Shown: piece by piece, positions 1-59,488 of the stretch
Layout of the letters: each line of letters begins with the position of its first letter
Numbering within the stretch: position 1 is the first letter of the stretch
IMG/VR virus record: IMGVR_UViG_3300020165_000023
Span: 1-59,488 of that record
DNA: 59,488 nucleotides
Origin: a virus
Reading direction: 5' to 3' (one strand)
Made by a program: the position numbers and the translations under genes
The notes under the pieces: generated by a model
Told to the model about the DNA's origin: nothing
Database searches by the model: none
The model's input: only the letters and a program-made list of their open reading frames with translations

Positions 1-135
1 GAAGAACTTCGTGCGCTGCTACACGCAGACGAACAGCCTACGTGGGCAACCTGTCGTTACTTTGAACTTACACCAGACGGTGTTCCACGTTTCCCTGTTG
101 TAATTGACCACGGAATCGGCGAGCGTGCGGACTAA
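1..135 (+). CDS. C-terminal end of an upstream gene, possibly ATP-dependent DNA ligase
   Basis: The frame is open from the first base and ends at TAA 133-135, giving the last 44 residues of a protein whose start lies outside the window. The tail contains CRYFELTPDGVPRFPVVID. A 'YFE-T-DG--R-P' ending resembles the C-terminal OB-fold end of small phage ATP-dependent DNA ligases, but the resemblance is from memory and no catalytic motif is in view. It runs in the same direction as the next genes. Function is a weak inference; that it is coding is likely. Confidence 0.4.
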   Translation, partial: EELRALLHADEQPTWATCRYFELTPDGVPRFPVVIDHGIGERAD

Positions 136-155
136 AATAGGATAAATATTTCGCT

Positions 156-275
156 ATGGAAATACAGACAAAAACCATCGGTATTGTAACAGGAGGGTTT
201 GATCCCATTCACTCCGGGCATATCGACTATATTAAAGTAGCAACGCCTGTAGCGGCTTGCTTCTTTACGTTCTAA
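156..275 (+). pseudogene. Truncated nucleotidyltransferase (cytidylyltransferase-like) remnant
   Basis: ATG 156 opens a 39-codon frame whose residues 8-24 read IGIVTGGFDPIHSGHID. This is the first nucleotide-binding motif (GxFDxxHxGH) of the cytidylyltransferase/nucleotidyltransferase superfamily. After IKVA the frame continues for about ten unrelated residues to TAA 273-275. Family members usually need 120 residues or more, including a downstream helix and a second active-site motif, and there is no room for them before the next gene at 303. The most economical reading is an internal deletion that left the 5' end. An octamer one base off the late promoter (GATAAATA, 141-148) lies just upstream. 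It is either a fossil or a very short retained peptide. Confidence 0.6.
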
Positions 276-302
276 ACTAAACGGCTTTTGAAAGGATATA
301 TA

Positions 303-626
303 ATGGAAGCCCTACTCTTTTTTATCGCTGGTGCAATGACTGGCGCAGCTGCTAATAATCATTCACATTACGAAGAAACGTCACGTAGCAGCCGTGATGT
401 TGTCGAAGTTCCTGTCTATAATAACTGTGATGTTTGGTTCCAACATGACGTTGAACGTCTAAGCAACATGATCATCACCCGCAATTACCGTAACGAAGCT
501 GAGCATCTGTCTGGTCTCAATTTCTTCCGTAATAAATATGGTAATACTTCTTTCAACGTTTGTTACGATGCATTGGTTACAGCTCAGACTTTTGTTCCTG
601 TACCTGCTCCACGCTACGAGAAATAA
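303..626 (+). CDS. Small protein of unknown function with hydrophobic N-terminus
   Basis: This is a 107-residue protein that I do not recognise. The start at ATG 303 is preferred over TTG 288 because GAAAGGA lies about seven bases upstream. Residues 3-17 (ALLFFIAGAMTGAAA) are hydrophobic and could be a membrane anchor or signal-like segment. The rest is polar, rich in Asn, Tyr and Arg, with Cys in YNNCDVW and FNVCYD, and ends in a Pro-rich tail (VPVPAPRYEK). The stop TAA 624-626 overlaps the ATG of the next gene by one base, so the two are probably translationally coupled and form a small operon with gp33. Confidence 0.65.
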   Translation: MEALLFFIAGAMTGAAANNHSHYEETSRSSRDVVEVPVYNNCDVWFQHDVERLSNMIITRNYRNEAEHLSGLNFFRNKYGNTSFNVCYDALVTAQTFVPVPAPRYEK

Positions 627-862
627 TGGCTGATATTATCGAAAAGAAAATCATCAACAAGAAAATGTTTTCATCTCTTGTTGAAGAATATGTGTGGTCT
701 CACGACACGCCTTATATTGAGGCTGTCGTTGAGGTCTGCGCATCACGCGAGCTTGACCCTAGTCAAGTCGCCTCCTTGTTGAGCAATTCAATCAAGGATA
801 AAGTCGAGGCTGAAGCGATGGCCTTGAATTATTTGCCTAAGGTCAATGCGCTACCGCTCTAG
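626..862 (+). CDS. gp33: Late transcription co-activator gp33-like
   Basis: This 78-residue protein starts at ATG 626, overlapping the previous stop by one base. In T4, gp33 bridges host RNA polymerase and the gp45 sliding clamp so that the late sigma factor gp55 can work at TATAAATA promoters. The call rests on small size, position directly before gp32 as in T4-like phages, and the family-like pattern NKKMFSSLVEEYV, then YIEAVVEVC, then EAEAMALNYLPK with a short hydrophobic C-terminus (NALPL). The many late-promoter octamers in the window mean the phage must encode this system. gp55 and gp45 are not here. Confidence is moderate because the family is short and divergent. Confidence 0.68.
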   Translation: MADIIEKKIINKKMFSSLVEEYVWSHDTPYIEAVVEVCASRELDPSQVASLLSNSIKDKVEAEAMALNYLPKVNALPL

Positions 863-871
863 CCTTTTAGG

Positions 872-900
872 TTTACAATCGCTACATACTATGTTATACT
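872..900 (+). promoter_or_regulatory. Sigma70-like promoter for gp32
   Basis: TTTACA (872-877), a 17-base spacer, then TATACT (895-900) lie in the 80-base gap before gp32. This is a near-consensus host-type promoter and suggests early or middle expression, as expected for a replication protein. The gp32 ribosome site (AAGGAAAA) follows at about 931. Confidence 0.7.
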
Positions 901-942
901 AAACACACTGTAAATACTTCAGTTCAATACAAGGAAAATACA

Positions 943-1869
943 ATGGACTTCTCCTCTCTTAAAAGCGCTTCTTCCAAAGACTTTACCTCACTCGTTAACG
1001 CAGCACAAGATGCTGGTGGTGCAGCTACACAAAAGAAATCTTACGTTGACGAGCGTCAGTGGAAGCCAACTGTAGACAAGTCTGGTAACGGCTATGCAGT
1101 TATTCGCTTCCTTCCACAACCTGCTGGTGAGAAACTGCCATGGGCACGATACTGGGACCACGGTTTCCAGGGTCCAGGCGGTCAATGGTACATCGAAAAG
1201 TCTTTGACTTCTATCGGTCAGCCTGATCCGGTTGGTGAAGCAAACACCGCGCTTTGGAATACTGGTCGTGACGAAGATAAGGCACTTGCACGTGCTCGTA
1301 AGCGTCGCCTCCACTATGTAACCAACATCATGGTTATCGATGATCCTGATCACCCAGAGAACAACGGTAAGGTATTCCTTTACCAGTTCGGTAAAAAGAT
1401 CTATGAGAAGGTTATGAGCGCAATGCAGCCTGAGTTCAAGGACGAAACTCCTATGAACCCATTTGACTTTTGGACAGGCGCTAACTTTAAAATCAAGATC
1501 CGTAACGTCGAAGGTTACCGCAACTACGATCGTTCCGAGTTTGATTCGCCGTCAGTCTTGGCACCCGATGAAGCTCTTGAAGCTTTGTACAACACTCGGC
1601 TGTACTCACTGACGGAATGGGAAGACCCAACTAGCTACAAGACTTACGAAGAACTGCAGACTCGTTTCCAACAGGTGACTGGTGCTGGCATGTCTGAAGA
1701 GAAGCGTGAAGCTCTCTCCATGACTGCTGATGAAGCTCCTATCCCATCTGTGTCTGAGCCTGTCTTCCAGACTTCTTCTGTGCCTGAAGCTACTGTCGAC
1801 ACTACGCCAGCATCTGAAGATGATGGTGACGCACTTAGCTACTTTGAGAAACTGGCTCGCGATAGCTAA
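943..1869 (+). CDS. gp32: Single-stranded DNA-binding protein gp32
   Basis: This 308-residue protein (T4 gp32 is 301) coats ssDNA during replication, recombination and repair. Residues 1-20 (MDFSSLKSASSKDFTSLVNA) are the N-terminal cooperativity region. The OB-fold core follows, with WARYWDHGF, WYIEKSL and FDFWTGANFKIKIRN, where aromatics would stack on DNA. The C-terminal tail is acidic (SEDDGDALSYFEKL), as needed for contacts with other replication proteins. The protein has no cysteine at all. In T4 gp32 a His and three Cys bind zinc, and the matching loop here (residues 88-99) reads LTSIGQPDPVGE. It has its own promoter, and its stop abuts the stop of the convergent minus-strand gene. Confidence 0.93.
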   Translation: MDFSSLKSASSKDFTSLVNAAQDAGGAATQKKSYVDERQWKPTVDKSGNGYAVIRFLPQPAGEKLPWARYWDHGFQGPGGQWYIEKSLTSIGQPDPVGEANTALWNTGRDEDKALARARKRRLHYVTNIMVIDDPDHPENNGKVFLYQFGKKIYEKVMSAMQPEFKDETPMNPFDFWTGANFKIKIRNVEGYRNYDRSEFDSPSVLAPDEALEALYNTRLYSLTEWEDPTSYKTYEELQTRFQQVTGAGMSEEKREALSMTADEAPIPSVSEPVFQTSSVPEATVDTTPASEDDGDALSYFEKLARDS

Positions 1870-3990
1870 TTAGCGAACGTACTGATCAGCCAACATGGTA
1901 GCGTGCGGAGACATTGAAACTTCGTTCATTACTGTGGTGGACTGATTAAGCGTACTGTTGTTCTGTGTAGACGTATCAACCACAACGGTTGTAGACGCCG
2001 CAAGGTCATTGAGTTGGCTTTGCGGCGTTGCTATTTGTTCAGCTCGCATTGATACCGTACGTACATTGATATCACTCAGCTGACTTGCACCAGAAGAGAT
2101 TGCATTCAACTGATCCATTGCCACAACCAGTTCATCTAGTCGCAGAGACGGATCAAGCAAAGAAGGAATGTCTTTACCAAACAGTTTAGACTCACCTGTT
2201 GACAAGCTTTCGATCAGTGGAACCGCTTTCTGAATGTTCTTGATCAAACCTTTAAAGTCTGCATCACGTACATCAAATTTAATATCAGAGAACTTATTGA
2301 GTGCATCTGTGATAGACTCGAGGCCTGTAGATACCTTCTGTAGGTCGTCTACGTTGTCCGTGAGACTTGTGATAGCTTTGATTGGTGATTTATTACCGCT
2401 AAAGAAGTTAAAGATTTTTGCACTTATATCACCAAGAGCCGCAAAGTTTTTAGCAATTGTGAAAGCAGCAATACCACCAGAAATAGCAGTCATTACACCT
2501 AGGAATTTGGTAGCTTTACCTTCATCTGCCAACTCAGTGACTGTAAGAAGTTTAGATACGTTATCAACAATACGATCTGCAAAGCTTGTTTCACGGAACA
2601 TATCAATGGCTTGTGTGATTTGGTTGCCACCTTCACCAATAGCAAATGCTACCAAGCCGCCAGATAAGATACCCATATTCGTAGCAAATTGACCTACATC
2701 ACTTAATGGAATCTCGCTGATGCTCAACAACGTCATTACATTGTCTTTGATCCGATCTGCAAAGCTCGTTTCGCGGAAGATATCAACAGCCTGTGCTGCT
2801 TGACTAACACCTTCACCAAAAGCGAATGCAGTAAGACCAGCACCCAAACCACTCAATGCCAGTGCAACAGAACCGCCTTTAGCCAGCATTGAAAGATTGC
2901 CACCAGCTTCATTAGGAATACTAAGCAGCGTCAATACATTGTCTTTGATGTTTTGCGCCCAATTAGCAGAAGTGAAGTTGCCAATAGCATCACCTGCACC
3001 TGCTGCAATAGAACCAAGCCCAAACAAACCAATGCCTACACCCAGACCACCAAGAGCCAAAGCGACGGCACCACCTTCAAATAGCATGCTGAGGTTACCA
3101 CCAACAGCTTCTGGAATAGAAAGCAACGTAGCAACATTATCACGGATTGATTGAGCAAAGTTTGCATTGGTAAAGTTGGTAAGTGCATCGCTCAAACCGG
3201 CAATAGCAGAGCCGCCGCCGAAGATAGCAAGACCGAGGCCGATACCGCCAAGAGCTGTAGCTACAACAGCAACATCGCCAATACCGTCAACATCATTCTT
3301 GATAGCAAGAATCTGACCGACGTTTTCACGTACCGCTGCACCATCCAGTTCATTGACTGCAAAGAGCAAACCAGCGATACCTGCAGCACCAATGCCTACA
3401 CCTGCACCTGCTGCACCCAGACCGATACCAATACCACCTAAACCGAAACCAAGGCCTGCACCCAAACCTAGACCACCAGCAAGACGTGAAAGAAGACCTC
3501 CGCCTCCACCGCCAGATGTTGTGCCTGCATCTGTCACAGATACTTGTGCACTACCACGTTGCAAACGAGCTTTACGACGACGTTCAGCTTCATCCAGGGA
3601 ATCACCAGCAAGTGCATTAAAGAGTTTATCAAAACCGTTTGCACTGATATCACGCAACTCATAAAGAGTTTCGTTCATGCGATCGAATCCATCAAGCGTT
3701 ACATTATAGGCAGGTGATTCAAACATATCACCATTAGATAATGTTTCTTTTACCTGATCATTACCTTCTTCAAAGATAGTAGATACGTTATCGTTAACCG
3801 TCATGGCAGACGTCGAGATAAGACGAGAGATGCTTGCATCAAACGAAGCGGCGAGTGCAGTTGTAGTTACACCCATCACAGAACCGAAAGCTTCAGCCTG
3901 TTCCAATGCATTCTTCTTCAATGCCCGGTTAGTATTCCGGTTATTGAGTTTGAGACGATGGATTACGTCGTCTAATGTAGCATCTGCCAT
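1870..3990 (-). CDS. Tape-measure-like tail protein (gp29 position)
   Basis: This 706-residue protein is translated just after the gp26 frameshift ORF; its ATG is 3 bases past that stop. A glycine/alanine-rich hydrophobic core (about residues 155-500) holds roughly five tandem modules of about 65-70 residues. Each ends in a phrase such as RDNVATLLSIP, KDNVLTLLSIP, KDNVMTLLSIS or VDNVSKLLTV. The alternating hydrophobic and helical segments, the length, and the position directly after a chaperone-like frameshift gene all fit a tape-measure protein, which sets tail length and occupies the tube. T4 gp29 is 590 residues. I do not recognise close sequence similarity, so the role is inferred from context. 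The gene ends base-to-base against gp32. Confidence 0.55.
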   Translation of the reverse strand: MADATLDDVIHRLKLNNRNTNRALKKNALEQAEAFGSVMGVTTTALAASFDASISRLISTSAMTVNDNVSTIFEEGNDQVKETLSNGDMFESPAYNVTLDGFDRMNETLYELRDISANGFDKLFNALAGDSLDEAERRRKARLQRGSAQVSVTDAGTTSGGGGGGLLSRLAGGLGLGAGLGFGLGGIGIGLGAAGAGVGIGAAGIAGLLFAVNELDGAAVRENVGQILAIKNDVDGIGDVAVVATALGGIGLGLAIFGGGSAIAGLSDALTNFTNANFAQSIRDNVATLLSIPEAVGGNLSMLFEGGAVALALGGLGVGIGLFGLGSIAAGAGDAIGNFTSANWAQNIKDNVLTLLSIPNEAGGNLSMLAKGGSVALALSGLGAGLTAFAFGEGVSQAAQAVDIFRETSFADRIKDNVMTLLSISEIPLSDVGQFATNMGILSGGLVAFAIGEGGNQITQAIDMFRETSFADRIVDNVSKLLTVTELADEGKATKFLGVMTAISGGIAAFTIAKNFAALGDISAKIFNFFSGNKSPIKAITSLTDNVDDLQKVSTGLESITDALNKFSDIKFDVRDADFKGLIKNIQKAVPLIESLSTGESKLFGKDIPSLLDPSLRLDELVVAMDQLNAISSGASQLSDINVRTVSMRAEQIATPQSQLNDLAASTTVVVDTSTQNNSTLNQSTTVMNEVSMSPHATMLADQYVR

Positions 3991-3993
3991 TTC

Positions 3994-4182
3994 TTATCTC
4001 TTTTGCTTTTGTTTCTCTAATTCTTCTTCAAGATATTCATTAAGCAGCATGATGTAAATTTCTCTCTCCCACGGCACCATATTCTCTAGTTCACCTAATG
4101 AATATTTATGGTGTTGCATCAACTGGAAATTTGTCTTAAAGTAGTTGATGATCGAGTTATGAGAAAGAGCTATTGAAAAAAA
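3994..4182 (-). CDS. -1 frame extension of gp26 (gp51/T-domain-like)
   Basis: On the minus strand this frame has TGA at 4185-4183, immediately before the slippery run, and is then open to TAA 3996-3994. A -1 slip would add 60 residues (SIALSHNSIINYF onward) to gp26, giving a product of about 305 aa. The extension contains QLMQHHKYSLGELE and VPWEREIYIMLLNEY and ends in a charged helix (EEELEKQKQKR). This looks like the T part of tail-chaperone G/GT pairs and like small hub-assembly proteins at this place in T4-like phages. The first in-frame ATG (4119) has no ribosome site and would give only 41 residues, so independent translation is less likely. The TAA is 3 bases before the tape-measure ATG. 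Confidence 0.6.
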   Translation of the reverse strand, partial: FFSIALSHNSIINYFKTNFQLMQHHKYSLGELENMVPWEREIYIMLLNEYLEEELEKQKQKR

Positions 4183-4910
4183 TCATTGGTCCCCTTAAGT
4201 ACCAACTTATTGTCGTGTCCGCACGTATTACATTTCCACTCAATCGTATGTGACAATTCAGGAATCTGTGATACAAAGTCTTTGAGCAGGTTGAACTGAG
4301 CAGATGTAAACTGCTCGAGGAATGCTTTCATGTCGTCCATGCTATATTCAGATGCATCGATCTTGTCATCGTCACCGACCATGATATATTCGATACAAGA
4401 TACGATAGCCGAGAACATTGCATTAACTGCACGCTCTGATTGTGACTCAGAATCTTGTACTGTTGCATGAGCAACCAGGTTCTCATAAGACGGGTAACGC
4501 ATCTTTAAAGATACATCATCAGTAATCTTAATTACGTTCTTTGCTTTCTTAGTGATAGCAGGCGCTTCAATCTTATCAAAGGCGAGTGTGTGCTCTTGCT
4601 TACCGTCACAGCCATCTGCTTGACAGGAAAGCTGTACATCGATCGACTCACCAACAGACTTCGATCGAATCTGGAGGAACATGTATTCGATATCAAACGT
4701 TGCCAACTTATGCACTGTACCGCTATAACCAACCAAACAAGATTCAATCGTATTAGCAATGGTGTTAAGCATCATCTTTGGATCACCAGATTCCAAAGCT
4801 AGCATCATTACCTTCTCTTCCTTAACCAGGTAAGGTCGGTATGTGACTTCTTCGCCAGTAGAAGGGATTGTCAAAGTGTAGTTAACTGTATCATTAATTT
4901 TAGGTAACAT
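4170..4910 (-). CDS. gp26: Baseplate hub assembly protein gp26 (T4_baseplate family)
   Basis: This 246-residue protein (T4 gp26 is 208) takes part in assembling the central hub. The N-terminus has the family pattern TGEEVTYRPYLVKEEKVMML and, further on, FDIEYMFLQIRSKSVGE. It carries four zinc-ribbon-type cysteines in two pairs: SCQADGCDG and WKCNTCGHDN near the C-terminus. The start at ATG 4910 has GGAG upstream. The gene lies 16 bases after gp54 in the minus-strand operon. The last sense codons are GAT TTT TTT CAA TAG, so normal termination yields this product and a -1 slip on the T run yields a longer one. Confidence 0.8.
   Translation of the reverse strand: MLPKINDTVNYTLTIPSTGEEVTYRPYLVKEEKVMMLALESGDPKMMLNTIANTIESCLVGYSGTVHKLATFDIEYMFLQIRSKSVGESIDVQLSCQADGCDGKQEHTLAFDKIEAPAITKKAKNVIKITDDVSLKMRYPSYENLVAHATVQDSESQSERAVNAMFSAIVSCIEYIMVGDDDKIDASEYSMDDMKAFLEQFTSAQFNLLKDFVSQIPELSHTIEWKCNTCGHDNKLVLKGTNDFFQ
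4176..4196 (-). other. Putative programmed -1 ribosomal frameshift signal
   Basis: In the sense of the minus strand, an SD-like AAGGGG (4196-4191) is followed after 8 bases by seven T (4182-4176). In the gp26 frame this is T TTT TTT, a fitting X XXY YYZ slippery heptamer, and TAG follows two codons later. An internal SD upstream of a slippery run is known to stimulate -1 frameshifting in dnaX. The -1 frame is open for 60 codons. An ATG four bases after AAGGGG is in the third frame and stops after nine codons, so the SD does not serve an obvious start. Confidence 0.6.
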
Positions 4911-4926
4911 GATTTACTCCATTATG

Positions 4927-5670
4927 TTACTGAGCGGTTTCCCACCGAGTGTAAGCAATGTCAACAGTCATTTCAACAACTGTATCCTGGCTAGCATCTG
5001 CCAACTGGATCGACTGAATAGATTTAGGAAAAGCATCGATAAGCTTTACCTTATATATGCCTTTATTATCATTCTTATTTAGCTGCGAGATTGTAATGTC
5101 TCGTGCATACTGATTCTTATATGAAACTTCGTGAATGTCTGTACCAATGATGTTGTTCTGCCAGACATAGAAGTAAGTGAAAGCTGTGTAAGCGTTGTCG
5201 AGACGGAACGTCATGGTTACATCATCCTCAACAAAACCATATGGCATTGCTTGTGTTACCATACCGATTGTGCGGTCAATGGTTGTAATCTGACGACCAG
5301 GCATGTTAACACCTGTACAGAACAAAGATGTGCGACGTGCAGGGTTAATGTCAAGCTTAGGACCGAATGGAAGACCAAAGCGATTAGCCAGGTCGATTAC
5401 ACCCTGTGCTTGCTGAGTGATACCAACACGCTCGAGAACGGGATCAACAAAAGAACCGACCAAAGGAATGTCACGTACTTCTTGCAGAATGTTATCCAGA
5501 CCACCAAGAATATCAAAGTTAACCGGCTCAGAACCAGTCAGAATGTTAAACAGGTTACCAGATGCACCGGAAGAAATCATGGACTGCAACGGAGGTAGCT
5601 GTACTTCGAACCGGTCAGCCAATGCAAAACCAGAAGTGATGTTAGCTTTGAGTTCGTCGATCGAAGCCAT
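4927..5670 (-). CDS. gp54: Baseplate tail-tube initiator gp54-like
   Basis: This 247-residue protein (T4 gp54 is 320) has a tail-tube-like fold and would form the ring on the baseplate from which gp19 polymerises. The C-terminal half carries the tube-family pattern: FCTGVNMPGRQITTIDRTIG, then VTMTFRLDNAYTAFTYFYVW, then an ending with VVEMTVDIAYTRWE. The N-terminus (ADRFEVQLPP) is also tube-like. Its ATG overlaps the stop of the upstream gene by one base, and gp26 follows after 16 bases. It could instead be an unnamed tube-fold baseplate protein. gp48 lies on the other strand at 6830. Confidence 0.58.
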   Translation of the reverse strand: MASIDELKANITSGFALADRFEVQLPPLQSMISSGASGNLFNILTGSEPVNFDILGGLDNILQEVRDIPLVGSFVDPVLERVGITQQAQGVIDLANRFGLPFGPKLDINPARRTSLFCTGVNMPGRQITTIDRTIGMVTQAMPYGFVEDDVTMTFRLDNAYTAFTYFYVWQNNIIGTDIHEVSYKNQYARDITISQLNKNDNKGIYKVKLIDAFPKSIQSIQLADASQDTVVEMTVDIAYTRWETAQ

Positions 5671-6254
5671 TATACTGCCTTTCGTGAGTCAGCCCATACC
5701 GCTTTGGTACTGGACTTCTTAAAGTCTGCAATTGGTAGGAATGCAACTGTTTCCCAATCAGCAGGATTGATTGTACCGAACTGTGAACGCATGTGCTTGT
5801 CAAGATAGTGCTTAACACATGGCTCGAAGTATTTTGTCTTAGAAGATCGCTTAAGCATTTCGTACGTAGCTTTGAACCGAGTAGATTCATTATACTTTTT
5901 GTTGTTGGTCATATCCATCAGACCGTCAAGAAGCTTGGCACGTAGAACTGGTGGTAAGTAATGCAGGTTCAAACCGAGGAAACCATCTTTAGCTGGTCCA
6001 AGTACGATTACAAGCGGGAACCTATCATAGTAAGGCAGTGTGGCTTTGTGCTTAGGGTCGTAGAAGAACACACCCATCTTGCCAACCATTGGCTCACCCT
6101 TCTTGACTACATCCTTATCTCGAAGCAATGCACGACGGTTCATGCCACCAACACTTAAGTCGGAAACCTTATTACGGAACCAGTCAACAGAGCGGTTGAT
6201 CTTACCTTTATCACCACCACTCAGCTTACGCAGCTTATCGAAAATACCAGCCAT
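5670..6254 (-). CDS. Conserved T4-like protein, possibly DNA end protector gp2
   Basis: This 194-residue basic protein has the pattern GKMGVFFYDPKHKATLPYYD, RFPLVIVLGPAKDGFLGLNL, HYLPPVLRAKLLDGL and KTKYFEPCVKHYLDKHMRSQ, ending in ADSRKAV. I recall this pattern from T4-like genomes next to gp4, where it is sometimes labelled DNA end protector gp2. T4 gp2 is 274 residues, so the match is not certain. In T4, gp2 binds the packaged DNA ends and protects them from RecBCD, and it sits beside gene 4, consistent with this position. It has its own late promoter at the end of gp4, and its stop overlaps the gp54 start (TAATG). Confidence 0.5.
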   Translation of the reverse strand: MAGIFDKLRKLSGGDKGKINRSVDWFRNKVSDLSVGGMNRRALLRDKDVVKKGEPMVGKMGVFFYDPKHKATLPYYDRFPLVIVLGPAKDGFLGLNLHYLPPVLRAKLLDGLMDMTNNKKYNESTRFKATYEMLKRSSKTKYFEPCVKHYLDKHMRSQFGTINPADWETVAFLPIADFKKSSTKAVWADSRKAV

Positions 6255-6280
6255 TTAAACTCTCTTACTTGTTGTATATG

Positions 6281-6288
6281 TATTTATA
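6281..6288 (-). promoter_or_regulatory. Late promoter for the gp2-like/gp54/gp26/tape-measure operon
   Basis: TATAAATA on the minus strand lies about 27 bases upstream of ATG 6254. It contains the TAA stop (6286-6284) of gp4. Confidence 0.75.
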
Positions 6289-6778
6289 CACGACAGCCAA
6301 GACGTCTAAGATGATGCTCAGTCCAGATTTGGAACTGCCAGCCCTTCTTCTCACATACGTTCTTAGCTGCTTTCCACTTACTAGTATTCTTTATGTAAGC
6401 TAAGCCTTCAGTCAATAAGCGCTTCTTGTTCTTAGTCGTAGGTGCTTGTGTCTGTACTGCGGGTTTGATCTCAACAAGAATAACTTCATCTTCTTGTGTG
6501 ACAATAGTTAGATCAATAAAGTAACGGTGTGCACGGTTGTCAGTACCACACATATATGGAATAACAGTAATCTCTGAACCCCATGCTTTTACCCATGAAG
6601 CTTCTTCCATATACTTAAATGCTTGTTTCTCCCAACTAGAACGATAAACAACCGCTTTAGGATCGCCAATGTACTTGTCTGGATTTTTTACAGTATACTT
6701 GCCCTTATAGGTTTGGAAGCCTTTTTTGCCTCCTAACTTGGGAATACGCTTGAATGTCTTTTTTGGTCGACTGGCCAT
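6284..6778 (-). CDS. gp4: Head completion protein gp4
   Basis: This 164-residue basic protein (T4 gp4 is 150) acts after DNA packaging to make heads competent for tail joining. The family has a TnsA/restriction-endonuclease-like core. Visible elements are YRSSWEKQAFKYMEE, WGSEITVIPYMC, HRYFIDLTIV, EVILVEIKPA (D-(x)n-ExK nuclease-like residues) and KWKAAKNVCEKKGWQFQIW. The N-terminus is lysine-rich (RPKKTFKRIPKLGGKKGF). It is first in the minus-strand operon and is read from the late promoter at 6812-6819. Its stop codon is part of the next late promoter. Confidence 0.85.
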   Translation of the reverse strand: MASRPKKTFKRIPKLGGKKGFQTYKGKYTVKNPDKYIGDPKAVVYRSSWEKQAFKYMEEASWVKAWGSEITVIPYMCGTDNRAHRYFIDLTIVTQEDEVILVEIKPAVQTQAPTTKNKKRLLTEGLAYIKNTSKWKAAKNVCEKKGWQFQIWTEHHLRRLGCRV

Positions 6779-6788
6779 GTGAACTCGC

Positions 6789-6796
6789 TATAAATA
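6789..6796 (+). promoter_or_regulatory. Late promoter for gp48 operon
   Basis: Exact TATAAATA, 33 bases before ATG 6830. It interleaves with the divergent late promoter at 6812-6819, and both start sites would fall in the 15 bases between the two octamers. Confidence 0.78.
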
Positions 6797-6811
6797 AATA
6801 TAAACCAATTG

Positions 6812-6819
6812 TATTTATA
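6812..6819 (-). promoter_or_regulatory. Late promoter for gp4 operon
   Basis: Exact TATAAATA on the minus strand, 33 bases before ATG 6778 and mirror-symmetric to the plus-strand octamer at 6789-6796. Confidence 0.75.
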
Positions 6820-6829
6820 GGAACCTCAC

Positions 6830-7810
6830 ATGGCTTCAACACGATCAAGCGGTCCAGACGCATGGATTCATAGAGAAGGCGACAGCACGGAAAAGGCATC
6901 GACGCATCGTTTCCCTTTGCCTGATTATACTCAGTCCGACGAAAGGTTTCCTGGCTCTGTTGAATTCTTGGCTATTAAGCAATCTATTAGTAAAAAAGAT
7001 TCGGCTAACGCACAACGGCAGTTGCTTAACGTTAATAATGCCGACAACCTTGCACAGGAACAGCTGATTGGTGTAGCAAATGAGGCGGCTTCATTTGCAC
7101 AAGGTGGTTCTATTCAACGTATGTCTACAATTGCAGGTCGTGCGCTACTTTATATGCCACCGGGCTTTGAAATTCAAGATGGTGTTCAATATGAAAATGT
7201 TGATTTTGGTGTAATTAATTCTGGTATTAAACGAATTGCTGAGGGTGGACTTGCTGGTGGTCTTGGCGGAATGATATCAGAAGCTACAAGCATGGGTAAG
7301 TCTGGTGCAGAAGCGGTAGTAAATGCGGGTTCTGGTGGAAACATTAATAATTTAATGAGACAAGTGGCTGCAGCTGCGGCTAACGTATTACCAGGTGCAG
7401 GTGATGCCATTAGGTCTGCTTCACAAATGCGATCTAATCCTAATTCGCAATCTATGTTTGAAGGCGTGGCAATGCGATCGTTTGGTTTCACATTTAATAT
7501 GATGCCAAATTCTGAAAAAGAAGCTGAACAGATTCGTCGCATTGTTAAGTTCTTTCGCTTTCATATGTACCCTGAACGAGTTAATACGTATTTCTATAAA
7601 TTTCCTACTATCTTTAATATTACCATGCGTTACAAAAACAAGATTCTTGAACCAAAGATTTTGCCGTCATTTTTGACTAGTGCGACTGTCAACTATAATG
7701 GTGAAACTGGTACATTCTTTAAAGATGGTAATCCGACACAAACTACTCTCACACTCAGTTTCCAGGAAGAGCGTACGCTGCACCGTGGTGATATTGACAG
7801 GGGTTACTAA
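6830..7810 (+). CDS. gp48: Baseplate tail-tube cap/initiator gp48
   Basis: This 326-residue protein (T4 gp48 is 364) sits on top of the baseplate hub and starts tube growth together with gp54. The middle is Gly/Ala-rich (EGGLAGGLGGMISEATS). The C-terminal half carries a tube-like domain: GVAMRSFGFTFNMMPNSEKE, IRRIVKFFRFHMYPERV, then LTSATVNYNGETGTFFKDG and TQTTLTLSFQEERTLHRGDI. The start at ATG 6830 follows TAGGAA. Its stop overlaps the gp53 ATG (TAATG), so translation is coupled. Confidence 0.75.
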   Translation: MASTRSSGPDAWIHREGDSTEKASTHRFPLPDYTQSDERFPGSVEFLAIKQSISKKDSANAQRQLLNVNNADNLAQEQLIGVANEAASFAQGGSIQRMSTIAGRALLYMPPGFEIQDGVQYENVDFGVINSGIKRIAEGGLAGGLGGMISEATSMGKSGAEAVVNAGSGGNINNLMRQVAAAAANVLPGAGDAIRSASQMRSNPNSQSMFEGVAMRSFGFTFNMMPNSEKEAEQIRRIVKFFRFHMYPERVNTYFYKFPTIFNITMRYKNKILEPKILPSFLTSATVNYNGETGTFFKDGNPTQTTLTLSFQEERTLHRGDIDRGY

Positions 7811-8859
7811 TGTCTTACTTTAAAAACTTTCCGGCTATCGATTACTATTTCGGTAATAAGACACAGCCGACACGTTTCCAGAATATGATGGTATATGCTG
7901 ATTTGATCGATCAGATTAAAGACGATGTATCTGTTTACACTGAATACAATATTCAAGATGGTGATCGTCCTGATCAAATCTCACAGAAGCTTTATGGTAC
8001 AACTGATTACCATTGGACTCTGTTCCTGATGAATGATGATGTGCGCTGTCATGGCTTTCCTTTGTCATACAATGATCTAGTCGAGAAAGCAAAGAACGAT
8101 TATCCTAATACGGTATTTTATACACGTAATGACTTGAGCACTAAGTTCAAGGTTGGTACCGAGGTAACTGGTTTGACGTCAGGTGCAAAGGGTACGATTC
8201 TACGTCGTCGCTTGGACTTTGGTCAAATCATTGTATCGACAACCGACACGTTTGTGGCTGGTGAGATTATTAGTGCAACTGAAGCTGAAGTGCTTATCAC
8301 TGCAACCATTGATGGTGTGGTGCTTGAGTACAATGCAGTACACCATTACACAAATGATTCTGATCTGTATGTTGACGTTGATCCGACTGCACCATATATC
8401 CAGGAGTCTGAAGGCAAGTTTGTTCTCTTTGATTCTGATTATAAACTAGATACAATTTATGGTTCGTCTGCACTCGCAACAGCTAATGCTGGTGATAGCG
8501 ATGTGGTTCGTACGGTGGATGTTTATCGTCTGATCGATCGTAACTTAGATGTTATCGAAACTGCTCCATTGGGTGTAGTGTACTTTAACGATTCAAACAA
8601 CTACGAAACATATTTCAATAGCGCAGCGTCGACTACATACTCTGACTCGGCTGCAGCCAATACAAACCTTGAAAACTTGTTCGATGCTTATATTGTTTCT
8701 AACTATGAAGCGATTGAACCTGCACTGCTTACACCAGTTACATACCTTGATCGTATGACAACTGCAAACGAAGAAAAGCAGTCAATTAAGGTAATCAAGC
8801 CAGATGTTATTGAAGACGTGATTAACTCGTTTAACTCGATTTTGTTGGATGCTGATTAA
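7810..8859 (+). CDS. gp53: Baseplate wedge protein gp53 (enlarged)
   Basis: This 349-residue wedge subunit is well above T4 gp53 (196). It joins wedges to each other and to the hub. The N-terminus has the family pattern FPAIDYYFGNK, then DGDRPDQISQKLYGTTDYHW followed by TLFLMND. The C-terminus (MTTANEEKQSIKVIKPDVI) also matches. Between them is an insert of about 150 residues with a small beta module (FKVGTEVTGLTSGAKGTI, nt 8146-8200) and acidic Ser/Asp-rich sequence. The reading frame is continuous, with one-base overlaps at both ends (TAATG). Confidence 0.82.
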   Translation: MSYFKNFPAIDYYFGNKTQPTRFQNMMVYADLIDQIKDDVSVYTEYNIQDGDRPDQISQKLYGTTDYHWTLFLMNDDVRCHGFPLSYNDLVEKAKNDYPNTVFYTRNDLSTKFKVGTEVTGLTSGAKGTILRRRLDFGQIIVSTTDTFVAGEIISATEAEVLITATIDGVVLEYNAVHHYTNDSDLYVDVDPTAPYIQESEGKFVLFDSDYKLDTIYGSSALATANAGDSDVVRTVDVYRLIDRNLDVIETAPLGVVYFNDSNNYETYFNSAASTTYSDSAAANTNLENLFDAYIVSNYEAIEPALLTPVTYLDRMTTANEEKQSIKVIKPDVIEDVINSFNSILLDAD

Positions 8860-10184
8860 TGGCTAACACTCCGTTTCATTCACCATATGACTATGGTCAT
8901 CATAAGGTAGTAATCAGTTCAACGTCTGAGCGGTTTGCTGCACTTGATATTTCATTGAACGTCTCGGAGATTTCATTCTTTGAGTCGATCACCCAGCCAT
9001 ACGTTTCTGGTCAAATCATGATTGCTGACTCAAGCAATATCTCTAACCATGTTAATTTCATGGGTCAAGAGTTTATTGATATTGAGATGTTTGATACTGC
9101 CGGCACACAGTTTGTTAAGAAGCGGTTTGTTATCACTGGTTTGCAACGTCAAGCAAAAGCAAATGATCATTCATCTGTTTTGGTCTTAAGCTTTATTGAA
9201 GAGCATGTGATTGCTTCAGAGATTACTCGTATCAGTAAAACATTCGAAGGTAAACCCGAGGTTGTTGCTGCGACTATCTTATCTGAAATTAATAAAGGCG
9301 CGCGGTTCGATACGTCATTCCAAGATGCGGTTCGTTATGTTGCACCATATACACATAAACCACTTGACATGGCACGGCTAATGGTTAGTAAAGCATCATC
9401 GATTAATGGTGCACCGTTCTTTCTTTACTCATCATTGCATGAAGAAAACCTGATCATTGAATCATTAGAAACAATGTTGTCTGGTAATAAAGTATACAAC
9501 AAAACATTTAACTATGGTGTTGCTTCTGGTAACTCAGTTGGTTTGGACCTTGACACATCTGGTCGTCAGATTCGTACAATGAGTATTGCCAATAACGAAG
9601 AGAACACACGCATGTTTAAGCATGGTGCGTATGGTTCACAATATCTTTGGCTGGATACAAACAAAACTATTCCGACTGAACTACGTTACCGTTATAATGA
9701 AACAATCGAAAAGATGCCAAAGATTAATGGTCAGGTCAATTATGACGGTTCGTTCACTGTTAATGAAGTACCGTTCCATGAAGGTGTATCCGATGTAATG
9801 TCAACGATTACAACGTGTTCATTGTTTGATGGTATCCTGTCTCTGGATGAACAGCTGGTATCAGACGATCACATGAAGCGTGCTGAAGCTAATGCAATCA
9901 AAGCTTCATTGGGCAAATCACAAATGGATATTACTATTCCAGGTCATCACTTGATTGGTGCTAATCAAGTAACTGGTCGAATGGTTGATGTGTATGTACC
10001 TAAGAACCAAGTCGTCATTGATACTAACAACGTTGAGCAAGTCTCTGATAAAAAGCTGAGCGGTTCATATTTGGTATTTGCAACACGTCATCAATTCAAA
10101 GACACAAAGTATACAGCCGTAATGAACATCACTAAGTATGATAATAAGAAAAACATTAGTCAAGAGCAGGTGAACAATGTCTAA
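8859..10184 (+). CDS. gp27: Baseplate hub protein gp27-like
   Basis: This 441-residue protein (T4 gp27 is 391) would form the trimeric torus that holds the gp5 spike and connects it to the tube. N-terminal features include LDISLNVSEISFFESITQPY, VSGQIMIADS and KKRFVITGLQRQ. The ending GSYLVFATRHQFKDTKYTAV is typical of hub proteins of the gp27/gpD/VgrG fold. The gene directly precedes gp5 and overlaps it by 8 bases, which fits the gp27-gp5 complex. Assignment rests on these local patterns and on order. Confidence 0.72.
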   Translation: MANTPFHSPYDYGHHKVVISSTSERFAALDISLNVSEISFFESITQPYVSGQIMIADSSNISNHVNFMGQEFIDIEMFDTAGTQFVKKRFVITGLQRQAKANDHSSVLVLSFIEEHVIASEITRISKTFEGKPEVVAATILSEINKGARFDTSFQDAVRYVAPYTHKPLDMARLMVSKASSINGAPFFLYSSLHEENLIIESLETMLSGNKVYNKTFNYGVASGNSVGLDLDTSGRQIRTMSIANNEENTRMFKHGAYGSQYLWLDTNKTIPTELRYRYNETIEKMPKINGQVNYDGSFTVNEVPFHEGVSDVMSTITTCSLFDGILSLDEQLVSDDHMKRAEANAIKASLGKSQMDITIPGHHLIGANQVTGRMVDVYVPKNQVVIDTNNVEQVSDKKLSGSYLVFATRHQFKDTKYTAVMNITKYDNKKNISQEQVNNV

Positions 10185-10989
10185 CTTTTATGGTGACAAT
10201 ACACGCTGGTTCATTGGCGTAGTTGAAGATAATATGAACGATCCACAAAAGCTGGGTCGTGTACGTGTACGTGCATTTGGCGTACACTCACCGTTTATTA
10301 CTGATATCCCAACAGATGATCTACCATGGGCAACGATTATGGTTGCTGCAACCGAAGGTGGTATCTCGGGTGTTGGTCGTTCACCAACAGGTATTGAACA
10401 AGGCGCATGGGTGTTTGGTTTCTTCTTGGATGGTAAAGCATCACAGAACCCAATCATTGTTGGTACCATGCCTAAGATTGAGCTACCAGAAGAAAACATT
10501 AACCCATTGTCAACAGCACCTAATGCATCGCATGGTGATGTAGTATTGAATGGCGGTTTGCGTGGTAATAGCAATGCAGAAAAAACATTCAATGCATTTA
10601 TGGACGAAGGCTACTCCGATACAGTTGCATCGGCTGTTGTTGGTGCGCTGGCTGTACAATCTAATATTGGTCTTGATCCAAGTAAGGAAGTTAGTGCAGG
10701 CGATAACTTTGGTATTGGTCGATGGCGCGGTGAACGGCTCAAAGAGTACTTCGAATACGCATCAATAAATAACAGTGATCCCAATGCTGTTGATACACAG
10801 ATTGCTTATGTAACACACGAACTCAAAACAAAGCATGAGTTAAACTCAGGTGCTTTATCTAAGTCTAAGTCGATTGATGAAGCAGTTGAAGTGTTTACTA
10901 AAGAGTACCTGAAGATCGCAGACACAGAAGAAAATAAGAATGCGCGTAAATCGTTTTCTTATGATGCATTTGAAAGGTTTGGCCAGTAA
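10177..10989 (+). CDS. gp5: Baseplate spike protein gp5 with lysozyme-like domain
   Basis: This 270-residue protein has an N-terminal OB-fold typical of gp5 (FIGVVEDNMNDPQKLGRVRV, then DLPWATIMVAATEG, GAWVFGFFLDG, PIIVGTMP; residues 10-105). This domain binds the gp27 ring. From residue 145 a phage-tail-lysozyme-like domain follows (GYSDTVASAVVGALAVQSN, then DNFGIGRWRGERL). In relatives I know, the catalytic Glu lies in a 'GNL-QESG' loop; here the loop reads VGALAVQSNIGLDP, with Gln161 in that place. The C-terminal beta-helix of T4 gp5 is absent and appears to be supplied by the gene at 12269. The ATG overlaps gp27 by 8 bases, and the stop overlaps the next ATG. Confidence 0.8.
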   Translation: MSNFYGDNTRWFIGVVEDNMNDPQKLGRVRVRAFGVHSPFITDIPTDDLPWATIMVAATEGGISGVGRSPTGIEQGAWVFGFFLDGKASQNPIIVGTMPKIELPEENINPLSTAPNASHGDVVLNGGLRGNSNAEKTFNAFMDEGYSDTVASAVVGALAVQSNIGLDPSKEVSAGDNFGIGRWRGERLKEYFEYASINNSDPNAVDTQIAYVTHELKTKHELNSGALSKSKSIDEAVEVFTKEYLKIADTEENKNARKSFSYDAFERFGQ

Positions 10990-12269
10990 TGGTGTTGAAC
11001 GCACGTAATATTACAACCAAAGTTAAACAGGCAGTAACTGGTATTTCTTCTTTGTTGCAGAATATCCGTAATGCAGCAACAACCGCACAAAGTCAAATCG
11101 AGCAGTTGCGTAACTCGCCACTCGATGCTTTACCAGGTGTAAGTAAGTTAGGTATTGATGTATTATTTGTTTCGGACGAAGGTTATTCTGCTCAGGGTGA
11201 TGTTACTCGTCGTTTTAGTATTGGCATTCTCGGTAACGAGTTAAGTGAAATCGGTTCATTAGCAAAATCACCACAAAACTCTGATGCCAACTCTTTCTAT
11301 AAGAATTCACGGTCAGGTGCAAACCTCAACCGCACAGTTACTGCAGTAACAACAGATGCGGTAATGTCTGCTGTACCACCTGTACTTAATCGTGATGCTG
11401 ACTTTACATTTAATGCAAAAGAAGTCGAAAGTAAATCACGTAGTTTGGCTGAGCGTGTATTTGATGGTGTAACAGACGGTTCATCTGCTATTGCATCGAT
11501 GAATGCAGCAACAACTCAAATCAATGAAACAACTACATTCGTTCAAGACAAGATTAAGTCTGAGCGTATTACTTCATCTTCTATTCTTGAAAACATCACA
11601 GATACAACCGACATTGCTTCTAATGTTGGTATTGATGCTAAGTCTGATGTGTTTGGTTTGTCTTCGGTTGAAGTAGTTGAAATGAAAAACATTAAGCCAC
11701 GTACTATTCTTAAAACATACGAAGAAATGGAATCGATTATTCGATCCTGTAATCGTGAAGTAACTGAAGTTGTTGTTCACCATACTGATACATACGAAGA
11801 TCAAATTATTGATTATGATAATGTGTATGAATGGCATGTGACAGACCGCGGTTTTAAAGACGTGGGTTATCACTTCCTTATTCTTCATAATGGTGACTTA
11901 CAGGTTGCACGACCTATTTCACAAACTGGTGCACACTGTCTTAAAGGTCATAACCGTTATTCGATTGCAATCGCTTTTGTTGGTGGTATTGTCGGATCGG
12001 GTTCGAAGCGTGGTAGTAAGCGAAGCTCAACAACATTCCGTCCTGAGCAGTGGGAAACATTCAAAGCGTTTATGCGTGCCTTCTATTCAGTGCATCCTGG
12101 TGGTCAAGCTTGGGGTCATAATGACATTGATCCTGAACGTCGCTCTGATCCTAACTTTGATGTTAGTCGATATGTAAAGAAGTCGTTTAGTAAAGAGAAT
12201 ATTCAAACTAAAGAAGAGACACAGGGAACTGGTGCTCTTTCAATTGATAAGATGATTGGATTGCAATAA
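10989..12269 (+). CDS. Hub-associated N-acetylmuramoyl-L-alanine amidase (T7-lysozyme-like)
   Basis: This 426-residue protein has a C-terminal amidase_2/PGRP domain (residues about 255-410). The order matches T7 lysozyme: VVVHHTD, then YEWHVTDRGFKDVGYHFLIL, GAHCLKGHNRYSIAIAFVGG, and GHNDIDPERRSDPNFDV. Likely zinc ligands are His264, His377 and Asp387 (Cys in T7), and the Tyr of GYHF is the usual catalytic helper. It would cleave the amide between muramic acid and peptide during DNA entry. Residues 1-250 show no family I know and probably attach it to the hub. It sits between gp5 and the beta-helical spike with one-base overlaps, so it is a virion component rather than a free lysin. Confidence 0.75.
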   Translation: MVLNARNITTKVKQAVTGISSLLQNIRNAATTAQSQIEQLRNSPLDALPGVSKLGIDVLFVSDEGYSAQGDVTRRFSIGILGNELSEIGSLAKSPQNSDANSFYKNSRSGANLNRTVTAVTTDAVMSAVPPVLNRDADFTFNAKEVESKSRSLAERVFDGVTDGSSAIASMNAATTQINETTTFVQDKIKSERITSSSILENITDTTDIASNVGIDAKSDVFGLSSVEVVEMKNIKPRTILKTYEEMESIIRSCNREVTEVVVHHTDTYEDQIIDYDNVYEWHVTDRGFKDVGYHFLILHNGDLQVARPISQTGAHCLKGHNRYSIAIAFVGGIVGSGSKRGSKRSSTTFRPEQWETFKAFMRAFYSVHPGGQAWGHNDIDPERRSDPNFDVSRYVKKSFSKENIQTKEETQGTGALSIDKMIGLQ

Positions 12270-13993
12270 TGGCTGGTAACTTCGGTTATAAAAGAATCCT
12301 GAGCAGTGCAGCAGGTGTAACAAAGGTTGAGTTGTCAAACGGTACAATTGAAACCTTTGATGGTGATCGTGCATTCCGTAACAACAACCCAGGTAACCTG
12401 ACCGGTTCAACTAAGGGTGCATTGGCTCGTGGTGCATTGGGTGTTGACTACTCGGGTAATTACATCTTCCCTTCGATGCAGACTGGCTTCAATGCCATGC
12501 GTCAGTTTGTTATTACAGATAATACAAATAAAACTGTTCTTGAGCACATTCGAATCTATGCGCCGGCTGGTGCTGATAATGATATCAAGAACACAAACTG
12601 GACGTACCCTCAATATCTACGTGATCGTGGTTTTAATCTTGATCAACGTATTGGTGATATGTCTGCATCTGAGCAAGAGCGCTTGCTCGAGGTAATGATT
12701 CGTAAAGAGTCAGCTGAAGCCGATAAGATTATAAATGAAATCAATCTAAAAGACCGTGTTGGTATCGCTGATGAAGAGCGTGTGGTTATTGAAGATGAAG
12801 GCGAGGATGATGTAAATTCTAACCTGGATAATCAAACCGCTGGCACAACAGAATCACGTAAGGATAAGACCACGGGTGCCTCTACGGTCGGTTTTAAAGA
12901 CCCTGTGGGTGCCTTTCCGCGACAAGACTACTACAACCAAGCCACAACGAATAAAGCTGCTCGTGGTGAGTGGGAACCTAAGTTGCGGATGGGTGGTGGC
13001 TCGTTTAAAGGCGGTTCACTCTTTCCTGTTGATGCTAACCCTCAGTATCCTTACAACAAAGTAACTGAAACTTCTTCTGGTCATCGCATTGAACTTGACG
13101 ATACGCCTGGTGAAGAGCGTGTGTCCGTTGTTCACTCTGTTGGTTCTGGTATGGAGTTCCATGCTGATGGTATGGTTGTACTCAACTCATACGATAAAAC
13201 AATTCAGGTTGTTGGTGACGACTTTACGGTTTACGTTCGTGGTAATGGTGACATTACATATGAAGGTGATGTGAAGATGCATGTCACTGGTGATTACAAA
13301 GTTAAGGTTGATAAGAACTTTATCCTTGAAGTTGGCGGTAAGTATCTACAGACTATTGGTCAGGGTAAGACTGAAGTGGTCGAAGCTGATAAGAAAACAA
13401 CTGTACTTGGTCACATGTCTGAAACAATCACCAAGAGTACCACACGTATGTCGTTGGCTAATCAGAACATGATTACTAAAGGCAACTTTAATATGTGGAC
13501 CGATGGTGATGCTGAGTATGCAACATCTGGTGCAACTCATATGTCTGCTGAAACCGAGATTGATATTGCGACTAAAGACTTTAATATGACGTCTGAATAT
13601 ATGGCTATTATTGCACCTGACGGTTTTGTTGGTGGTGAGTCTGTTGATTATGTCGGTGACAACTATAAAGGTAATATCTTTGATGGTCAGTATTTCACTG
13701 GCTTCTCAAAGGAAGCTGGTGCTGCTCTTACAGCTGTAACTGCTGGTACTGCTGTTCCAGGTGTTGGGTTCTTTACGACACCAACTGGTGCAGCAATGGC
13801 AGTTACATCTTTGGTTAGTGCAACACTTGGTATGGTCGGCGATACGTTGAACCGTTCGAACAAAGGTATCTTGAATGTCGATGTTGATATTGATAATAAG
13901 ATTCTTGAGAACGTTGATCTACGTGAAATGAATAAGCTTGGTGAAAACACATCTACCACATCCAAACCTTCTAACTTCAACTTGGTGGCGTAA
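12269..13993 (+). CDS. Beta-helical spike protein with N-terminal muralytic-like domain (gp5 C-part-like)
   Basis: This is a 574-residue protein. Residues 30-150 match a lysozyme-like domain that I know from 'RNNNPGN' proteins (FRNNNPGNLTGS, IFPSMQTGFNAMRQFV, EHIRIYAPAGADND, LLEVMIRKES). A linker follows. Residues 275-455 then form a repetitive beta-strand region (VGDDFTVYVRGNGDITYEGD, MHVTGDYKVKVDKNFILEVG, GKYLQTIGQGK), like the triple-stranded beta-helix at the C-terminus of T4 gp5 and VgrG. The end is hydrophobic and Gly/Ala-rich (about 485-530). It is probably the membrane-puncturing needle of the hub. Its ATG overlaps the amidase stop. The hydrolase activity is an inference from pattern only. 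Confidence 0.65.
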   Translation: MAGNFGYKRILSSAAGVTKVELSNGTIETFDGDRAFRNNNPGNLTGSTKGALARGALGVDYSGNYIFPSMQTGFNAMRQFVITDNTNKTVLEHIRIYAPAGADNDIKNTNWTYPQYLRDRGFNLDQRIGDMSASEQERLLEVMIRKESAEADKIINEINLKDRVGIADEERVVIEDEGEDDVNSNLDNQTAGTTESRKDKTTGASTVGFKDPVGAFPRQDYYNQATTNKAARGEWEPKLRMGGGSFKGGSLFPVDANPQYPYNKVTETSSGHRIELDDTPGEERVSVVHSVGSGMEFHADGMVVLNSYDKTIQVVGDDFTVYVRGNGDITYEGDVKMHVTGDYKVKVDKNFILEVGGKYLQTIGQGKTEVVEADKKTTVLGHMSETITKSTTRMSLANQNMITKGNFNMWTDGDAEYATSGATHMSAETEIDIATKDFNMTSEYMAIIAPDGFVGGESVDYVGDNYKGNIFDGQYFTGFSKEAGAALTAVTAGTAVPGVGFFTTPTGAAMAVTSLVSATLGMVGDTLNRSNKGILNVDVDIDNKILENVDLREMNKLGENTSTTSKPSNFNLVA

Positions 13994-14842
13994 ATGATTA
14001 TTAGACGAGATACAATTACTACTCGCGAAGTACGCTCAAAGCTGCGTGAACCAAACAACCGGGAAGATGATCTGTTTATCTCTTTCTGTGTATCGCTTGG
14101 CGTCTTGAACCCTTCGTTTAAGTCTGACCAACCCGGTGAAGTTAAGCGCGTAACTGGTGCTGAACCTAAGCCCAAGTTTGGCACACGCATGCACGGGCAA
14201 GGTAACACATCAAAGAACAAATATAAAGAAGACTTAAAGATTGATCGTATTCTTCCAGAGAAGCAATTCAATCCAATGAATAAGTCTGACATTTCATCGG
14301 GTACCAAGTTAGGCAAAGGTATCCCGCTCGGTCGTTTCGTTGCAACGCAATCATTATCGCAAGCAACATTGAATGATATCCCCAGTTTAGCTGAACGTCA
14401 AGATTTGGCACGTCATTATTATATGTACGCATATATGATGCAAGCATTCCAGAATTCTCGTGATAAGTTCAGTCAAAACTATTCATTGAATGTGACGGAA
14501 GGTTTCTATCTTCCCGAGACGACCGAAACTATTACAGCCAATGGTATTAAAGACCTGGCTGCTAAAGGTCGAGCTGTTGTATTTGAAGTGACTGATCAAG
14601 AAGGTAACGTTGCACCCGAAAAGACTTATGAGTTTGCGGTTTACCTGAAAGACAATCACTTATTTGATAAGCTCATTCTCAGCTATGATACAGTTGATCC
14701 TAATACTGATTTCAATGTACAGGTTGTTGTAACCATGCCTGAGATTGATTCTAGCTTTAAGGGTTCGTTTAAACGTCAGGTACAGACTGAATACAATTAT
14801 AACTTGCTGGTTGATAATGCATTGGCTGAGTGTATCGCATAG
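13994..14842 (+). CDS. Unknown virion/baseplate protein
   Basis: This 282-residue protein starts directly at the base after the spike gene stop, so it is co-translated with the hub set. I do not recognise it. The first 100 residues are basic and polar (FGTRMHGQGNTSKNKYKED). The middle is helical (LARHYYMYAYMMQAFQNSRD). The C-terminal half has beta-strand character (GRAVVFEVTDQEG, KLILSYDTVDP, FNVQVVVTMPEID). Position at the end of the hub operon suggests a baseplate or hub accessory role. It is followed by a regulatory gap. Confidence 0.6.
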   Translation: MIIRRDTITTREVRSKLREPNNREDDLFISFCVSLGVLNPSFKSDQPGEVKRVTGAEPKPKFGTRMHGQGNTSKNKYKEDLKIDRILPEKQFNPMNKSDISSGTKLGKGIPLGRFVATQSLSQATLNDIPSLAERQDLARHYYMYAYMMQAFQNSRDKFSQNYSLNVTEGFYLPETTETITANGIKDLAAKGRAVVFEVTDQEGNVAPEKTYEFAVYLKDNHLFDKLILSYDTVDPNTDFNVQVVVTMPEIDSSFKGSFKRQVQTEYNYNLLVDNALAECIA

Positions 14843-14862
14843 CTATTATGCAAAATTAACTG

Positions 14863-14919
14863 TTTACATATCTGAAAAGATGTGGTATTAATATAGAGTC
14901 TCACCGAGATGGGGGTGAA
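14863..14919 (+). promoter_or_regulatory. Repeated promoter-leader element, copy 1
   Basis: TTTACA (14863-14868), 17 bases, then TATTAATATAGAGTCTCACC (14886-14905). The block and its spacing recur at 34963. TAATAT (14888-14893) is an alternative -10 at 19-base spacing. TCACC (14901-14905) can pair with GGTGA (14914-14918). A late promoter follows, so the gp25 operon may have both an early/middle and a late start. Confidence 0.6.
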
Positions 14920-14926
14920 TAGACAC

Positions 14927-14934
14927 TATAAATA
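14927..14934 (+). promoter_or_regulatory. Late promoter for gp25 operon
   Basis: Exact TATAAATA, 26 bases before ATG 14961, directly after the repeated promoter-leader element. Confidence 0.78.
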
Positions 14935-14960
14935 ATAATAAAAATAAGGTACCTAATCAA

Positions 14961-15410
14961 ATGGCAGTACGTCGTAGCTTTGCAGTTGAGGATAAAAATC
15001 TATCTACAACTTCTGTAATTGTTGCCAAGAAGGAACGGAACTATTCAGACATTGATTTGACTCTGGATACCAAACCTTCTGGTGATATTTATAAGAAGAC
15101 TGATGCTGCATCTGTTAAGCAATCTATCAAGAACATTCTTTTGACCAGTCATGGTGAGAAGCCGTTTGATTATTTCTTTGGTGCTAACATTCGCGATCGT
15201 TTGTTTGATCTTAATTACCCTGATCTCGCTAATGAACTCGAGACTGATATTCGCTTTGCTATTGAGAACCACGAACCTCGTGCACGTGTAATGGCAGTTG
15301 ATGTAATCAATAACATTGACCATAATGACCTGCGTGCTACAATCAAATTTCAAATCATTTCCACCGAGGAAGTGGTTGTACTGAATACATCGCTGACAAG
15401 GATTAAGTAA
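14961..15410 (+). CDS. gp25: Baseplate wedge protein gp25
   Basis: This 149-residue protein (T4 gp25 is 132) belongs to the conserved lysozyme-fold wedge family found in phage tails and type VI secretion. Typical patterns are YSDIDLTLDT, SVKQSIKNILLTSHGEKPFD and NIRDRLFDLN, then IRFAIENHEPRARVMAVDV. It links wedge and sheath at the inner baseplate and is structural, not enzymatic. gp6 follows 2 bases after its stop, the usual order. Confidence 0.92.
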   Translation: MAVRRSFAVEDKNLSTTSVIVAKKERNYSDIDLTLDTKPSGDIYKKTDAASVKQSIKNILLTSHGEKPFDYFFGANIRDRLFDLNYPDLANELETDIRFAIENHEPRARVMAVDVINNIDHNDLRATIKFQIISTEEVVVLNTSLTRIK

Positions 15411-15412
15411 AG

Positions 15413-17281
15413 ATGGCACGGAAACAAACCATTCACACTACAACACTCGACTTTGCTAATATCAAAGAGAGTATGAAAGAATACCTTAACGGTCAAACTG
15501 AATTTACAGATTATGACTTTGAAGGTTCTGGTCTTTCTGTTCTGATGGATGTACTGGCATTCAATACGCATCAGAATGCTTTGCTTGCTAACTTTGGCTT
15601 GAACGAATCTTTCTTGACCACTGCTCAGACTCGATCTGGTATGATTAACCATGCATTGAATTTGGGTTACGTACCTCGCTCTAAGTCTGGCGCTAAAGCA
15701 ACTGTTAATCTTTCTGTTAACCTTGCTGGTGTATCACCTAAGCCTGCAACTATTACTTTGCCTCAGTATTCTGAGTTTAAGTCAACAGTTGATGGTGTGC
15801 AATATACATTCTTTACGACTGATGAATATATCGGTTATGACCGTAATGGTAATGGTGTATATGAATTTGAAGGTGATGCTGGTACTAAAGACCTGGTTGT
15901 ATCTGAAGGTGTACTTCGCACCAAGACATTCCGTTGTAACGATGCAGCTGAGCGTCAGGTTTATGTTATTCCTGATACTGATGTTGATCTTTCGACTCTG
16001 ACCGTACAGGTATTTGATTCTGTATCTTCTGCTGAGTTTGATGTATACGAAGCCAGCTCTTCGATTAAACAATATAACTCTGAAACTAAGTTGTTCTTGC
16101 CTGTTGAAACATACAATGGCTTTTATGAGATTAGCTTTGGTGACGGACAGGCAACTGGTGTTGCTCCAGTTCCAGGTAACATTATTCGTGCTCAGTACCT
16201 TGCATCTAATGGTACAGCTGCTAACCGTGCTTCTACATTTACGGCTAGTAACCAGCTAGATGTAAATGCAATCTCTTATTCTTTGATTGTTACTACGGTT
16301 GCAGTTGCTGCTCAGGGTGCTGAAAAAGAATCTGTTGAATCTATTCGTAACAATGCACCGCTTAACTTGCTGGCGTCTTCTCGTCTTGTTACAGCAGGTG
16401 ACTACCGTACAATTATTCAGTCGCGTATTCCAGGTGTTAAGTCGGTTAACGCTTGGGGCGGAGAAGACAATGTACCAGCTAAGTATGGTAAAGTGTTAGT
16501 GTCTCTGATCTTTGATGATGATATTGATGCAACACAAAAGACACTAGTACAAAATCAGATTCGTGAAGACATTACTGATCCACTTTCTGTTATCTCTGTT
16601 GATATGGAATTTGTCGATCCTACCTTTACTTACCTGAATGTAACATCTGAAGTTAAGTATGATGTATCGTTAACTAACCGTACTAACCAGTCGATTGAAA
16701 ACTTAATTAAGAATACTGTATCTACTTACTTTGATACTAACTTGGGTAAGTTCAACGATGTATTCCGTAAGTCACCTTTGACTGCTGTTATCGATGATAC
16801 AGATGCTGCTATTCTTTCATCAAAGGTTTCTATTGAACAAGAAGTGCGGTTCGAACCAGTAATTAATCCTAACACAAACGCAATTGTAATTTCAGATTAT
16901 GAAATTACTTTCTTGAATACAATTGCTGCACCTAATGATACATCGCCAGTTGTTTCTACTGACTTCTTCTTCTTCAATTCAGTACTGTGTCGTATTCAAA
17001 ACAAGCTGTCTTCTACTCAACTACAGATTATCGACCAAGATGGTAATGTACAAAAAGACAATATTGGTGAGTTAGTTAGTGGTGAAGGTAAGATTAAACT
17101 GAATGGTTTCCAGCCTACTTCTATTAACTCAGGTAACTCTTACTTGCGTTTACAAACAACGCCAGCAGATGATTCTGTTATTAAGCCGCTTCGCTCTAAT
17201 ATTGTTTCGCTTGGTTCGAACCTGGTAACTGCTGTGGAAGATATCGACCTGGCAAACTCAACTGTTGGGACGACTAACTAA
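15413..17281 (+). CDS. gp6: Baseplate wedge protein gp6
   Basis: This 622-residue wedge protein (T4 gp6 is 660) forms the inner ring joining wedges in the baseplate. The N-terminus has SVLMDVLAFNTHQNALLANF, then LNESFLTTAQ and MINHALNLGYVPRSKSGAKA, the standard gp6/Baseplate_J pattern. Further on, ESVESIRNNAPLNLLASSRL and VTAGDYRTIIQSRIPGVKSV, then NAWGGEDN, are the J-like domain. Its stop overlaps the next ATG (TAATG). Length and motifs are normal. Confidence 0.93.
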   Translation: MARKQTIHTTTLDFANIKESMKEYLNGQTEFTDYDFEGSGLSVLMDVLAFNTHQNALLANFGLNESFLTTAQTRSGMINHALNLGYVPRSKSGAKATVNLSVNLAGVSPKPATITLPQYSEFKSTVDGVQYTFFTTDEYIGYDRNGNGVYEFEGDAGTKDLVVSEGVLRTKTFRCNDAAERQVYVIPDTDVDLSTLTVQVFDSVSSAEFDVYEASSSIKQYNSETKLFLPVETYNGFYEISFGDGQATGVAPVPGNIIRAQYLASNGTAANRASTFTASNQLDVNAISYSLIVTTVAVAAQGAEKESVESIRNNAPLNLLASSRLVTAGDYRTIIQSRIPGVKSVNAWGGEDNVPAKYGKVLVSLIFDDDIDATQKTLVQNQIREDITDPLSVISVDMEFVDPTFTYLNVTSEVKYDVSLTNRTNQSIENLIKNTVSTYFDTNLGKFNDVFRKSPLTAVIDDTDAAILSSKVSIEQEVRFEPVINPNTNAIVISDYEITFLNTIAAPNDTSPVVSTDFFFFNSVLCRIQNKLSSTQLQIIDQDGNVQKDNIGELVSGEGKIKLNGFQPTSINSGNSYLRLQTTPADDSVIKPLRSNIVSLGSNLVTAVEDIDLANSTVGTTN

Positions 17282-18363
17282 TGAGTAAGACACTAACCGA
17301 TCTAAACCGTAATGCTCAGGTATTTCATCAGCCGGTAATCAACCCGGCATTACCTGAGTATTTCCAGGATCAATATCCTGTATTTGTTTCATTGTTGAAT
17401 AAGTATTACGATTGGTTAGTTGATTATGCTGACGCCGATGGTCGTAATCCAATCGGTGAATTACAAAACATTTCTTACCTGAAAGACCGTGAGATTTCCC
17501 CTGATCGGTTCTTACAATATATCTTTGATGAATTGGCTTCTGGTCTAGCACCTGACAACTTTGATATTCCACGCTTTATCATTAAGCTAATGCCTTTCTT
17601 CTATAAGACCAAAGGCTCAACTGTATCTGCACAAGGTTTCTTGAAGTTTTTGTATGGTACAGACATTGAATTGGTGTACCCTAAGCAGTCAACCTTTAAT
17701 ATTGGTTCATCCGAGATTGGTGCTGACTCACTTAAGTTTATTCAAGACTCATATTACTACCAGATTTACTCAACACTGATTCGTTCCGATCTACCTATCT
17801 CAGTTTGGAAAGAACTGTACAAGAAGTTTGTGCATCCGTCCGGTTGGGAACTGTTTGCTGAAGTACGGTTTGAAACCGTTACATCTAATACAACACTTCC
17901 TATTGCAATGCCTATTGCCGATATTGGTGCAGGCGCAGAAATTATGACACTGAGCGGTACAGCTCCTTTGGCTATTACAGCTGTAAGTGCAGCAAGCAAT
18001 GTAACGCTTATTGATTCCGCTGATGGTCTTCGTATGTATGCTGATTACGGTTCACGTAATCTGTTTAGTTACTACAATGATTCAGCTAACATTATTAATG
18101 TTGCACCATACAATGGCAATTATGATGAAAAGTCTGCACCGATTAAGGTCAGCTCTTTCCGGTTCTCACAAGCTGATGACAATACAAATGTTGAATTTAA
18201 CTTGTCTGACTCAGGTGACTTCTTCCTCGATAATGATGCACCGACTATCTTTACTCTTGACCGTATTAATACGACACAGGGTGTAAGCTTTGATAATACA
18301 ATCGAAACATTCGATGAAACCACGTTCGATTATGTGTCACCTACTGGCATAGACTCCGCATAA
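17281..18363 (+). CDS. Baseplate wedge protein, gp7-like N-terminal region
   Basis: This 360-residue protein directly follows gp6, where gp7 is found in T4-like phages. The pattern LPEYFQDQYPVFVSLLNKYY, then DREISPDRFLQYIFDEL, IPRFIIKLMPFFYKTKGSTV and SAQGFLKFLYGTDIELVYPK is that of the N-terminal domain of gp7-like or fibre-anchoring wedge proteins in marine T4-like phages. It is far shorter than T4 gp7 (1032 aa), so it may carry only the wedge-binding part. The C-terminal 130 residues are beta-rich and Ser/Asp/Asn-rich. The TAA stop is part of a CATAAATA late-promoter-like octamer. Confidence 0.5.
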   Translation: MSKTLTDLNRNAQVFHQPVINPALPEYFQDQYPVFVSLLNKYYDWLVDYADADGRNPIGELQNISYLKDREISPDRFLQYIFDELASGLAPDNFDIPRFIIKLMPFFYKTKGSTVSAQGFLKFLYGTDIELVYPKQSTFNIGSSEIGADSLKFIQDSYYYQIYSTLIRSDLPISVWKELYKKFVHPSGWELFAEVRFETVTSNTTLPIAMPIADIGAGAEIMTLSGTAPLAITAVSAASNVTLIDSADGLRMYADYGSRNLFSYYNDSANIINVAPYNGNYDEKSAPIKVSSFRFSQADDNTNVEFNLSDSGDFFLDNDAPTIFTLDRINTTQGVSFDNTIETFDETTFDYVSPTGIDSA

Positions 18364-18366
18364 ATA
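18359..18366 (+). promoter_or_regulatory. Late-promoter-like octamer (CATAAATA) containing a stop codon
   Basis: CATAAATA differs from the consensus at base 1. The TAA stop of the gp7-like gene is bases 3-5. The next gene starts 30 bases downstream at 18396. Confidence 0.55.
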
Positions 18367-18395
18367 TACAAAGAACAACGTAAGGCTAACGGGAC

Positions 18396-19118
18396 ATGTC
18401 TGAACTTTTTTACTTAGACTCTGATAACATTCTAAATCGTGGCGGAGTAGCTAACGATAACACCGGTGATACACTTCGTACCGCTGCGTTAAAGATCAAT
18501 ACAAACTTCCAGCATCTTGACTCTGCTGTTAATTCTGTTGTTAATACGTTAGACACTCATGACTCTGCCGCTGTTCTTGGTCAAATTAATGCAACTGTTA
18601 ACCAATCTTATGTTGACGCATTAGACACGCATGATTCCGCTGCGGTACAAGGTCAAATCGATGCAACTATTGCATTGACTGATACACACGACTCTGCTGC
18701 TGTCTTGGGTCAGATTAATGCAGTTAATGCAGCTGATGTAACGTTTGGTTCTGATATCACTGTTTCTGGTATTGGTAAGCCTAATACCGTCACTATTAGT
18801 GGTAATGGTGCACAAACTTATACATTAACTGATGGTAATACTGCAACACTTACAACTGATTCCGACAAGACTATTACTTTTGGTGGTGTTGCTTCTTCGA
18901 TTATTGGTTCTGGTTTTAGTATGATGATTAAGAACAGCGATGCTGATTCTGATCGCACTATTACATTCCAGGCGGAAGCTGGCAAGTCTGTTAAGTTTAA
19001 TACTGATAATACTTTGACAATCAATGCTAACGACTTTGGTGTTGCATCGGTTCTGGTATTTGACGCAAACACAATTCTCGTAACAGCTACGTCTCTCGAT
19101 AGCTCGCTGACATTCTAA
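18396..19118 (+). CDS. Small fibre-like structural protein with three DTHDSAAV repeats
   Basis: This is a 240-residue protein. Residues about 20-45 carry ANDNTGDTLRTAALKINTNF, a word shared with the protein at 22412 and known from phage fibre-type proteins. Three repeats of DTHDSAAV-xGQI follow (nt 18553-18730), the same unit that fills the two giant fibres downstream. The C-terminal half is beta-rich (AQTYTLTDGNTATLTTDSDK, ADSDRTITFQAEAGKSVKFN) and ends in SLTF. It is probably a short trimeric fibre or collar/baseplate decoration. It lies between the gp7-like gene and gp13. Function is inferred from repeats and context. Confidence 0.6.
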   Translation: MSELFYLDSDNILNRGGVANDNTGDTLRTAALKINTNFQHLDSAVNSVVNTLDTHDSAAVLGQINATVNQSYVDALDTHDSAAVQGQIDATIALTDTHDSAAVLGQINAVNAADVTFGSDITVSGIGKPNTVTISGNGAQTYTLTDGNTATLTTDSDKTITFGGVASSIIGSGFSMMIKNSDADSDRTITFQAEAGKSVKFNTDNTLTINANDFGVASVLVFDANTILVTATSLDSSLTF

Positions 19119-19130
19119 GGATAAACAAAG

Positions 19131-19886
19131 ATGGCTGTTAATTCACGTCAAGACCTAATTGATTACGCTCTTCGTGCGCTCGGTCATCCTGTTATCGAGA
19201 TTAACGTTGACGAAGAACAACTGGAAGATCGTGTAGATGAAGGTCTGCAGTTCTACCAGGAGTTTAATCAAGATGCAACTGTGCGTGCTTACCTGAAGCA
19301 TGTTATTACACAAACAGACATTGACAACGGTTATGTTACTGTTGCAAACGATGTATTGTTTGTTAAGCGTATGCTGCCTTTGCAGTCTGCTGGTGGTTCT
19401 GGTTCTGACGCATTGTTTAACCTCGATTACCAGATGCGCATGAACGACTTTAATAACATGTATGGTAGCGCTTCTGACTTTACTTACCATGAGCAAATGA
19501 AGATGCACATTGGTATGGTTGATATGAAGACTTCTGGTTACCCGACGGTTACATTCAATCGTTTACAAAACCGTTTGTACATTCATGGTGAGTTTACCGA
19601 CAACTCTATTTCTGTTGGTGATTACATTGTAATTGAGATTCTTCAGCTCGTTGATCCACAGACATATACTGAAGTATACAACGACATTTACCTGAAAGAA
19701 TATGTGACATCACTGGTCAAGCGTCAATGGGGTGCAAACCTTATTAAGTTTGAAGGTATGGTTCTACCTGGTGGTGTAACAATGAATGGTCGTCAGTTAT
19801 TCGATGATGCTAATGAAGACATTGCACGTCTTCGTGAAGAAGCACGTCTGACCTGGGAACGCCCAATCGATTTCTTTGTAGGATAA
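19131..19886 (+). CDS. gp13: Neck protein gp13
   Basis: This 251-residue protein (T4 gp13 is 309) is part of the head-tail connector ring that closes the filled head. The N-terminus RQDLIDYALRALGHPVIEIN, then VDEEQLEDRVDEGLQFYQEF, matches the gp13 family of marine T4-like phages. The later segments IVIEILQLVDPQTYTEVYND and KEYVTSLVKRQWGANLIKF are also typical. It has a clear ribosome site (AAGGATAA). Normally gp14 follows directly; here an extra gene is inserted between them. Confidence 0.85.
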   Translation: MAVNSRQDLIDYALRALGHPVIEINVDEEQLEDRVDEGLQFYQEFNQDATVRAYLKHVITQTDIDNGYVTVANDVLFVKRMLPLQSAGGSGSDALFNLDYQMRMNDFNNMYGSASDFTYHEQMKMHIGMVDMKTSGYPTVTFNRLQNRLYIHGEFTDNSISVGDYIVIEILQLVDPQTYTEVYNDIYLKEYVTSLVKRQWGANLIKFEGMVLPGGVTMNGRQLFDDANEDIARLREEARLTWERPIDFFVG

Positions 19887-19890
19887 TATT

Positions 19891-20736
19891 ATGAATCTGT
19901 TTACACCTAACTTACAATTTACATTAAATGCATCTAGTCTAACTGGGCCTGTAAGTCCTGGTGCATTTTTGCAGACTTTTGCAGATGGCGATGGTTTAGA
20001 TACTGGCGTAAATTTTGTACCGGGTACAGCTGGCTTGCGCCTGAACCGCTCATCATTTGTATTTGTAGTCCGGCCTCAGTCAAATTTAGAATATCAACCT
20101 TTTGTTACTTTGTATACTGGTGCTACTGCTTCAACTCAGTGTATTGGTAAAGTCCAAGATAATGGTGACACCAATCATAGATATGGTAATTTCGAAGGCG
20201 ACCTCAATCCATATTATGGTCATAACGTTGCTCCCAGCGCGCCAGCTGACGGAAGCGCCACTTATGGTGATTGGTTAATGATTGCCGGGGGTTTTAGTGG
20301 TGCTTTGTATAGTAGCTGGTTAATATCGAAAATTAACGGCTTAGACCCAAGCAGCAATAGAGGCGGCAGCAATTCTGGGACCAGCCACGATTTAACTGTA
20401 GAAGGTAGTGATATTCATCTTGGTTATCCGACGACTTTTGGCGGCAATAATGCTTTTGAGCTTGCAATGGTCAGAATTTATAATAGTCCTACAGCCCGAC
20501 TAACTGACGAACAGTCAACACAAATTTGGGATCATTGGGCTAGTAATAACCTGGCTTATTATAACAACAATAGTCAAACCCTGCCTTCATATAATGAGGA
20601 TGTAGAAGATTATACTACTGATCTTTTAGCTGAATGGGACTTTGCCAAAATGCCTGCAGGTGTACTACAAACAACAGCAGGTTCGGTTGGTACAGTTACT
20701 GGTAGCTTATCTGGTAATGCTGTCGTTACATCATAA
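19891..20736 (+). CDS. Inserted lectin/LamG-like beta-sandwich protein (moron-like)
   Basis: This 281-residue protein splits the usual gp13-gp14 pair, with only 4 bases after gp13 and 16 before gp14. The pattern resembles concanavalin/LamG-type jelly rolls: SSFVFVVRPQSNLEYQPFVT, then YGDWLMIAGGFSGALYSSWL, NAFELAMVRIYNSPTARLTD and a C-terminal LLAEWDFAKMP repeat start. It uses AGA arginine and TTA/TTG leucine codons more than its neighbours, which favour CGT, and this suggests recent acquisition. It is likely a sugar-binding or decoration protein on the neck or whisker region, or a free adhesin. No promoter of its own is visible; translation is probably coupled to gp13. Confidence 0.6.
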   Translation: MNLFTPNLQFTLNASSLTGPVSPGAFLQTFADGDGLDTGVNFVPGTAGLRLNRSSFVFVVRPQSNLEYQPFVTLYTGATASTQCIGKVQDNGDTNHRYGNFEGDLNPYYGHNVAPSAPADGSATYGDWLMIAGGFSGALYSSWLISKINGLDPSSNRGGSNSGTSHDLTVEGSDIHLGYPTTFGGNNAFELAMVRIYNSPTARLTDEQSTQIWDHWASNNLAYYNNNSQTLPSYNEDVEDYTTDLLAEWDFAKMPAGVLQTTAGSVGTVTGSLSGNAVVTS

Positions 20737-20752
20737 GACACTAGGAAAATAA

Positions 20753-21625
20753 ATGCGTAACCGTTATTTTAATATCGGACTTAAGTCTGAACAAAACCTT
20801 TACGAAGATATTGCACTGGAGTCTATTAAGATCTTCGGTTACGATATGATGTATCTACCCCGCGAGATTCTCAACCAGGACAATGTAACTGGCGAAGATA
20901 TTATGTCGCGGTTTGAAGACGCATATCCAATCGAAATGTACATCGAAAACGTTGATGGTTTTGATGGTGAAGGTGATCTGTTCACTCGCTTTGGTGTTGA
21001 GATTCGTGACGCAGCAACCTTTGTTGTTGCACGTCGTCGTTTCCATCAGTCTGTTTCTACATATCAAGATTTTGATCGGCCGCGTGAAGGTGATCTAATC
21101 TACATGGCAATGTCTGATACCATCTTTGAGATTATGCATGTTGACAATGAAACATCCTTTTACCAACTAGAAAACCTTCCGCTGTTTAAGATGCGTGTTG
21201 AGCTGTTTGAGCATGCTGGTGAAGACTTCGATACTGGTATGGAATCTATTGACCTTCTTGATGATAAAGCATTCAACCAGGTACTGACTCTTGCTGATTC
21301 TGGTACAACACCGTTTGATGTAGGCGAAAACATTACTATCTTTACTGATAGCGCAAATGAACCAGCTCATATTGATGCTGAGGTTGTTTACTGGGATGAA
21401 AACGACGATAAGCTGACTATTGCACACATTGCGGGTAACGATGGTAAACTGGCTACTATTACAGATGGTCAAAAGATTACATCTACAGATACCGGCTTTA
21501 CCCGTACTATCGATACAAGTGAAGAAGAGTTTGGTATGGGTACAGCTGCACAAGATTCTGACACGCTCGATCTGTCTGGTTTGATCGATACTTCCTTCAA
21601 CAATCAGTTTGGTAACTTGAGCTAA
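20753..21625 (+). CDS. gp14: Neck protein gp14
   Basis: This 290-residue protein (T4 gp14 is 256) forms the neck with gp13 and gives the attachment site for the tail. The N-terminus has SEQNLYEDIALESIKIFGYD, then MMYLPREILNQDNVTGEDIM. Further on come FGVEIRDAATFVVARRRF, DRPREGDLIYMAMSDTIFEI and KMRVELFEHAGEDFDTG, a near-diagnostic series. A C-terminal extension after residue 190 has a small beta domain (DSANEPAHIDAEVVYWDEND). Its stop overlaps the gp15 ATG. Confidence 0.92.
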   Translation: MRNRYFNIGLKSEQNLYEDIALESIKIFGYDMMYLPREILNQDNVTGEDIMSRFEDAYPIEMYIENVDGFDGEGDLFTRFGVEIRDAATFVVARRRFHQSVSTYQDFDRPREGDLIYMAMSDTIFEIMHVDNETSFYQLENLPLFKMRVELFEHAGEDFDTGMESIDLLDDKAFNQVLTLADSGTTPFDVGENITIFTDSANEPAHIDAEVVYWDENDDKLTIAHIAGNDGKLATITDGQKITSTDTGFTRTIDTSEEEFGMGTAAQDSDTLDLSGLIDTSFNNQFGNLS

Positions 21626-22377
21626 TGTTTAATTACTTCTATCATGAAAAGACTCGTAAAGCTAAGATGATCTTTCAAGCTTTGTTCTCCAACATTAATG
21701 TTGTGCGTACAAAGAAAGACGGTACTGTAATTAACCAACAGAAGGTTCCAGTTAGCTACGCATCACGCAAACACTTTATTGAACGTATTGCAAATGATGA
21801 TGATACTGTTGCAATGAAGTTACCACGTATCTCTATTGAAATGACTGATATGATGCGTCGTTCAATGCACCAGTTGCCTAAGACCAATACTTTTATTACT
21901 AATGCAACTAATGGTCAGGTTAAGAAGTTTTATACGGCTACACCTTATCAGCTAAACTTCCAGGTAATCATTGCAACTAAGTCTGAAGATGATATGCATC
22001 AGATTGTTGAACAGATTATTCCTTACTTTGCACCAAGTTACACGATTACTATTAAGCCGTTTAATGATTACCCTGATATTAAAGAAGACATTCCTATTAG
22101 TCTTGCGTCTGTCTCACAAGAAGACAACTATGAAGGTATGATTGAAGATCGTTCGTCTTATTTTTACTACCTTGATTTCGAAATGCACACTGATTACTAT
22201 GGTCCAATTAGCGATACAAACATCATTAAGAAAGCAATCGTTGACTTCCATGATATGGATTCTGCTGAAAGCTTGATGACACGTATTACTGTTACACCTG
22301 ATCCTGCTTCAGCTGATGCTGATACTGGCTCATATATTACTACATATGTGCATCCTGGCCTTGGTGACAGCGCATAA
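21625..22377 (+). CDS. gp15: Tail completion/sheath stabiliser gp15
   Basis: This 250-residue protein (T4 gp15 is 272) forms the hexameric terminator ring on top of the finished tail and binds the neck. Patterns are YFYHEKTRKAKMIFQALFSN and SRKHFIERIANDDDTVAMKL, then PRISIEMTDMMR, YQLNFQVIIATKSEDDMHQI and YFYYLDFEMHTDYYGPI. The N-terminus MFNYFYHEKTRK is strongly conserved in the family. The TAA stop is part of a CATAAATA octamer that would drive the next set of genes. Confidence 0.9.
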   Translation: MFNYFYHEKTRKAKMIFQALFSNINVVRTKKDGTVINQQKVPVSYASRKHFIERIANDDDTVAMKLPRISIEMTDMMRRSMHQLPKTNTFITNATNGQVKKFYTATPYQLNFQVIIATKSEDDMHQIVEQIIPYFAPSYTITIKPFNDYPDIKEDIPISLASVSQEDNYEGMIEDRSSYFYYLDFEMHTDYYGPISDTNIIKKAIVDFHDMDSAESLMTRITVTPDPASADADTGSYITTYVHPGLGDSA

Positions 22378-22380
22378 ATA
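22373..22380 (+). promoter_or_regulatory. Late-promoter-like octamer (CATAAATA) containing the gp15 stop
   Basis: One mismatch to consensus (C at base 1). The gp15 TAA (22375-22377) is inside it. The next start is at 22412. Confidence 0.55.
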
Positions 22381-22411
22381 TATTCAAACAGATTTACAAG
22401 AGTAAGAGCAA

Positions 22412-22843
22412 ATGACGAAACAACTTATTTCCTTGGGTACATCAGCTAACGACGGAACCGGCGATACACTTCGTGACGCTGGTACAAAGCTGAACGCTAA
22501 CTTTACTGAGTTGTATGGTCTTGTACCAGGCGGTGAAGCACAGTTGATTTCCGGTTCATCTGTTGTTGCTCTCAATACAACTGACAATGTTTATTTGTTT
22601 AGTATGTCCAGCACACCAGCTGGTAACTTCACTCTGTCTGACGGTTCAATCGTTGGCGAAACTAAGCGAGTAATGAATAAGTCTGGTTCGAGTGTTTCTA
22701 TCTCGATCAATATTGGTGCATCTGGTCTTGCTGATGGCAACACTGGTTTGACACTTACCGATAATGTATTCTTTGATCTGGCATGGGACGGCACCAATTG
22801 GCATTGGGATCGTACCACTGACTCACGCGTAACCACATTCTAA
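22412..22843 (+). CDS. Small fibre-like structural protein
   Basis: This is a 143-residue protein. The N-terminus TSANDGTGDTLRDAGTKLNA, then NFTELYG, is the same word as in the protein at 18396 and is common in phage fibre/appendage proteins of marine T4-like phages. The rest is a compact beta domain (NFTLSDGSIVGETKRVMNKS, GSSVSISINI) ending in WDGTNWHWDRTTDSRVTTF, which resembles fibre C-terminal caps that read out a polymer surface. It carries no DTHDSAAV repeat. It lies between gp15 and gp8 with a good ribosome site (AAGAGTAAGAG). Role inferred. Confidence 0.6.
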   Translation: MTKQLISLGTSANDGTGDTLRDAGTKLNANFTELYGLVPGGEAQLISGSSVVALNTTDNVYLFSMSSTPAGNFTLSDGSIVGETKRVMNKSGSSVSISINIGASGLADGNTGLTLTDNVFFDLAWDGTNWHWDRTTDSRVTTF

Positions 22844-22855
22844 TAGGCAAGAACA

Positions 22856-24202
22856 ATGACAGCTATTGCAACAAACGCATTTAAAAAGACACTGATCGAA
22901 TCGCTTATCGCAGATGTGGCAGATTCTGATAACACTTATTACCTTGCTCTTGGTAAGGCGGATCAGTGGGACGAAAACGATACTGTACCAACAACGGTAA
23001 ACACTGTTGAAGAGGAACGTAAATTCCGTTCTAATATGCAGTCCATTAAGAAGATGGCTGACATTAGCTTCGTTTCTCCTCGTTACAACTGGTCATCTGG
23101 TACAACATACAATGCATTTACTGATGCAACTGCTCCGTCGGCTATCGGTGCTTACTATGTAATGACTGAATCTCAGCGTGTTTACATTTGTCTTGAACAA
23201 GGTAAAGATGCATTGGGTGTTTCGGTTATCTCTACAATTAACCCTGATACTATCGGTACTGTTACAACCGCAACACGTACGGCTGATGGTTACATTTGGA
23301 AATACTTGTTTACCCTGACTGCTTTGAATGCAAGTAAGTATCTTGCAGCAAACTTCCTTCCAGTTTCTAAGCTGACAACATCTGTATCTAATATTGAAAC
23401 GGCTCAGCTGGCTGTACAGAATGCAGCGGTTGCTGGTTCGATTGTTGGTTACCGCCTTGTATCTCCTGGTGCTGGTTACACAACCAGTGCAACAGCATCT
23501 GTTGTTGGTAATGGTACCAGTGCTGCATTGGATATTACGGTTGATGCTGGTACTGGTTCGATTATTAAAGTAGCTGTTAATGGTACGGGTTCAAGCCTGT
23601 CATTTGGTTCTGGTTACACTTACGCAGATATTGTTTTGTCAGAAAATGTTTCTGATCCAGCTGTTATTCGCCCAATCATTTCACGGGCTGGTATTGGTGC
23701 TGATCCACGTGATGATATTAATGCATCGTTCTCAATGTTCAATGCTAAGCCAGCTGGTGATGAAGGTGGTGACTTCCTAGTTGACCAAGACTTCCGCCAG
23801 GTCGGTATCCTTAAGAATCCAATTGGTAATGCAGACTCTGACATTAGTCTTTCGACTGCATCTGCTCTGCGTACTTTGACTGTTACTGGTGTTGCTGGTA
23901 CGTTTGCGGCTGATACTCTGGTACGTGGTGCTGTTTCAGGGGCTGGTGCGTACGTGAATAAATATAGTGGTAATACACTCTTTATCCACCAGAATGAAAC
24001 AACCGGCTTCAAACCATTTGATACAAATGAAGCTATTGCTGATTCTGATAACCCGACCACTAACACGGCAACGTTGAGTGGTTCGATTTCGGATGCTGAG
24101 TTTAACCCATTCACTGGTGACCTGCTCTACATTGAGAACAGAAACCCAGTAATTCGCGATGCGGCACAAACTGAAGATATTAAAATCATCTTCCAGCTTT
24201 AA
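22856..24202 (+). CDS. gp8: Baseplate wedge protein gp8
   Basis: This 448-residue wedge protein (T4 gp8 is 334) sits in the outer baseplate with gp7 and gp10. The N-terminus shows TYYLALGKADQWDENDTVPT, RKFRSNMQSIKKMADISFV and SPRYNWSSGTTY, a familiar gp8 pattern. AYYVMTESQRVYICLEQGKD and RTADGYIWKYLFTLTALNAS follow. The C-terminal half has an extra beta module (FAADTLVRGAVSGAGAYV) that recurs in gp53 and the 1867-aa protein. It ends AAQTEDIKIIFQL, the usual gp8 close. Confidence 0.88.
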   Translation: MTAIATNAFKKTLIESLIADVADSDNTYYLALGKADQWDENDTVPTTVNTVEEERKFRSNMQSIKKMADISFVSPRYNWSSGTTYNAFTDATAPSAIGAYYVMTESQRVYICLEQGKDALGVSVISTINPDTIGTVTTATRTADGYIWKYLFTLTALNASKYLAANFLPVSKLTTSVSNIETAQLAVQNAAVAGSIVGYRLVSPGAGYTTSATASVVGNGTSAALDITVDAGTGSIIKVAVNGTGSSLSFGSGYTYADIVLSENVSDPAVIRPIISRAGIGADPRDDINASFSMFNAKPAGDEGGDFLVDQDFRQVGILKNPIGNADSDISLSTASALRTLTVTGVAGTFAADTLVRGAVSGAGAYVNKYSGNTLFIHQNETTGFKPFDTNEAIADSDNPTTNTATLSGSISDAEFNPFTGDLLYIENRNPVIRDAAQTEDIKIIFQL

Positions 24203-24218
24203 GGTATAAGGTAAGAAT

Positions 24219-27200
24219 ATGACTAACCAATTTACGGATACAACCTTCTCGGTTACCTACAAAGACGACTTTGCGGATTCTGACAATTACCATCGCGTAT
24301 TGTTTAATTCCGGTCGTGCTCTTCAGGCGCGAGAGCTTACGCAAATGCAAACGATTATCCAGAAGGAAATCGAGCGCTTTGCTAATAACGTTTTCCGGAC
24401 TGGTTCACAGGTTAACCCTGCTGGTCTGACGCTTAACACGAACATGGAATTCGTTAAGCTTGCTGGTAACCCTGATATTTCCGACTTTGCTGTTGGTCAA
24501 ACTGTTACTGAGTCAAGCACTGGTATCGCTGGTTTGATTACTCGCATTGAATCTTATGTCGATGCTGAGAACCCGGCTACCTTTTATGTAACGTACACCA
24601 GCACCGTTGGAGGCACCTCCAGTGACGCTCTGGGCGACCGTGAGGCCTCTGTACGCTTTACTCCTGCTGGTACTATCACGAACGGAAATGGTACGTCTGT
24701 ATCCGTTCAAACAACCGATACGGAAGTCGATCCTGCTGTTGGTGTTGGTACGGCTGTTTCTGTATCTACTGGTGCATTCTATGCTGCTGGCCACTTTGTT
24801 CAGTGTAACCCTCAGACCATTATGGTTGATCGTTACTTTGCTTACCCAACCGCTCAGCTTGGTTTCCGTGTTGATCAAGACATTGTAACTGCTGATGATG
24901 CAATTGAATTGTACGACAACCAGAACGTTCTTCCTAACGAGACTGCACCAGGTGCTGACCGTTACCGTATTCGTTTGACACTGGTATCTGAGTACGATCT
25001 TTCTGCAACTGATAACTTTGTTTACCTCAACACTATTATTGATGGTATCTTCTTGGATGAAACCGAGAAAAGCACATACGGTATCATTGGTGATGAGATG
25101 GCCAAGCGTACTGCAGAAGAATCTGGTGACTACACTGTTGAGCCATTTAACATTGAACTCGAAACCGATCTGGCCGATTCTGACTTCCTTTTGATTGATA
25201 TCTCTGCTGGTACTGCATATGTCGATGGCTACCGGTATGCAACCGAAGCTAACACTGGTATTGCTCTTCCACGTGCACGCGAAACTAAAACGTTTAATAA
25301 TGATGTTTCTGCCGCTACATTTGGTAACTTTATTGAAATCGATGGTACAACAGCTAAGGGCTTCCCTAACGTTGATACGTTTGAAGCAATTAACTTGCGT
25401 GACTCTGCTGGTTACCTTGGTTCAACCATTGGTACAGCACGTGTTCGTTCTGTTGAAGCTTCTGGTTCAAACTACAACTACTACCTCTTTGATGTAAACA
25501 TGAATGCAGGTCAGAAGTTTAGTGAAGTACGTTCCATGGGTACTGCAACGACAGCTGTTGGTGATGTTGTCCTTGAGTACGGTAATGCACGCTTGAATGA
25601 TACCGCTAACAACGATCTGTTCTTTACTCTGCGTCATGATCGTCCACGTACCATGACTGATATTTCCCTGACTGTTCAGCGTCGTGAGACAGTAACACTG
25701 GACGGTTCTGGTGTTGGTACACTGACATTGACTGCTGGTGACGAAACCTTTACTGGTACAAATAGCTGGATTATTTCACGTACTTCTGATGGTGTATTGA
25801 TTGACGCTGATTCTATTACCGGTTCTGGTACTTCTTCTGCTACTATCACTCATGCAACATCTGCTAGTGAAACAATTGAAATCCTCACACAAGTAAACAA
25901 AGGTGCGGGTGAAGTACGTACTAAGACACTGACTGAAACAACTGCAACTGCTGCAATTGATTCTGACGGTAATGGCTTGCGCTTTGTTGCACTTGGTAAA
26001 GCAGACATTTACGATCTTGAACGTATTACTAGCATTGATTCTGACGGTGTATCGCTTGCTGATTTGTTTACTTTTGATAATGGTCAGCGCGATAACTTCT
26101 ACGATCAAGGTCGCTTGATTCTTAATCCTGGTCAAACTGCACCAACTGGTAATGTATTTGTGCGTTACACATACTTTGCACATGGCGCAACTGGTGACTT
26201 CTTCTCGGCTAACTCTTATGAAGGACAAGTTAACTACAACGCAATTCCTGTATTTAGTAAAAAAGATGGTACTATTATTGAGTTGCGTAATGTTCTTGAC
26301 TTCCGTTCCCGTAAAGATGATACGGGTGCAAACTTTTCTGCAGCAACTGCACGGGTTAATGAGCTACCGTTGAACACTGATACGGTTCAAGCTGACATTG
26401 ATTACTACATGCCGCGTAACGATACACTGGTATTGAATAAAGACGGCACGTTTGCACTTATCGATGGTACCTCTGCATTTGATCCTAAGTACTCAGCTCT
26501 TCCTGAAGGTGCAATGGCACTGTATACTCTGCAGCTGAACGCTTACACTGATGATGAAAACGATGTTAATATCGGTTATATTGATAATCGCGGTTACACC
26601 ATGAAAGACATTGGTGCAATTGAAGATCGTGTTGAGCGACTTGAAGAAATTACTACGTTGAACTTGCTTGAAGCCGAAACGTCTAAGATTGAAGTTCTTG
26701 ATGCAGACGGTAACAACCGTTTCAAGACTGGCTTCTTTGCAGATAACTTCTCTGATGCTTCTTATAGTGATATGAAGAGTAATGAGCAACGTGTGTTCTT
26801 TGATACTAATGCTGAACTAATTCGTCCGCCGGTTGTATCTAACCCAATTCGTATGTTCTTGGATTCATCTGCTTCAACTAACGTTAAACTCATGGGTAAC
26901 CATGTATTGATGAATTACGTTGACTCTGATGTATTGATTCAAGATTATGCGTCTGAGTTTGAAAACGTTAACCCATTTGGTGTTATTAGCCATTGGGGTA
27001 CAGTTGAGCTTTCACCTGAAGTTGATTATCAGGTAACCGTTAATTTTGGTAAAGCACAGCAGCTAGTTAAAAAATATTACGAACTTAAGCAGTCGGCTAG
27101 CTATGATTCACGCAAAAAACAAATCCGTGAAGAGTTCAATGCATTGGTTGGTAGTTCTTTATCTATCGAAGCATTCAAGCCGTCAGTTACTACTAACGCA

Positions 27201-29822
27201 CGTGGCAAAGAAACACGCAAGTATAACTTTAGTAACCTGACGTCTGGTGCATTTATGCGGGCGCGTAAGGTATTCTTCCGTGCACGTGGTCTGAAGCCTA
27301 ACACTAAGTTCTTTGCTTTCTTTGACGGCAAGGGTGTTGATCACCTGGTACGTCAAGAAACATCGTTTAGTAACTACATCAGCCGTGATGAGAATGCAGC
27401 TTCGTCTAAGTTTACGCAAAACGAAAGTCATCCTGATGGTGAAACGGTTTTGCAGACAAATCATCGTGGTGATTTGATTGGCTCATTCTTCATTCCACAT
27501 GGTGTATTTGCAGCAGGTGCGCGTGAGTTTAAGCTGCTTGATATTGAAATCGATAATAATGAAATGGCTTCATCTGGTGCGTTCACTGATTACAGCACTA
27601 AGCGTCGTCCTGTAGTTCAGCCTAAGCCACGTCCTAAGCCACGCCCGGTTCCTAAGCCACGTCCGCCGCGGCCTACACCGGCACCACCTACGGCTCCGAC
27701 ACCACCGTCACCACCAAAAGTAATCACACCGAAGCCTTCGCCTCCGTCTAAAAATGGATGTGGTGACGGTAAGTACAAATATGCACTGAAACGTTACGGC
27801 GTGAACGTCAGAGAAGGCGGCCTTGGTGGTTGGCCTCGCTTGAACTTCGGACGCTGTATGACCCCAGAAGAAGCAAGGGTTCAAAATATACAATTAGCTA
27901 AAATGAAGACAAGCTTCACGGAGCAATGGGTTCGGCAATGGTGGCCAGTAAAGAAGGCAAACATTTCGGCATCTAGCCACCAGCTTTTTGGTTCGCGGTC
28001 TGCTACGATTGCTAAAGCCCCTGGTTCTGTTCGTAAACCATCAACTACGCGTATTACAAGTACACCTGTAACTAAAAAGTACTCGTTGTTCTCGAACCAT
28101 ATTACACCGGCTACAACAACACGTACGGCTCCTACCCCGATTAAGCGTAATGTTGGTTCTAACGTTTCGTTGTTCGGTTATGGTAACCGCGCCACCGGTT
28201 GGAATGGTTTGCTGAACCCACGTCAGTGTGCATTCAAAGACCCAATTGCTCAGTCTTTCCGTCTGCCTACTGCACTGTCTGCTGGTGGTATTGTTACCGA
28301 AATCGATGTATACTTCCGTACACGTCCAACCGGTGATATTCCAGTACGCTTACAGATTCGCCCAATGATTGCTGGTGTTCCTGATAAGACATTCATTGCT
28401 GAAGTACAATTAAACCGTGATGATGTTAACATTCCAGGTAACTTGAATGATCTGACAACTGTACGTGCAACACCTACAACGTTTACATTTACTAAGCCTG
28501 TTCATTTGCTACCAAACGAAGATTATGCTTTCGTTCTGATTGCTGATACTACTGACTACAATGTATTTGTTGCTAAGACCGGCGCTCTTGAGCTTGGTTC
28601 ATCTTCACTGCGCATTAGTCGCCAGCCTTCGATGGGTTCACTGTTCTTGTCTCAGAATGGCGTAACTTGGTCACCTGATCAAGAGCGTGATATTATGTTT
28701 AACCTGCGTTGTGCAGTGTTTGATATCGAACAAACCGCTGTTGGTGTATTCAACAATGGTGATCTTGTTGATGTGCCACTTAACTCTAATCCATTCTTTG
28801 TTGACTCTGGTTCGACAACGGTATATGTACAGCAGCCTAATAGCGGTCTGATGGCTGGCGATATTGTTTCTTTTGACGGTATCGACTCTGCAGCTGACTA
28901 TGCTGGTATCACGGGTTCAACACTAATGGGCAACCACACGGTTGTTAAAGTTGATGGTACAGGTTATACCTTTGTAGCTGATTCTGCTGCAACTGCAACA
29001 ACAACTATTGGCGGTCTAAACCTTACCGGTACACGTAACATTGTCTTTGATGAGTTCACTCCTACGATTGACTTGTTCCTTGACGACAATACAACTGCTG
29101 ATTTTGTTGTTAACCTTACAGATGGTGCAGGTATTCCAACAGTTAATGATGCATCTAATGGCGCATACACCAAGAACACAACAGATAACATTGTCTACGA
29201 TGATGAGACGTTAGTTCTTGATGCACCTGCAATGATTGCATCGGTTGATTATGAAGAAGCTAAGCTTGGTTCTACTAATCGTTCTGTTGATATGACAGCA
29301 ACCTTTAGTACGGTTAACAAGTTCGTTTCTCCAATCATCGATCTGTCTACTATGACTGCAGTCCTAAATACTAATTTGATTGACAACCAAGACTCCGCTT
29401 CTGAAGTTGGTATCTTGAATAACCCAATCAACTTTGTTGCTGAGACTGATGCATCTGGTGGTACTGCACTGGCTAAGCATGTAACCGAAACGATTACACT
29501 GTCTGAACCAGCTGTTGGTATTAAGGTTCTTCTTGATGCTAACCGTGGCAACAACAGCTTTATCGATGTATACTACAAGACGTTGGCTGAAGGTTCTGAT
29601 GAACTTATCGACGAACAAAACTGGGTATACATTCCAGAAGAAACTAATAACCCAACTGATGAAGATCGTAAGGTGTTCCGTGAATATGAATACCTTGCTG
29701 GTGGTGCAACTGGTACGCTTGATCCATTCACCGCTTACAAGATTAAGATTGTGATGCGTTCTGGTAATAGTTCACATGCGCCATTGATTAGTGCGCTTCG
29801 GGCTATTACACTAGGTACTTAA
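24219..29822 (+). CDS. Giant baseplate/appendage protein, DUF4815-type
   Basis: This 1867-residue protein follows gp8 after 16 bases. The N-terminus (DNYHRVLFNSGRALQARELT, then QMQTIIQKEIERFANNVFRT) is the DUF4815 pattern found in large wedge proteins of marine T4-like phages, in the place of T4 gp9/gp10. A helical stretch around residues 795-860 (IGAIEDRVERLEEITTLNLL) may trimerise. Residues about 1130-1180 form a Pro/Lys/Arg-rich hinge (KPRPKPRPVPKPRPPRPTPA). After it come CAFKDPIAQSFRLPTALSAG and PVRLQIRPMIAGVPD, a beta-sandwich block, and at least two more beta domains. It likely forms the peripheral baseplate and a fibre-attachment platform. Exact T4 equivalence is not certain. Confidence 0.75.
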   Translation: MTNQFTDTTFSVTYKDDFADSDNYHRVLFNSGRALQARELTQMQTIIQKEIERFANNVFRTGSQVNPAGLTLNTNMEFVKLAGNPDISDFAVGQTVTESSTGIAGLITRIESYVDAENPATFYVTYTSTVGGTSSDALGDREASVRFTPAGTITNGNGTSVSVQTTDTEVDPAVGVGTAVSVSTGAFYAAGHFVQCNPQTIMVDRYFAYPTAQLGFRVDQDIVTADDAIELYDNQNVLPNETAPGADRYRIRLTLVSEYDLSATDNFVYLNTIIDGIFLDETEKSTYGIIGDEMAKRTAEESGDYTVEPFNIELETDLADSDFLLIDISAGTAYVDGYRYATEANTGIALPRARETKTFNNDVSAATFGNFIEIDGTTAKGFPNVDTFEAINLRDSAGYLGSTIGTARVRSVEASGSNYNYYLFDVNMNAGQKFSEVRSMGTATTAVGDVVLEYGNARLNDTANNDLFFTLRHDRPRTMTDISLTVQRRETVTLDGSGVGTLTLTAGDETFTGTNSWIISRTSDGVLIDADSITGSGTSSATITHATSASETIEILTQVNKGAGEVRTKTLTETTATAAIDSDGNGLRFVALGKADIYDLERITSIDSDGVSLADLFTFDNGQRDNFYDQGRLILNPGQTAPTGNVFVRYTYFAHGATGDFFSANSYEGQVNYNAIPVFSKKDGTIIELRNVLDFRSRKDDTGANFSAATARVNELPLNTDTVQADIDYYMPRNDTLVLNKDGTFALIDGTSAFDPKYSALPEGAMALYTLQLNAYTDDENDVNIGYIDNRGYTMKDIGAIEDRVERLEEITTLNLLEAETSKIEVLDADGNNRFKTGFFADNFSDASYSDMKSNEQRVFFDTNAELIRPPVVSNPIRMFLDSSASTNVKLMGNHVLMNYVDSDVLIQDYASEFENVNPFGVISHWGTVELSPEVDYQVTVNFGKAQQLVKKYYELKQSASYDSRKKQIREEFNALVGSSLSIEAFKPSVTTNARGKETRKYNFSNLTSGAFMRARKVFFRARGLKPNTKFFAFFDGKGVDHLVRQETSFSNYISRDENAASSKFTQNESHPDGETVLQTNHRGDLIGSFFIPHGVFAAGAREFKLLDIEIDNNEMASSGAFTDYSTKRRPVVQPKPRPKPRPVPKPRPPRPTPAPPTAPTPPSPPKVITPKPSPPSKNGCGDGKYKYALKRYGVNVREGGLGGWPRLNFGRCMTPEEARVQNIQLAKMKTSFTEQWVRQWWPVKKANISASSHQLFGSRSATIAKAPGSVRKPSTTRITSTPVTKKYSLFSNHITPATTTRTAPTPIKRNVGSNVSLFGYGNRATGWNGLLNPRQCAFKDPIAQSFRLPTALSAGGIVTEIDVYFRTRPTGDIPVRLQIRPMIAGVPDKTFIAEVQLNRDDVNIPGNLNDLTTVRATPTTFTFTKPVHLLPNEDYAFVLIADTTDYNVFVAKTGALELGSSSLRISRQPSMGSLFLSQNGVTWSPDQERDIMFNLRCAVFDIEQTAVGVFNNGDLVDVPLNSNPFFVDSGSTTVYVQQPNSGLMAGDIVSFDGIDSAADYAGITGSTLMGNHTVVKVDGTGYTFVADSAATATTTIGGLNLTGTRNIVFDEFTPTIDLFLDDNTTADFVVNLTDGAGIPTVNDASNGAYTKNTTDNIVYDDETLVLDAPAMIASVDYEEAKLGSTNRSVDMTATFSTVNKFVSPIIDLSTMTAVLNTNLIDNQDSASEVGILNNPINFVAETDASGGTALAKHVTETITLSEPAVGIKVLLDANRGNNSFIDVYYKTLAEGSDELIDEQNWVYIPEETNNPTDEDRKVFREYEYLAGGATGTLDPFTAYKIKIVMRSGNSSHAPLISALRAITLGT

Positions 29823-29823
29823 T

Positions 29824-30036
29824 ATGAACGATAACTTGGTAAAAGTTGATGGTCACCCTGGTTACTATAGAGATATGGTAACTGGGGCAATCGTCAATAA
29901 GAATACATCGGCACTTGATGCCGCTAAAAAGAAGAAAGCAGCTCTCAACCGGGATAGGGAACGGATGGACGAGCTTGAGCAAAAGGTAGATAATCTAACT
30001 GGAATGTTAGAGACTCTACTGACTAAGCTCACTTAG
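29824..30036 (+). CDS. Small coiled-coil virion-associated protein
   Basis: This is a 70-residue protein, and its ATG comes one base after the stop of the giant baseplate gene. The first 27 residues (VKVDGHPGYYRDMVTGAIVN) contain a 'GHPGYYRDxxTGAI-N' motif that I know from small proteins in the same position in T4-like marine phages. The rest is a charged helix with heptad leucines (ELEQKVDNLTGMLETLLTKL), a likely coiled coil. Close coupling suggests that it binds the large protein or the fibre root. Function unknown. Confidence 0.65.
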   Translation: MNDNLVKVDGHPGYYRDMVTGAIVNKNTSALDAAKKKKAALNRDRERMDELEQKVDNLTGMLETLLTKLT

Positions 30037-30043
30037 TCATACG

Positions 30044-30051
30044 TATAAATA
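30044..30051 (+). promoter_or_regulatory. Late promoter for the first fibre operon
   Basis: Exact TATAAATA, 27 bases before ATG 30079, within the 42-base gap. Confidence 0.78.
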
Positions 30052-30078
30052 TAAGTAAAAATAAGAGAGCTTTTAACA

Positions 30079-30414
30079 ATGACTCAGTATGCAGACTTGA
30101 CGATTCATCAAGGCAATGATAGTATCTTTCGCCTTGAAGTTCTGGACAGTGATAGGACCCCGAAAGACTTAAGCAGTTTTTCGGCAAAGTCGTCGTTTAA
30201 GCGCACATATAAAAGCTCTGATTCTGACACATACCATTTTCAAACCGCAACAGATTCTGCTGGTAATCTTGATCTTATCTTGGATGGAACTGTATCAGAT
30301 GATATTAAAACAGGCCGCTATTTTTATGATGTGTTTCTTCTGAAAGATAATACTTCAGAAAAGATTCTTGAGGGTCGATTGGAAATTATGCCATCAGCTA
30401 CAAGTATAACATAA
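30079..30414 (+). CDS. Small Ig/BppU-N-like beta protein
   Basis: This is a 111-residue protein. The pattern YADLTIHQGNDSIFRLEVLD, then KDLSSFSAKSSFKRTY, ILDGTVSDDIKTGRYFYDVF and RLEIMPSATSI resembles the 'QGD-F' beta domain of phage baseplate upper proteins (BppU N-terminus) and similar small phage virion proteins. Such domains dock fibres to the baseplate. It stands first in the fibre operon, 13 bases before the 1506-residue fibre, consistent with an adaptor. The assignment is a fold-level guess. Confidence 0.55.
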   Translation: MTQYADLTIHQGNDSIFRLEVLDSDRTPKDLSSFSAKSSFKRTYKSSDSDTYHFQTATDSAGNLDLILDGTVSDDIKTGRYFYDVFLLKDNTSEKILEGRLEIMPSATSIT

Positions 30415-30427
30415 AAAGAGCAAAAAC

Positions 30428-33400
30428 ATGTCCAGAAGAATTGTTTTATCGAGTGGTCCTATCCTCGTAAAAAATATCCGATCCGGTATCCCCACAAGTT
30501 TATACACAAGCTTACTTTCCCTAAAAGATGTAACTGGCACACCCAGCGCCGTAAATCAATATGTTACTTGGGACAGTGATCAGAATAAATTCACGTTTAC
30601 TGCATCAAATGTAGATACTAATGCAATTTCTTTGTTAGTTGATTCTGCTGTATCTACAATCGTTGACTCTGATTATATTAATAATCTATTGGGTGAAACT
30701 ATTGATGCAGCGACACTTAATACACAAAGTGGTTCGTACTACCTCGACTACACTAACTTTACCAATACACCAACTATTCCAGCAGCCTATGGTGATGCTG
30801 ATGTAACCACTTTGGTTGATTCTGCTTACGTCAATGCACGAGTTGATACTGTTAGTGCTGGCACTGACTCTGCTACAGTTCGTACAATTGCTGATGAACA
30901 AATTGCTCTTGCAAGTATCGGTGATTTAGCTGACGTTAATATTGTTGGTGCAGCTGCGGGTAAGATTCTTAAGTATGATGCAGGTGGTTTTATTATTGCA
31001 GCAGACGAAGCGGTTGGTACCGGCCTTGATTCTGATCTTACTATTGCATTAATTGATTCTGCTTACGTCAATGCACGAGTTGATGCGGTTAGTGCTGGTA
31101 CAGATTCCGCTACAGTTCGTACAATTGCTGATGAACAAATCGCGCTGGCAGACACGCATGACTCTGCTACAACTCTTGCACAGATTAATGCAACAGTTAA
31201 CCAATCTTATATTGATGCTCTTGACACGCATGATAGCGCAGCAGTTCAAGATCAAATCGATGCAACTATTGCATCGACTGATACTCATGACTCAGCTGCG
31301 GTACAGAGCCAGATTGATGCAACTATTGCATTGACTGATACTCATGACTCAGCCGCAGTACAAGGTCAAATTGATGCAACAGTTAATGCATTAGACACTC
31401 ATGACTCAGCTGCAGTACAAGGTCAAATTGATGCAACAGTTAATGCTCTTGATACTCACGATAGTGCAGCAGTCCAGGGTCAGATTAATGCGACCATTAA
31501 TGCATTAGACACCCATGACTCTGCTGCTGTCCTTGGTCAGATTAATGCAACAGTAAATCAAACATTCATTAATCAATTTGATACTCACGATAGTGCAGCA
31601 GTGCAAGGTCAGATTGATACAACTGTTAATGCTCTTGATACACATGATTCTGCGGCAGTGCAAGCGCAAATCAATACAACTGTTAATGCTCTTGATACAC
31701 ATGATTCTGCGGCTGTTCAGGGTCAGATTGATACTACACTAGCTACTGATGTAACAATTGGTGGTAACCTAATAGTTGACGGTTACATTGCTGGTCCAAC
31801 CACAATGACTATTGACCCTGCAACAATTGGTACAGATTCTGGTACGCTGGTTATCTTGGGTAACCTGCAAGTTGAAGGTGAAACTACTACTGTTAACTCA
31901 ACAACAGTTTCTATCTCTGATAAGAATATTGTATTAGCTGATTCTGCTACTAATGCAGCTCAAGCTGATGATGCTGGTATCACTATTAATGGTGCAAACG
32001 CAACTATTCAATATAAGTCGACTGGTGATAAGTGGGAATTTAATAAGCCGCTATTCCATGGTGCTGATCGTGTACTGACTACAGCAGACGATCTTCATGA
32101 CTCGGCTGCTGTTCAAGGTCAAATCGATGTAACTGTTAATGCCCTTGATACTCATGACTCGGCTGCAACATTAGCTCAAATCAATGCAGTAGTTAATGCG
32201 CTTGATACACATGATAGTGCGGCTGTTGTAGGTCAGATTGGTCTTGAAGTTACCAAGACGTTTGTTGATGCATTAGCAATCGATTATAATACTCTTACCA
32301 ATACACCAACTATTCCTGCTTTTGGTACTGATTACGTTGACTCAGGCGCAGTTAATCTTCTTATTGCATCTTCCGACACTCATGACTCTGCTGCCGTCTT
32401 GGGTCAAATTAATGCAACTATAAATCAGTCATTCATTGATGCATTAGATACACATGATAGCTCTGCAGTTCAGGGTCAAATTGATGTAACCGTTAATGCA
32501 TTAGATACTCATGATAGCGCAGCAGTTCTTGGTCAGATTAGCGCATCGAGTATTGGCGATCTTATTGATGTTGATTTAACTGGTATTAGTAACCTACAGG
32601 TACTTAAGTGGGATTCTGCTAATAGTAAATTCATTGCGGCTGCTGATGCAACAGCTGGCGGCGGCGGTACAGATGCTGATACACTTGATGGCCAAGATGG
32701 TACTCACTATCTTGATTACAATAACTTTACCAATACACCGACTATTCCGGCATTTGGTACTGATTACGTTGACTCAGCTGCGGTTAATCTTCTTATTGCT
32801 GCAGCAGATACTCACGACTCTGCAGCTGTCTTGGGTCAAATTAATGCAACAGTAAATCAATCCTTTATTGATGCATTTGATACTCACGACTCTGCTGCCA
32901 TTCAAGGCATGATTGATGCAACCCTGATTACAGCAGATACACATGACTCTGCTGCTGTTGTTGGCCAAATTGGTCTTGAGGTTACTAAGACATTTGTTGA
33001 TGCATTAGCAATTGATTATACTACACTAACTAATACACCAACTATTCCATCGTTTGGAAATGATTACGTTGACTCAGCTGCGGTTAATCTTCTTATTGCT
33101 GCAGCAGATACTCATGATAGTGCAGCCGTTCAAGGTCAAATCGATGTAACTGTTAATGCATTAGATACTCATGATTCAGCTGCAGTGCTCGGACAGATTA
33201 ACGCAACAGTTAATCAAGCATTTATTGATCAGTTCGATACACATGATAGTGCTGCTATCCAGACAATGATTGATGCATCCGATACGCATGATAGTGCTGC
33301 TGTTCTTGCTCAAATTAATAGCACGGTTAATCAATCGTTTATTAATGCGTTAGATACACACGATTCCGATGCTATTCAGGCGATGATCGATGTTACCATT

Positions 33401-34948
33401 TCTGGTACAGATATGCATGATAGTGCTGCTGTACAAGGTCAGATTGATGCGTCTCTATCGAGCTTCACTTCATATGACTCTGATGCGGTTGATGCTCAGA
33501 TTGATTCTGCTGTTACCCAGTCATTTGTTCAAGCTTTCATTGATCAAACCTTTATTAATACGTTTGATACTCATGACTCAGCAGCTGTTCTTGGCCAGAT
33601 TAATGCAACTGTTAATGCCCTTGATACGCATGACTCTGATGCGGTGGCTGGCCAAATTAATGCAACTGTTACCCAGTCATTTGTTCAAGCTTTCATTGAT
33701 CAAACCTTTATTGACAGCTTTGACACACATGATAGTGCTGCTATCCAAGCAATGGTCGATGCAACTGTGTCAACAACCGATACTCATGACTCAGCAGCTG
33801 TTCTCGGCCAGATTAATGCAACTGTAAATCAAACATTCATTAATCAGTTTGATACTCATGACTCAGCTGCTATCCAAGCAATGATTAATGTTACCATTTC
33901 TGGTACAGATACACATGATTCTGCTGCTGTTCTTGGTCAGATTAATAGCACGGTTAATCAAACCTTTATTGATGCATTAGATACACATGACTCAGCTGCA
34001 GTCGCGGGTCAGATTAGTGACACGTTGAATGATACGGTAACGATCACCAAGCATTCTACCACTGATCCTGCACTTAAGCTTCAGACAACCGTTAGTACAT
34101 CTAATGCTGCTCCTATCATGGAGTTTGTACGTAATACCGATCAAGCAAACAACGGTGACTACCTAGGTCAGCTGAAGTTTATTGGTGAAGATAGCTCTGG
34201 TACTGCAGACGGTTCTGGTATTGTCTACGCTAAGATGACTGGTAAGATTGCAGACGCAACTGACGGTACAGAAGATGGCTTGCTTGAGTTTGCTGTAAAA
34301 AGCGGTGGTTCAAACCTGATTCTCGCACGTATGACCGGTAACGGCGGCGGTTCCTTTGATCTTGAAAACGGCACCGACCTGACACTTAGTGGTGGTGGTA
34401 ACATCACTGTTAATGGTAACACGGTTCTTACTTCCGCAACAGATACACATGATAGTGCAGCGGTTGTTGGTCAGATTGGTCTTGAGGTTACTAAAACGTT
34501 TGTTGATAACCTCAATGTTGATGCTGATACGGTTGACGGTCTTCATGCCAACCAGTTCTTGCGTTCTGATGCTGATGATACAACAACCGGTAACCTGACT
34601 GTTGAAGGTACATTAACCACATCTGATTTGATCACGTTTGCTGGTGATTCTGCAACGGTTATTAATCTGTCAACGGCTATTGTAGCTACTGCATCGGTTA
34701 ATTCTGTTCAGGCTATTGAAGCTACTGTTGTTTCTGTAAACGCTACCAGCGGAGAACGTCAAGTCTCCAAGGTGCTTCTTACACACGATACTACTGATAC
34801 CCATATGAATGAGTATGCTGTAGTAAACACTGGTTCAACTGACCAGTTTACAATGGATGCTGATATTAACTCAGGTAACTTCAGGCTTAAGTTAGATAAC
34901 ATCTCTGGTAACACATTGTTTGCCAAGTCGTCTGTGACATATCTGTAA
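30428..34948 (+). CDS. Giant tail fibre 1 with about 33 DTHDSAAV repeats
   Basis: This is a 1506-residue fibre protein. Residues 1-240 form an attachment region with a LDYTNFTNTPTIP word. The body is about 33 copies of an imperfect 19- or 24-residue unit built on DTHDSAAVxGQI. These are interrupted near nt 31740-32095 by a domain (GTLVILGNLQVEGETTTVNS, TTVSISDKNIVLADSA) also present in fibre 2, and by several LTNTPTIPAFGTDYVDSAAV blocks. The C-terminal 250 residues are non-repetitive (NAAPIMEFVRNTDQANNGDY, then ERQVSKVLLTHDTTDTHMNE) and end SSVTYL. It is probably the trimeric proximal or lateral fibre. Function is inferred from repeats, size and location; an intrinsic terminator follows at once. 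Confidence 0.72.
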   Translation: MSRRIVLSSGPILVKNIRSGIPTSLYTSLLSLKDVTGTPSAVNQYVTWDSDQNKFTFTASNVDTNAISLLVDSAVSTIVDSDYINNLLGETIDAATLNTQSGSYYLDYTNFTNTPTIPAAYGDADVTTLVDSAYVNARVDTVSAGTDSATVRTIADEQIALASIGDLADVNIVGAAAGKILKYDAGGFIIAADEAVGTGLDSDLTIALIDSAYVNARVDAVSAGTDSATVRTIADEQIALADTHDSATTLAQINATVNQSYIDALDTHDSAAVQDQIDATIASTDTHDSAAVQSQIDATIALTDTHDSAAVQGQIDATVNALDTHDSAAVQGQIDATVNALDTHDSAAVQGQINATINALDTHDSAAVLGQINATVNQTFINQFDTHDSAAVQGQIDTTVNALDTHDSAAVQAQINTTVNALDTHDSAAVQGQIDTTLATDVTIGGNLIVDGYIAGPTTMTIDPATIGTDSGTLVILGNLQVEGETTTVNSTTVSISDKNIVLADSATNAAQADDAGITINGANATIQYKSTGDKWEFNKPLFHGADRVLTTADDLHDSAAVQGQIDVTVNALDTHDSAATLAQINAVVNALDTHDSAAVVGQIGLEVTKTFVDALAIDYNTLTNTPTIPAFGTDYVDSGAVNLLIASSDTHDSAAVLGQINATINQSFIDALDTHDSSAVQGQIDVTVNALDTHDSAAVLGQISASSIGDLIDVDLTGISNLQVLKWDSANSKFIAAADATAGGGGTDADTLDGQDGTHYLDYNNFTNTPTIPAFGTDYVDSAAVNLLIAAADTHDSAAVLGQINATVNQSFIDAFDTHDSAAIQGMIDATLITADTHDSAAVVGQIGLEVTKTFVDALAIDYTTLTNTPTIPSFGNDYVDSAAVNLLIAAADTHDSAAVQGQIDVTVNALDTHDSAAVLGQINATVNQAFIDQFDTHDSAAIQTMIDASDTHDSAAVLAQINSTVNQSFINALDTHDSDAIQAMIDVTISGTDMHDSAAVQGQIDASLSSFTSYDSDAVDAQIDSAVTQSFVQAFIDQTFINTFDTHDSAAVLGQINATVNALDTHDSDAVAGQINATVTQSFVQAFIDQTFIDSFDTHDSAAIQAMVDATVSTTDTHDSAAVLGQINATVNQTFINQFDTHDSAAIQAMINVTISGTDTHDSAAVLGQINSTVNQTFIDALDTHDSAAVAGQISDTLNDTVTITKHSTTDPALKLQTTVSTSNAAPIMEFVRNTDQANNGDYLGQLKFIGEDSSGTADGSGIVYAKMTGKIADATDGTEDGLLEFAVKSGGSNLILARMTGNGGGSFDLENGTDLTLSGGGNITVNGNTVLTSATDTHDSAAVVGQIGLEVTKTFVDNLNVDADTVDGLHANQFLRSDADDTTTGNLTVEGTLTTSDLITFAGDSATVINLSTAIVATASVNSVQAIEATVVSVNATSGERQVSKVLLTHDTTDTHMNEYAVVNTGSTDQFTMDADINSGNFRLKLDNISGNTLFAKSSVTYL
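31151..34020 (+). repeat. Tandem 57/72-base coding repeats (DTHDSAAV) of fibre 1
   Basis: The unit is 57 bases (DTHDSAAVQGQIDATVNAL) or 72 bases (DTHDSAAVLGQINATVNQ plus a six-residue xFIDAL-type tail). About 32 of the 33 copies lie here, in mixed order, with two non-repeat interruptions. Synonymous codons vary freely (GATACTCATGAC, GACACGCATGAT, GATACACATGAT), so the amino-acid pattern rather than the DNA is kept. Short-read assemblies could mis-collapse this stretch. Confidence 0.85.
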
Positions 34949-34954
34949 TGATAT

Positions 34955-34981
34955 AAAGGGGGTTTACATGCCCCCTTTTTC
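34955..34981 (+). terminator. Intrinsic terminator after fibre 1
   Basis: AAAGGGGG pairs with CCCCCTTT around the loop TTTACATG, followed by T residues. It lies 7 bases after the fibre 1 stop. The loop holds the -35-like TTTACA of the next promoter element. Confidence 0.85.
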
Positions 34982-35019
34982 ATGTTATTAATATAGAGTC
35001 TCACCGACGAAGGGGGAGA
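34963..35019 (+). promoter_or_regulatory. Repeated promoter-leader element, copy 2
   Basis: TTTACA (34963-34968), 17 bases, then TATTAATATAGAGTCTCACC (34986-35005), identical in spacing and sequence to the copy at 14863, followed by GA, a G run and GAATAG. TCTC (34999-35002) and CC (35004-35005) can pair with GAGA (35016-35019) and GG (35013-35014), giving a hairpin leader. Confidence 0.6.
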
Positions 35020-35036
35020 ATAGGTAATCTACTTTG

Positions 35037-35044
35037 TATAAATA
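35037..35044 (+). promoter_or_regulatory. Late promoter for fibre 2
   Basis: Exact TATAAATA, 34 bases before the GTG start at 35079. Confidence 0.78.
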
Positions 35045-35078
35045 TATTTAAATGTATTTCAGACAGGGATAGTGAACT

Positions 35079-38000
35079 GTGGCTAATAACGATAAAAACT
35101 TTAAAGTCAAAAATGGTTTAGATGTAAAGGGCGGTGCAACGATCGATAACGATCTACTTGTATCTGGTACTCTTACAGCGCAGGTTAACACACCCACGCA
35201 AGATTCAGATGTAGTCAATAAAGCATATGTTGATGCTATTGATACACATGATTCCGCTGCTGTTGTTGGTCAAATCAATCTTGAAGTAGATGCTGACTTT
35301 GTTGAAGCTATTCGTCCCGCAGAAACTATCTTTGACTTGACCGGTAGCGGTAGTGGTAATTACACATTCTCTGGTGATGGTTTCCCTACTACAGCAAGTG
35401 ACCCTGTTCTTCACTTGACACGTGGTAAGACTTATAAGTTTGCAAACGTTTCTGGCTCACATCCTTTTGAGATTCGTGTATCTTCTGGTGGTTCAGCTTA
35501 TTCTGATGGTGTAACAAACAATGGTGGTTCTGGTACTGTACTCTTTACTGTACCGATGAATGCACCTGCTGAACTTGTTTACCAGTGTACTATTCATTCT
35601 TCGATGCTCGGTACTATTTACATTGACGATAAAGTCGGTGTTGATTCTGATCAAGTTAGTAACATTATTATTGCTGACGTTGATCAAACTTTCATTGATC
35701 AGTTTGATACTCATGACTCCGCTGCAGTTCAAGGCCAAATCGATGCAACTATTGCATTGTCTGACACACATGACTCTGCTGCTGTTGTTGGTCAGATTAA
35801 CCTTGAAGTAGATCAAACATTCATTAATCAGTTCGACACGCATGATTCTGCAGCTGTCTTGGGTCAGATTAACGCGACAGTTAACCAATCATTCATTGAT
35901 GCATTCGATACGCATGATAGTGCCGCAGTACAAGGTCAGATTGATACAACTATTGCTGCAACTGACACTCACGACTCTGCTGCGGTTCTCGGCCAAATCA
36001 ATGCGACAGTTAACCAATCATTCATTGATGCTCTTGATACTCACGATAGTGCAGCTGTTCTCGGACAAATTAATGCTTCTATTGCCGCAACCGATACACA
36101 TGACTCAGCTGCAGTAGTTAACCAGATTGAGCGTGAAGTTGACCTGGCATTCATTAATGCACTAGACGCTTCTGCAACTAATCTTGACTCTGATCTTATT
36201 CCAGGTTTGGTGCTTGGTACTGATGTAAACGGTAACTATGTCGCTGACGTAACTGGTACAACTAATCAAATTGAAGTAACACATACACAAGGCGAAGGTT
36301 CAACACCTGTAATTGGTCTGCCTAACAATGTAACGATTGACTCTGATCTTACTGTTAATGGTGTGATCAAAGGCCCAGCGACAATGATCATCGATCCAGC
36401 GCTTCATGGTGATAGCTCTGGTACTTTGGTTATTCTTGGTAACCTGCAGGTTGATGGTGTATCGACTGTTATTCAATCTAGCACAGTTTCGATTACCGAT
36501 AAGAATATTGTACTGGCTGATTCTGCAACAAATAATACTGAAGCAAACGGTGCAGGCATTACAGTTAATGGTGCAAACGCTTCTATCACGTATGTTGCAG
36601 CTGGTGACAAATGGGAACTAAACAAAGCACCTTACTACCTGAACGATCGCCTTCTTACTACCGCTGATGATACACATGACTCTGCTGCTGTTGTTGGCCA
36701 GATTAATGATGTAGTAAATGCTGCATACGTACAAGGTAAGATTGACCAAACGTTTATTAATACATTTGATACTCATGATTCTGCTGCAGTAGTAGGTCAA
36801 ATTGGTCTTGAAGTAGATCAAACCTTTATTGATCAGTTTGATACTCATGACAGTGCCGCGGTTCTTGGCCAAATTAATGCAACAGTTAATCAAACGTTTA
36901 TTGACGCATTGGATACTCACGATTCTGCTGCTGTCTTGGGTCAAATCAATGCTGTTATTGCTGTAACTGATACCCATGACAGTGCTGCGGTCCTCGGACA
37001 GATTAATGCAACCGTTAATCAAGCTTATATTGATGCATTAGATACACATGACTCTGCCGCTGTTCTCGGACAGATTAACGCTGTTATTGCTGTAACCGAC
37101 ACACATGACTCTGCCGCCGTACTTGGACAGATTAACGCTGTTGTTGATGCATTAGATACACATGACTCTGCCGCTGTTCTTGGTCAGATTAATGCAACCG
37201 TTAATCAAGCTTATATTGATGCATTAGATACACATGACTCTGCCGCTGTAGTCGGACAGATTGGTCTTGAGGTTACTAAGACATTTGTTGATGCGTTGAA
37301 TGTTGATGCTGATACACTCGATGGCCAAGATGGTACCCACTATCTTGATTACAATAACTTTACTAATACACCAACACTTCCAGCTCAGGTTATTAGCTAT
37401 GACTCTGCATCTGAACTTGCTGATTCTGCAGTTAATGCACGTACTGATCAAGACCTGTTTACCACGTCTGATGTTGAGTTCAATAAAGTAACATCTAACT
37501 TGGTTGGTTCTGTTCACTTTACTGCACAGAATGATGAAGGTACTGCACTGGCAATTGGTGATGTAGTTTACATTAAAGGTATTTCTGGTAATACACCAAC
37601 TGTTGCTAAAGCTGATGCAGATGATGCAGCAAAGATGCCAGCATTTGGTATTGTATCAAACGGTGCAAATGATGGTGCAAACGTAACAGTTACGACTTTT
37701 GGTGAAATTGCTAACATCGATACTTCTACCTTATCTCTTGGTGATACCCTTTATGTTTCCTCTGTTGCTGGTGCATTTACCGCAACTAAGCCAACTGGTC
37801 AAGGTTCACTTCTACAGAACGTCGGTCAGGTAACACGGGTACATGCTTCAACAGGTTCGATTAAAGTATTGGGTGCAGGTCGTACTGCTGCAACACCTAA
37901 CCTTGATCAAAACAATATCTTTATTGGTAATGCTTCAAATCAGTCAATCACTATGTCGATTGATTCTGCTGTTAGTTTAGTTGACACACATGACTCAGCA

Positions 38001-39401
38001 GCGGTTGTTGGCCAGATTGGTCTTGAGGTTACTAAGACGTTTATCGATGCATTAAATGTTGATGCTGATACTCTTGATAACCAAGATGGTACCCACTATC
38101 TTGATTATACTAACTTTACCAATACACCAACTATTCCCGCTTTTGGTACTGACTATGTTGATTCTGCTGCAGCGCGTGGTTTGGTATCTGGCAATAAAGG
38201 TCTGAGCTATAACTCGACTACCGGTGTGTTTGATATTGACTCGGCTAACATCTATGGCTTTACAATCGATTCTGCTCGTACTATTGACTTGATTGATTCT
38301 GCTTACATTCAGCCATTGGCACGTGCTGCAATTGTTGCTGGTACTAATATCACATATGATTCTGCAACTGGCGTAATTGCTTCGACAGCTAGCGGTGGTG
38401 CATATGACTCGGCTATGACCGGCGCACAGATTGATTCTGCTGCACTTTCTTATACTCTCGACTTTGTAACAACCAAAGGTAATACAACCACTAACGATAT
38501 TACGGTTGGTGCCCTTATTGCAGACTCAGCAACTTTTGATACTGATACATTGGTTGTTGATGCAACGAATAATCGTGTCGGTGTTGGTACTACATCGCCA
38601 ACTGCTAAGCTCGACGTAAATGGCGAAGTCTTTGTTTCTACTCTTACGCCTTCTACTGACTCTGCTCTGGCAACCAAGAAGTATGTTGATGACAATGCAG
38701 GCGGTGGTACATCATCTTCACATACCGTTGCTATTGGCTTGCTTAATGCTGGTCTTGATGTTGGTGATCCAATCTATTATGACTCAGACGCAACTAAATG
38801 GGTAGGTGCAGTAGATTCTGCTGCAGGTGTTGCATCTCATGTTGTTGTTGACAAAGGTGGTAGTGATTTCAAGATTGCACAAACTGGTGTGTTTACTCTT
38901 ACACCAAACCAGGGTCTTGATATCAACTCTTACTACTACTTGGGTAACACAGAAGGCGTATATACAACAACTCAGCCAACCAACGGTATTTACCAGTCGC
39001 TGTTCTATGCAGTAGACTCAAGTACCGTTGATGTAAATATTGCAGAAGCACAAGATATTAGCCCATCTAATCCAAACGAAACACGTATTACCACAATTAA
39101 TATTACGTCTACACCTTACACAATCCCAGTCAACTCGACTGGTAAGATGTTTGTTCTGGGTTCTGGTGCTGGTACACTGAATTTAAATGCAGCAAACTTC
39201 TTTACCGGTGATGTACTGACTCTGTATAATAACAGCGCTTCAACTCGTACCCTAACATTTGATACATATTCTGATGCTGTACGTATTCCAGGTAGTGCGA
39301 CAAACTACTCTGCTTCTAGCCTTACAGTTGAAGCTTATGGTATGGCTTCTGTTACAGCTATTACTGATAATGGTTTGATTATTACCGGTGGAGTTAGCTA
39401 A
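35079..39401 (+). CDS. Giant tail fibre 2 with cupredoxin-like domain and about 18 DTHDSAAV repeats
   Basis: This 1440-residue fibre has a GTG start (AGGGA 9 bases upstream). The N-terminus (VKNGLDVKGGATIDNDLLVS) is standard for marine phage fibres. Residues about 85-184 form a cupredoxin-like domain with His128 (SHPFEI) and Cys170/His173/Met176 (YQCTIHSSMLGTIYI). Some 18 DTHDSAAV units follow, with a domain shared with fibre 1 (GTLVILGNLQVDG, TDKNIVLADSA). Then come LDGQDGTHYLDYNNFTNTPT, a 'GDVVYIKGISGNTPTVAKAD' block, and VGVGTTSPTAKLDVNGEVFV, familiar from fibre tips. The last 100 residues (TIPVNSTGKMFVLGSG ... GDVLTLYNNSA ... NGLIITGGVS) are a cap shared with the proteins at 39613 and 41790. 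Likely a receptor-binding long fibre. Confidence 0.75.
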   Translation: MANNDKNFKVKNGLDVKGGATIDNDLLVSGTLTAQVNTPTQDSDVVNKAYVDAIDTHDSAAVVGQINLEVDADFVEAIRPAETIFDLTGSGSGNYTFSGDGFPTTASDPVLHLTRGKTYKFANVSGSHPFEIRVSSGGSAYSDGVTNNGGSGTVLFTVPMNAPAELVYQCTIHSSMLGTIYIDDKVGVDSDQVSNIIIADVDQTFIDQFDTHDSAAVQGQIDATIALSDTHDSAAVVGQINLEVDQTFINQFDTHDSAAVLGQINATVNQSFIDAFDTHDSAAVQGQIDTTIAATDTHDSAAVLGQINATVNQSFIDALDTHDSAAVLGQINASIAATDTHDSAAVVNQIEREVDLAFINALDASATNLDSDLIPGLVLGTDVNGNYVADVTGTTNQIEVTHTQGEGSTPVIGLPNNVTIDSDLTVNGVIKGPATMIIDPALHGDSSGTLVILGNLQVDGVSTVIQSSTVSITDKNIVLADSATNNTEANGAGITVNGANASITYVAAGDKWELNKAPYYLNDRLLTTADDTHDSAAVVGQINDVVNAAYVQGKIDQTFINTFDTHDSAAVVGQIGLEVDQTFIDQFDTHDSAAVLGQINATVNQTFIDALDTHDSAAVLGQINAVIAVTDTHDSAAVLGQINATVNQAYIDALDTHDSAAVLGQINAVIAVTDTHDSAAVLGQINAVVDALDTHDSAAVLGQINATVNQAYIDALDTHDSAAVVGQIGLEVTKTFVDALNVDADTLDGQDGTHYLDYNNFTNTPTLPAQVISYDSASELADSAVNARTDQDLFTTSDVEFNKVTSNLVGSVHFTAQNDEGTALAIGDVVYIKGISGNTPTVAKADADDAAKMPAFGIVSNGANDGANVTVTTFGEIANIDTSTLSLGDTLYVSSVAGAFTATKPTGQGSLLQNVGQVTRVHASTGSIKVLGAGRTAATPNLDQNNIFIGNASNQSITMSIDSAVSLVDTHDSAAVVGQIGLEVTKTFIDALNVDADTLDNQDGTHYLDYTNFTNTPTIPAFGTDYVDSAAARGLVSGNKGLSYNSTTGVFDIDSANIYGFTIDSARTIDLIDSAYIQPLARAAIVAGTNITYDSATGVIASTASGGAYDSAMTGAQIDSAALSYTLDFVTTKGNTTTNDITVGALIADSATFDTDTLVVDATNNRVGVGTTSPTAKLDVNGEVFVSTLTPSTDSALATKKYVDDNAGGGTSSSHTVAIGLLNAGLDVGDPIYYDSDATKWVGAVDSAAGVASHVVVDKGGSDFKIAQTGVFTLTPNQGLDINSYYYLGNTEGVYTTTQPTNGIYQSLFYAVDSSTVDVNIAEAQDISPSNPNETRITTINITSTPYTIPVNSTGKMFVLGSGAGTLNLNAANFFTGDVLTLYNNSASTRTLTFDTYSDAVRIPGSATNYSASSLTVEAYGMASVTAITDNGLIITGGVS
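35230..37320 (+). repeat. DTHDSAAV coding repeats of fibre 2
   Basis: About 17 of the 18 copies lie here, in two clusters (35695-36165 and 36665-37320) plus one copy at 35235 near the N-terminus. The last copy is near 37984. The units are the same as in fibre 1, with VVGQINLEVDQTFINQF and VLGQINAVIAVT variants. They are separated by the cupredoxin-like domain and the domain shared with fibre 1. Confidence 0.82.
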
Positions 39402-39415
39402 TACCTAAGTTAAAT

Positions 39416-39529
39416 ATGATGCAAATAGCTGGTACGCCTGGTAATGTCTCTTCTTCTGCTCTTACATATAGTAGTACAGTAGGCACACTTTTAACTGTTA
39501 CTGGTGACACTACACTCACATTTAACTGA
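39416..39529 (+). CDS. Tiny ORF, possible adhesin remnant
   Basis: A 37-residue frame (QIAGTPGNVSSSALTYSST, then a beta-like LLTVTGDTTLTFN) lies 14 bases after fibre 2. It has the Ser/Thr/Gly content of fibre ends but no strong ribosome site. In the two cassettes downstream a glycine-rich adhesin occupies the same position after a fibre-cap protein, so this may be what is left of a third. Coding status is uncertain. The rest of the 39402-39612 gap holds the third promoter-leader-like element and a late promoter. Confidence 0.3.
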   Translation: MMQIAGTPGNVSSSALTYSSTVGTLLTVTGDTTLTFN

Positions 39530-39570
39530 TACATCTTACTAACAAGCGGTCATCAATATAGAAGTGCACC
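39528..39570 (+). promoter_or_regulatory. Divergent third copy of the promoter-leader element
   Basis: GATACA (39528-39533), 17 bases, then CATCAATATAGAAGTGCACC (39551-39570). The spacing and the AATATAGA plus CACC words match the copies at 14863 and 34963, but both promoter hexamers are weaker. It lies just before a late promoter, as the others do. Confidence 0.4.
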
Positions 39571-39575
39571 AACGG

Positions 39576-39583
39576 TATAAATA
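39576..39583 (+). promoter_or_regulatory. Late promoter for fibre-tip/adhesin cassette 1
   Basis: Exact TATAAATA, 29 bases before ATG 39613. Confidence 0.78.
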
Positions 39584-39612
39584 GTAATAACTGTAAATAA
39601 ACGGAAAATAAC

Positions 39613-40617
39613 ATGGCACGTAAGAATTCAAATATTGTTTCATCTGCCGCTGTAATTACGGGTTTTACACAAAAGCCTACAATCAGCGGGGGCCAAACTG
39701 TACTCAGCGGTCTTCAACCAATCGACTTAACCCGTGTCGATGTTTATAAGAACGGTCTTCTTTTGTTGTCTACCGAAGATTATACGGTTAACTCAATTAC
39801 TCAGATTACAATGTCGGTTGCTTTGCAGGCAGATGATGATATTGTTATTCAGTCTATTGCACATGGTTATGTTAATACAACACCTTTGACAATTGACAAT
39901 ATTACTGTTGGTCAATATCCAACTGTACCAGCCGGTGGTACTCAGTTAACCTTGTCTCAGGCTATTAATATTGATTCTACTTTAGTATTTAAAAACGGTG
40001 TACTGCTCAAAGAAGCTAGTGATTATACTGTTGTAAATAATACGCGTATTGATACTATTGATCCAATGGATGCAAATGATGTAATTCATGTACGTAGCAC
40101 AATGGACACATCAACAACTGTTGCAACAACTATTACTGGTACAACTGCAGCTGCTCCTGGTCCTGCAGTCAATTCTGATCCAGATACAGGTTTATTCTTT
40201 AATGGTACAGCTAATACTTTGTCTGTCGCGGCTGGCGGTTCTGAAGTAGCAACCTTTACAGCCGATGGTATTCAAGACGCACAGGGTAATGTTCGTGCAT
40301 TACAAGTTACAACTGATGCAACTTCATCTGTAACTATTGCTTCTGGTTCAACGGGTAAATACTTTAGACTTACTGGCTCGACAGTCACTATTAATATTAA
40401 TGCAGGTAACTTTACCGCTGGTGATATTATTACATTGCATAATGCAACAGCGACTGATATGACTATTGACTTTGATGCTAACTTTACTGATACAGTTTAT
40501 ATTGCTGGTGATGGTACAGATAAGAATAATAGCACTATTACTCTTGCTGGTTATGGTCTTGCTACATGTATTGCATTTACTTCTGCTGGTATGATTGTTA
40601 ACGGGAATGTAAGCTAA
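39613..40617 (+). CDS. Tail fibre protein with shared cap domain (cassette 1)
   Basis: This is a 334-residue protein. The N-terminal half has two similar beta repeats, each with a 'V-KNG-LL---DYTV' word (VDVYKNGLLLLSTEDYTV and LVFKNGVLLKEASDYTV), typical of phage fibre shafts. A DPDTGLFFNGTANTLSVAAG segment follows; this 'D-TGLF' repeat is common before fibre tips. The last 100 residues (TIASGSTGKYFRLTGS, FTAGDIITLHNATATDMTID, YGLATCIAFTSAGMIVNGNV) match the cap of fibre 2. Its TAA overlaps the ATG of the glycine-rich gene, so the two are made together. Confidence 0.65.
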   Translation: MARKNSNIVSSAAVITGFTQKPTISGGQTVLSGLQPIDLTRVDVYKNGLLLLSTEDYTVNSITQITMSVALQADDDIVIQSIAHGYVNTTPLTIDNITVGQYPTVPAGGTQLTLSQAINIDSTLVFKNGVLLKEASDYTVVNNTRIDTIDPMDANDVIHVRSTMDTSTTVATTITGTTAAAPGPAVNSDPDTGLFFNGTANTLSVAAGGSEVATFTADGIQDAQGNVRALQVTTDATSSVTIASGSTGKYFRLTGSTVTININAGNFTAGDIITLHNATATDMTIDFDANFTDTVYIAGDGTDKNNSTITLAGYGLATCIAFTSAGMIVNGNVS

Positions 40618-41672
40618 TGAGTATTACTCAGTTGATGACGTTGTCTGGTGAGTTGGCTGCTGGTGGTGGCAGTTTGTCAGATTTTGAACTAGGATACTTC
40701 CTTCCATCATCGTACAAAACGACAGATGGCGGAGATATTCTATCATACATTACGGACAATGGATCGGGTAATTATACATTAGACCTTTCTTCGGCATCAT
40801 TCACCACCATCTCTATATTCGCAGTCGCTGGTGGTGGGTCAGGAGCGCACCGAAATAGTGGTGTCGATTGGGGAGCTAGAGGGGGCAGTGGAGGCAATTC
40901 GTTTTTATTGGAAGACTTAGATGTTAGCTCTATAAATGAGATTGTTATCGACGTTGGGGCTGGAGGCGCTTCCGTTGGATCAGGGAGCACTGCTCTTCTC
41001 GCTGGTATAACTGGGGGCGATACAACCATCACAATTGATAGCACTTTAATAGCCACCGTACAAGGTGGTCGCGGAGCGTCCTCAGCAACGGGCGCCACGC
41101 TCAACGGTGCGAACGACGCTAATACGACCGATCTAACAGGATTAACATATACACAGACGCAGAGCAATTTAGGCGGTCAAGGTGGAGGTGGCTTTAATTC
41201 CGGCGGTGGTGGCGGCGGAGCTGGTGGATATACTGGAGCTGGTGGTAACGGTTCGGCCGCGAGGACAAACAATGGGTCAGCTACTGCTCCCGGTGATGAT
41301 TACGGCGGCGGCGGTGGAGCTGGTGGCGAGGGCGGACTAAGGTCTACATCAACTTATGGTGGAGATGGTGGTCTTGCAGGCAACGACAATGTATACGGCG
41401 GCGGTGGTGGTGGTGGTGCTTATGCGCCATACATCGGCAATCCAGACATAGACGGTTTTGACTTGGATATTGCTGAAGCTGTTAAGCGCGATGGCGTAGA
41501 CGGAGGACTTCACGGTGGTGGTGGCGGTGGTACTGCCGATGGTCAGTCAGGCGGAACGCAAGCTGATAAAAAGTCTGGAGCAGGTGGAGATGGTGCTATA
41601 TTGATCGTGTTCAATGGTAGTGCTACACAGCTCGACTTACCTTTAGTAGACAATGTTGATTACACAGTATAG
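40617..41672 (+). CDS. Glycine-rich adhesin-like protein (cassette 1)
   Basis: This is a 351-residue protein. After a short N-terminus, about 200 residues carry dense glycine blocks (GGQGGGGFNSGGGGGGAGGY, DDYGGGGGAGGEGGL, DGGLHGGGGGGTADGQSGG) with intervening polar loops. Such glycine motifs form polyglycine-II layers in gp38-type adhesins that sit at the tip of T-even long fibres. The ATG overlaps the stop of the fibre-cap protein. The gene is locally richer in G+C, with GGC/GGA/GCG codons unlike its neighbours, consistent with exchange or diversification. The end LPLVDNVDYTV resembles that of the second glycine-rich gene (ETTYTIV). Adhesin function is inferred. Confidence 0.62.
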   Translation: MSITQLMTLSGELAAGGGSLSDFELGYFLPSSYKTTDGGDILSYITDNGSGNYTLDLSSASFTTISIFAVAGGGSGAHRNSGVDWGARGGSGGNSFLLEDLDVSSINEIVIDVGAGGASVGSGSTALLAGITGGDTTITIDSTLIATVQGGRGASSATGATLNGANDANTTDLTGLTYTQTQSNLGGQGGGGFNSGGGGGGAGGYTGAGGNGSAARTNNGSATAPGDDYGGGGGAGGEGGLRSTSTYGGDGGLAGNDNVYGGGGGGGAYAPYIGNPDIDGFDLDIAEAVKRDGVDGGLHGGGGGGTADGQSGGTQADKKSGAGGDGAILIVFNGSATQLDLPLVDNVDYTV

Positions 41673-41681
41673 GAAACGGAT

Positions 41682-41717
41682 ATGACAGTAGCTACTGTTA
41701 CTTGGACTCCGGCATAA
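41682..41717 (+). CDS. Twelve-codon ORF, fibre-gene remnant
   Basis: MTVATVTWTPA follows a clear ribosome site (AGGAAACGG) 9 bases after the glycine-rich gene. The word 'VTVTWTPA'-type start occurs at the beginning of longer phage appendage proteins I know. The stop TAA is part of a CATAAATA octamer. It is probably the 5' end of a deleted gene; it may still be translated. Confidence 0.3.
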   Translation: MTVATVTWTPA

Positions 41718-41720
41718 ATA
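41713..41720 (+). promoter_or_regulatory. Late-promoter-like octamer (CATAAATA) for cassette 2
   Basis: One mismatch at base 1. It contains the stop of the tiny ORF and lies 70 bases before ATG 41790. Confidence 0.45.
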
Positions 41721-41789
41721 TAGATTATGACAAACGGTTAGTAATTACTATCGTATAAGCAAATATAAAATAAGAAAGAGTTATTTCAA

Positions 41790-42233
41790 ATGACATCAAG
41801 AGCAAATGACCTAGCTAATCTAATGAGCAGCACAACTGTTGGTACACGCGATCTGACACTTGACTCTGACTTTTCTGCAACAACTGTATCTGATGTTGAT
41901 GGTGATGTACGTAAGCCCGTACTGGAGTCCGGCGGTGCTATTGCTTCTGTTTCAGCAGTTGGTTCTGGTATTCTTCATCTTGATAATGCTGCAACCACAA
42001 CTCTCGTTCTTTCGAATGGCAATTTGGCTGCTGGTGACATTCACACAATTTATAATGATACAGGTGCAGCTGTAACAATTACATTAACTGGTTTTACTAA
42101 TACACGGGAAGATGGTTCTGGAACAAGTATAAGTGGTAGCACCGTAACTCTTGCTGATAAGTCCCTTCTGACTGCGACAGTGATTTCTAGTACGGTTCTT
42201 GTACTGTCTTCAGCTAACTTGACGGTAGCGTAA
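41790..42233 (+). CDS. Short fibre-cap protein (cassette 2)
   Basis: This is a 147-residue protein. The N-terminus (SRANDLANLMSSTTVGTRDL) is of the kind found in small marine phage fibre proteins ('SRA--L--L---'). The C-terminal 90 residues (GSGILHLDNAATTTLVLSNG, GDIHTIYNDTGAAVTITLTG, SLLTATVISSTVLVLSSANL) follow the same pattern as the caps of fibre 2 and the 39613 protein. So it is essentially a cap without a shaft. The glycine-rich gene follows 1 base after its stop. A role as adaptor for that adhesin is inferred. Confidence 0.6.
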   Translation: MTSRANDLANLMSSTTVGTRDLTLDSDFSATTVSDVDGDVRKPVLESGGAIASVSAVGSGILHLDNAATTTLVLSNGNLAAGDIHTIYNDTGAAVTITLTGFTNTREDGSGTSISGSTVTLADKSLLTATVISSTVLVLSSANLTVA

Positions 42234-42234
42234 T

Positions 42235-43254
42235 ATGAGTATTCTTCTTGCACCATACCCTAGCTATTTTGGCGGCAGTGCTGCTGTCTACACTTTTGAG
42301 ATGTGGGGTTCGGGTGGCGGTGGTGGCGGTGGGCGCCCTGACGCCGCCGACACGGGCACTGAAGATGCTGGACCTGGTGGTGGCGGTGCTTACGTTAGCG
42401 GTACTCTTACCGGTCTGACCAATGGAATGGTGCTTGAAATATTGACAGGTGGTGTTGGCACTGCCGGACTCAGTGTCAGCCAATCTGGCCAGTCATCTGG
42501 TGGTTCTGGTGGCGGTGCTTCGGCTATACGTATTGAATCTGGTGATATCGTAGCAGTTGCCGGTGGCGGCGCTGGTGGTGGTCAAGCTGGATCGGCAGCT
42601 GGCGCAGACGGCACAGGTGGACGTGGTGGTAACTCCGTGGATGGAACCGGTGTATATGCTACAGACGTAAACAACGCCGCCGGTGGCGAAGGTGGTCAAT
42701 CCGGTACGGCTACCACGCCAGGTGCCTTGACTGCCGACACTAATCCTCCGACAAAGACCGAAGATCTTCAAGATGGTGGTACTGGTGCCATTGATGAAGG
42801 TGGTGGCGGCGGCGGTTCAACTTCTACTGCCAACCCTACAGGATGGGGAGGTACCGGCGGTGCCGGCGGTCTCGACGACGGTAACGAAGGTGGTGGCGGC
42901 GGTGGCGGCGGTGGCTACTTCGCTGGTACTGGTGGTTCAGCTGCCGTAAGTGGTAACGAGTGTGGCGCTGGTGGTGGTGGCGGTGGTTCATACATCAATG
43001 CCACTTATGTATCTACATACACTTCTGAAGAAGGTAGTTTCGAAGACGGCACCGCACACGCCGGCGCAGCGGTTAATCAGAGTGCGGGATCAACAGCAAC
43101 AGCTTACTCTACATCTATAGGTCGCGGCGGGGCTGGTCATCGGCCTACCGCTGGTACCAACGGTGAAGCTGGTGGTGTATTCATTTACAAGGACGGTGTT
43201 CTCGTCCATTCTAACACAACTAGCGCCATAGAAACAACTTATACCATAGTATAA
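42235..43254 (+). CDS. Glycine-rich adhesin-like protein (cassette 2)
   Basis: This 339-residue protein is very rich in glycine from residue 20 on (MWGSGGGGGGGRPDA, GGSGGGASAIRIESGDIVAV, AGGGAGGGQAGSAAG, GNEGGGGGGGGGYFAG). It carries an 'IRIESGDIVAVAGGGAGGG' segment common in glycine-rich phage and bacterial surface proteins. It is a paralogue in layout of the gene at 40617: each lies directly after a fibre-cap gene. The C-terminal third has surface-like loops (GGSYINATYVSTYTSEEG) and ends TTYTIV. Its TAA lies in an exact late promoter. Likely the receptor-contact tip; inference. Confidence 0.62.
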   Translation: MSILLAPYPSYFGGSAAVYTFEMWGSGGGGGGGRPDAADTGTEDAGPGGGGAYVSGTLTGLTNGMVLEILTGGVGTAGLSVSQSGQSSGGSGGGASAIRIESGDIVAVAGGGAGGGQAGSAAGADGTGGRGGNSVDGTGVYATDVNNAAGGEGGQSGTATTPGALTADTNPPTKTEDLQDGGTGAIDEGGGGGGSTSTANPTGWGGTGGAGGLDDGNEGGGGGGGGGYFAGTGGSAAVSGNECGAGGGGGGSYINATYVSTYTSEEGSFEDGTAHAGAAVNQSAGSTATAYSTSIGRGGAGHRPTAGTNGEAGGVFIYKDGVLVHSNTTSAIETTYTIV

Positions 43255-43257
43255 ATA
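43250..43257 (+). promoter_or_regulatory. Late promoter for the terminase genes
   Basis: Exact TATAAATA containing the TAA of the upstream gene (43252-43254), 31 bases before ATG 43289. Confidence 0.78.
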
Positions 43258-43288
43258 GTATTATATCTATTAACCGAATGAGTATATA

Positions 43289-43678
43289 ATGACTGATATT
43301 GTTCCAAAGAAAGACCTGCCTACAGGTGTGGATACTGCATACGATGAAGACCTTGATCTTGTTCGTACTACTCTACGTACTTTGCTAATGCAAGGTGAAG
43401 AGGGGCTGCAGTTAGCTACACGCGTTGCCGAAGAATCTGAGCATCCTCGTGCAATTGAAGTTCTCACCGGTATGATTAAGCAACAGTCTGAGAATGCATT
43501 CAAGCTCATGGAAATGCACAAAAAGAATAAAGAGATTCGTGCTGACGAAAGCAGTAGCAATCAACAGCAATTAGGCGGTCCAGTTACTAATAATAACTTG
43601 ATTGTTTCTGATACGTCAGAGTTTCTTAAGAAGCTCGAAGCTCTTGATGATGTAATTGATATCGAAGATGGCGCTTGA
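43289..43678 (+). CDS. gp16: Terminase small subunit gp16
   Basis: This 129-residue acidic helical protein (T4 gp16 is 164) would form the ring that regulates the large terminase and recognises concatemeric DNA. The helices YDEDLDLVRTTLRTLLMQGE and EVLTGMIKQQSENAFKLMEM, then HKKNKEIR, make a long central coiled coil, as in T4 gp16. A disordered Asn/Gln segment and an acidic C-terminal helix (EFLKKLEALDDVIDIEDGA) follow. It directly precedes gp17, and the two genes overlap by 11 bases. Confidence 0.82.
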   Translation: MTDIVPKKDLPTGVDTAYDEDLDLVRTTLRTLLMQGEEGLQLATRVAEESEHPRAIEVLTGMIKQQSENAFKLMEMHKKNKEIRADESSSNQQQLGGPVTNNNLIVSDTSEFLKKLEALDDVIDIEDGA

Positions 43679-45266
43679 ATCTCTCGGCTACCTGGGTAAT
43701 GTAAACGTTAAAAAAGACGGTGTACAACAAGAGTATACTGAACATGAACAACGCGAATACATTAGATGCCGTAAAGACCCAGCTTATTTTGCTGAACATT
43801 ATGCAAAAGTGGTACACCTTGATAAAGGTTTGGTACCCTTTAAGCTATACCCATATCAGAAGAAGATGTTTGAGCACTTCAACGATAATCGCTTTTCTAT
43901 TGTATTGGCATGTCGTCAGTCAGGTAAATCGATTAGTTCGTGTATCTATATTCTGTGGTATGCAATCTTTCATTCAAACAAGACAATTGCTATCTTGGCA
44001 AACAAAGGTGATACTGCTCGTGAGATGCTCTCCAGGATCCTCCTGGCGCTCGAGAACCTGCCGTTCTTCCTTCAGCCTGGTGCACGTGCCCTAAACAAAG
44101 GTTCGATGGAGTTTAGTAACAATACTAAGATTGTTGCTCGTGCGACTTCATCTTCTTCCATTCGTGGTATGTCGATTAACCTTCTGTTCCTGGATGAGTT
44201 TGCATTTATTGAGAACGATGCAACATTCTATACCTCCACTTATCCTGTTATTATTTCTGGTAAGTCTACACAGGTAATCATTACATCAACAGCTAATGGT
44301 ATTGGTAACACTTATCATAAACTGTGGACTGGTGCAGTACAAAAGGTTAACTCATATAGTCCGTTTAGAATTGACTGGTGGGATGTACCAGGTCGTGATG
44401 AGAAATGGAGAGATGAAACAATTGCTAACACTTCCTTGCTTCAGTTTAAGCAAGAGTTTGGTAATGACTTCTTGGGTAATGGTGATACACTTATTGAAGG
44501 TGAGCATCTATTAAAGATGAGTGCGCGTGAACCTCTGTATGATAAAGGTTCAACACGAGTATATAAAGAACCGAATAAGAGCCATAGCTATATCATGGCA
44601 GTTGATGTAGCACAAGGTCGAGGACAAGACTACTCAACGTTTAATATTATTGATGTATCTACTCGCCCGTTTGAACAGGTTGCAGTATATCGAAATAATA
44701 AGATTTCACCTATTCTATTCCCCGCTGAGTTGATTAAGTGGGCAAAGGTTTACAATAATGCATATATGGTTGTTGAGAACAATGATCAGGGTGCATTGGT
44801 AACTAATGGTCTGCACTATGACTTTGAATGGGAAGAAATGTATCATGAGTCAACTGTACAAGGCGGTAGACTCGGCTTACGTATGACACGTAAGAGCAAG
44901 AAGGTTGGTTGTTCGAACCTTAAAGACTTGATCGAAGAAAACAAACTCATGATTGTTGATGAGGAAACAATTAAAGAGCTATCGACTTTTGAAGCACGTG
45001 GTACATCATTTGAAGCTTCTCGTGGTAACCATGATGATATGGTAATGAGCCTAGTTGCTTTTGCATGGTTCACTACTGAAATGAACTTCCTTGATTTGAC
45101 AGACACTGATGTGAAGTCAATGATGTATGCAGAAAAGATGCGTCAGATTAATGATGACCATGTACCGTTTGGTTTTGTTGATGATGGTATCATTGATAAT
45201 GACCAACCTACCTATGAAAAGATGGGTGGTCAGATGTGGGCAATCGATAAAGATGATGACTGGTAG
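43668..45266 (+). CDS. gp17: Terminase large subunit gp17
   Basis: This 532-residue packaging ATPase-nuclease (T4 gp17 is 610) is counted from ATG 43668; a TTG at 43656 would add four residues. The N-terminal ATPase shows the adenine-binding YPYQKKMFE region, Walker A CRQSGKS (82-88), Walker B LLFLDEFAF with Asp176/Glu177, and the coupling motif TSTANG. The C-terminal RNase-H-type nuclease shows SYIMAVDVAQGRGQDYS, VVENNDQG and GNHDDMVMSLVAFAW with the metal-binding Asp residues. It translocates DNA into the prohead through gp20 and cuts it headful by headful. All key residues look intact. The start lies 11 bases inside gp16. Confidence 0.95.
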   Translation: MALESLGYLGNVNVKKDGVQQEYTEHEQREYIRCRKDPAYFAEHYAKVVHLDKGLVPFKLYPYQKKMFEHFNDNRFSIVLACRQSGKSISSCIYILWYAIFHSNKTIAILANKGDTAREMLSRILLALENLPFFLQPGARALNKGSMEFSNNTKIVARATSSSSIRGMSINLLFLDEFAFIENDATFYTSTYPVIISGKSTQVIITSTANGIGNTYHKLWTGAVQKVNSYSPFRIDWWDVPGRDEKWRDETIANTSLLQFKQEFGNDFLGNGDTLIEGEHLLKMSAREPLYDKGSTRVYKEPNKSHSYIMAVDVAQGRGQDYSTFNIIDVSTRPFEQVAVYRNNKISPILFPAELIKWAKVYNNAYMVVENNDQGALVTNGLHYDFEWEEMYHESTVQGGRLGLRMTRKSKKVGCSNLKDLIEENKLMIVDEETIKELSTFEARGTSFEASRGNHDDMVMSLVAFAWFTTEMNFLDLTDTDVKSMMYAEKMRQINDDHVPFGFVDDGIIDNDQPTYEKMGGQMWAIDKDDDW

Positions 45267-45299
45267 CATAAATAGCGGAAATCTTTCATAGTATAAATA
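45267..45299 (+). promoter_or_regulatory. Tandem late promoters for the tail sheath gene
   Basis: CATAAATA (45267-45274) directly follows the gp17 stop TAG. Exact TATAAATA (45292-45299) lies 58 bases before gp18. Two starts fit the high demand for sheath and tube protein. Confidence 0.7.
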
Positions 45300-45357
45300 T
45301 ATACACTATGAACCATCCGTATTATGTTAACCGTATCATTTTTAAGAGGACTTTCTC

Positions 45358-47088
45358 ATGGCTTTGTTTTCGCCTTCCGAGTCTCCTGCAGTAACTATCA
45401 AAGAAGCTGACCTTACCGGTATTGCACCGAATGTACAGTCTTCCACTGGCGCAATCGTCGGTGACTTCAACTGGGGTCCAATCGACCTGCCAACACTTGT
45501 TTCTAACGAAGCAAACATGGTTGAAGTATTTGCTGCACCAGACGCTAGCAATAGCGTGGACTTCCACGCTGCTGCTTCCTTCCTGACTTACTCCGCTAGC
45601 CTGTACGTAACACGTGCTGCTGACGCTTCTGCTAAAAACTCTTTCGATTCCGATGCTGCTTCTGCTGCACCGACCGTAAAGAACCGTGATGACTTCGATG
45701 CTCAGTTCGCTGCGCTTGATTCCGATGGTCACACGTTTGTAGCTAAGTGGGCTGGTGCTCTTGGTAACTCCATCAAAGTTGAAATGTGTGCTTACGATTC
45801 CGACGGCTCCACATTCACTGGCTGGACACATAAGAGCGAATTTGACGCTGCTCCAACCACTTCGACTTACGCTGCTAACAAAGGTGCTTCTAACGATGAA
45901 GTACACGTTGTTGTAGTTGACGAAGACGGTGAAATCTCCGGTACTCGTGGTACCGTTCTTGAGCGCTTCCCATTTGTTTCTATCGCTTCTGATGCGAAGA
46001 ACACGGATGGTTCTACTAACTACATGGTTGACGTAATCAACAACACATCCCAGTATGTCTGGGCTGTTGGTTTTGACGCAACTTTCACTACTGCTAACGC
46101 TGGTACATCTGCAACCAACGGTAAAGACTTTAAGGTTGCTGCTCCTGCAGTTAAGTCTATTTCCATGGTTAATGGTGTTAACTCTGGTGCACTTGGCTCC
46201 GCTGAGTTCAATGCTGCTTACGACCTGGTTCAGGACGTAGACACTTACCAGGTTGACTTCCTGATTGCTCCTGCTCTGCCAGCGTCTGACGTTGTTGCTG
46301 AAGCAATTGCTGAGAACCTGCTCGCGATCGCGGGTGCTCGTAAAGACTGTATTGCTATTATTTCGCCTGCTAAAGGTAAGGTTGTTGGTAATACTTCTGC
46401 TAACGCTGACATCATCACATTTGCTGATTCCCTGACTGCTAGCTCTTATGCATTCTTGGACAACCAGCACTTCAAGATGTTCGATAAGTACAACGATCAG
46501 TTCATCTTTGTTCCTGCTGCTCCTTCGACAGCTGGTTTGATGGCTCGCTCCGATCGTGAGAACGCTCCTTGGTTCTCCCCGGCTGGTACAAGCTCTGGTG
46601 TTTACTTTAACGTTGTTGGTCTGGGTTACAACCCCAACAAGACTGAGCGTGATGCACTTTACAAGGCAAACGTTAACCCAGTTGTTAACCTGCCAGGTCA
46701 AGGTGTAACACTGTACGGTGATAAGACCCTGCAGCGTAAGCCTTCTGCTTTCGATCGTATCAACGTACGTCGTTTGTTTATCGTACTCGAGCGTTCCATT
46801 GGTCGTGCTGCACAGAATGTTCTGTTCCAGCTGAACGATGAATTCACTCGTGCTGAATTTGTTAACATTGTTGAGCCTGTTCTGCGTGACGTTAAAGGTC
46901 GCCGTGGTCTGACTGACTTCCGTGTAGTTTGTGACGAAACAAACAACACTGGTGCGGTTGTTGACCGGAACGAGTTTGTTGCAACTGTCTTCCTGAAGCC
47001 TACCCGCTCGATTAACTACGTAACTCTGAACTTCGTAGCTACTCGTACCGGCGTTGACTTTGAAGAAGTAGTTGGTCGCTCTAACTAA
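45358..47088 (+). CDS. gp18: Tail sheath protein gp18
   Basis: This 576-residue contractile sheath subunit (T4 gp18 is 659) has an N-terminus PSESPAVTIKEADLTGIAPN, then VQSSTGAIVGDFNWGPID, typical of the family. The C-terminal handshake region is also present (GDKTLQRKPSAFDRINVRRL, FIVLERSIGRAAQNVLFQLN, ending VTLNFVATRTGVDFEEVVGR). The middle domain (about 90-300) is variable, as usual. The codons are highly biased (GCT, GGT, CGT, GAC), as in gp19 and gp23, indicating strong expression. The ribosome site is AAGAGGAC. Confidence 0.95.
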   Translation: MALFSPSESPAVTIKEADLTGIAPNVQSSTGAIVGDFNWGPIDLPTLVSNEANMVEVFAAPDASNSVDFHAAASFLTYSASLYVTRAADASAKNSFDSDAASAAPTVKNRDDFDAQFAALDSDGHTFVAKWAGALGNSIKVEMCAYDSDGSTFTGWTHKSEFDAAPTTSTYAANKGASNDEVHVVVVDEDGEISGTRGTVLERFPFVSIASDAKNTDGSTNYMVDVINNTSQYVWAVGFDATFTTANAGTSATNGKDFKVAAPAVKSISMVNGVNSGALGSAEFNAAYDLVQDVDTYQVDFLIAPALPASDVVAEAIAENLLAIAGARKDCIAIISPAKGKVVGNTSANADIITFADSLTASSYAFLDNQHFKMFDKYNDQFIFVPAAPSTAGLMARSDRENAPWFSPAGTSSGVYFNVVGLGYNPNKTERDALYKANVNPVVNLPGQGVTLYGDKTLQRKPSAFDRINVRRLFIVLERSIGRAAQNVLFQLNDEFTRAEFVNIVEPVLRDVKGRRGLTDFRVVCDETNNTGAVVDRNEFVATVFLKPTRSINYVTLNFVATRTGVDFEEVVGRSN

Positions 47089-47108
47089 GCTATTAGGAGA
47101 AAAAGAAA

Positions 47109-47636
47109 ATGGCTATTCTCGGAATCGATGATTTCAAAGCTAAGTTGAAGGGTGGCGGCGCTCGTTCTAACCTGTTCCGTTGTACTATCAACTTCCCTGG
47201 TTACGCTAATGGCGATGTTGAACTGACTTCCTTTATGTGTAAAGGTGCTCAGCTTCCTGCGTCCGTTATGACTCCAATCGAGGTTCCTTTCCGGGGTCGT
47301 CGTCTGCAGATTGCTGGCGATCGTACCTTTGAACCTTGGACAGTAACTGTACTCAACGACACTGACTTCGGTACTCGTAACGCAATGGAGCGTTGGTCTA
47401 ACGGTATCAACGGTCACGCTACCAACGAAGGTATTGTGAACCCTACTGAATACCAGGCTGACCTTGTTGTTGAGCAGCTGGATAAGAATGGCGACATTCT
47501 TAAGAAGTACGACATTCGTGGTGCTTTCCCAACTAACATCTCTGCAATTGAAGTATCCTACGATACCTTCGATACGATTGAAGAGTTTACTGTTGAGTTC
47601 CAGCTTCAATACTGGGAATCAAACACAACTAGCTAA
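47109..47636 (+). CDS. gp19: Tail tube protein gp19
   Basis: This 175-residue tube subunit (T4 gp19 is 163) stacks as hexamers inside the sheath. Family patterns include DDFKAKLKGGGARSNLFRCT, FMCKGAQLPASVMTPIEVPF, RGRRLQIAGDRTFEPWTVTV and GIVNPTEYQADLVVEQLDKN. The end (YDTFDTIEEFTVEFQLQYWE) is classic. Strong ribosome site (AGGAGAAA). It is followed by an intrinsic terminator, which closes the sheath-tube unit. Confidence 0.95.
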   Translation: MAILGIDDFKAKLKGGGARSNLFRCTINFPGYANGDVELTSFMCKGAQLPASVMTPIEVPFRGRRLQIAGDRTFEPWTVTVLNDTDFGTRNAMERWSNGINGHATNEGIVNPTEYQADLVVEQLDKNGDILKKYDIRGAFPTNISAIEVSYDTFDTIEEFTVEFQLQYWESNTTS

Positions 47637-47650
47637 GTTGTTTAAACGCG

Positions 47651-47658
47651 TATAAATA
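47651..47658 (+). promoter_or_regulatory. Late promoter for gp20
   Basis: Exact TATAAATA inside an inverted repeat CGTATA (47649-47654)/TATACG (47661-47666). Transcription would start only a few bases before the hairpin at 47671, so the gp20 mRNA would begin with that hairpin. Confidence 0.7.
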
Positions 47659-47670
47659 AGTATACGTATG

Positions 47671-47704
47671 GGAGGGAAGTGATCCATGCTTCCCTCCTTT
47701 TTTT
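47671..47704 (+). terminator. Intrinsic terminator after gp19
   Basis: GGAGGGAAG (47671-47679) pairs perfectly with CTTCCCTCC (47689-47697) around a 9-base loop, followed by seven T (47698-47704). It ends the gp18-gp19 transcript. Confidence 0.88.
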
Positions 47705-47723
47705 ATATACACCGGAGACAAAG

Positions 47724-49343
47724 ATGGCTGATGAACGTGATGGCTTGAACTTGTTCGGGTTTAATTTAACTCGTAACAATAACAAGAAAAAAGAAGAGAA
47801 AGAACTCCCTTCGATCGTTGCCCCGAATGACGACGATGGTGCTGGTTACGTAACTGTAACTAGTGGTGGTGGTGCTTATAACCATACACTGAGCTTCGAT
47901 CAAGATTCTAAAACAGTTAAAGATGATAAAGCATTGATCATGCAGTATCGGGAAGCAGCAATGCACCCTGAGCTCGATCAAGCAATCAACCATATTGTTA
48001 ACGAAGCTGTATCCTCTGATCAAGAGGTAGTACAGATGAATGTCGATAAGCTCGATATTTCCAATTCAATTAAGAAGAAGCTGCAAACCGAGTTTGATGG
48101 TATTATGACCATGCTCGACTTCCATAACAATGCAGGTGACATGTTCCGTCGATTCTATATCGATGGTCGTCTCTACCATCATCTTGTTGTTGATCCTAAG
48201 CGCGAAAAGCTTGGTATCCAAGAGATGCGTTATATTGATTCAGTTAACATCCGTAAAGTACGTGAAGTTCTAAAAGAACGTGATCCTGCTACCGATGTTG
48301 AAGTAGTCGTTGGTATTAAAGAATATTACATCTATGAGCCAAGCGCAACTAATACACGTTCAATCAGTGGTGCAAAGACTGCAGTTAAATTGTCTGAACC
48401 TTCTGTATCTTACGTGACTTCGGGCATCATGGATTCTGCTCGTGCACGTGTAATCGGTCACCTGGATAAAGCACTTAAGCCACTTAATCAGCTGCGTATG
48501 ATGGAAGATGCACAAGTAATCTACCGTCTTGCTCGTGCTCCTGAGCGTCGTATCTTCTATGTTGATACTGGTACTATGCCTACCGGTAAAGCAGAAGAGT
48601 ACATGAAAGACCTGATGGCTAAGTACCGGAACAAGATGACATACGATGTTACTACTGGTAACCTCTCAAACAATGCACGTTCAATGTCAATGCTTGAAGA
48701 CTTCTGGCTGCCACGTCGTGAAGGTGGTCGTGGTACTGAGATTAGTACTCTGCCTGGTGGCACGAACCTTGGCGAGATTGATGATATCATTTACTTTCAG
48801 AAGCGTCTGTATAAGGCCCTGAACGTTCCTATGTCTCGTCTTGAGCAAGAAGCACAGTTTAGCTTGGGTCGTTCTTCTGAGCTGACACGTGATGAGCAGT
48901 TCTTCCAGAAGTTTGTCAATAGCGTACGTAATCGTTTTGGTAAGATGTTTGTTGAGGTACTCGGTACTCAGTGTATCCTCAAGAACATTTGTACTAAAGA
49001 AGAATGGGAAGAATGGAAGACTTCAATCTTTATTGAGTTTCTTAACGACAACTACTTTACCGAACTTAAGAATGCTGAAATCGTTGGCGATCGTATTGAG
49101 CGTCTTGATCGTGTTGCTTCTTACGTTGGTGAATACTTCTCCCGTGAGTGGGTAATGAAAGAAATCCTTATGATGAGTGATGATGACATTACTGCAATGA
49201 ACAAGCAAATGAAAGCTGAACTTTCTTCTGGTATTGTTAACGTTGATACTGATGCACCTGATGAAGCACCTGCTGCTGAAGGTGAAGAAGAATCTAAGAT
49301 TGATGTAACTAAAACTCAAAATGAAATGAATCGTTTAGTATAA
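47724..49343 (+). CDS. gp20: Portal vertex protein gp20
   Basis: This 539-residue portal (T4 gp20 is 524) is counted from ATG 47724, which follows CCGGAGA. An upstream in-frame ATG at 47679 lies inside the terminator hairpin and is not used. Patterns include DQAINHIVNEAVSSDQEVVQ, FRRFYIDGRLYHHLVVD, YRLARAPERRIFYVDTG, then NLGEIDDIIYFQKRLYKALN and VPMSRLEQEAQFSLGRSSEL. It forms the dodecameric ring at one head vertex through which gp17 pumps DNA. It has an acidic C-terminus (DEAPAAEGEEESKIDVT). Its stop lies in a late promoter. Normally gp67 follows; here three tailspike genes are inserted. Confidence 0.95.
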   Translation: MADERDGLNLFGFNLTRNNNKKKEEKELPSIVAPNDDDGAGYVTVTSGGGAYNHTLSFDQDSKTVKDDKALIMQYREAAMHPELDQAINHIVNEAVSSDQEVVQMNVDKLDISNSIKKKLQTEFDGIMTMLDFHNNAGDMFRRFYIDGRLYHHLVVDPKREKLGIQEMRYIDSVNIRKVREVLKERDPATDVEVVVGIKEYYIYEPSATNTRSISGAKTAVKLSEPSVSYVTSGIMDSARARVIGHLDKALKPLNQLRMMEDAQVIYRLARAPERRIFYVDTGTMPTGKAEEYMKDLMAKYRNKMTYDVTTGNLSNNARSMSMLEDFWLPRREGGRGTEISTLPGGTNLGEIDDIIYFQKRLYKALNVPMSRLEQEAQFSLGRSSELTRDEQFFQKFVNSVRNRFGKMFVEVLGTQCILKNICTKEEWEEWKTSIFIEFLNDNYFTELKNAEIVGDRIERLDRVASYVGEYFSREWVMKEILMMSDDDITAMNKQMKAELSSGIVNVDTDAPDEAPAAEGEEESKIDVTKTQNEMNRLV

Positions 49344-49346
49344 ATA
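49339..49346 (+). promoter_or_regulatory. Late promoter for the tailspike genes
   Basis: Exact TATAAATA containing the gp20 TAA (49341-49343), 33 bases before ATG 49380. Confidence 0.78.
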
Positions 49347-49379
49347 TAATAATAAAGTTTCTAACTGAGGATAAAAGTA

Positions 49380-49616
49380 ATGGCTTTTAACAACGATAAA
49401 GATCGTCGTGAAAATGCTCTGCATACCGGAATGGGTGTTGGGCCACATGATTATGTAACATATACATATGGAACAGGCGGTGGTACTTCTACTTCTAATT
49501 TGACCGATGTACATTATTACATTGATGGTCAACAAGCTGCTGGTACGCTTGTTGGTCATATACGTTACACATATGATTCAAACGATAACTTAATTTCCGC
49601 TGAACGTCGTAGTTAG
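49380..49616 (+). CDS. Small protein of unknown function (tailspike unit)
   Basis: This is a 78-residue protein that I do not recognise. The N-terminus is charged (FNNDKDRRENALHTGMG). A Tyr/Thr/Gly-rich middle (HDYVTYTYGTGGGTSTSN) and a beta-like C-terminus (GHIRYTYDSNDNLISAERRS) follow. It lies first in the three-gene insertion between gp20 and gp67, 8 bases before the next gene, and shares its late promoter, so a virion role is likely. Confidence 0.55.
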   Translation: MAFNNDKDRRENALHTGMGVGPHDYVTYTYGTGGGTSTSNLTDVHYYIDGQQAAGTLVGHIRYTYDSNDNLISAERRS

Positions 49617-49624
49617 GATCAATC

Positions 49625-50371
49625 ATGTCAAAGTATGTAATTAATCCAATTACCGGTAAACTTGACGTACGTAATGACCCTGCTAAAATTGCCGAAGATA
49701 TTGGCGCAGCGGTTGTTGGTTATGAGCTTACAGGTGGTTTCACCGATCGTACTACAGGCACAGCTGGTGCATCTGACGTAGGATCAAACGTACAATACAC
49801 CCAAGCAATGGTTGACCTTGGTCAGTGGATGCGATTTGGCTTTGATGCAACAGCACAAGCAGCAAACGACAATCCATACTGGACTAACCCAACACCAGCT
49901 TCTGCAACAGGCATTGGTCTTTTTGGTGGCACGCACATGCCAGTCGGCATTACGTCTATGTTTGACTTTACTTTTGATGAGTCCACATATTCTGATGCAA
50001 CGACAACAGGAACTACAAAGTACACTGCTGCTACAGGATCCTACGACTTCACTCAAGGTATTGTCGGTGACCTTTCAAACATCCGATTCGACTTTAACGT
50101 TGTTCCACAGATTGCAAACACTACCCTTGAAATGGGACTCATCTGGCAAACCCGTCTGTCCGATGGTACACCTACATTTACATTTGCTTTGACTTCTACA
50201 CCGGTATTCTTTGGTACAGGTACAGTAGGTCAGACGTTCTTGCAGCGACCAACGTTTAGTGCATACTTTGCATCTCAAGAAGATGTAGACGCACGTGCAC
50301 TACCGGCTATTCGTGCTGATAATCCAGTACAGATTCAGCCGCTGACAACACTCACACAGATTATCCGTTAA
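49625..50371 (+). CDS. Structural protein, possible tailspike anchor
   Basis: This is a 248-residue protein. It starts SKYVINPITGKLDVRND; the 'NP-TGKLD' word is common at the start of tailspike or fibre-associated proteins in marine phages. The rest is a Thr/Phe/Gly-rich beta structure (GLFGGTHMPVGITSMFDFTF, LSNIRFDFNVVPQIANTTLE) with no catalytic motif that I can see. It is 15 bases upstream of the 1554-residue spike and probably serves as its adaptor or as a separate head/tail decoration. Function inferred from context. Confidence 0.55.
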   Translation: MSKYVINPITGKLDVRNDPAKIAEDIGAAVVGYELTGGFTDRTTGTAGASDVGSNVQYTQAMVDLGQWMRFGFDATAQAANDNPYWTNPTPASATGIGLFGGTHMPVGITSMFDFTFDESTYSDATTTGTTKYTAATGSYDFTQGIVGDLSNIRFDFNVVPQIANTTLEMGLIWQTRLSDGTPTFTFALTSTPVFFGTGTVGQTFLQRPTFSAYFASQEDVDARALPAIRADNPVQIQPLTTLTQIIR

Positions 50372-50386
50372 GGGACATTACTCAAA

Positions 50387-53300
50387 ATGGCTATTAAAAT
50401 TGTACGTAACGCCGCTGGTAACTGTATTCATTTCCGTGGCACATCTAACCCAGTACACTTCAACGCGTGTCTTTCTGGCCAGGTAGATACTGTAGACAAT
50501 ACACTTGTCAACGTTGTGAACGACATTCAAACTGCTGAGACTGGCACAACACAATACGAATTCTATAACATTCCATACACTGAGTTCCGTGATGCAACCG
50601 GCGCCACGTTTGCTGATGCGCAAGCCGTAGCTGATTATGTTACTACTAATGGTAACGTGGCTGCACCTGAAGATATCAATGTCGGCTACAAAGGCGTGTT
50701 TGATGCAAGTGGCGGTTTTGATCCTGAAACAATTACGCCAAGCCTTTACGACAGCGACAATACACCAGTAAATGGTGATTGGTTCTTTATTAACACAGCT
50801 GGCACTGTTGACTCTGATGTATACACTGTCAACGATATTATCAAGTATAGCGGAACGACTGATACGTGGCAGCAAGTTAAGAACGCATTTGCCACAGTAG
50901 AAGAGATTGAAGCATCTGCTCTTAACCGTTATGATATTCACGTCGATGGTGACTACACTGGTACAATCCGCAACGGTTCCTCTGTTCATCCATACATCGA
51001 TCTTAACACTGCAATCTCAGCTTCTACAGCTGGTCAGTCCATTCTTATTAAGGGTACGATTACTGCTCCGCTTTCTACTGGGACAGCATTTACACTTCCA
51101 CATAGCTTGTTCTTCTATGGTGCTGATGAGTGTGTGATTAAGTTTGCAACTTACGATGCAACAAACGGTGACCTGTTCAAGTTTGAAGGTACTGATTACT
51201 CACAAGAGTTCTCATTCAACAACATCACCATGATGAATGCTGGTGGATACGGTCTTTTGATCAAGAAGGCACTCAAGGTTACTGTAGAAGATTGTACCTT
51301 GACGAACAACGGCTGGAATGGCACGGGTCTTTCTACAGTAGCAGCTGAAGCTGGTGGTGTATTAGGCTACGATTCTACACAAGCTGATCTACAGGCTTTC
51401 TATGCAGGTTCTAATGCATCCAATGGTGGTGCAATGCGAATCCAAGAAGCACCGCAGGTTCTAATCGTTGGTAACACCGTAACGAAGAACCTTCGTGGTA
51501 TCCGTGTGCAGGACTGTGGCGTGAATGGTGCTGGCTTCGTTACCCGTAACCAGTCTACACAAAACATCGAGTCTGGTATTTACCTTGCAGTTGGTTCTCT
51601 CGGTGGTTGTCAAAACATCACGGTCATTAACAACTATTCTGGCTATAATGCTAACAACGGTGCATTGATCATTGGTGGTTTGAATAACAAACTGTCTCAG
51701 AATGAAATCAACGGCAACTGGAGTGGCGGTGTAGTGAACTGGGGTTCTGGTAACCTCACTCTTCGTGATTGTGGTCTTTACGATAACAACCGTTCCGGCT
51801 TCAATGGTATCGGCAATGTTGGTGATGCTAAAGCATCTATTCAGATTAACGATGCATACAGCTTCTTGGCTACAGCATTCGTCGCAAATGCTGACGCTCG
51901 CTTTATCATGGAAGTTCTCGACACACAGGTTCACTACACTGGCGTCGGTTCGAACACAACTAAAGTAGGTTTACTGCTCACTTCTGGTATGGGTTCGATT
52001 CCTGCAAACGAGCATAACATCATCAACATCGATGACGTTGGTTTCATTGGTCAAGATTATGCTATCGATCTTTCTGAAGTAGACATTACAAACATGCAGC
52101 TTTCTGTTGGCGATTGTCGCTACCAGAATATTGGTATTAAAGCTGTACGTGCACCACTTGCTGGTAACTACTCGGAGCTTCCATTCTCTAACCATGTAAC
52201 GAATGTAGCATCTGTAGATGTTGTTGTCGATACGTTGAAGATGTCTATCTCGCTGCGTGAAGGTGTTGGTGGTAACGTAATCAATACGTATAGTGCTAAC
52301 GAACTCCAAGGTGTGATTCGTGGAACAGAAGTTGATATTATTCAAAAGACTTCTGATAAGATTCAGATTCGTGGTCTTACCTTAGGTAACGTATACGTTA
52401 ACGGTGTGGTTGCAGGTACGAATTTGGCAACCATGAACGACACCATCAACGCTGCTTTCAACATGGATTTGACTGAATACAAAGACTTCATTGAGACAGA
52501 AGTTGGTGTTGAAGGTGCCGGTAATAGTGCAGCTTTCTACTACATTGAATCTCCTGATGGTGTATTCCACTATCCGTTGTTCAAGACGGCAGCAGAAGCT
52601 AACCAAGTTGACAGTGATCTAACTGGTGCAGGTGAAAGCCATACGCACACATACGCCGACGACACGACAGGCACTACTTGGTACATGCCAACCGTGAGTA
52701 ATCACATGGATGCTTCGTCTGCACCTCTGAACGGCCTGTACACTGCACCTAATGGTGAGTCGATTGAAAGTGTTGTCTGGAACATCCAGACAACAGATGT
52801 TGACACAAACTACCTGCCGACTTTCTCTAGCATTACTTACAATGTGCAAGAAGGCAGTGCAATTAACATCCAGTATAAAGCTGCTGGTATGACTGACACA
52901 TTTAGCCTTACAGGTGTTCCTGCTGGCTACGCTGACGATGGCTTTGCTATTATTGGTACTGCCGAAGACATTACAAATGGTTATGGCCAATCTGTTCAAC
53001 ACGTTATCAATGTCACGAAGGCTAATGTTTTTGGTTCGGTTCAAGGCACAATCACTATCAACGTGTTGGCTAACTTAGCAGGCAACGAGTTCACTATCGT
53101 AGACCAAGCTGGAGCAATTAAGTTTACTCAAGATGGTGGCGCTACTGTGTTGGACTTCAACACAGTAACATTCAATGCAGGTAGCACTTACAAGTTCTAT
53201 GTAGATGGTGCGACATTGCAGACCAATGATGTGTTTGATATTGTAGACGCTAACGGCAATGCAGTCACCGGAAACGACGGTCTATCTATGACTGGTGGTT

Positions 53301-55051
53301 CGGGTCCGGGTTATGCTGGAACATACTTCCAGTACGTGATTCCGGCAGACGTAGAACCGGGTAAATTCTTAACATTTACAGATGGTGCAACCAGCACTGC
53401 GTATTCTAACGTACCTTTGACTATTGCTGGTTCAAGCTACACTGCTAGTGTTACTGGTATTACTCTAGAAGGTCCAACAGCTAACCAGACAGGCACTAAC
53501 TTCTTTGAAGCTGCTGATCAGCACGGGTGGGTGTCGGTTGATGAGCCACTTGGAGCAGGTCAAAGACTAGTATTGACAGGTGCATTCCTCGCTGATGCTG
53601 CTGAAGCAATGGGTGTTGGGACTCACCTCAATATCGGTCTAAAAGATGGAGCGTGGGTAAACACTATCGCTAATCAAAATCCTAATGGATTTGAAGGTGG
53701 TATGGGTATTTTCATATATAGGTCCAACACTACTGCTTATGCAATGTACATTGCCAATCAAGTTGCAGGAACGAATACACAGATACTGGGTAGTTTTACT
53801 GCCGCTTCGCAGTTCCTTCCCTACAATGCATTTATAGAAGTAACAAGCGATGGTAATAACATTAGAATGGGGTATGATTTGACAAGTACTCATGATGCAA
53901 CTACAGAAACTTACGATGACTGGAATTCAATCCGCAAGGTAGAATCAGGTGATCAAGGATTCGGGATTACTGAACTTGATGTTATGGTTCTAGGTTGGCC
54001 AATCGCAGGTAGGTTTGTCGATGATACTACAGATGCAGATGACATTGATTGGACTGCTCTTTCTGAAATAGCTATTCCAGTTGCTTCAACAGCAAATGCA
54101 ACAAGTTGGACTAAAGCAGTAGACTTTGATGGTAGTAATGATTACCTTATACAAGGCCCTACCTCTTCTTTCTCTCGCATACCGATGATGCTTCCAATTG
54201 ATAGACAAATTAATGCAGATACAATTTTAACAGAAGGTTATACGTCTTCAAATGGTCAGGCACGAACTTGGGCATCAACAGTTACTTTTAAGTGGGGTGG
54301 TGGTTCATCTGACCAATACATTTGGAGTATGGGTGGTAGTCAAAGTCAAGATATTCACTTGTACGTAAATAGTGGAGGTGACATTTACTTTGCTTGGGGT
54401 GCAGGTTCTCCTAACGCAGCTGAAAAACTAATTGGACAGGTGTCAATAGGTGAATGGGTAAGTGTTTATGTAGGCTGTGCAGGTCTCAGACCTTTCCCAA
54501 ATACAGATGCAAACCAGACTAATCTGAACAAAAACTTTGACTTCAGAGTGGCAAATGCCAACTTTATTGCGAATGATTTAGATGCAAGTCAGTTGATAAC
54601 ACCTCCAGCGACATGGGCAGGTACAGGTAATCCTATTATGTATGTGGAGATTGATGGTTACTTTACCGTTGGTGCAAGCCATAATGGTAATAGGTTCAAT
54701 GGAACAATAGCTAGTTTGGTTACAACTACCTTGAAAATAAATGACCAAATGCCTCAAGATGCTGAAATCAAGATGATGATGTTAGACCCTATGGGTTGGT
54801 TGAATGATTACAAAATTGGTAACACTTACAGACGACCTCACGCCGGTGGCAATTACTCTAACTTCCAATTGAATGATAACTCAGCTTACGCAGGTACACA
54901 AGTTTGGTTAATGGGTGATGGTACTAATGATAGCTTTAGTAATGGTATTAGAAACCAAGTAGAGTCGACAGAAACAACTTATACCAAGTTGACCTTCAAC
55001 AATATGCAATCTAATGATATTCAGAACGTATCTATTACAGGTCTGACGTAA
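50387..55051 (+). CDS. Large tailspike with beta-helix and lectin-like C-terminus
   Basis: This is a 1554-residue protein. Residues about 205-560 have the short repeated strands of a right-handed parallel beta-helix (SFNNITMMNAGGYGLLI, LIVGNTVTKNLRGIRVQDCG, NITVINNYSGYNANNGALII), as in pectate-lyase-like tailspikes. Residues about 720-790 carry a His-rich module (DGVFHYPLFKTAAEANQVDS, then SHTHTYADD and YMPTVSNHMD) known from marine phages. Cadherin/Ig-like domains follow. The last 500 residues include two jelly-roll/LamG-like regions (SWTKAVDFDGSNDYLIQGPT, VYVGCAGLRPFPNTDANQTN). Base and codon use changes near nt 53450. It likely binds or degrades surface polysaccharide; a catalytic site cannot be assigned from sequence. 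A terminator follows. Confidence 0.68.
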   Translation: MAIKIVRNAAGNCIHFRGTSNPVHFNACLSGQVDTVDNTLVNVVNDIQTAETGTTQYEFYNIPYTEFRDATGATFADAQAVADYVTTNGNVAAPEDINVGYKGVFDASGGFDPETITPSLYDSDNTPVNGDWFFINTAGTVDSDVYTVNDIIKYSGTTDTWQQVKNAFATVEEIEASALNRYDIHVDGDYTGTIRNGSSVHPYIDLNTAISASTAGQSILIKGTITAPLSTGTAFTLPHSLFFYGADECVIKFATYDATNGDLFKFEGTDYSQEFSFNNITMMNAGGYGLLIKKALKVTVEDCTLTNNGWNGTGLSTVAAEAGGVLGYDSTQADLQAFYAGSNASNGGAMRIQEAPQVLIVGNTVTKNLRGIRVQDCGVNGAGFVTRNQSTQNIESGIYLAVGSLGGCQNITVINNYSGYNANNGALIIGGLNNKLSQNEINGNWSGGVVNWGSGNLTLRDCGLYDNNRSGFNGIGNVGDAKASIQINDAYSFLATAFVANADARFIMEVLDTQVHYTGVGSNTTKVGLLLTSGMGSIPANEHNIINIDDVGFIGQDYAIDLSEVDITNMQLSVGDCRYQNIGIKAVRAPLAGNYSELPFSNHVTNVASVDVVVDTLKMSISLREGVGGNVINTYSANELQGVIRGTEVDIIQKTSDKIQIRGLTLGNVYVNGVVAGTNLATMNDTINAAFNMDLTEYKDFIETEVGVEGAGNSAAFYYIESPDGVFHYPLFKTAAEANQVDSDLTGAGESHTHTYADDTTGTTWYMPTVSNHMDASSAPLNGLYTAPNGESIESVVWNIQTTDVDTNYLPTFSSITYNVQEGSAINIQYKAAGMTDTFSLTGVPAGYADDGFAIIGTAEDITNGYGQSVQHVINVTKANVFGSVQGTITINVLANLAGNEFTIVDQAGAIKFTQDGGATVLDFNTVTFNAGSTYKFYVDGATLQTNDVFDIVDANGNAVTGNDGLSMTGGSGPGYAGTYFQYVIPADVEPGKFLTFTDGATSTAYSNVPLTIAGSSYTASVTGITLEGPTANQTGTNFFEAADQHGWVSVDEPLGAGQRLVLTGAFLADAAEAMGVGTHLNIGLKDGAWVNTIANQNPNGFEGGMGIFIYRSNTTAYAMYIANQVAGTNTQILGSFTAASQFLPYNAFIEVTSDGNNIRMGYDLTSTHDATTETYDDWNSIRKVESGDQGFGITELDVMVLGWPIAGRFVDDTTDADDIDWTALSEIAIPVASTANATSWTKAVDFDGSNDYLIQGPTSSFSRIPMMLPIDRQINADTILTEGYTSSNGQARTWASTVTFKWGGGSSDQYIWSMGGSQSQDIHLYVNSGGDIYFAWGAGSPNAAEKLIGQVSIGEWVSVYVGCAGLRPFPNTDANQTNLNKNFDFRVANANFIANDLDASQLITPPATWAGTGNPIMYVEIDGYFTVGASHNGNRFNGTIASLVTTTLKINDQMPQDAEIKMMMLDPMGWLNDYKIGNTYRRPHAGGNYSNFQLNDNSAYAGTQVWLMGDGTNDSFSNGIRNQVESTETTYTKLTFNNMQSNDIQNVSITGLT

Positions 55052-55075
55052 CGTATATATAAGCGTATACTATAA

Positions 55076-55099
55076 AATAGGGGGCTTCGGTCCCCTATT
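55076..55099 (+). terminator. Intrinsic terminator after the tailspike gene
   Basis: AATAGGGGGC pairs with GTCCCCTATT around a TTCG tetraloop closed by C-G. The T tract behind it is poor, so termination may be partial. Confidence 0.7.
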
Positions 55100-55128
55100 A
55101 ATCTAAGTATTTTATTTGTATAAATAAA

Positions 55129-55136
55129 GATATAAT
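55129..55136 (+). promoter_or_regulatory. Late promoter for the prohead genes
   Basis: Exact TATAAATA, 32 bases before ATG 55161. Confidence 0.78.
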
Positions 55137-55160
55137 GTTACCAAGTGGAGTAATAATATT

Positions 55161-55328
55161 ATGACTGATAACATCAAGAATTTCGTACACGCTGTTGTAC
55201 AAAAAGATTTTGATGCAGCCAATGATCATTTTGGTGCTGAGATGCAATCCCGTATGGCGGATCGCTTTGAGCAAGAAAAGATCAATGTTGCATCTGGTAT
55301 GTTTAACGACGTAAATGAAGAAGAGTAA
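55161..55328 (+). CDS. gp67: Prohead core protein gp67-like
   Basis: This is a 55-residue helical protein starting at ATG 55161, after GGAG. The pattern FVHAVVQKDFDAANDHFGAE, then RMADRFEQEKINVASGMFN resembles the small prohead core proteins found in this position in T4-like phages. In T4 the order is 20-67-68-21-22-23, exactly as seen here apart from the tailspike insertion. It would be part of the internal scaffold and be degraded by gp21. It ends with acidic residues (VNEEE). The assignment depends mainly on gene order. Confidence 0.6.
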   Translation: MTDNIKNFVHAVVQKDFDAANDHFGAEMQSRMADRFEQEKINVASGMFNDVNEEE

Positions 55329-55329
55329 G

Positions 55330-55527
55330 ATGAAAACTTTTACAGAACTTCGCAGCGCTTTAAATGAAGCTGCTGACAAAAAGATTAAAGTACAGGGCCA
55401 GACTGTTACTCTTAAAGCTAAGGATAAACAGTTCGATGCTTACATTGGCAAAGAAAAGCTTGGTACCTTTAAGTCTGAGAAAGAAGCTGTAAAAGAGATC
55501 GAAGCTTTTCTCGATCAAATTAAATAG
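55330..55527 (+). CDS. gp68: Prohead core protein gp68-like
   Basis: This is a 65-residue basic protein. ATG 55330 is preferred to ATG 55315 because AAGAGTAAG lies directly in front and the start then comes one base after the gp67-like stop. The N-terminus KTFTELRSALNEA is a familiar start of T4-like core/head proteins. A Lys-rich beta segment (KIKVQGQTVTLKAKDKQFDA) and a helix (KSEKEAVKEIEAFLDQI) follow. Called gp68 by position between gp67 and gp21; T4 gp68 is larger (141 aa), so the match is positional only. Confidence 0.5.
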   Translation: MKTFTELRSALNEAADKKIKVQGQTVTLKAKDKQFDAYIGKEKLGTFKSEKEAVKEIEAFLDQIK

Positions 55528-55544
55528 TATAAGTAGGAGCGATC

Positions 55545-56207
55545 ATGAAGCTTATTAGTGAAAATACAAACCCAGACGTTGGCTATGAGATTGTTGAATC
55601 CGTAGATGCTTCTGGTGTTGCGGCACGCAAGTATTACATCACTGGTATCTTTGCTCAAGCAGAGCAAAAGAACCGGAATGGTCGCATCTATCCTAAAGCA
55701 GTGCTGGAAAGCGCTGTACAGAAATATGTAGACGAGCAAGTATCGACTGATCGTGCTGTTGGTGAATTGAACCACCCGAACAGTCCTACTATCGACTACA
55801 AAGAAGTTTCTCATCGTATCACTGAGCTCTACTGGAGCGGCAATGATGTGATGGGGAAGGCATTGATCCTTGATACACCTAACGGCAAGATTGTACAATC
55901 TCTGCTTGACGGCGGTGTGAAGATCGGTGTTTCTACTCGTGGTATGGGAACAGTCGCAAGCAAAACTGGTGTTAACATGGTTAACTCTGATTTTGTTTTG
56001 AATACAGTTGATATCGTTCAAGACCCATCTGCACCATCTGCATATGTCAATGGCATTATGGAAGGTGTTGATTGGGTACAGACCGAGACCGGCGAATTCA
56101 AAGCGCGACGCATTGAAGAAAATGAGACTGAAATTGAAGAAGTGTCTGCACCTGACCTCACTGAGGCACAGGTCAGAGAATTCGAGAATTTCCTCTCTAG
56201 GTTTTGA
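55545..56207 (+). CDS. gp21: Prohead maturation protease gp21
   Basis: This 220-residue serine protease (T4 gp21 is 212) has the herpesvirus-assemblin-like fold. It is activated inside the prohead and cuts gp22, gp67, gp68 and the N-terminus of gp23 after LxE/IxE motifs. Patterns: QKNRNGRIYPKAVLESAV (about 41-58), the catalytic His77 in VGELNHPNSP, and the catalytic Ser130 in KIGVSTRGMG. LNTVDIVQDPSAPSAYVNGI follows. The acidic C-terminus may itself be cleaved. The order gp68-gp21-gp22-gp23 is standard. Confidence 0.93.
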   Translation: MKLISENTNPDVGYEIVESVDASGVAARKYYITGIFAQAEQKNRNGRIYPKAVLESAVQKYVDEQVSTDRAVGELNHPNSPTIDYKEVSHRITELYWSGNDVMGKALILDTPNGKIVQSLLDGGVKIGVSTRGMGTVASKTGVNMVNSDFVLNTVDIVQDPSAPSAYVNGIMEGVDWVQTETGEFKARRIEENETEIEEVSAPDLTEAQVREFENFLSRF

Positions 56208-56227
56208 TTTAATAAAGGAATCAAGTA

Positions 56228-57343
56228 ATGAGTGAAGAAAACTTCGAAATCGAAGAGATCATTGCTGAAGACTCCGTCGAATCCGTAGAGGAAAGCGATG
56301 TAGTTGAGGGCGTCGATCTTGACGAAGGCAAAAAGCCTGCTAAGAAAGAATCTAAAAAGGATTCTGATGACGAAGGTGACGACGAGGAAGAGCTTGAAGA
56401 AGGTCTTACCGATGGCGACGCTAAAGTTGACGTAGCACAAGCTTCTGCTCCTACGACAAAGGGCGACGCTAAAAGCGTTAAAGCTCCTGGTACCAAATTT
56501 GGCATGTTGGCTGCAATGAACAACCACATGGCAAAGATGGACAAAGTAGCGATGAACGCTATGTATAAAAAAGTAATGGAAGGTGTTGATGAAGATTCTA
56601 TCGACACTCAATCGTACGACTTCTCTGAAGACCTCGATGCATTGACTTCCGGTGAAGACGCTCTGTCTGAAGGCTTCCGCTCTCAGGCTGGCACTATTAT
56701 GGAAGCTGCTGTAGCTGCTAAGGTTGCTACTGCTGTTGAGAACCTGGAAGAACAGTATGCTGAAGAGCTTTCTGCTGAACTTAATGAGTTCACTGATGGC
56801 ATGGTTAACAAGGTAGACGAATACCTTAACTATGTTGTTGAGAACTTCATGGCTGATAATGCTCTGGCTATTACTAACGGTCTACGTACTGAAATCGCTG
56901 AAGACTTCATGGGCAAGCTGCATAGCGTGTTCACTGAATCTTACATCGAAGTTCCTGAGTCTAAGGTCGACTTTGTTGACTCCCTGGCTGAGGAAAATGC
57001 TGAACTTAAGGGCAAGCTGAACCAGTCTATTGAATTGGGTCTGTCTGTCAACGAAGAACTTAAGGTTCTGCAGCGTGCTGCTATTGTAGCTGAGTCTGCT
57101 GAGTCCCTTACGGCTACTCAGGCTGAAAAGCTTGCTGAGCTTGCTGAAGGTGTTGAATTTGTTTCTGAAGGTGACTTCCAGGAAAAGATGGACACACTTG
57201 TTTCTTCTTACTTCAGCGCTAAGACTAAGACTGTTACCTCTGATTTGGTAGAAGAAGAAGTTGAAGTAGAGGCTACTCCAATCTCTGAAACTGCTGATCC
57301 CCTGATGGCGGCAACTCTTGCTGCTCTCCGATCCAAAAAGTAA
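56228..57343 (+). CDS. gp22: Prohead scaffold protein gp22
   Basis: This 371-residue acidic helical protein (T4 gp22 is 269) forms the core on which gp23 assembles. The N-terminal 75 residues are almost entirely charged (VDLDEGKKPAKKESKKDSDD, EGDDEEELEEGLTDGD). The middle and C-terminal parts have the familiar helices NLEEQYAEELSAELNEFTDG, VNKVDEYLNYVVENFMADNA and DFMGKLHSVFTESYIEVPES. Several LxE/IxE sites for gp21 are visible. It is longer than T4 gp22, mostly through the acidic N-terminus. The ribosome site is AAAGGAAT. Confidence 0.92.
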   Translation: MSEENFEIEEIIAEDSVESVEESDVVEGVDLDEGKKPAKKESKKDSDDEGDDEEELEEGLTDGDAKVDVAQASAPTTKGDAKSVKAPGTKFGMLAAMNNHMAKMDKVAMNAMYKKVMEGVDEDSIDTQSYDFSEDLDALTSGEDALSEGFRSQAGTIMEAAVAAKVATAVENLEEQYAEELSAELNEFTDGMVNKVDEYLNYVVENFMADNALAITNGLRTEIAEDFMGKLHSVFTESYIEVPESKVDFVDSLAEENAELKGKLNQSIELGLSVNEELKVLQRAAIVAESAESLTATQAEKLAELAEGVEFVSEGDFQEKMDTLVSSYFSAKTKTVTSDLVEEEVEVEATPISETADPLMAATLAALRSKK

Positions 57344-57375
57344 AAACCCGATTTAAATCTTAAGGAATATTAAAA

Positions 57376-58677
57376 ATGACTTACAATCTCGCTTCCGCTG
57401 ACCAGTTGGTCGAAAAGTGGGCTGACGTTCTGAACGAAGGTTCTGCGCCAGCAATTAAAGACTCCCATCGTCAGATGATGACTGCTATTATGCTTGAGAA
57501 CCAGGCTCAGTCCATCTCCGAGAACAACCAGTTGAACGAAACTTCTAACACTGGCTCCATGACTTCTTGGGACCCAATCATGATGTCCCTCGTACGTCGT
57601 TCCATGCCAAACCTGATGGCTTACGACGTAGCTGGTGTACAGCCAATGACTGGCCCAACCGGTATCGCTTTCGCAATGAAGGCACGCTACGGCGCTGGTG
57701 CAACCTCTTCCCGTGAAGCTCTCTTCAACGAAGCTGAGACTAACTTCTCTGGTACCGGTGCACACGATTCCGACAACGTTTCTGGCCTCGACGCTGGTAA
57801 CACTGATGGTGATGCTACCATCGACGATTCCGACCTGACCGGCCTGACCGGCGTTGGCATGTCCACTGCTACCGGTGAAGCACTGGGTACTGGCATGGAA
57901 GAAATGGGTTTCACCATTGAGAAGGCTACCGTGACTGCAAAGACACGTGCTCTCAAGGCTGAATACACCACTGAGCTTGCACAAGACCTTAAGGCGATCC
58001 ACGGTCTGGACGCTGAGTCTGAGCTTGCTAACATCCTGTCCACGGAAATTCTCGCTGAGATCAACCGTGAAGTTGTTCGTACCATTAACTCCCAAGCTAA
58101 GATCGGTGCTTCCACATCGAACACTGCTGTTAACGGTATCTTCAACCTGAACACGGATGCTGACGGTCGTTGGTCTGTTGAGAAGTTCAAGGGTCTGATG
58201 CTTCAGATTACTCGTGAAGCTCACCAGATTGCTAAAGACACACGTCGTGGTCGCGGTAACTTCATCGTATGTTCGGCTGACGTTGCTTCCGCTCTTGAAG
58301 CTGCTGGCGTACTTGATTACAACCCTGCGCTTCAGACTGGTCTGAATGTTGATGACACAGGCAACACGTTTGCTGGTGTTATTGGTGGTCGCACCAAGGT
58401 ATACGTTGATCCGTATGCAGTTGCTGATTACATCAACGTTGGTTACAAGGGTACTTCCGCATACGATGCTGGCGTATTCTACTGCCCATACGTTCCACTG
58501 ACAATGATGCGTGCTGTTGACGAAGCTAGCTTCCAGCCAAAGATCGGCTTTAAGACTCGCTACGGCATGGTATCCAACCCATTCGTTGGTGACATTTCTT
58601 CCGGTCGTGATGGTCTTGCTACTGCTCGTACCAACTCTTACTATCGCATCTTTCGGGTTGAAGGAATCCTGGTTTAA
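57376..58677 (+). CDS. gp23: Major capsid protein gp23
   Basis: This 433-residue HK97-fold capsid protein (T4 gp23 is 521) has a shortened N-terminal delta domain (KWADVLNEGSAPAIKDSHR, TAIMLENQAQSISENNQLNE). Candidate gp21 cut sites are Ile47-Ser-Glu49 and Leu53-Asn-Glu55. The core follows (PIMMSLVRRSMPNLMAYDVA, GVQPMTGPTGIAFAMKARYG, AEYTTELAQDLKAIHGLDAE, ILSTEILAEINREVVRTINS), ending GLATARTNSYYRIFRVEGIL. The insertion domain of T4 gp23 seems reduced. Codon use is strongly biased, as expected for the most abundant protein. A strong terminator follows. Confidence 0.96.
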   Translation: MTYNLASADQLVEKWADVLNEGSAPAIKDSHRQMMTAIMLENQAQSISENNQLNETSNTGSMTSWDPIMMSLVRRSMPNLMAYDVAGVQPMTGPTGIAFAMKARYGAGATSSREALFNEAETNFSGTGAHDSDNVSGLDAGNTDGDATIDDSDLTGLTGVGMSTATGEALGTGMEEMGFTIEKATVTAKTRALKAEYTTELAQDLKAIHGLDAESELANILSTEILAEINREVVRTINSQAKIGASTSNTAVNGIFNLNTDADGRWSVEKFKGLMLQITREAHQIAKDTRRGRGNFIVCSADVASALEAAGVLDYNPALQTGLNVDDTGNTFAGVIGGRTKVYVDPYAVADYINVGYKGTSAYDAGVFYCPYVPLTMMRAVDEASFQPKIGFKTRYGMVSNPFVGDISSGRDGLATARTNSYYRIFRVEGILV

Positions 58678-58714
58678 TCAACCAAGCGATTTCTTTACTC
58701 GAAATAAAAATGAG

Positions 58715-58739
58715 AAAGGGCGCTTCGGCGCCCTTTTTT
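58715..58739 (+). terminator. Intrinsic terminator after gp23
   Basis: AAAGGGCGC pairs with GCGCCCTTT around a TTCG tetraloop, followed by T residues. It closes the head-gene operon. Confidence 0.92.
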
Positions 58740-58752
58740 ATTACCTAACATG

Positions 58753-58760
58753 TATAAATA
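58753..58760 (+). promoter_or_regulatory. Late promoter for the HNH endonuclease
   Basis: Exact TATAAATA, 66 bases before ATG 58826. Nothing else of note is seen in the 58740-58825 gap apart from AAGGTATCC near the start codon. Confidence 0.7.
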
Positions 58761-58825
58761 AAAGTGTAGATCGCGGTACGCCAATACCCATCTACTCTAG
58801 ACACATATCCAGCAAGGTATCCAGC

Positions 58826-59359
58826 ATGACTATTTATCATATGCACCACATTATCCCGAAACACGCAGGCGGGACAGATGACCCTTCAAACTTAATTAAG
58901 CTGACAATTGAAGAGCACGCTCAAGCGCACCTCGATCTATATGAAAAGAACGGAGACGAGCGTGACCTCCTAGCATATAAGTTTCTATTGGGTCAAATTG
59001 ATAAACAAGACCTAATCAAAGTTTTACAAAAGTTACCTAAGACTGATCAACATAAACAGAAAATATCTGAGTCGTTGAAAGGTGAACGCAATCCGCAATG
59101 GGGTAAGACAACCTCACAAAAGCAAAAGGATGCAGTCAGTAAAGCAATGAAGGGCAAAAAGAAAAATTACAAAGTTGAATGTAATTGGCCAACTAAAAGC
59201 GGCAAAGACAATCCAGCATCAAAGGCTGTTATCTGTGAAGGTATTACGTATGATACAATTAGCGAAGCCGGACGAGCCTATGGTATTAGCAAAGACTCAA
59301 TCCGGCATCGTTGTTTAAGTGATAAGCCAAAGTGGAAAGACTTTAGCTATTTTCTGTGA
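58826..59359 (+). CDS. Free-standing HNH homing endonuclease
   Basis: This is a 177-residue protein from ATG 58826 (AAGG about 8 bases upstream). The frame is open further back into gp23, but that part is a shadow. The N-terminus is an HNH nuclease: HMHHIIPKHAGGTDDPSNLI, then LTIEEHAQAHLDLY, giving the His, Asn and His of the site. A NUMOD3-type DNA-binding repeat follows (KISESLKGERNPQWGKT). The C-terminal part is NUMOD1/IENR1-like with a helix-turn-helix (TYDTISEAGRAYGISKDSIR, then PKWKDFSYF). It spreads by cutting a site in relatives lacking it, likely in or near gp23. No intron splits gp23. Its last 17 bases overlap the opposite-strand gene. Confidence 0.88.
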   Translation: MTIYHMHHIIPKHAGGTDDPSNLIKLTIEEHAQAHLDLYEKNGDERDLLAYKFLLGQIDKQDLIKVLQKLPKTDQHKQKISESLKGERNPQWGKTTSQKQKDAVSKAMKGKKKNYKVECNWPTKSGKDNPASKAVICEGITYDTISEAGRAYGISKDSIRHRCLSDKPKWKDFSYFL

Positions 59360-59488
59360 TATATTTTCGAACCATGTCAGGGGTAAATATTCCCTCAACA
59401 AAGTTCTCTGCTGCATCTTCGGCAAAACGTAATGCCTTATGCGTATAATCAATCTGCCCGATAGACATGTCATGCACCAGGTAATTAA
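59343..59488 (-). CDS. C-terminal part of an unidentified minus-strand gene
   Basis: The last 47 residues of a protein read leftward, with the stop at 59345-59343; the start is beyond the window. The tail reads YLVHDMSIGQIDYTHKALRF, then AEDAAENFVEGIFTPDMVRK, and is helical. I do not recognise it. Its 3' end overlaps the 3' end of the HNH gene by 17 bases, so the two transcripts converge with no separate terminator in view. Confidence 0.5.
   Translation of the reverse strand, partial: NYLVHDMSIGQIDYTHKALRFAEDAAENFVEGIFTPDMVRKYITENS

Follow-up and report, generated by a model that had tools for sequence, protein, structure and literature searches.

The gp26-type gene of the virus studied here very probably encodes a tail assembly chaperone pair, TAC-N and TAC-NC, through -1 ribosomal frameshifting at a run of seven T near its 3' end. 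The majority of ribosomes would stop at the gp26 TAG and release the short TAC-N, while a minority would shift into the -1 frame at T TTT TTT and append 60 residues, yielding a TAC-NC of about 305 aa. The analysed stretch of DNA, referred to as the window, is the whole of IMG/VR record IMGVR_UViG_3300020165_000023 (59,488 nucleotides). A sequence-only reading of this DNA had proposed a -1 frameshift fusing gp26 to a gp51-related part, and this proposal is strongly supported by comparison with relatives, in terms of the run, the -1 frame and the homology to T4.

Layout of the locus

On the minus strand, gp26 ends in GAT TTT TTT CAA TAG, and AAGGGG precedes the T run at a spacing of 8 nt (ACCAATGA). 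The features of the locus are collected in Table 1. Direct reading of the bases agreed exactly with what had been claimed for the gp26 end, the T run, AAGGGG and its spacing, the TGA, the 60 open codons and the TAA. Fusion of gp26 and the extension is predicted to give a protein of 305 aa. The locus belongs to a minus-strand block (1870-6254) of genes for a gp19-type tail tube, a phrog_429 DNA end protector-like protein, the chaperone and a tape-measure-like protein, which is convergent with a plus-strand 308-aa ORF at 943-1869.

Table 1. Features of the gp26 locus and its junction (window positions).
Feature	Position	Strand	Evidence
gp26-type gene, predicted short product TAC-N, 246 aa	4170..4910	-	PF12322 E 9.6e-56, phrog_150 E 2.9e-55
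TAG, zero-frame stop of gp26	4170-4172	-	sequence
Slippery heptamer T TTT TTT	4176-4182	-	sequence; T TTT TTN in 35/35 clusters, 87/90 sequences
TGA, -1-frame stop abutting run	4183-4185	-	sequence
AAGGGG, SD-like, probable stimulator	4191-4196	-	recoding test and GGG enrichment
-1-frame extension, 60 codons and TAA (3996-3994)	3994..4176	-	phrog_634 E 3.9e-26, T4 gp51 204-244, 25-relative alignment
706-aa ORF, probable tape-measure protein	1870..3990	-	position, length
T4 gp19-type tail tube protein, directly upstream of gp26 gene	4927..5670	-	PF06841 E 2.6e-7, phrog_45 E 2.9e-38

Conservation of the run and the -1 frame

We assembled a comparison set of 90 sequences from the window, 79 metagenomic relatives (of 80 viral contigs retrieved for their gp26 relative, 79 extend to the end of the gene) and 10 isolate phages. 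The heptamer was scored in frame within the last 25 codons of gp26, and the 87 sequences bearing it formed 35 clusters with extensions <90% identical. An in-frame T TTT TTN near the gp26 end, followed by the same -1-frame domain, was found in 87 of the 90 sequences and in all 35 clusters, counts that refer to sequences related by descent and not independent. Alignment of the junction in relatives, which had been suggested as a check, thus found both the slippery run and the open -1 frame kept. The final codon of the heptamer is TTT, TTC, TTA or TTG depending on the cluster, so the amino acid is free to change while the heptamer is retained. With the encoded amino acids and the genes' codon usage taken into account, a heptamer has a mean probability of 0.38 per cluster, and its presence in every cluster would be very unlikely by chance were the clusters independent, which they are not.

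Substitutions in the extension are clearly of the coding type and track the -1 reading frame. Mean pairwise mismatch across 27 clusters was 0.31, 0.18 and 0.53 at codon positions 1, 2 and 3 of this frame, with third positions the most and second positions the least variable. In an alignment of the extension in 25 relatives, conservation at the protein level starts exactly at the run.

Two kinds of relatives had been named beforehand as arguments against frameshifting. Only in three near-identical contigs (L028, L029 and L054; about 3681-3693) is the T run lost while the -1 frame persists; these read TCG TTT TTT TAG and have G TTT TTT (or T TTT TAG) in place of T TTT TTN together with the -1-frame domain. 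Their G TTT TTT is similar to the GTTTTT motif of other myovirus chaperone genes. A single-frame gene with its own start replacing the extension was found in none of the relatives, the T4 duplication aside.

Within the window, an open -1 frame is by itself weak evidence, because at least 50 open -1 codons follow the stop of 28 of the 105 long ORFs (stop-to-stop, 100 codons or more). Among the same 105 ORFs, gp26 is the only one with both an open -1 frame and a T TTT TTN among the last 15 codons, and each strand of the whole window contains a single run of seven T. We place the junction above chance level because of the in-frame heptamer across the comparison set and the substitution pattern of the -1 frame.

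Relation to T4 gp26 and gp51

Searched by itself, the extension matches phrog_634 ('baseplate hub assembly catalyst', gp51) as well as the final part of phrog_150. No second PF12322 gene is present in this 59-kb virus record, possibly a fragment. The T4 strain RB55 and Klebsiella phage KP1079 each have two separate, divergently placed genes, 26 and 51; both products are PF12322 proteins, and the extra C-terminal domain is present in gp51 only. RB55 gp51, encoded in one frame, aligns with the predicted 305-aa fusion through the junction (BLASTP E 3e-7), and the profile of the extension aligned with T4 gp51 at residues 204-244 (hhalign, probability 79%, E 1.5e-5). Since the first ca. 200 residues of T4 gp51 are another copy of the gp26 family, gp51 is the counterpart of the whole fusion. 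The description of the extension as gp51-like is therefore right as to relationship and needs narrowing as to extent: it corresponds to the C-terminal domain of T4 gp51 and not to all of gp51. In T4 each of the two products has a gene of its own, gene 26 for the short one and gene 51 for the long one.

The gp26 proteins of RB55 and KP1079 retain the FF motif at their end, coded there as TTC TTT, and the slippery run is absent. The absence is an argument that, in the other phages, slipping and not the encoded amino acids is the reason why the T run is retained. In a tree of gp26 and gp51, T-even gp26 and gp51 fall on one side, as they would after a duplication in that branch. Since support is moderate, branches are long and the root was placed at the midpoint, we do not claim the timing of the duplication as shown.

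Candidate stimulatory elements

SD-likeness was measured over the 15 nt ending 5 nt 5' of the run in the 35 clusters and compared with 1000 synonymous recodings. The longest SD match had a mean of 4.46 versus 4.10 in the recodings (sd 0.10, max 4.37, with kinship between rows ignored), so that the observed SD-likeness exceeded every single recoding. The otherwise rare glycine codon GGG is enriched at the SD-like site (7/34 versus 7/201). AAGGGG is probably a stimulator of the -1 slip and would act by pairing with the translating ribosome. Downstream of the run, an alignment of 26 sequences gave no consensus RNA structure under a pseudoknot-free model, and single sequences folded into weak, differing hairpins with z-scores of about -1.6 to 0.8. 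A conserved downstream hairpin was rejected on these grounds.

Alternative explanations

The extension is annotated in many isolate records as a separate small gene ('gp51'), which would have its own start and be translated by termination-reinitiation at the gp26 stop. We consider this improbable for the window, where the earliest start codons of the extension frame (TTG/ATG) are found at codons 19-20 of 60, within the conserved core. Across the comparison set, 17 of the 35 clusters, the window's included, have no ATG, GTG or TTG in the first 20 extension codons. Of the 35 clusters, a single one has a start codon in the interval from the upstream -1 stop to the run, and in 11 the -1 stop abuts the run. 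Protein conservation from the run onward, the in-frame position of the run in every cluster and the one-frame joining of the same domain to a gp26-like part in T4 gp51 all speak for a continuous product. In 8 of 35 clusters an ATG or GTG does occur among the first seven extension codons, and reinitiation or coupling may thus add to expression of the extension in those phages.

Even less probable is transcriptional slippage, in which RNA polymerase would insert an extra base at the T run and ribosomes would read the fused frame from the altered mRNA. The seven T of the window would suit such a process, whereas more than half of the clusters have six T only (TTTTTTC, TTTTTTG or TTTTTTA), which is short for polymerase slippage; moreover, the conserved feature is a codon-phased heptamer, and the upstream SD-like element points to the ribosome. 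Lastly, homopolymers are prone to errors and, as described above, open -1 frames past a stop are not rare in the window, so that a sequencing error or a pseudogene might be considered: either a miscounted homopolymer would have split a single-frame fusion, or the gene would be a decayed remnant. Against this, 35 divergent clusters, which include isolate genomes, show an identical frame relation, and the -1 frame carries a clear coding signature. The comparison refutes this explanation, to which we give next to no credence. Ribosomal frameshifting on T TTT TTN is the explanation we retain.

The downstream gene and the probable chaperone function

The sequence-only reading had placed a tape-measure gene 3 bases past the extension. 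The spacing is as claimed, with an ATG at position 3990 that lies 3 nt past the extension TAA, and the 706-aa ORF starting there is probably the tape-measure gene judging from its position, its length and weak matches of tape-measure profiles to its counterparts in some relatives only. A long ORF is found 3' of the extension in most relatives. Identification via T4 gp29 was dropped, as profile comparison of gp29 with the 706-aa ORF gave no detectable similarity. One or two small ORFs separate the extension from the long ORF in Pelagibacter phage Mosig (L004 1686-2088), Agrobacterium phage OLIVR5 (L095 2332-2697) and Sinorhizobium phage phiN3 (L087 1690-2109), so a direct junction of extension and long gene is not universal.

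gp26 and the extension were modelled as two separate chains. The gp26 model is a confident one (pLDDT 88) and was compared with solved folds, where 2OB9, the HK97 tail assembly chaperone, came second by E-value (0.28, below significance) and had the top probability (0.72), with a TM-score of 0.41 by target. The HK97 chaperone is the most plausible candidate for a solved fold related to the gp26 model. Against viral structure models, the matches of gp26 were gp26 and baseplate hub assembly proteins. The extension is predicted to consist of helices. Searching for solved relatives by sequence gave no credible match. The T4 proteins gp26 and gp51 are classed as chaperones of hub assembly, the latter being needed for assembly yet missing from the final particle (PMC3004832).

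Implications

It is fairly likely that the wider T4 superfamily ancestrally makes both tail chaperones by a -1 frameshift on T TTT TTN, and that the T-even branch swapped this arrangement for a duplication (genes 26 and 51), with gene 26 then losing the run while keeping FF. Such an ancestral frameshift would span marine Kyanoviridae-like phages, Vibrio and Aeromonas giants, rhizobial and Stenotrophomonas phages, and possibly CBB-type jumbo phages. Frameshifting at the gp26 end also explains the T4 'hub assembly catalyst' gp51 clearly, namely as the long form of the chaperone. It further shows that numerous marine T4-like phages have mis-annotated genomes, in which the C-terminal domain of the long form is entered as a tiny gene of its own or overlooked. 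The conserved run also makes the short-to-long ratio in these phages open to direct test.

Pectobacterium phage CBB, a jumbo phage, encodes a distant PF12322 protein with AAT TTT TTC near the gene end, and the -1 frame is open for ca. 65 codons past its stop (L094 2200-2456). In Dickeya phage LIMEstone1 (Ackermannviridae; L093 2280-2441), a -1-frame ORF of 50 codons comes after the gp26 homologue, the junction reads GAA ATT TTC ATT TAATG, and the annotated next gene is gp5 and not a tape measure. Since a canonical T run is absent and TAATG forms an overlap, this junction fits reinitiation better.

Comparison with known systems

In lambda, gpG and gpGT share a common part that coats the tape-measure protein, and the extra domain of gpGT recruits the tail tube subunit; the slippery heptamer is G GGA AAG. 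By analogy, the common part of the two products described here would coat the tape-measure protein, and the added helical domain would recruit the tail tube subunit. As in lambda, a short and a long form would come from one gene by a -1 slip just 5' of a tape-measure-like gene, whereas the heptamer is T TTT TTN, the phages belong to the contractile-tail T4 superfamily, and similarity in sequence to the lambda proteins is not to be expected. The T4 proteins gp26 and gp51 are of the same family (PF12322/phrog_150), and the long form alone carries the same C-terminal domain; T4 differs in using two divergent genes with no slippery run, where the window has one gene and a -1 site for both products.

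Among Kyanoviridae, gp26/'gp51' pairs such as those of S-PM2, S-RSM4 and Pelagibacter phage Mosig share the gene order, the run and the -1-frame domain. Their records give the domain as a separate gene or omit it, and their gp26 proteins are at most about 40% identical to that of the window. The -1-frame domain is unannotated in S-WAM1 (NC_031944.1; L003 1495-1695) and is a separate 'gp51' gene in others, e.g. S-PM2. The TAC locus of Vandenendeviridae and Andersonviridae has a putative poly-T (GTTTTT) -1 site and an open -1 frame reaching to the tape-measure gene (PMC12846349). We liken it by description to the present locus as a myovirus TAC gene with a poly-T -1 site, the product being predicted in both; these are other phage families.

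The general principle of frameshifted tail chaperones is already known and is also discussed for T4-like phages. Passages in PMC10885494 and PMC9024508 cite Xu, Hendrix and Duda (2004) for -1 frameshifted tail chaperones as a general phage feature. The suggestion that such an arrangement had not been described for T4-like gp26 does not hold, as tail assembly chaperones of T4-like phages were already identified by Vladimirov, Gautam and Davidson (2022; doi 10.1016/j.virol.2021.11.003), according to passages in PMC10885494 and PMC12846349. From the same study, PMC10885494 relates that some T4-like phages do not frameshift but carry a short gene plus a longer, fused one, and PMC12846349 that TAC-N genes of T4-like phages contain poly-T -1 signals. 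The breadth over which the T TTT TTN site is found, and the loss of the run at the codon level in T4-type gene 26, may go beyond this published record.
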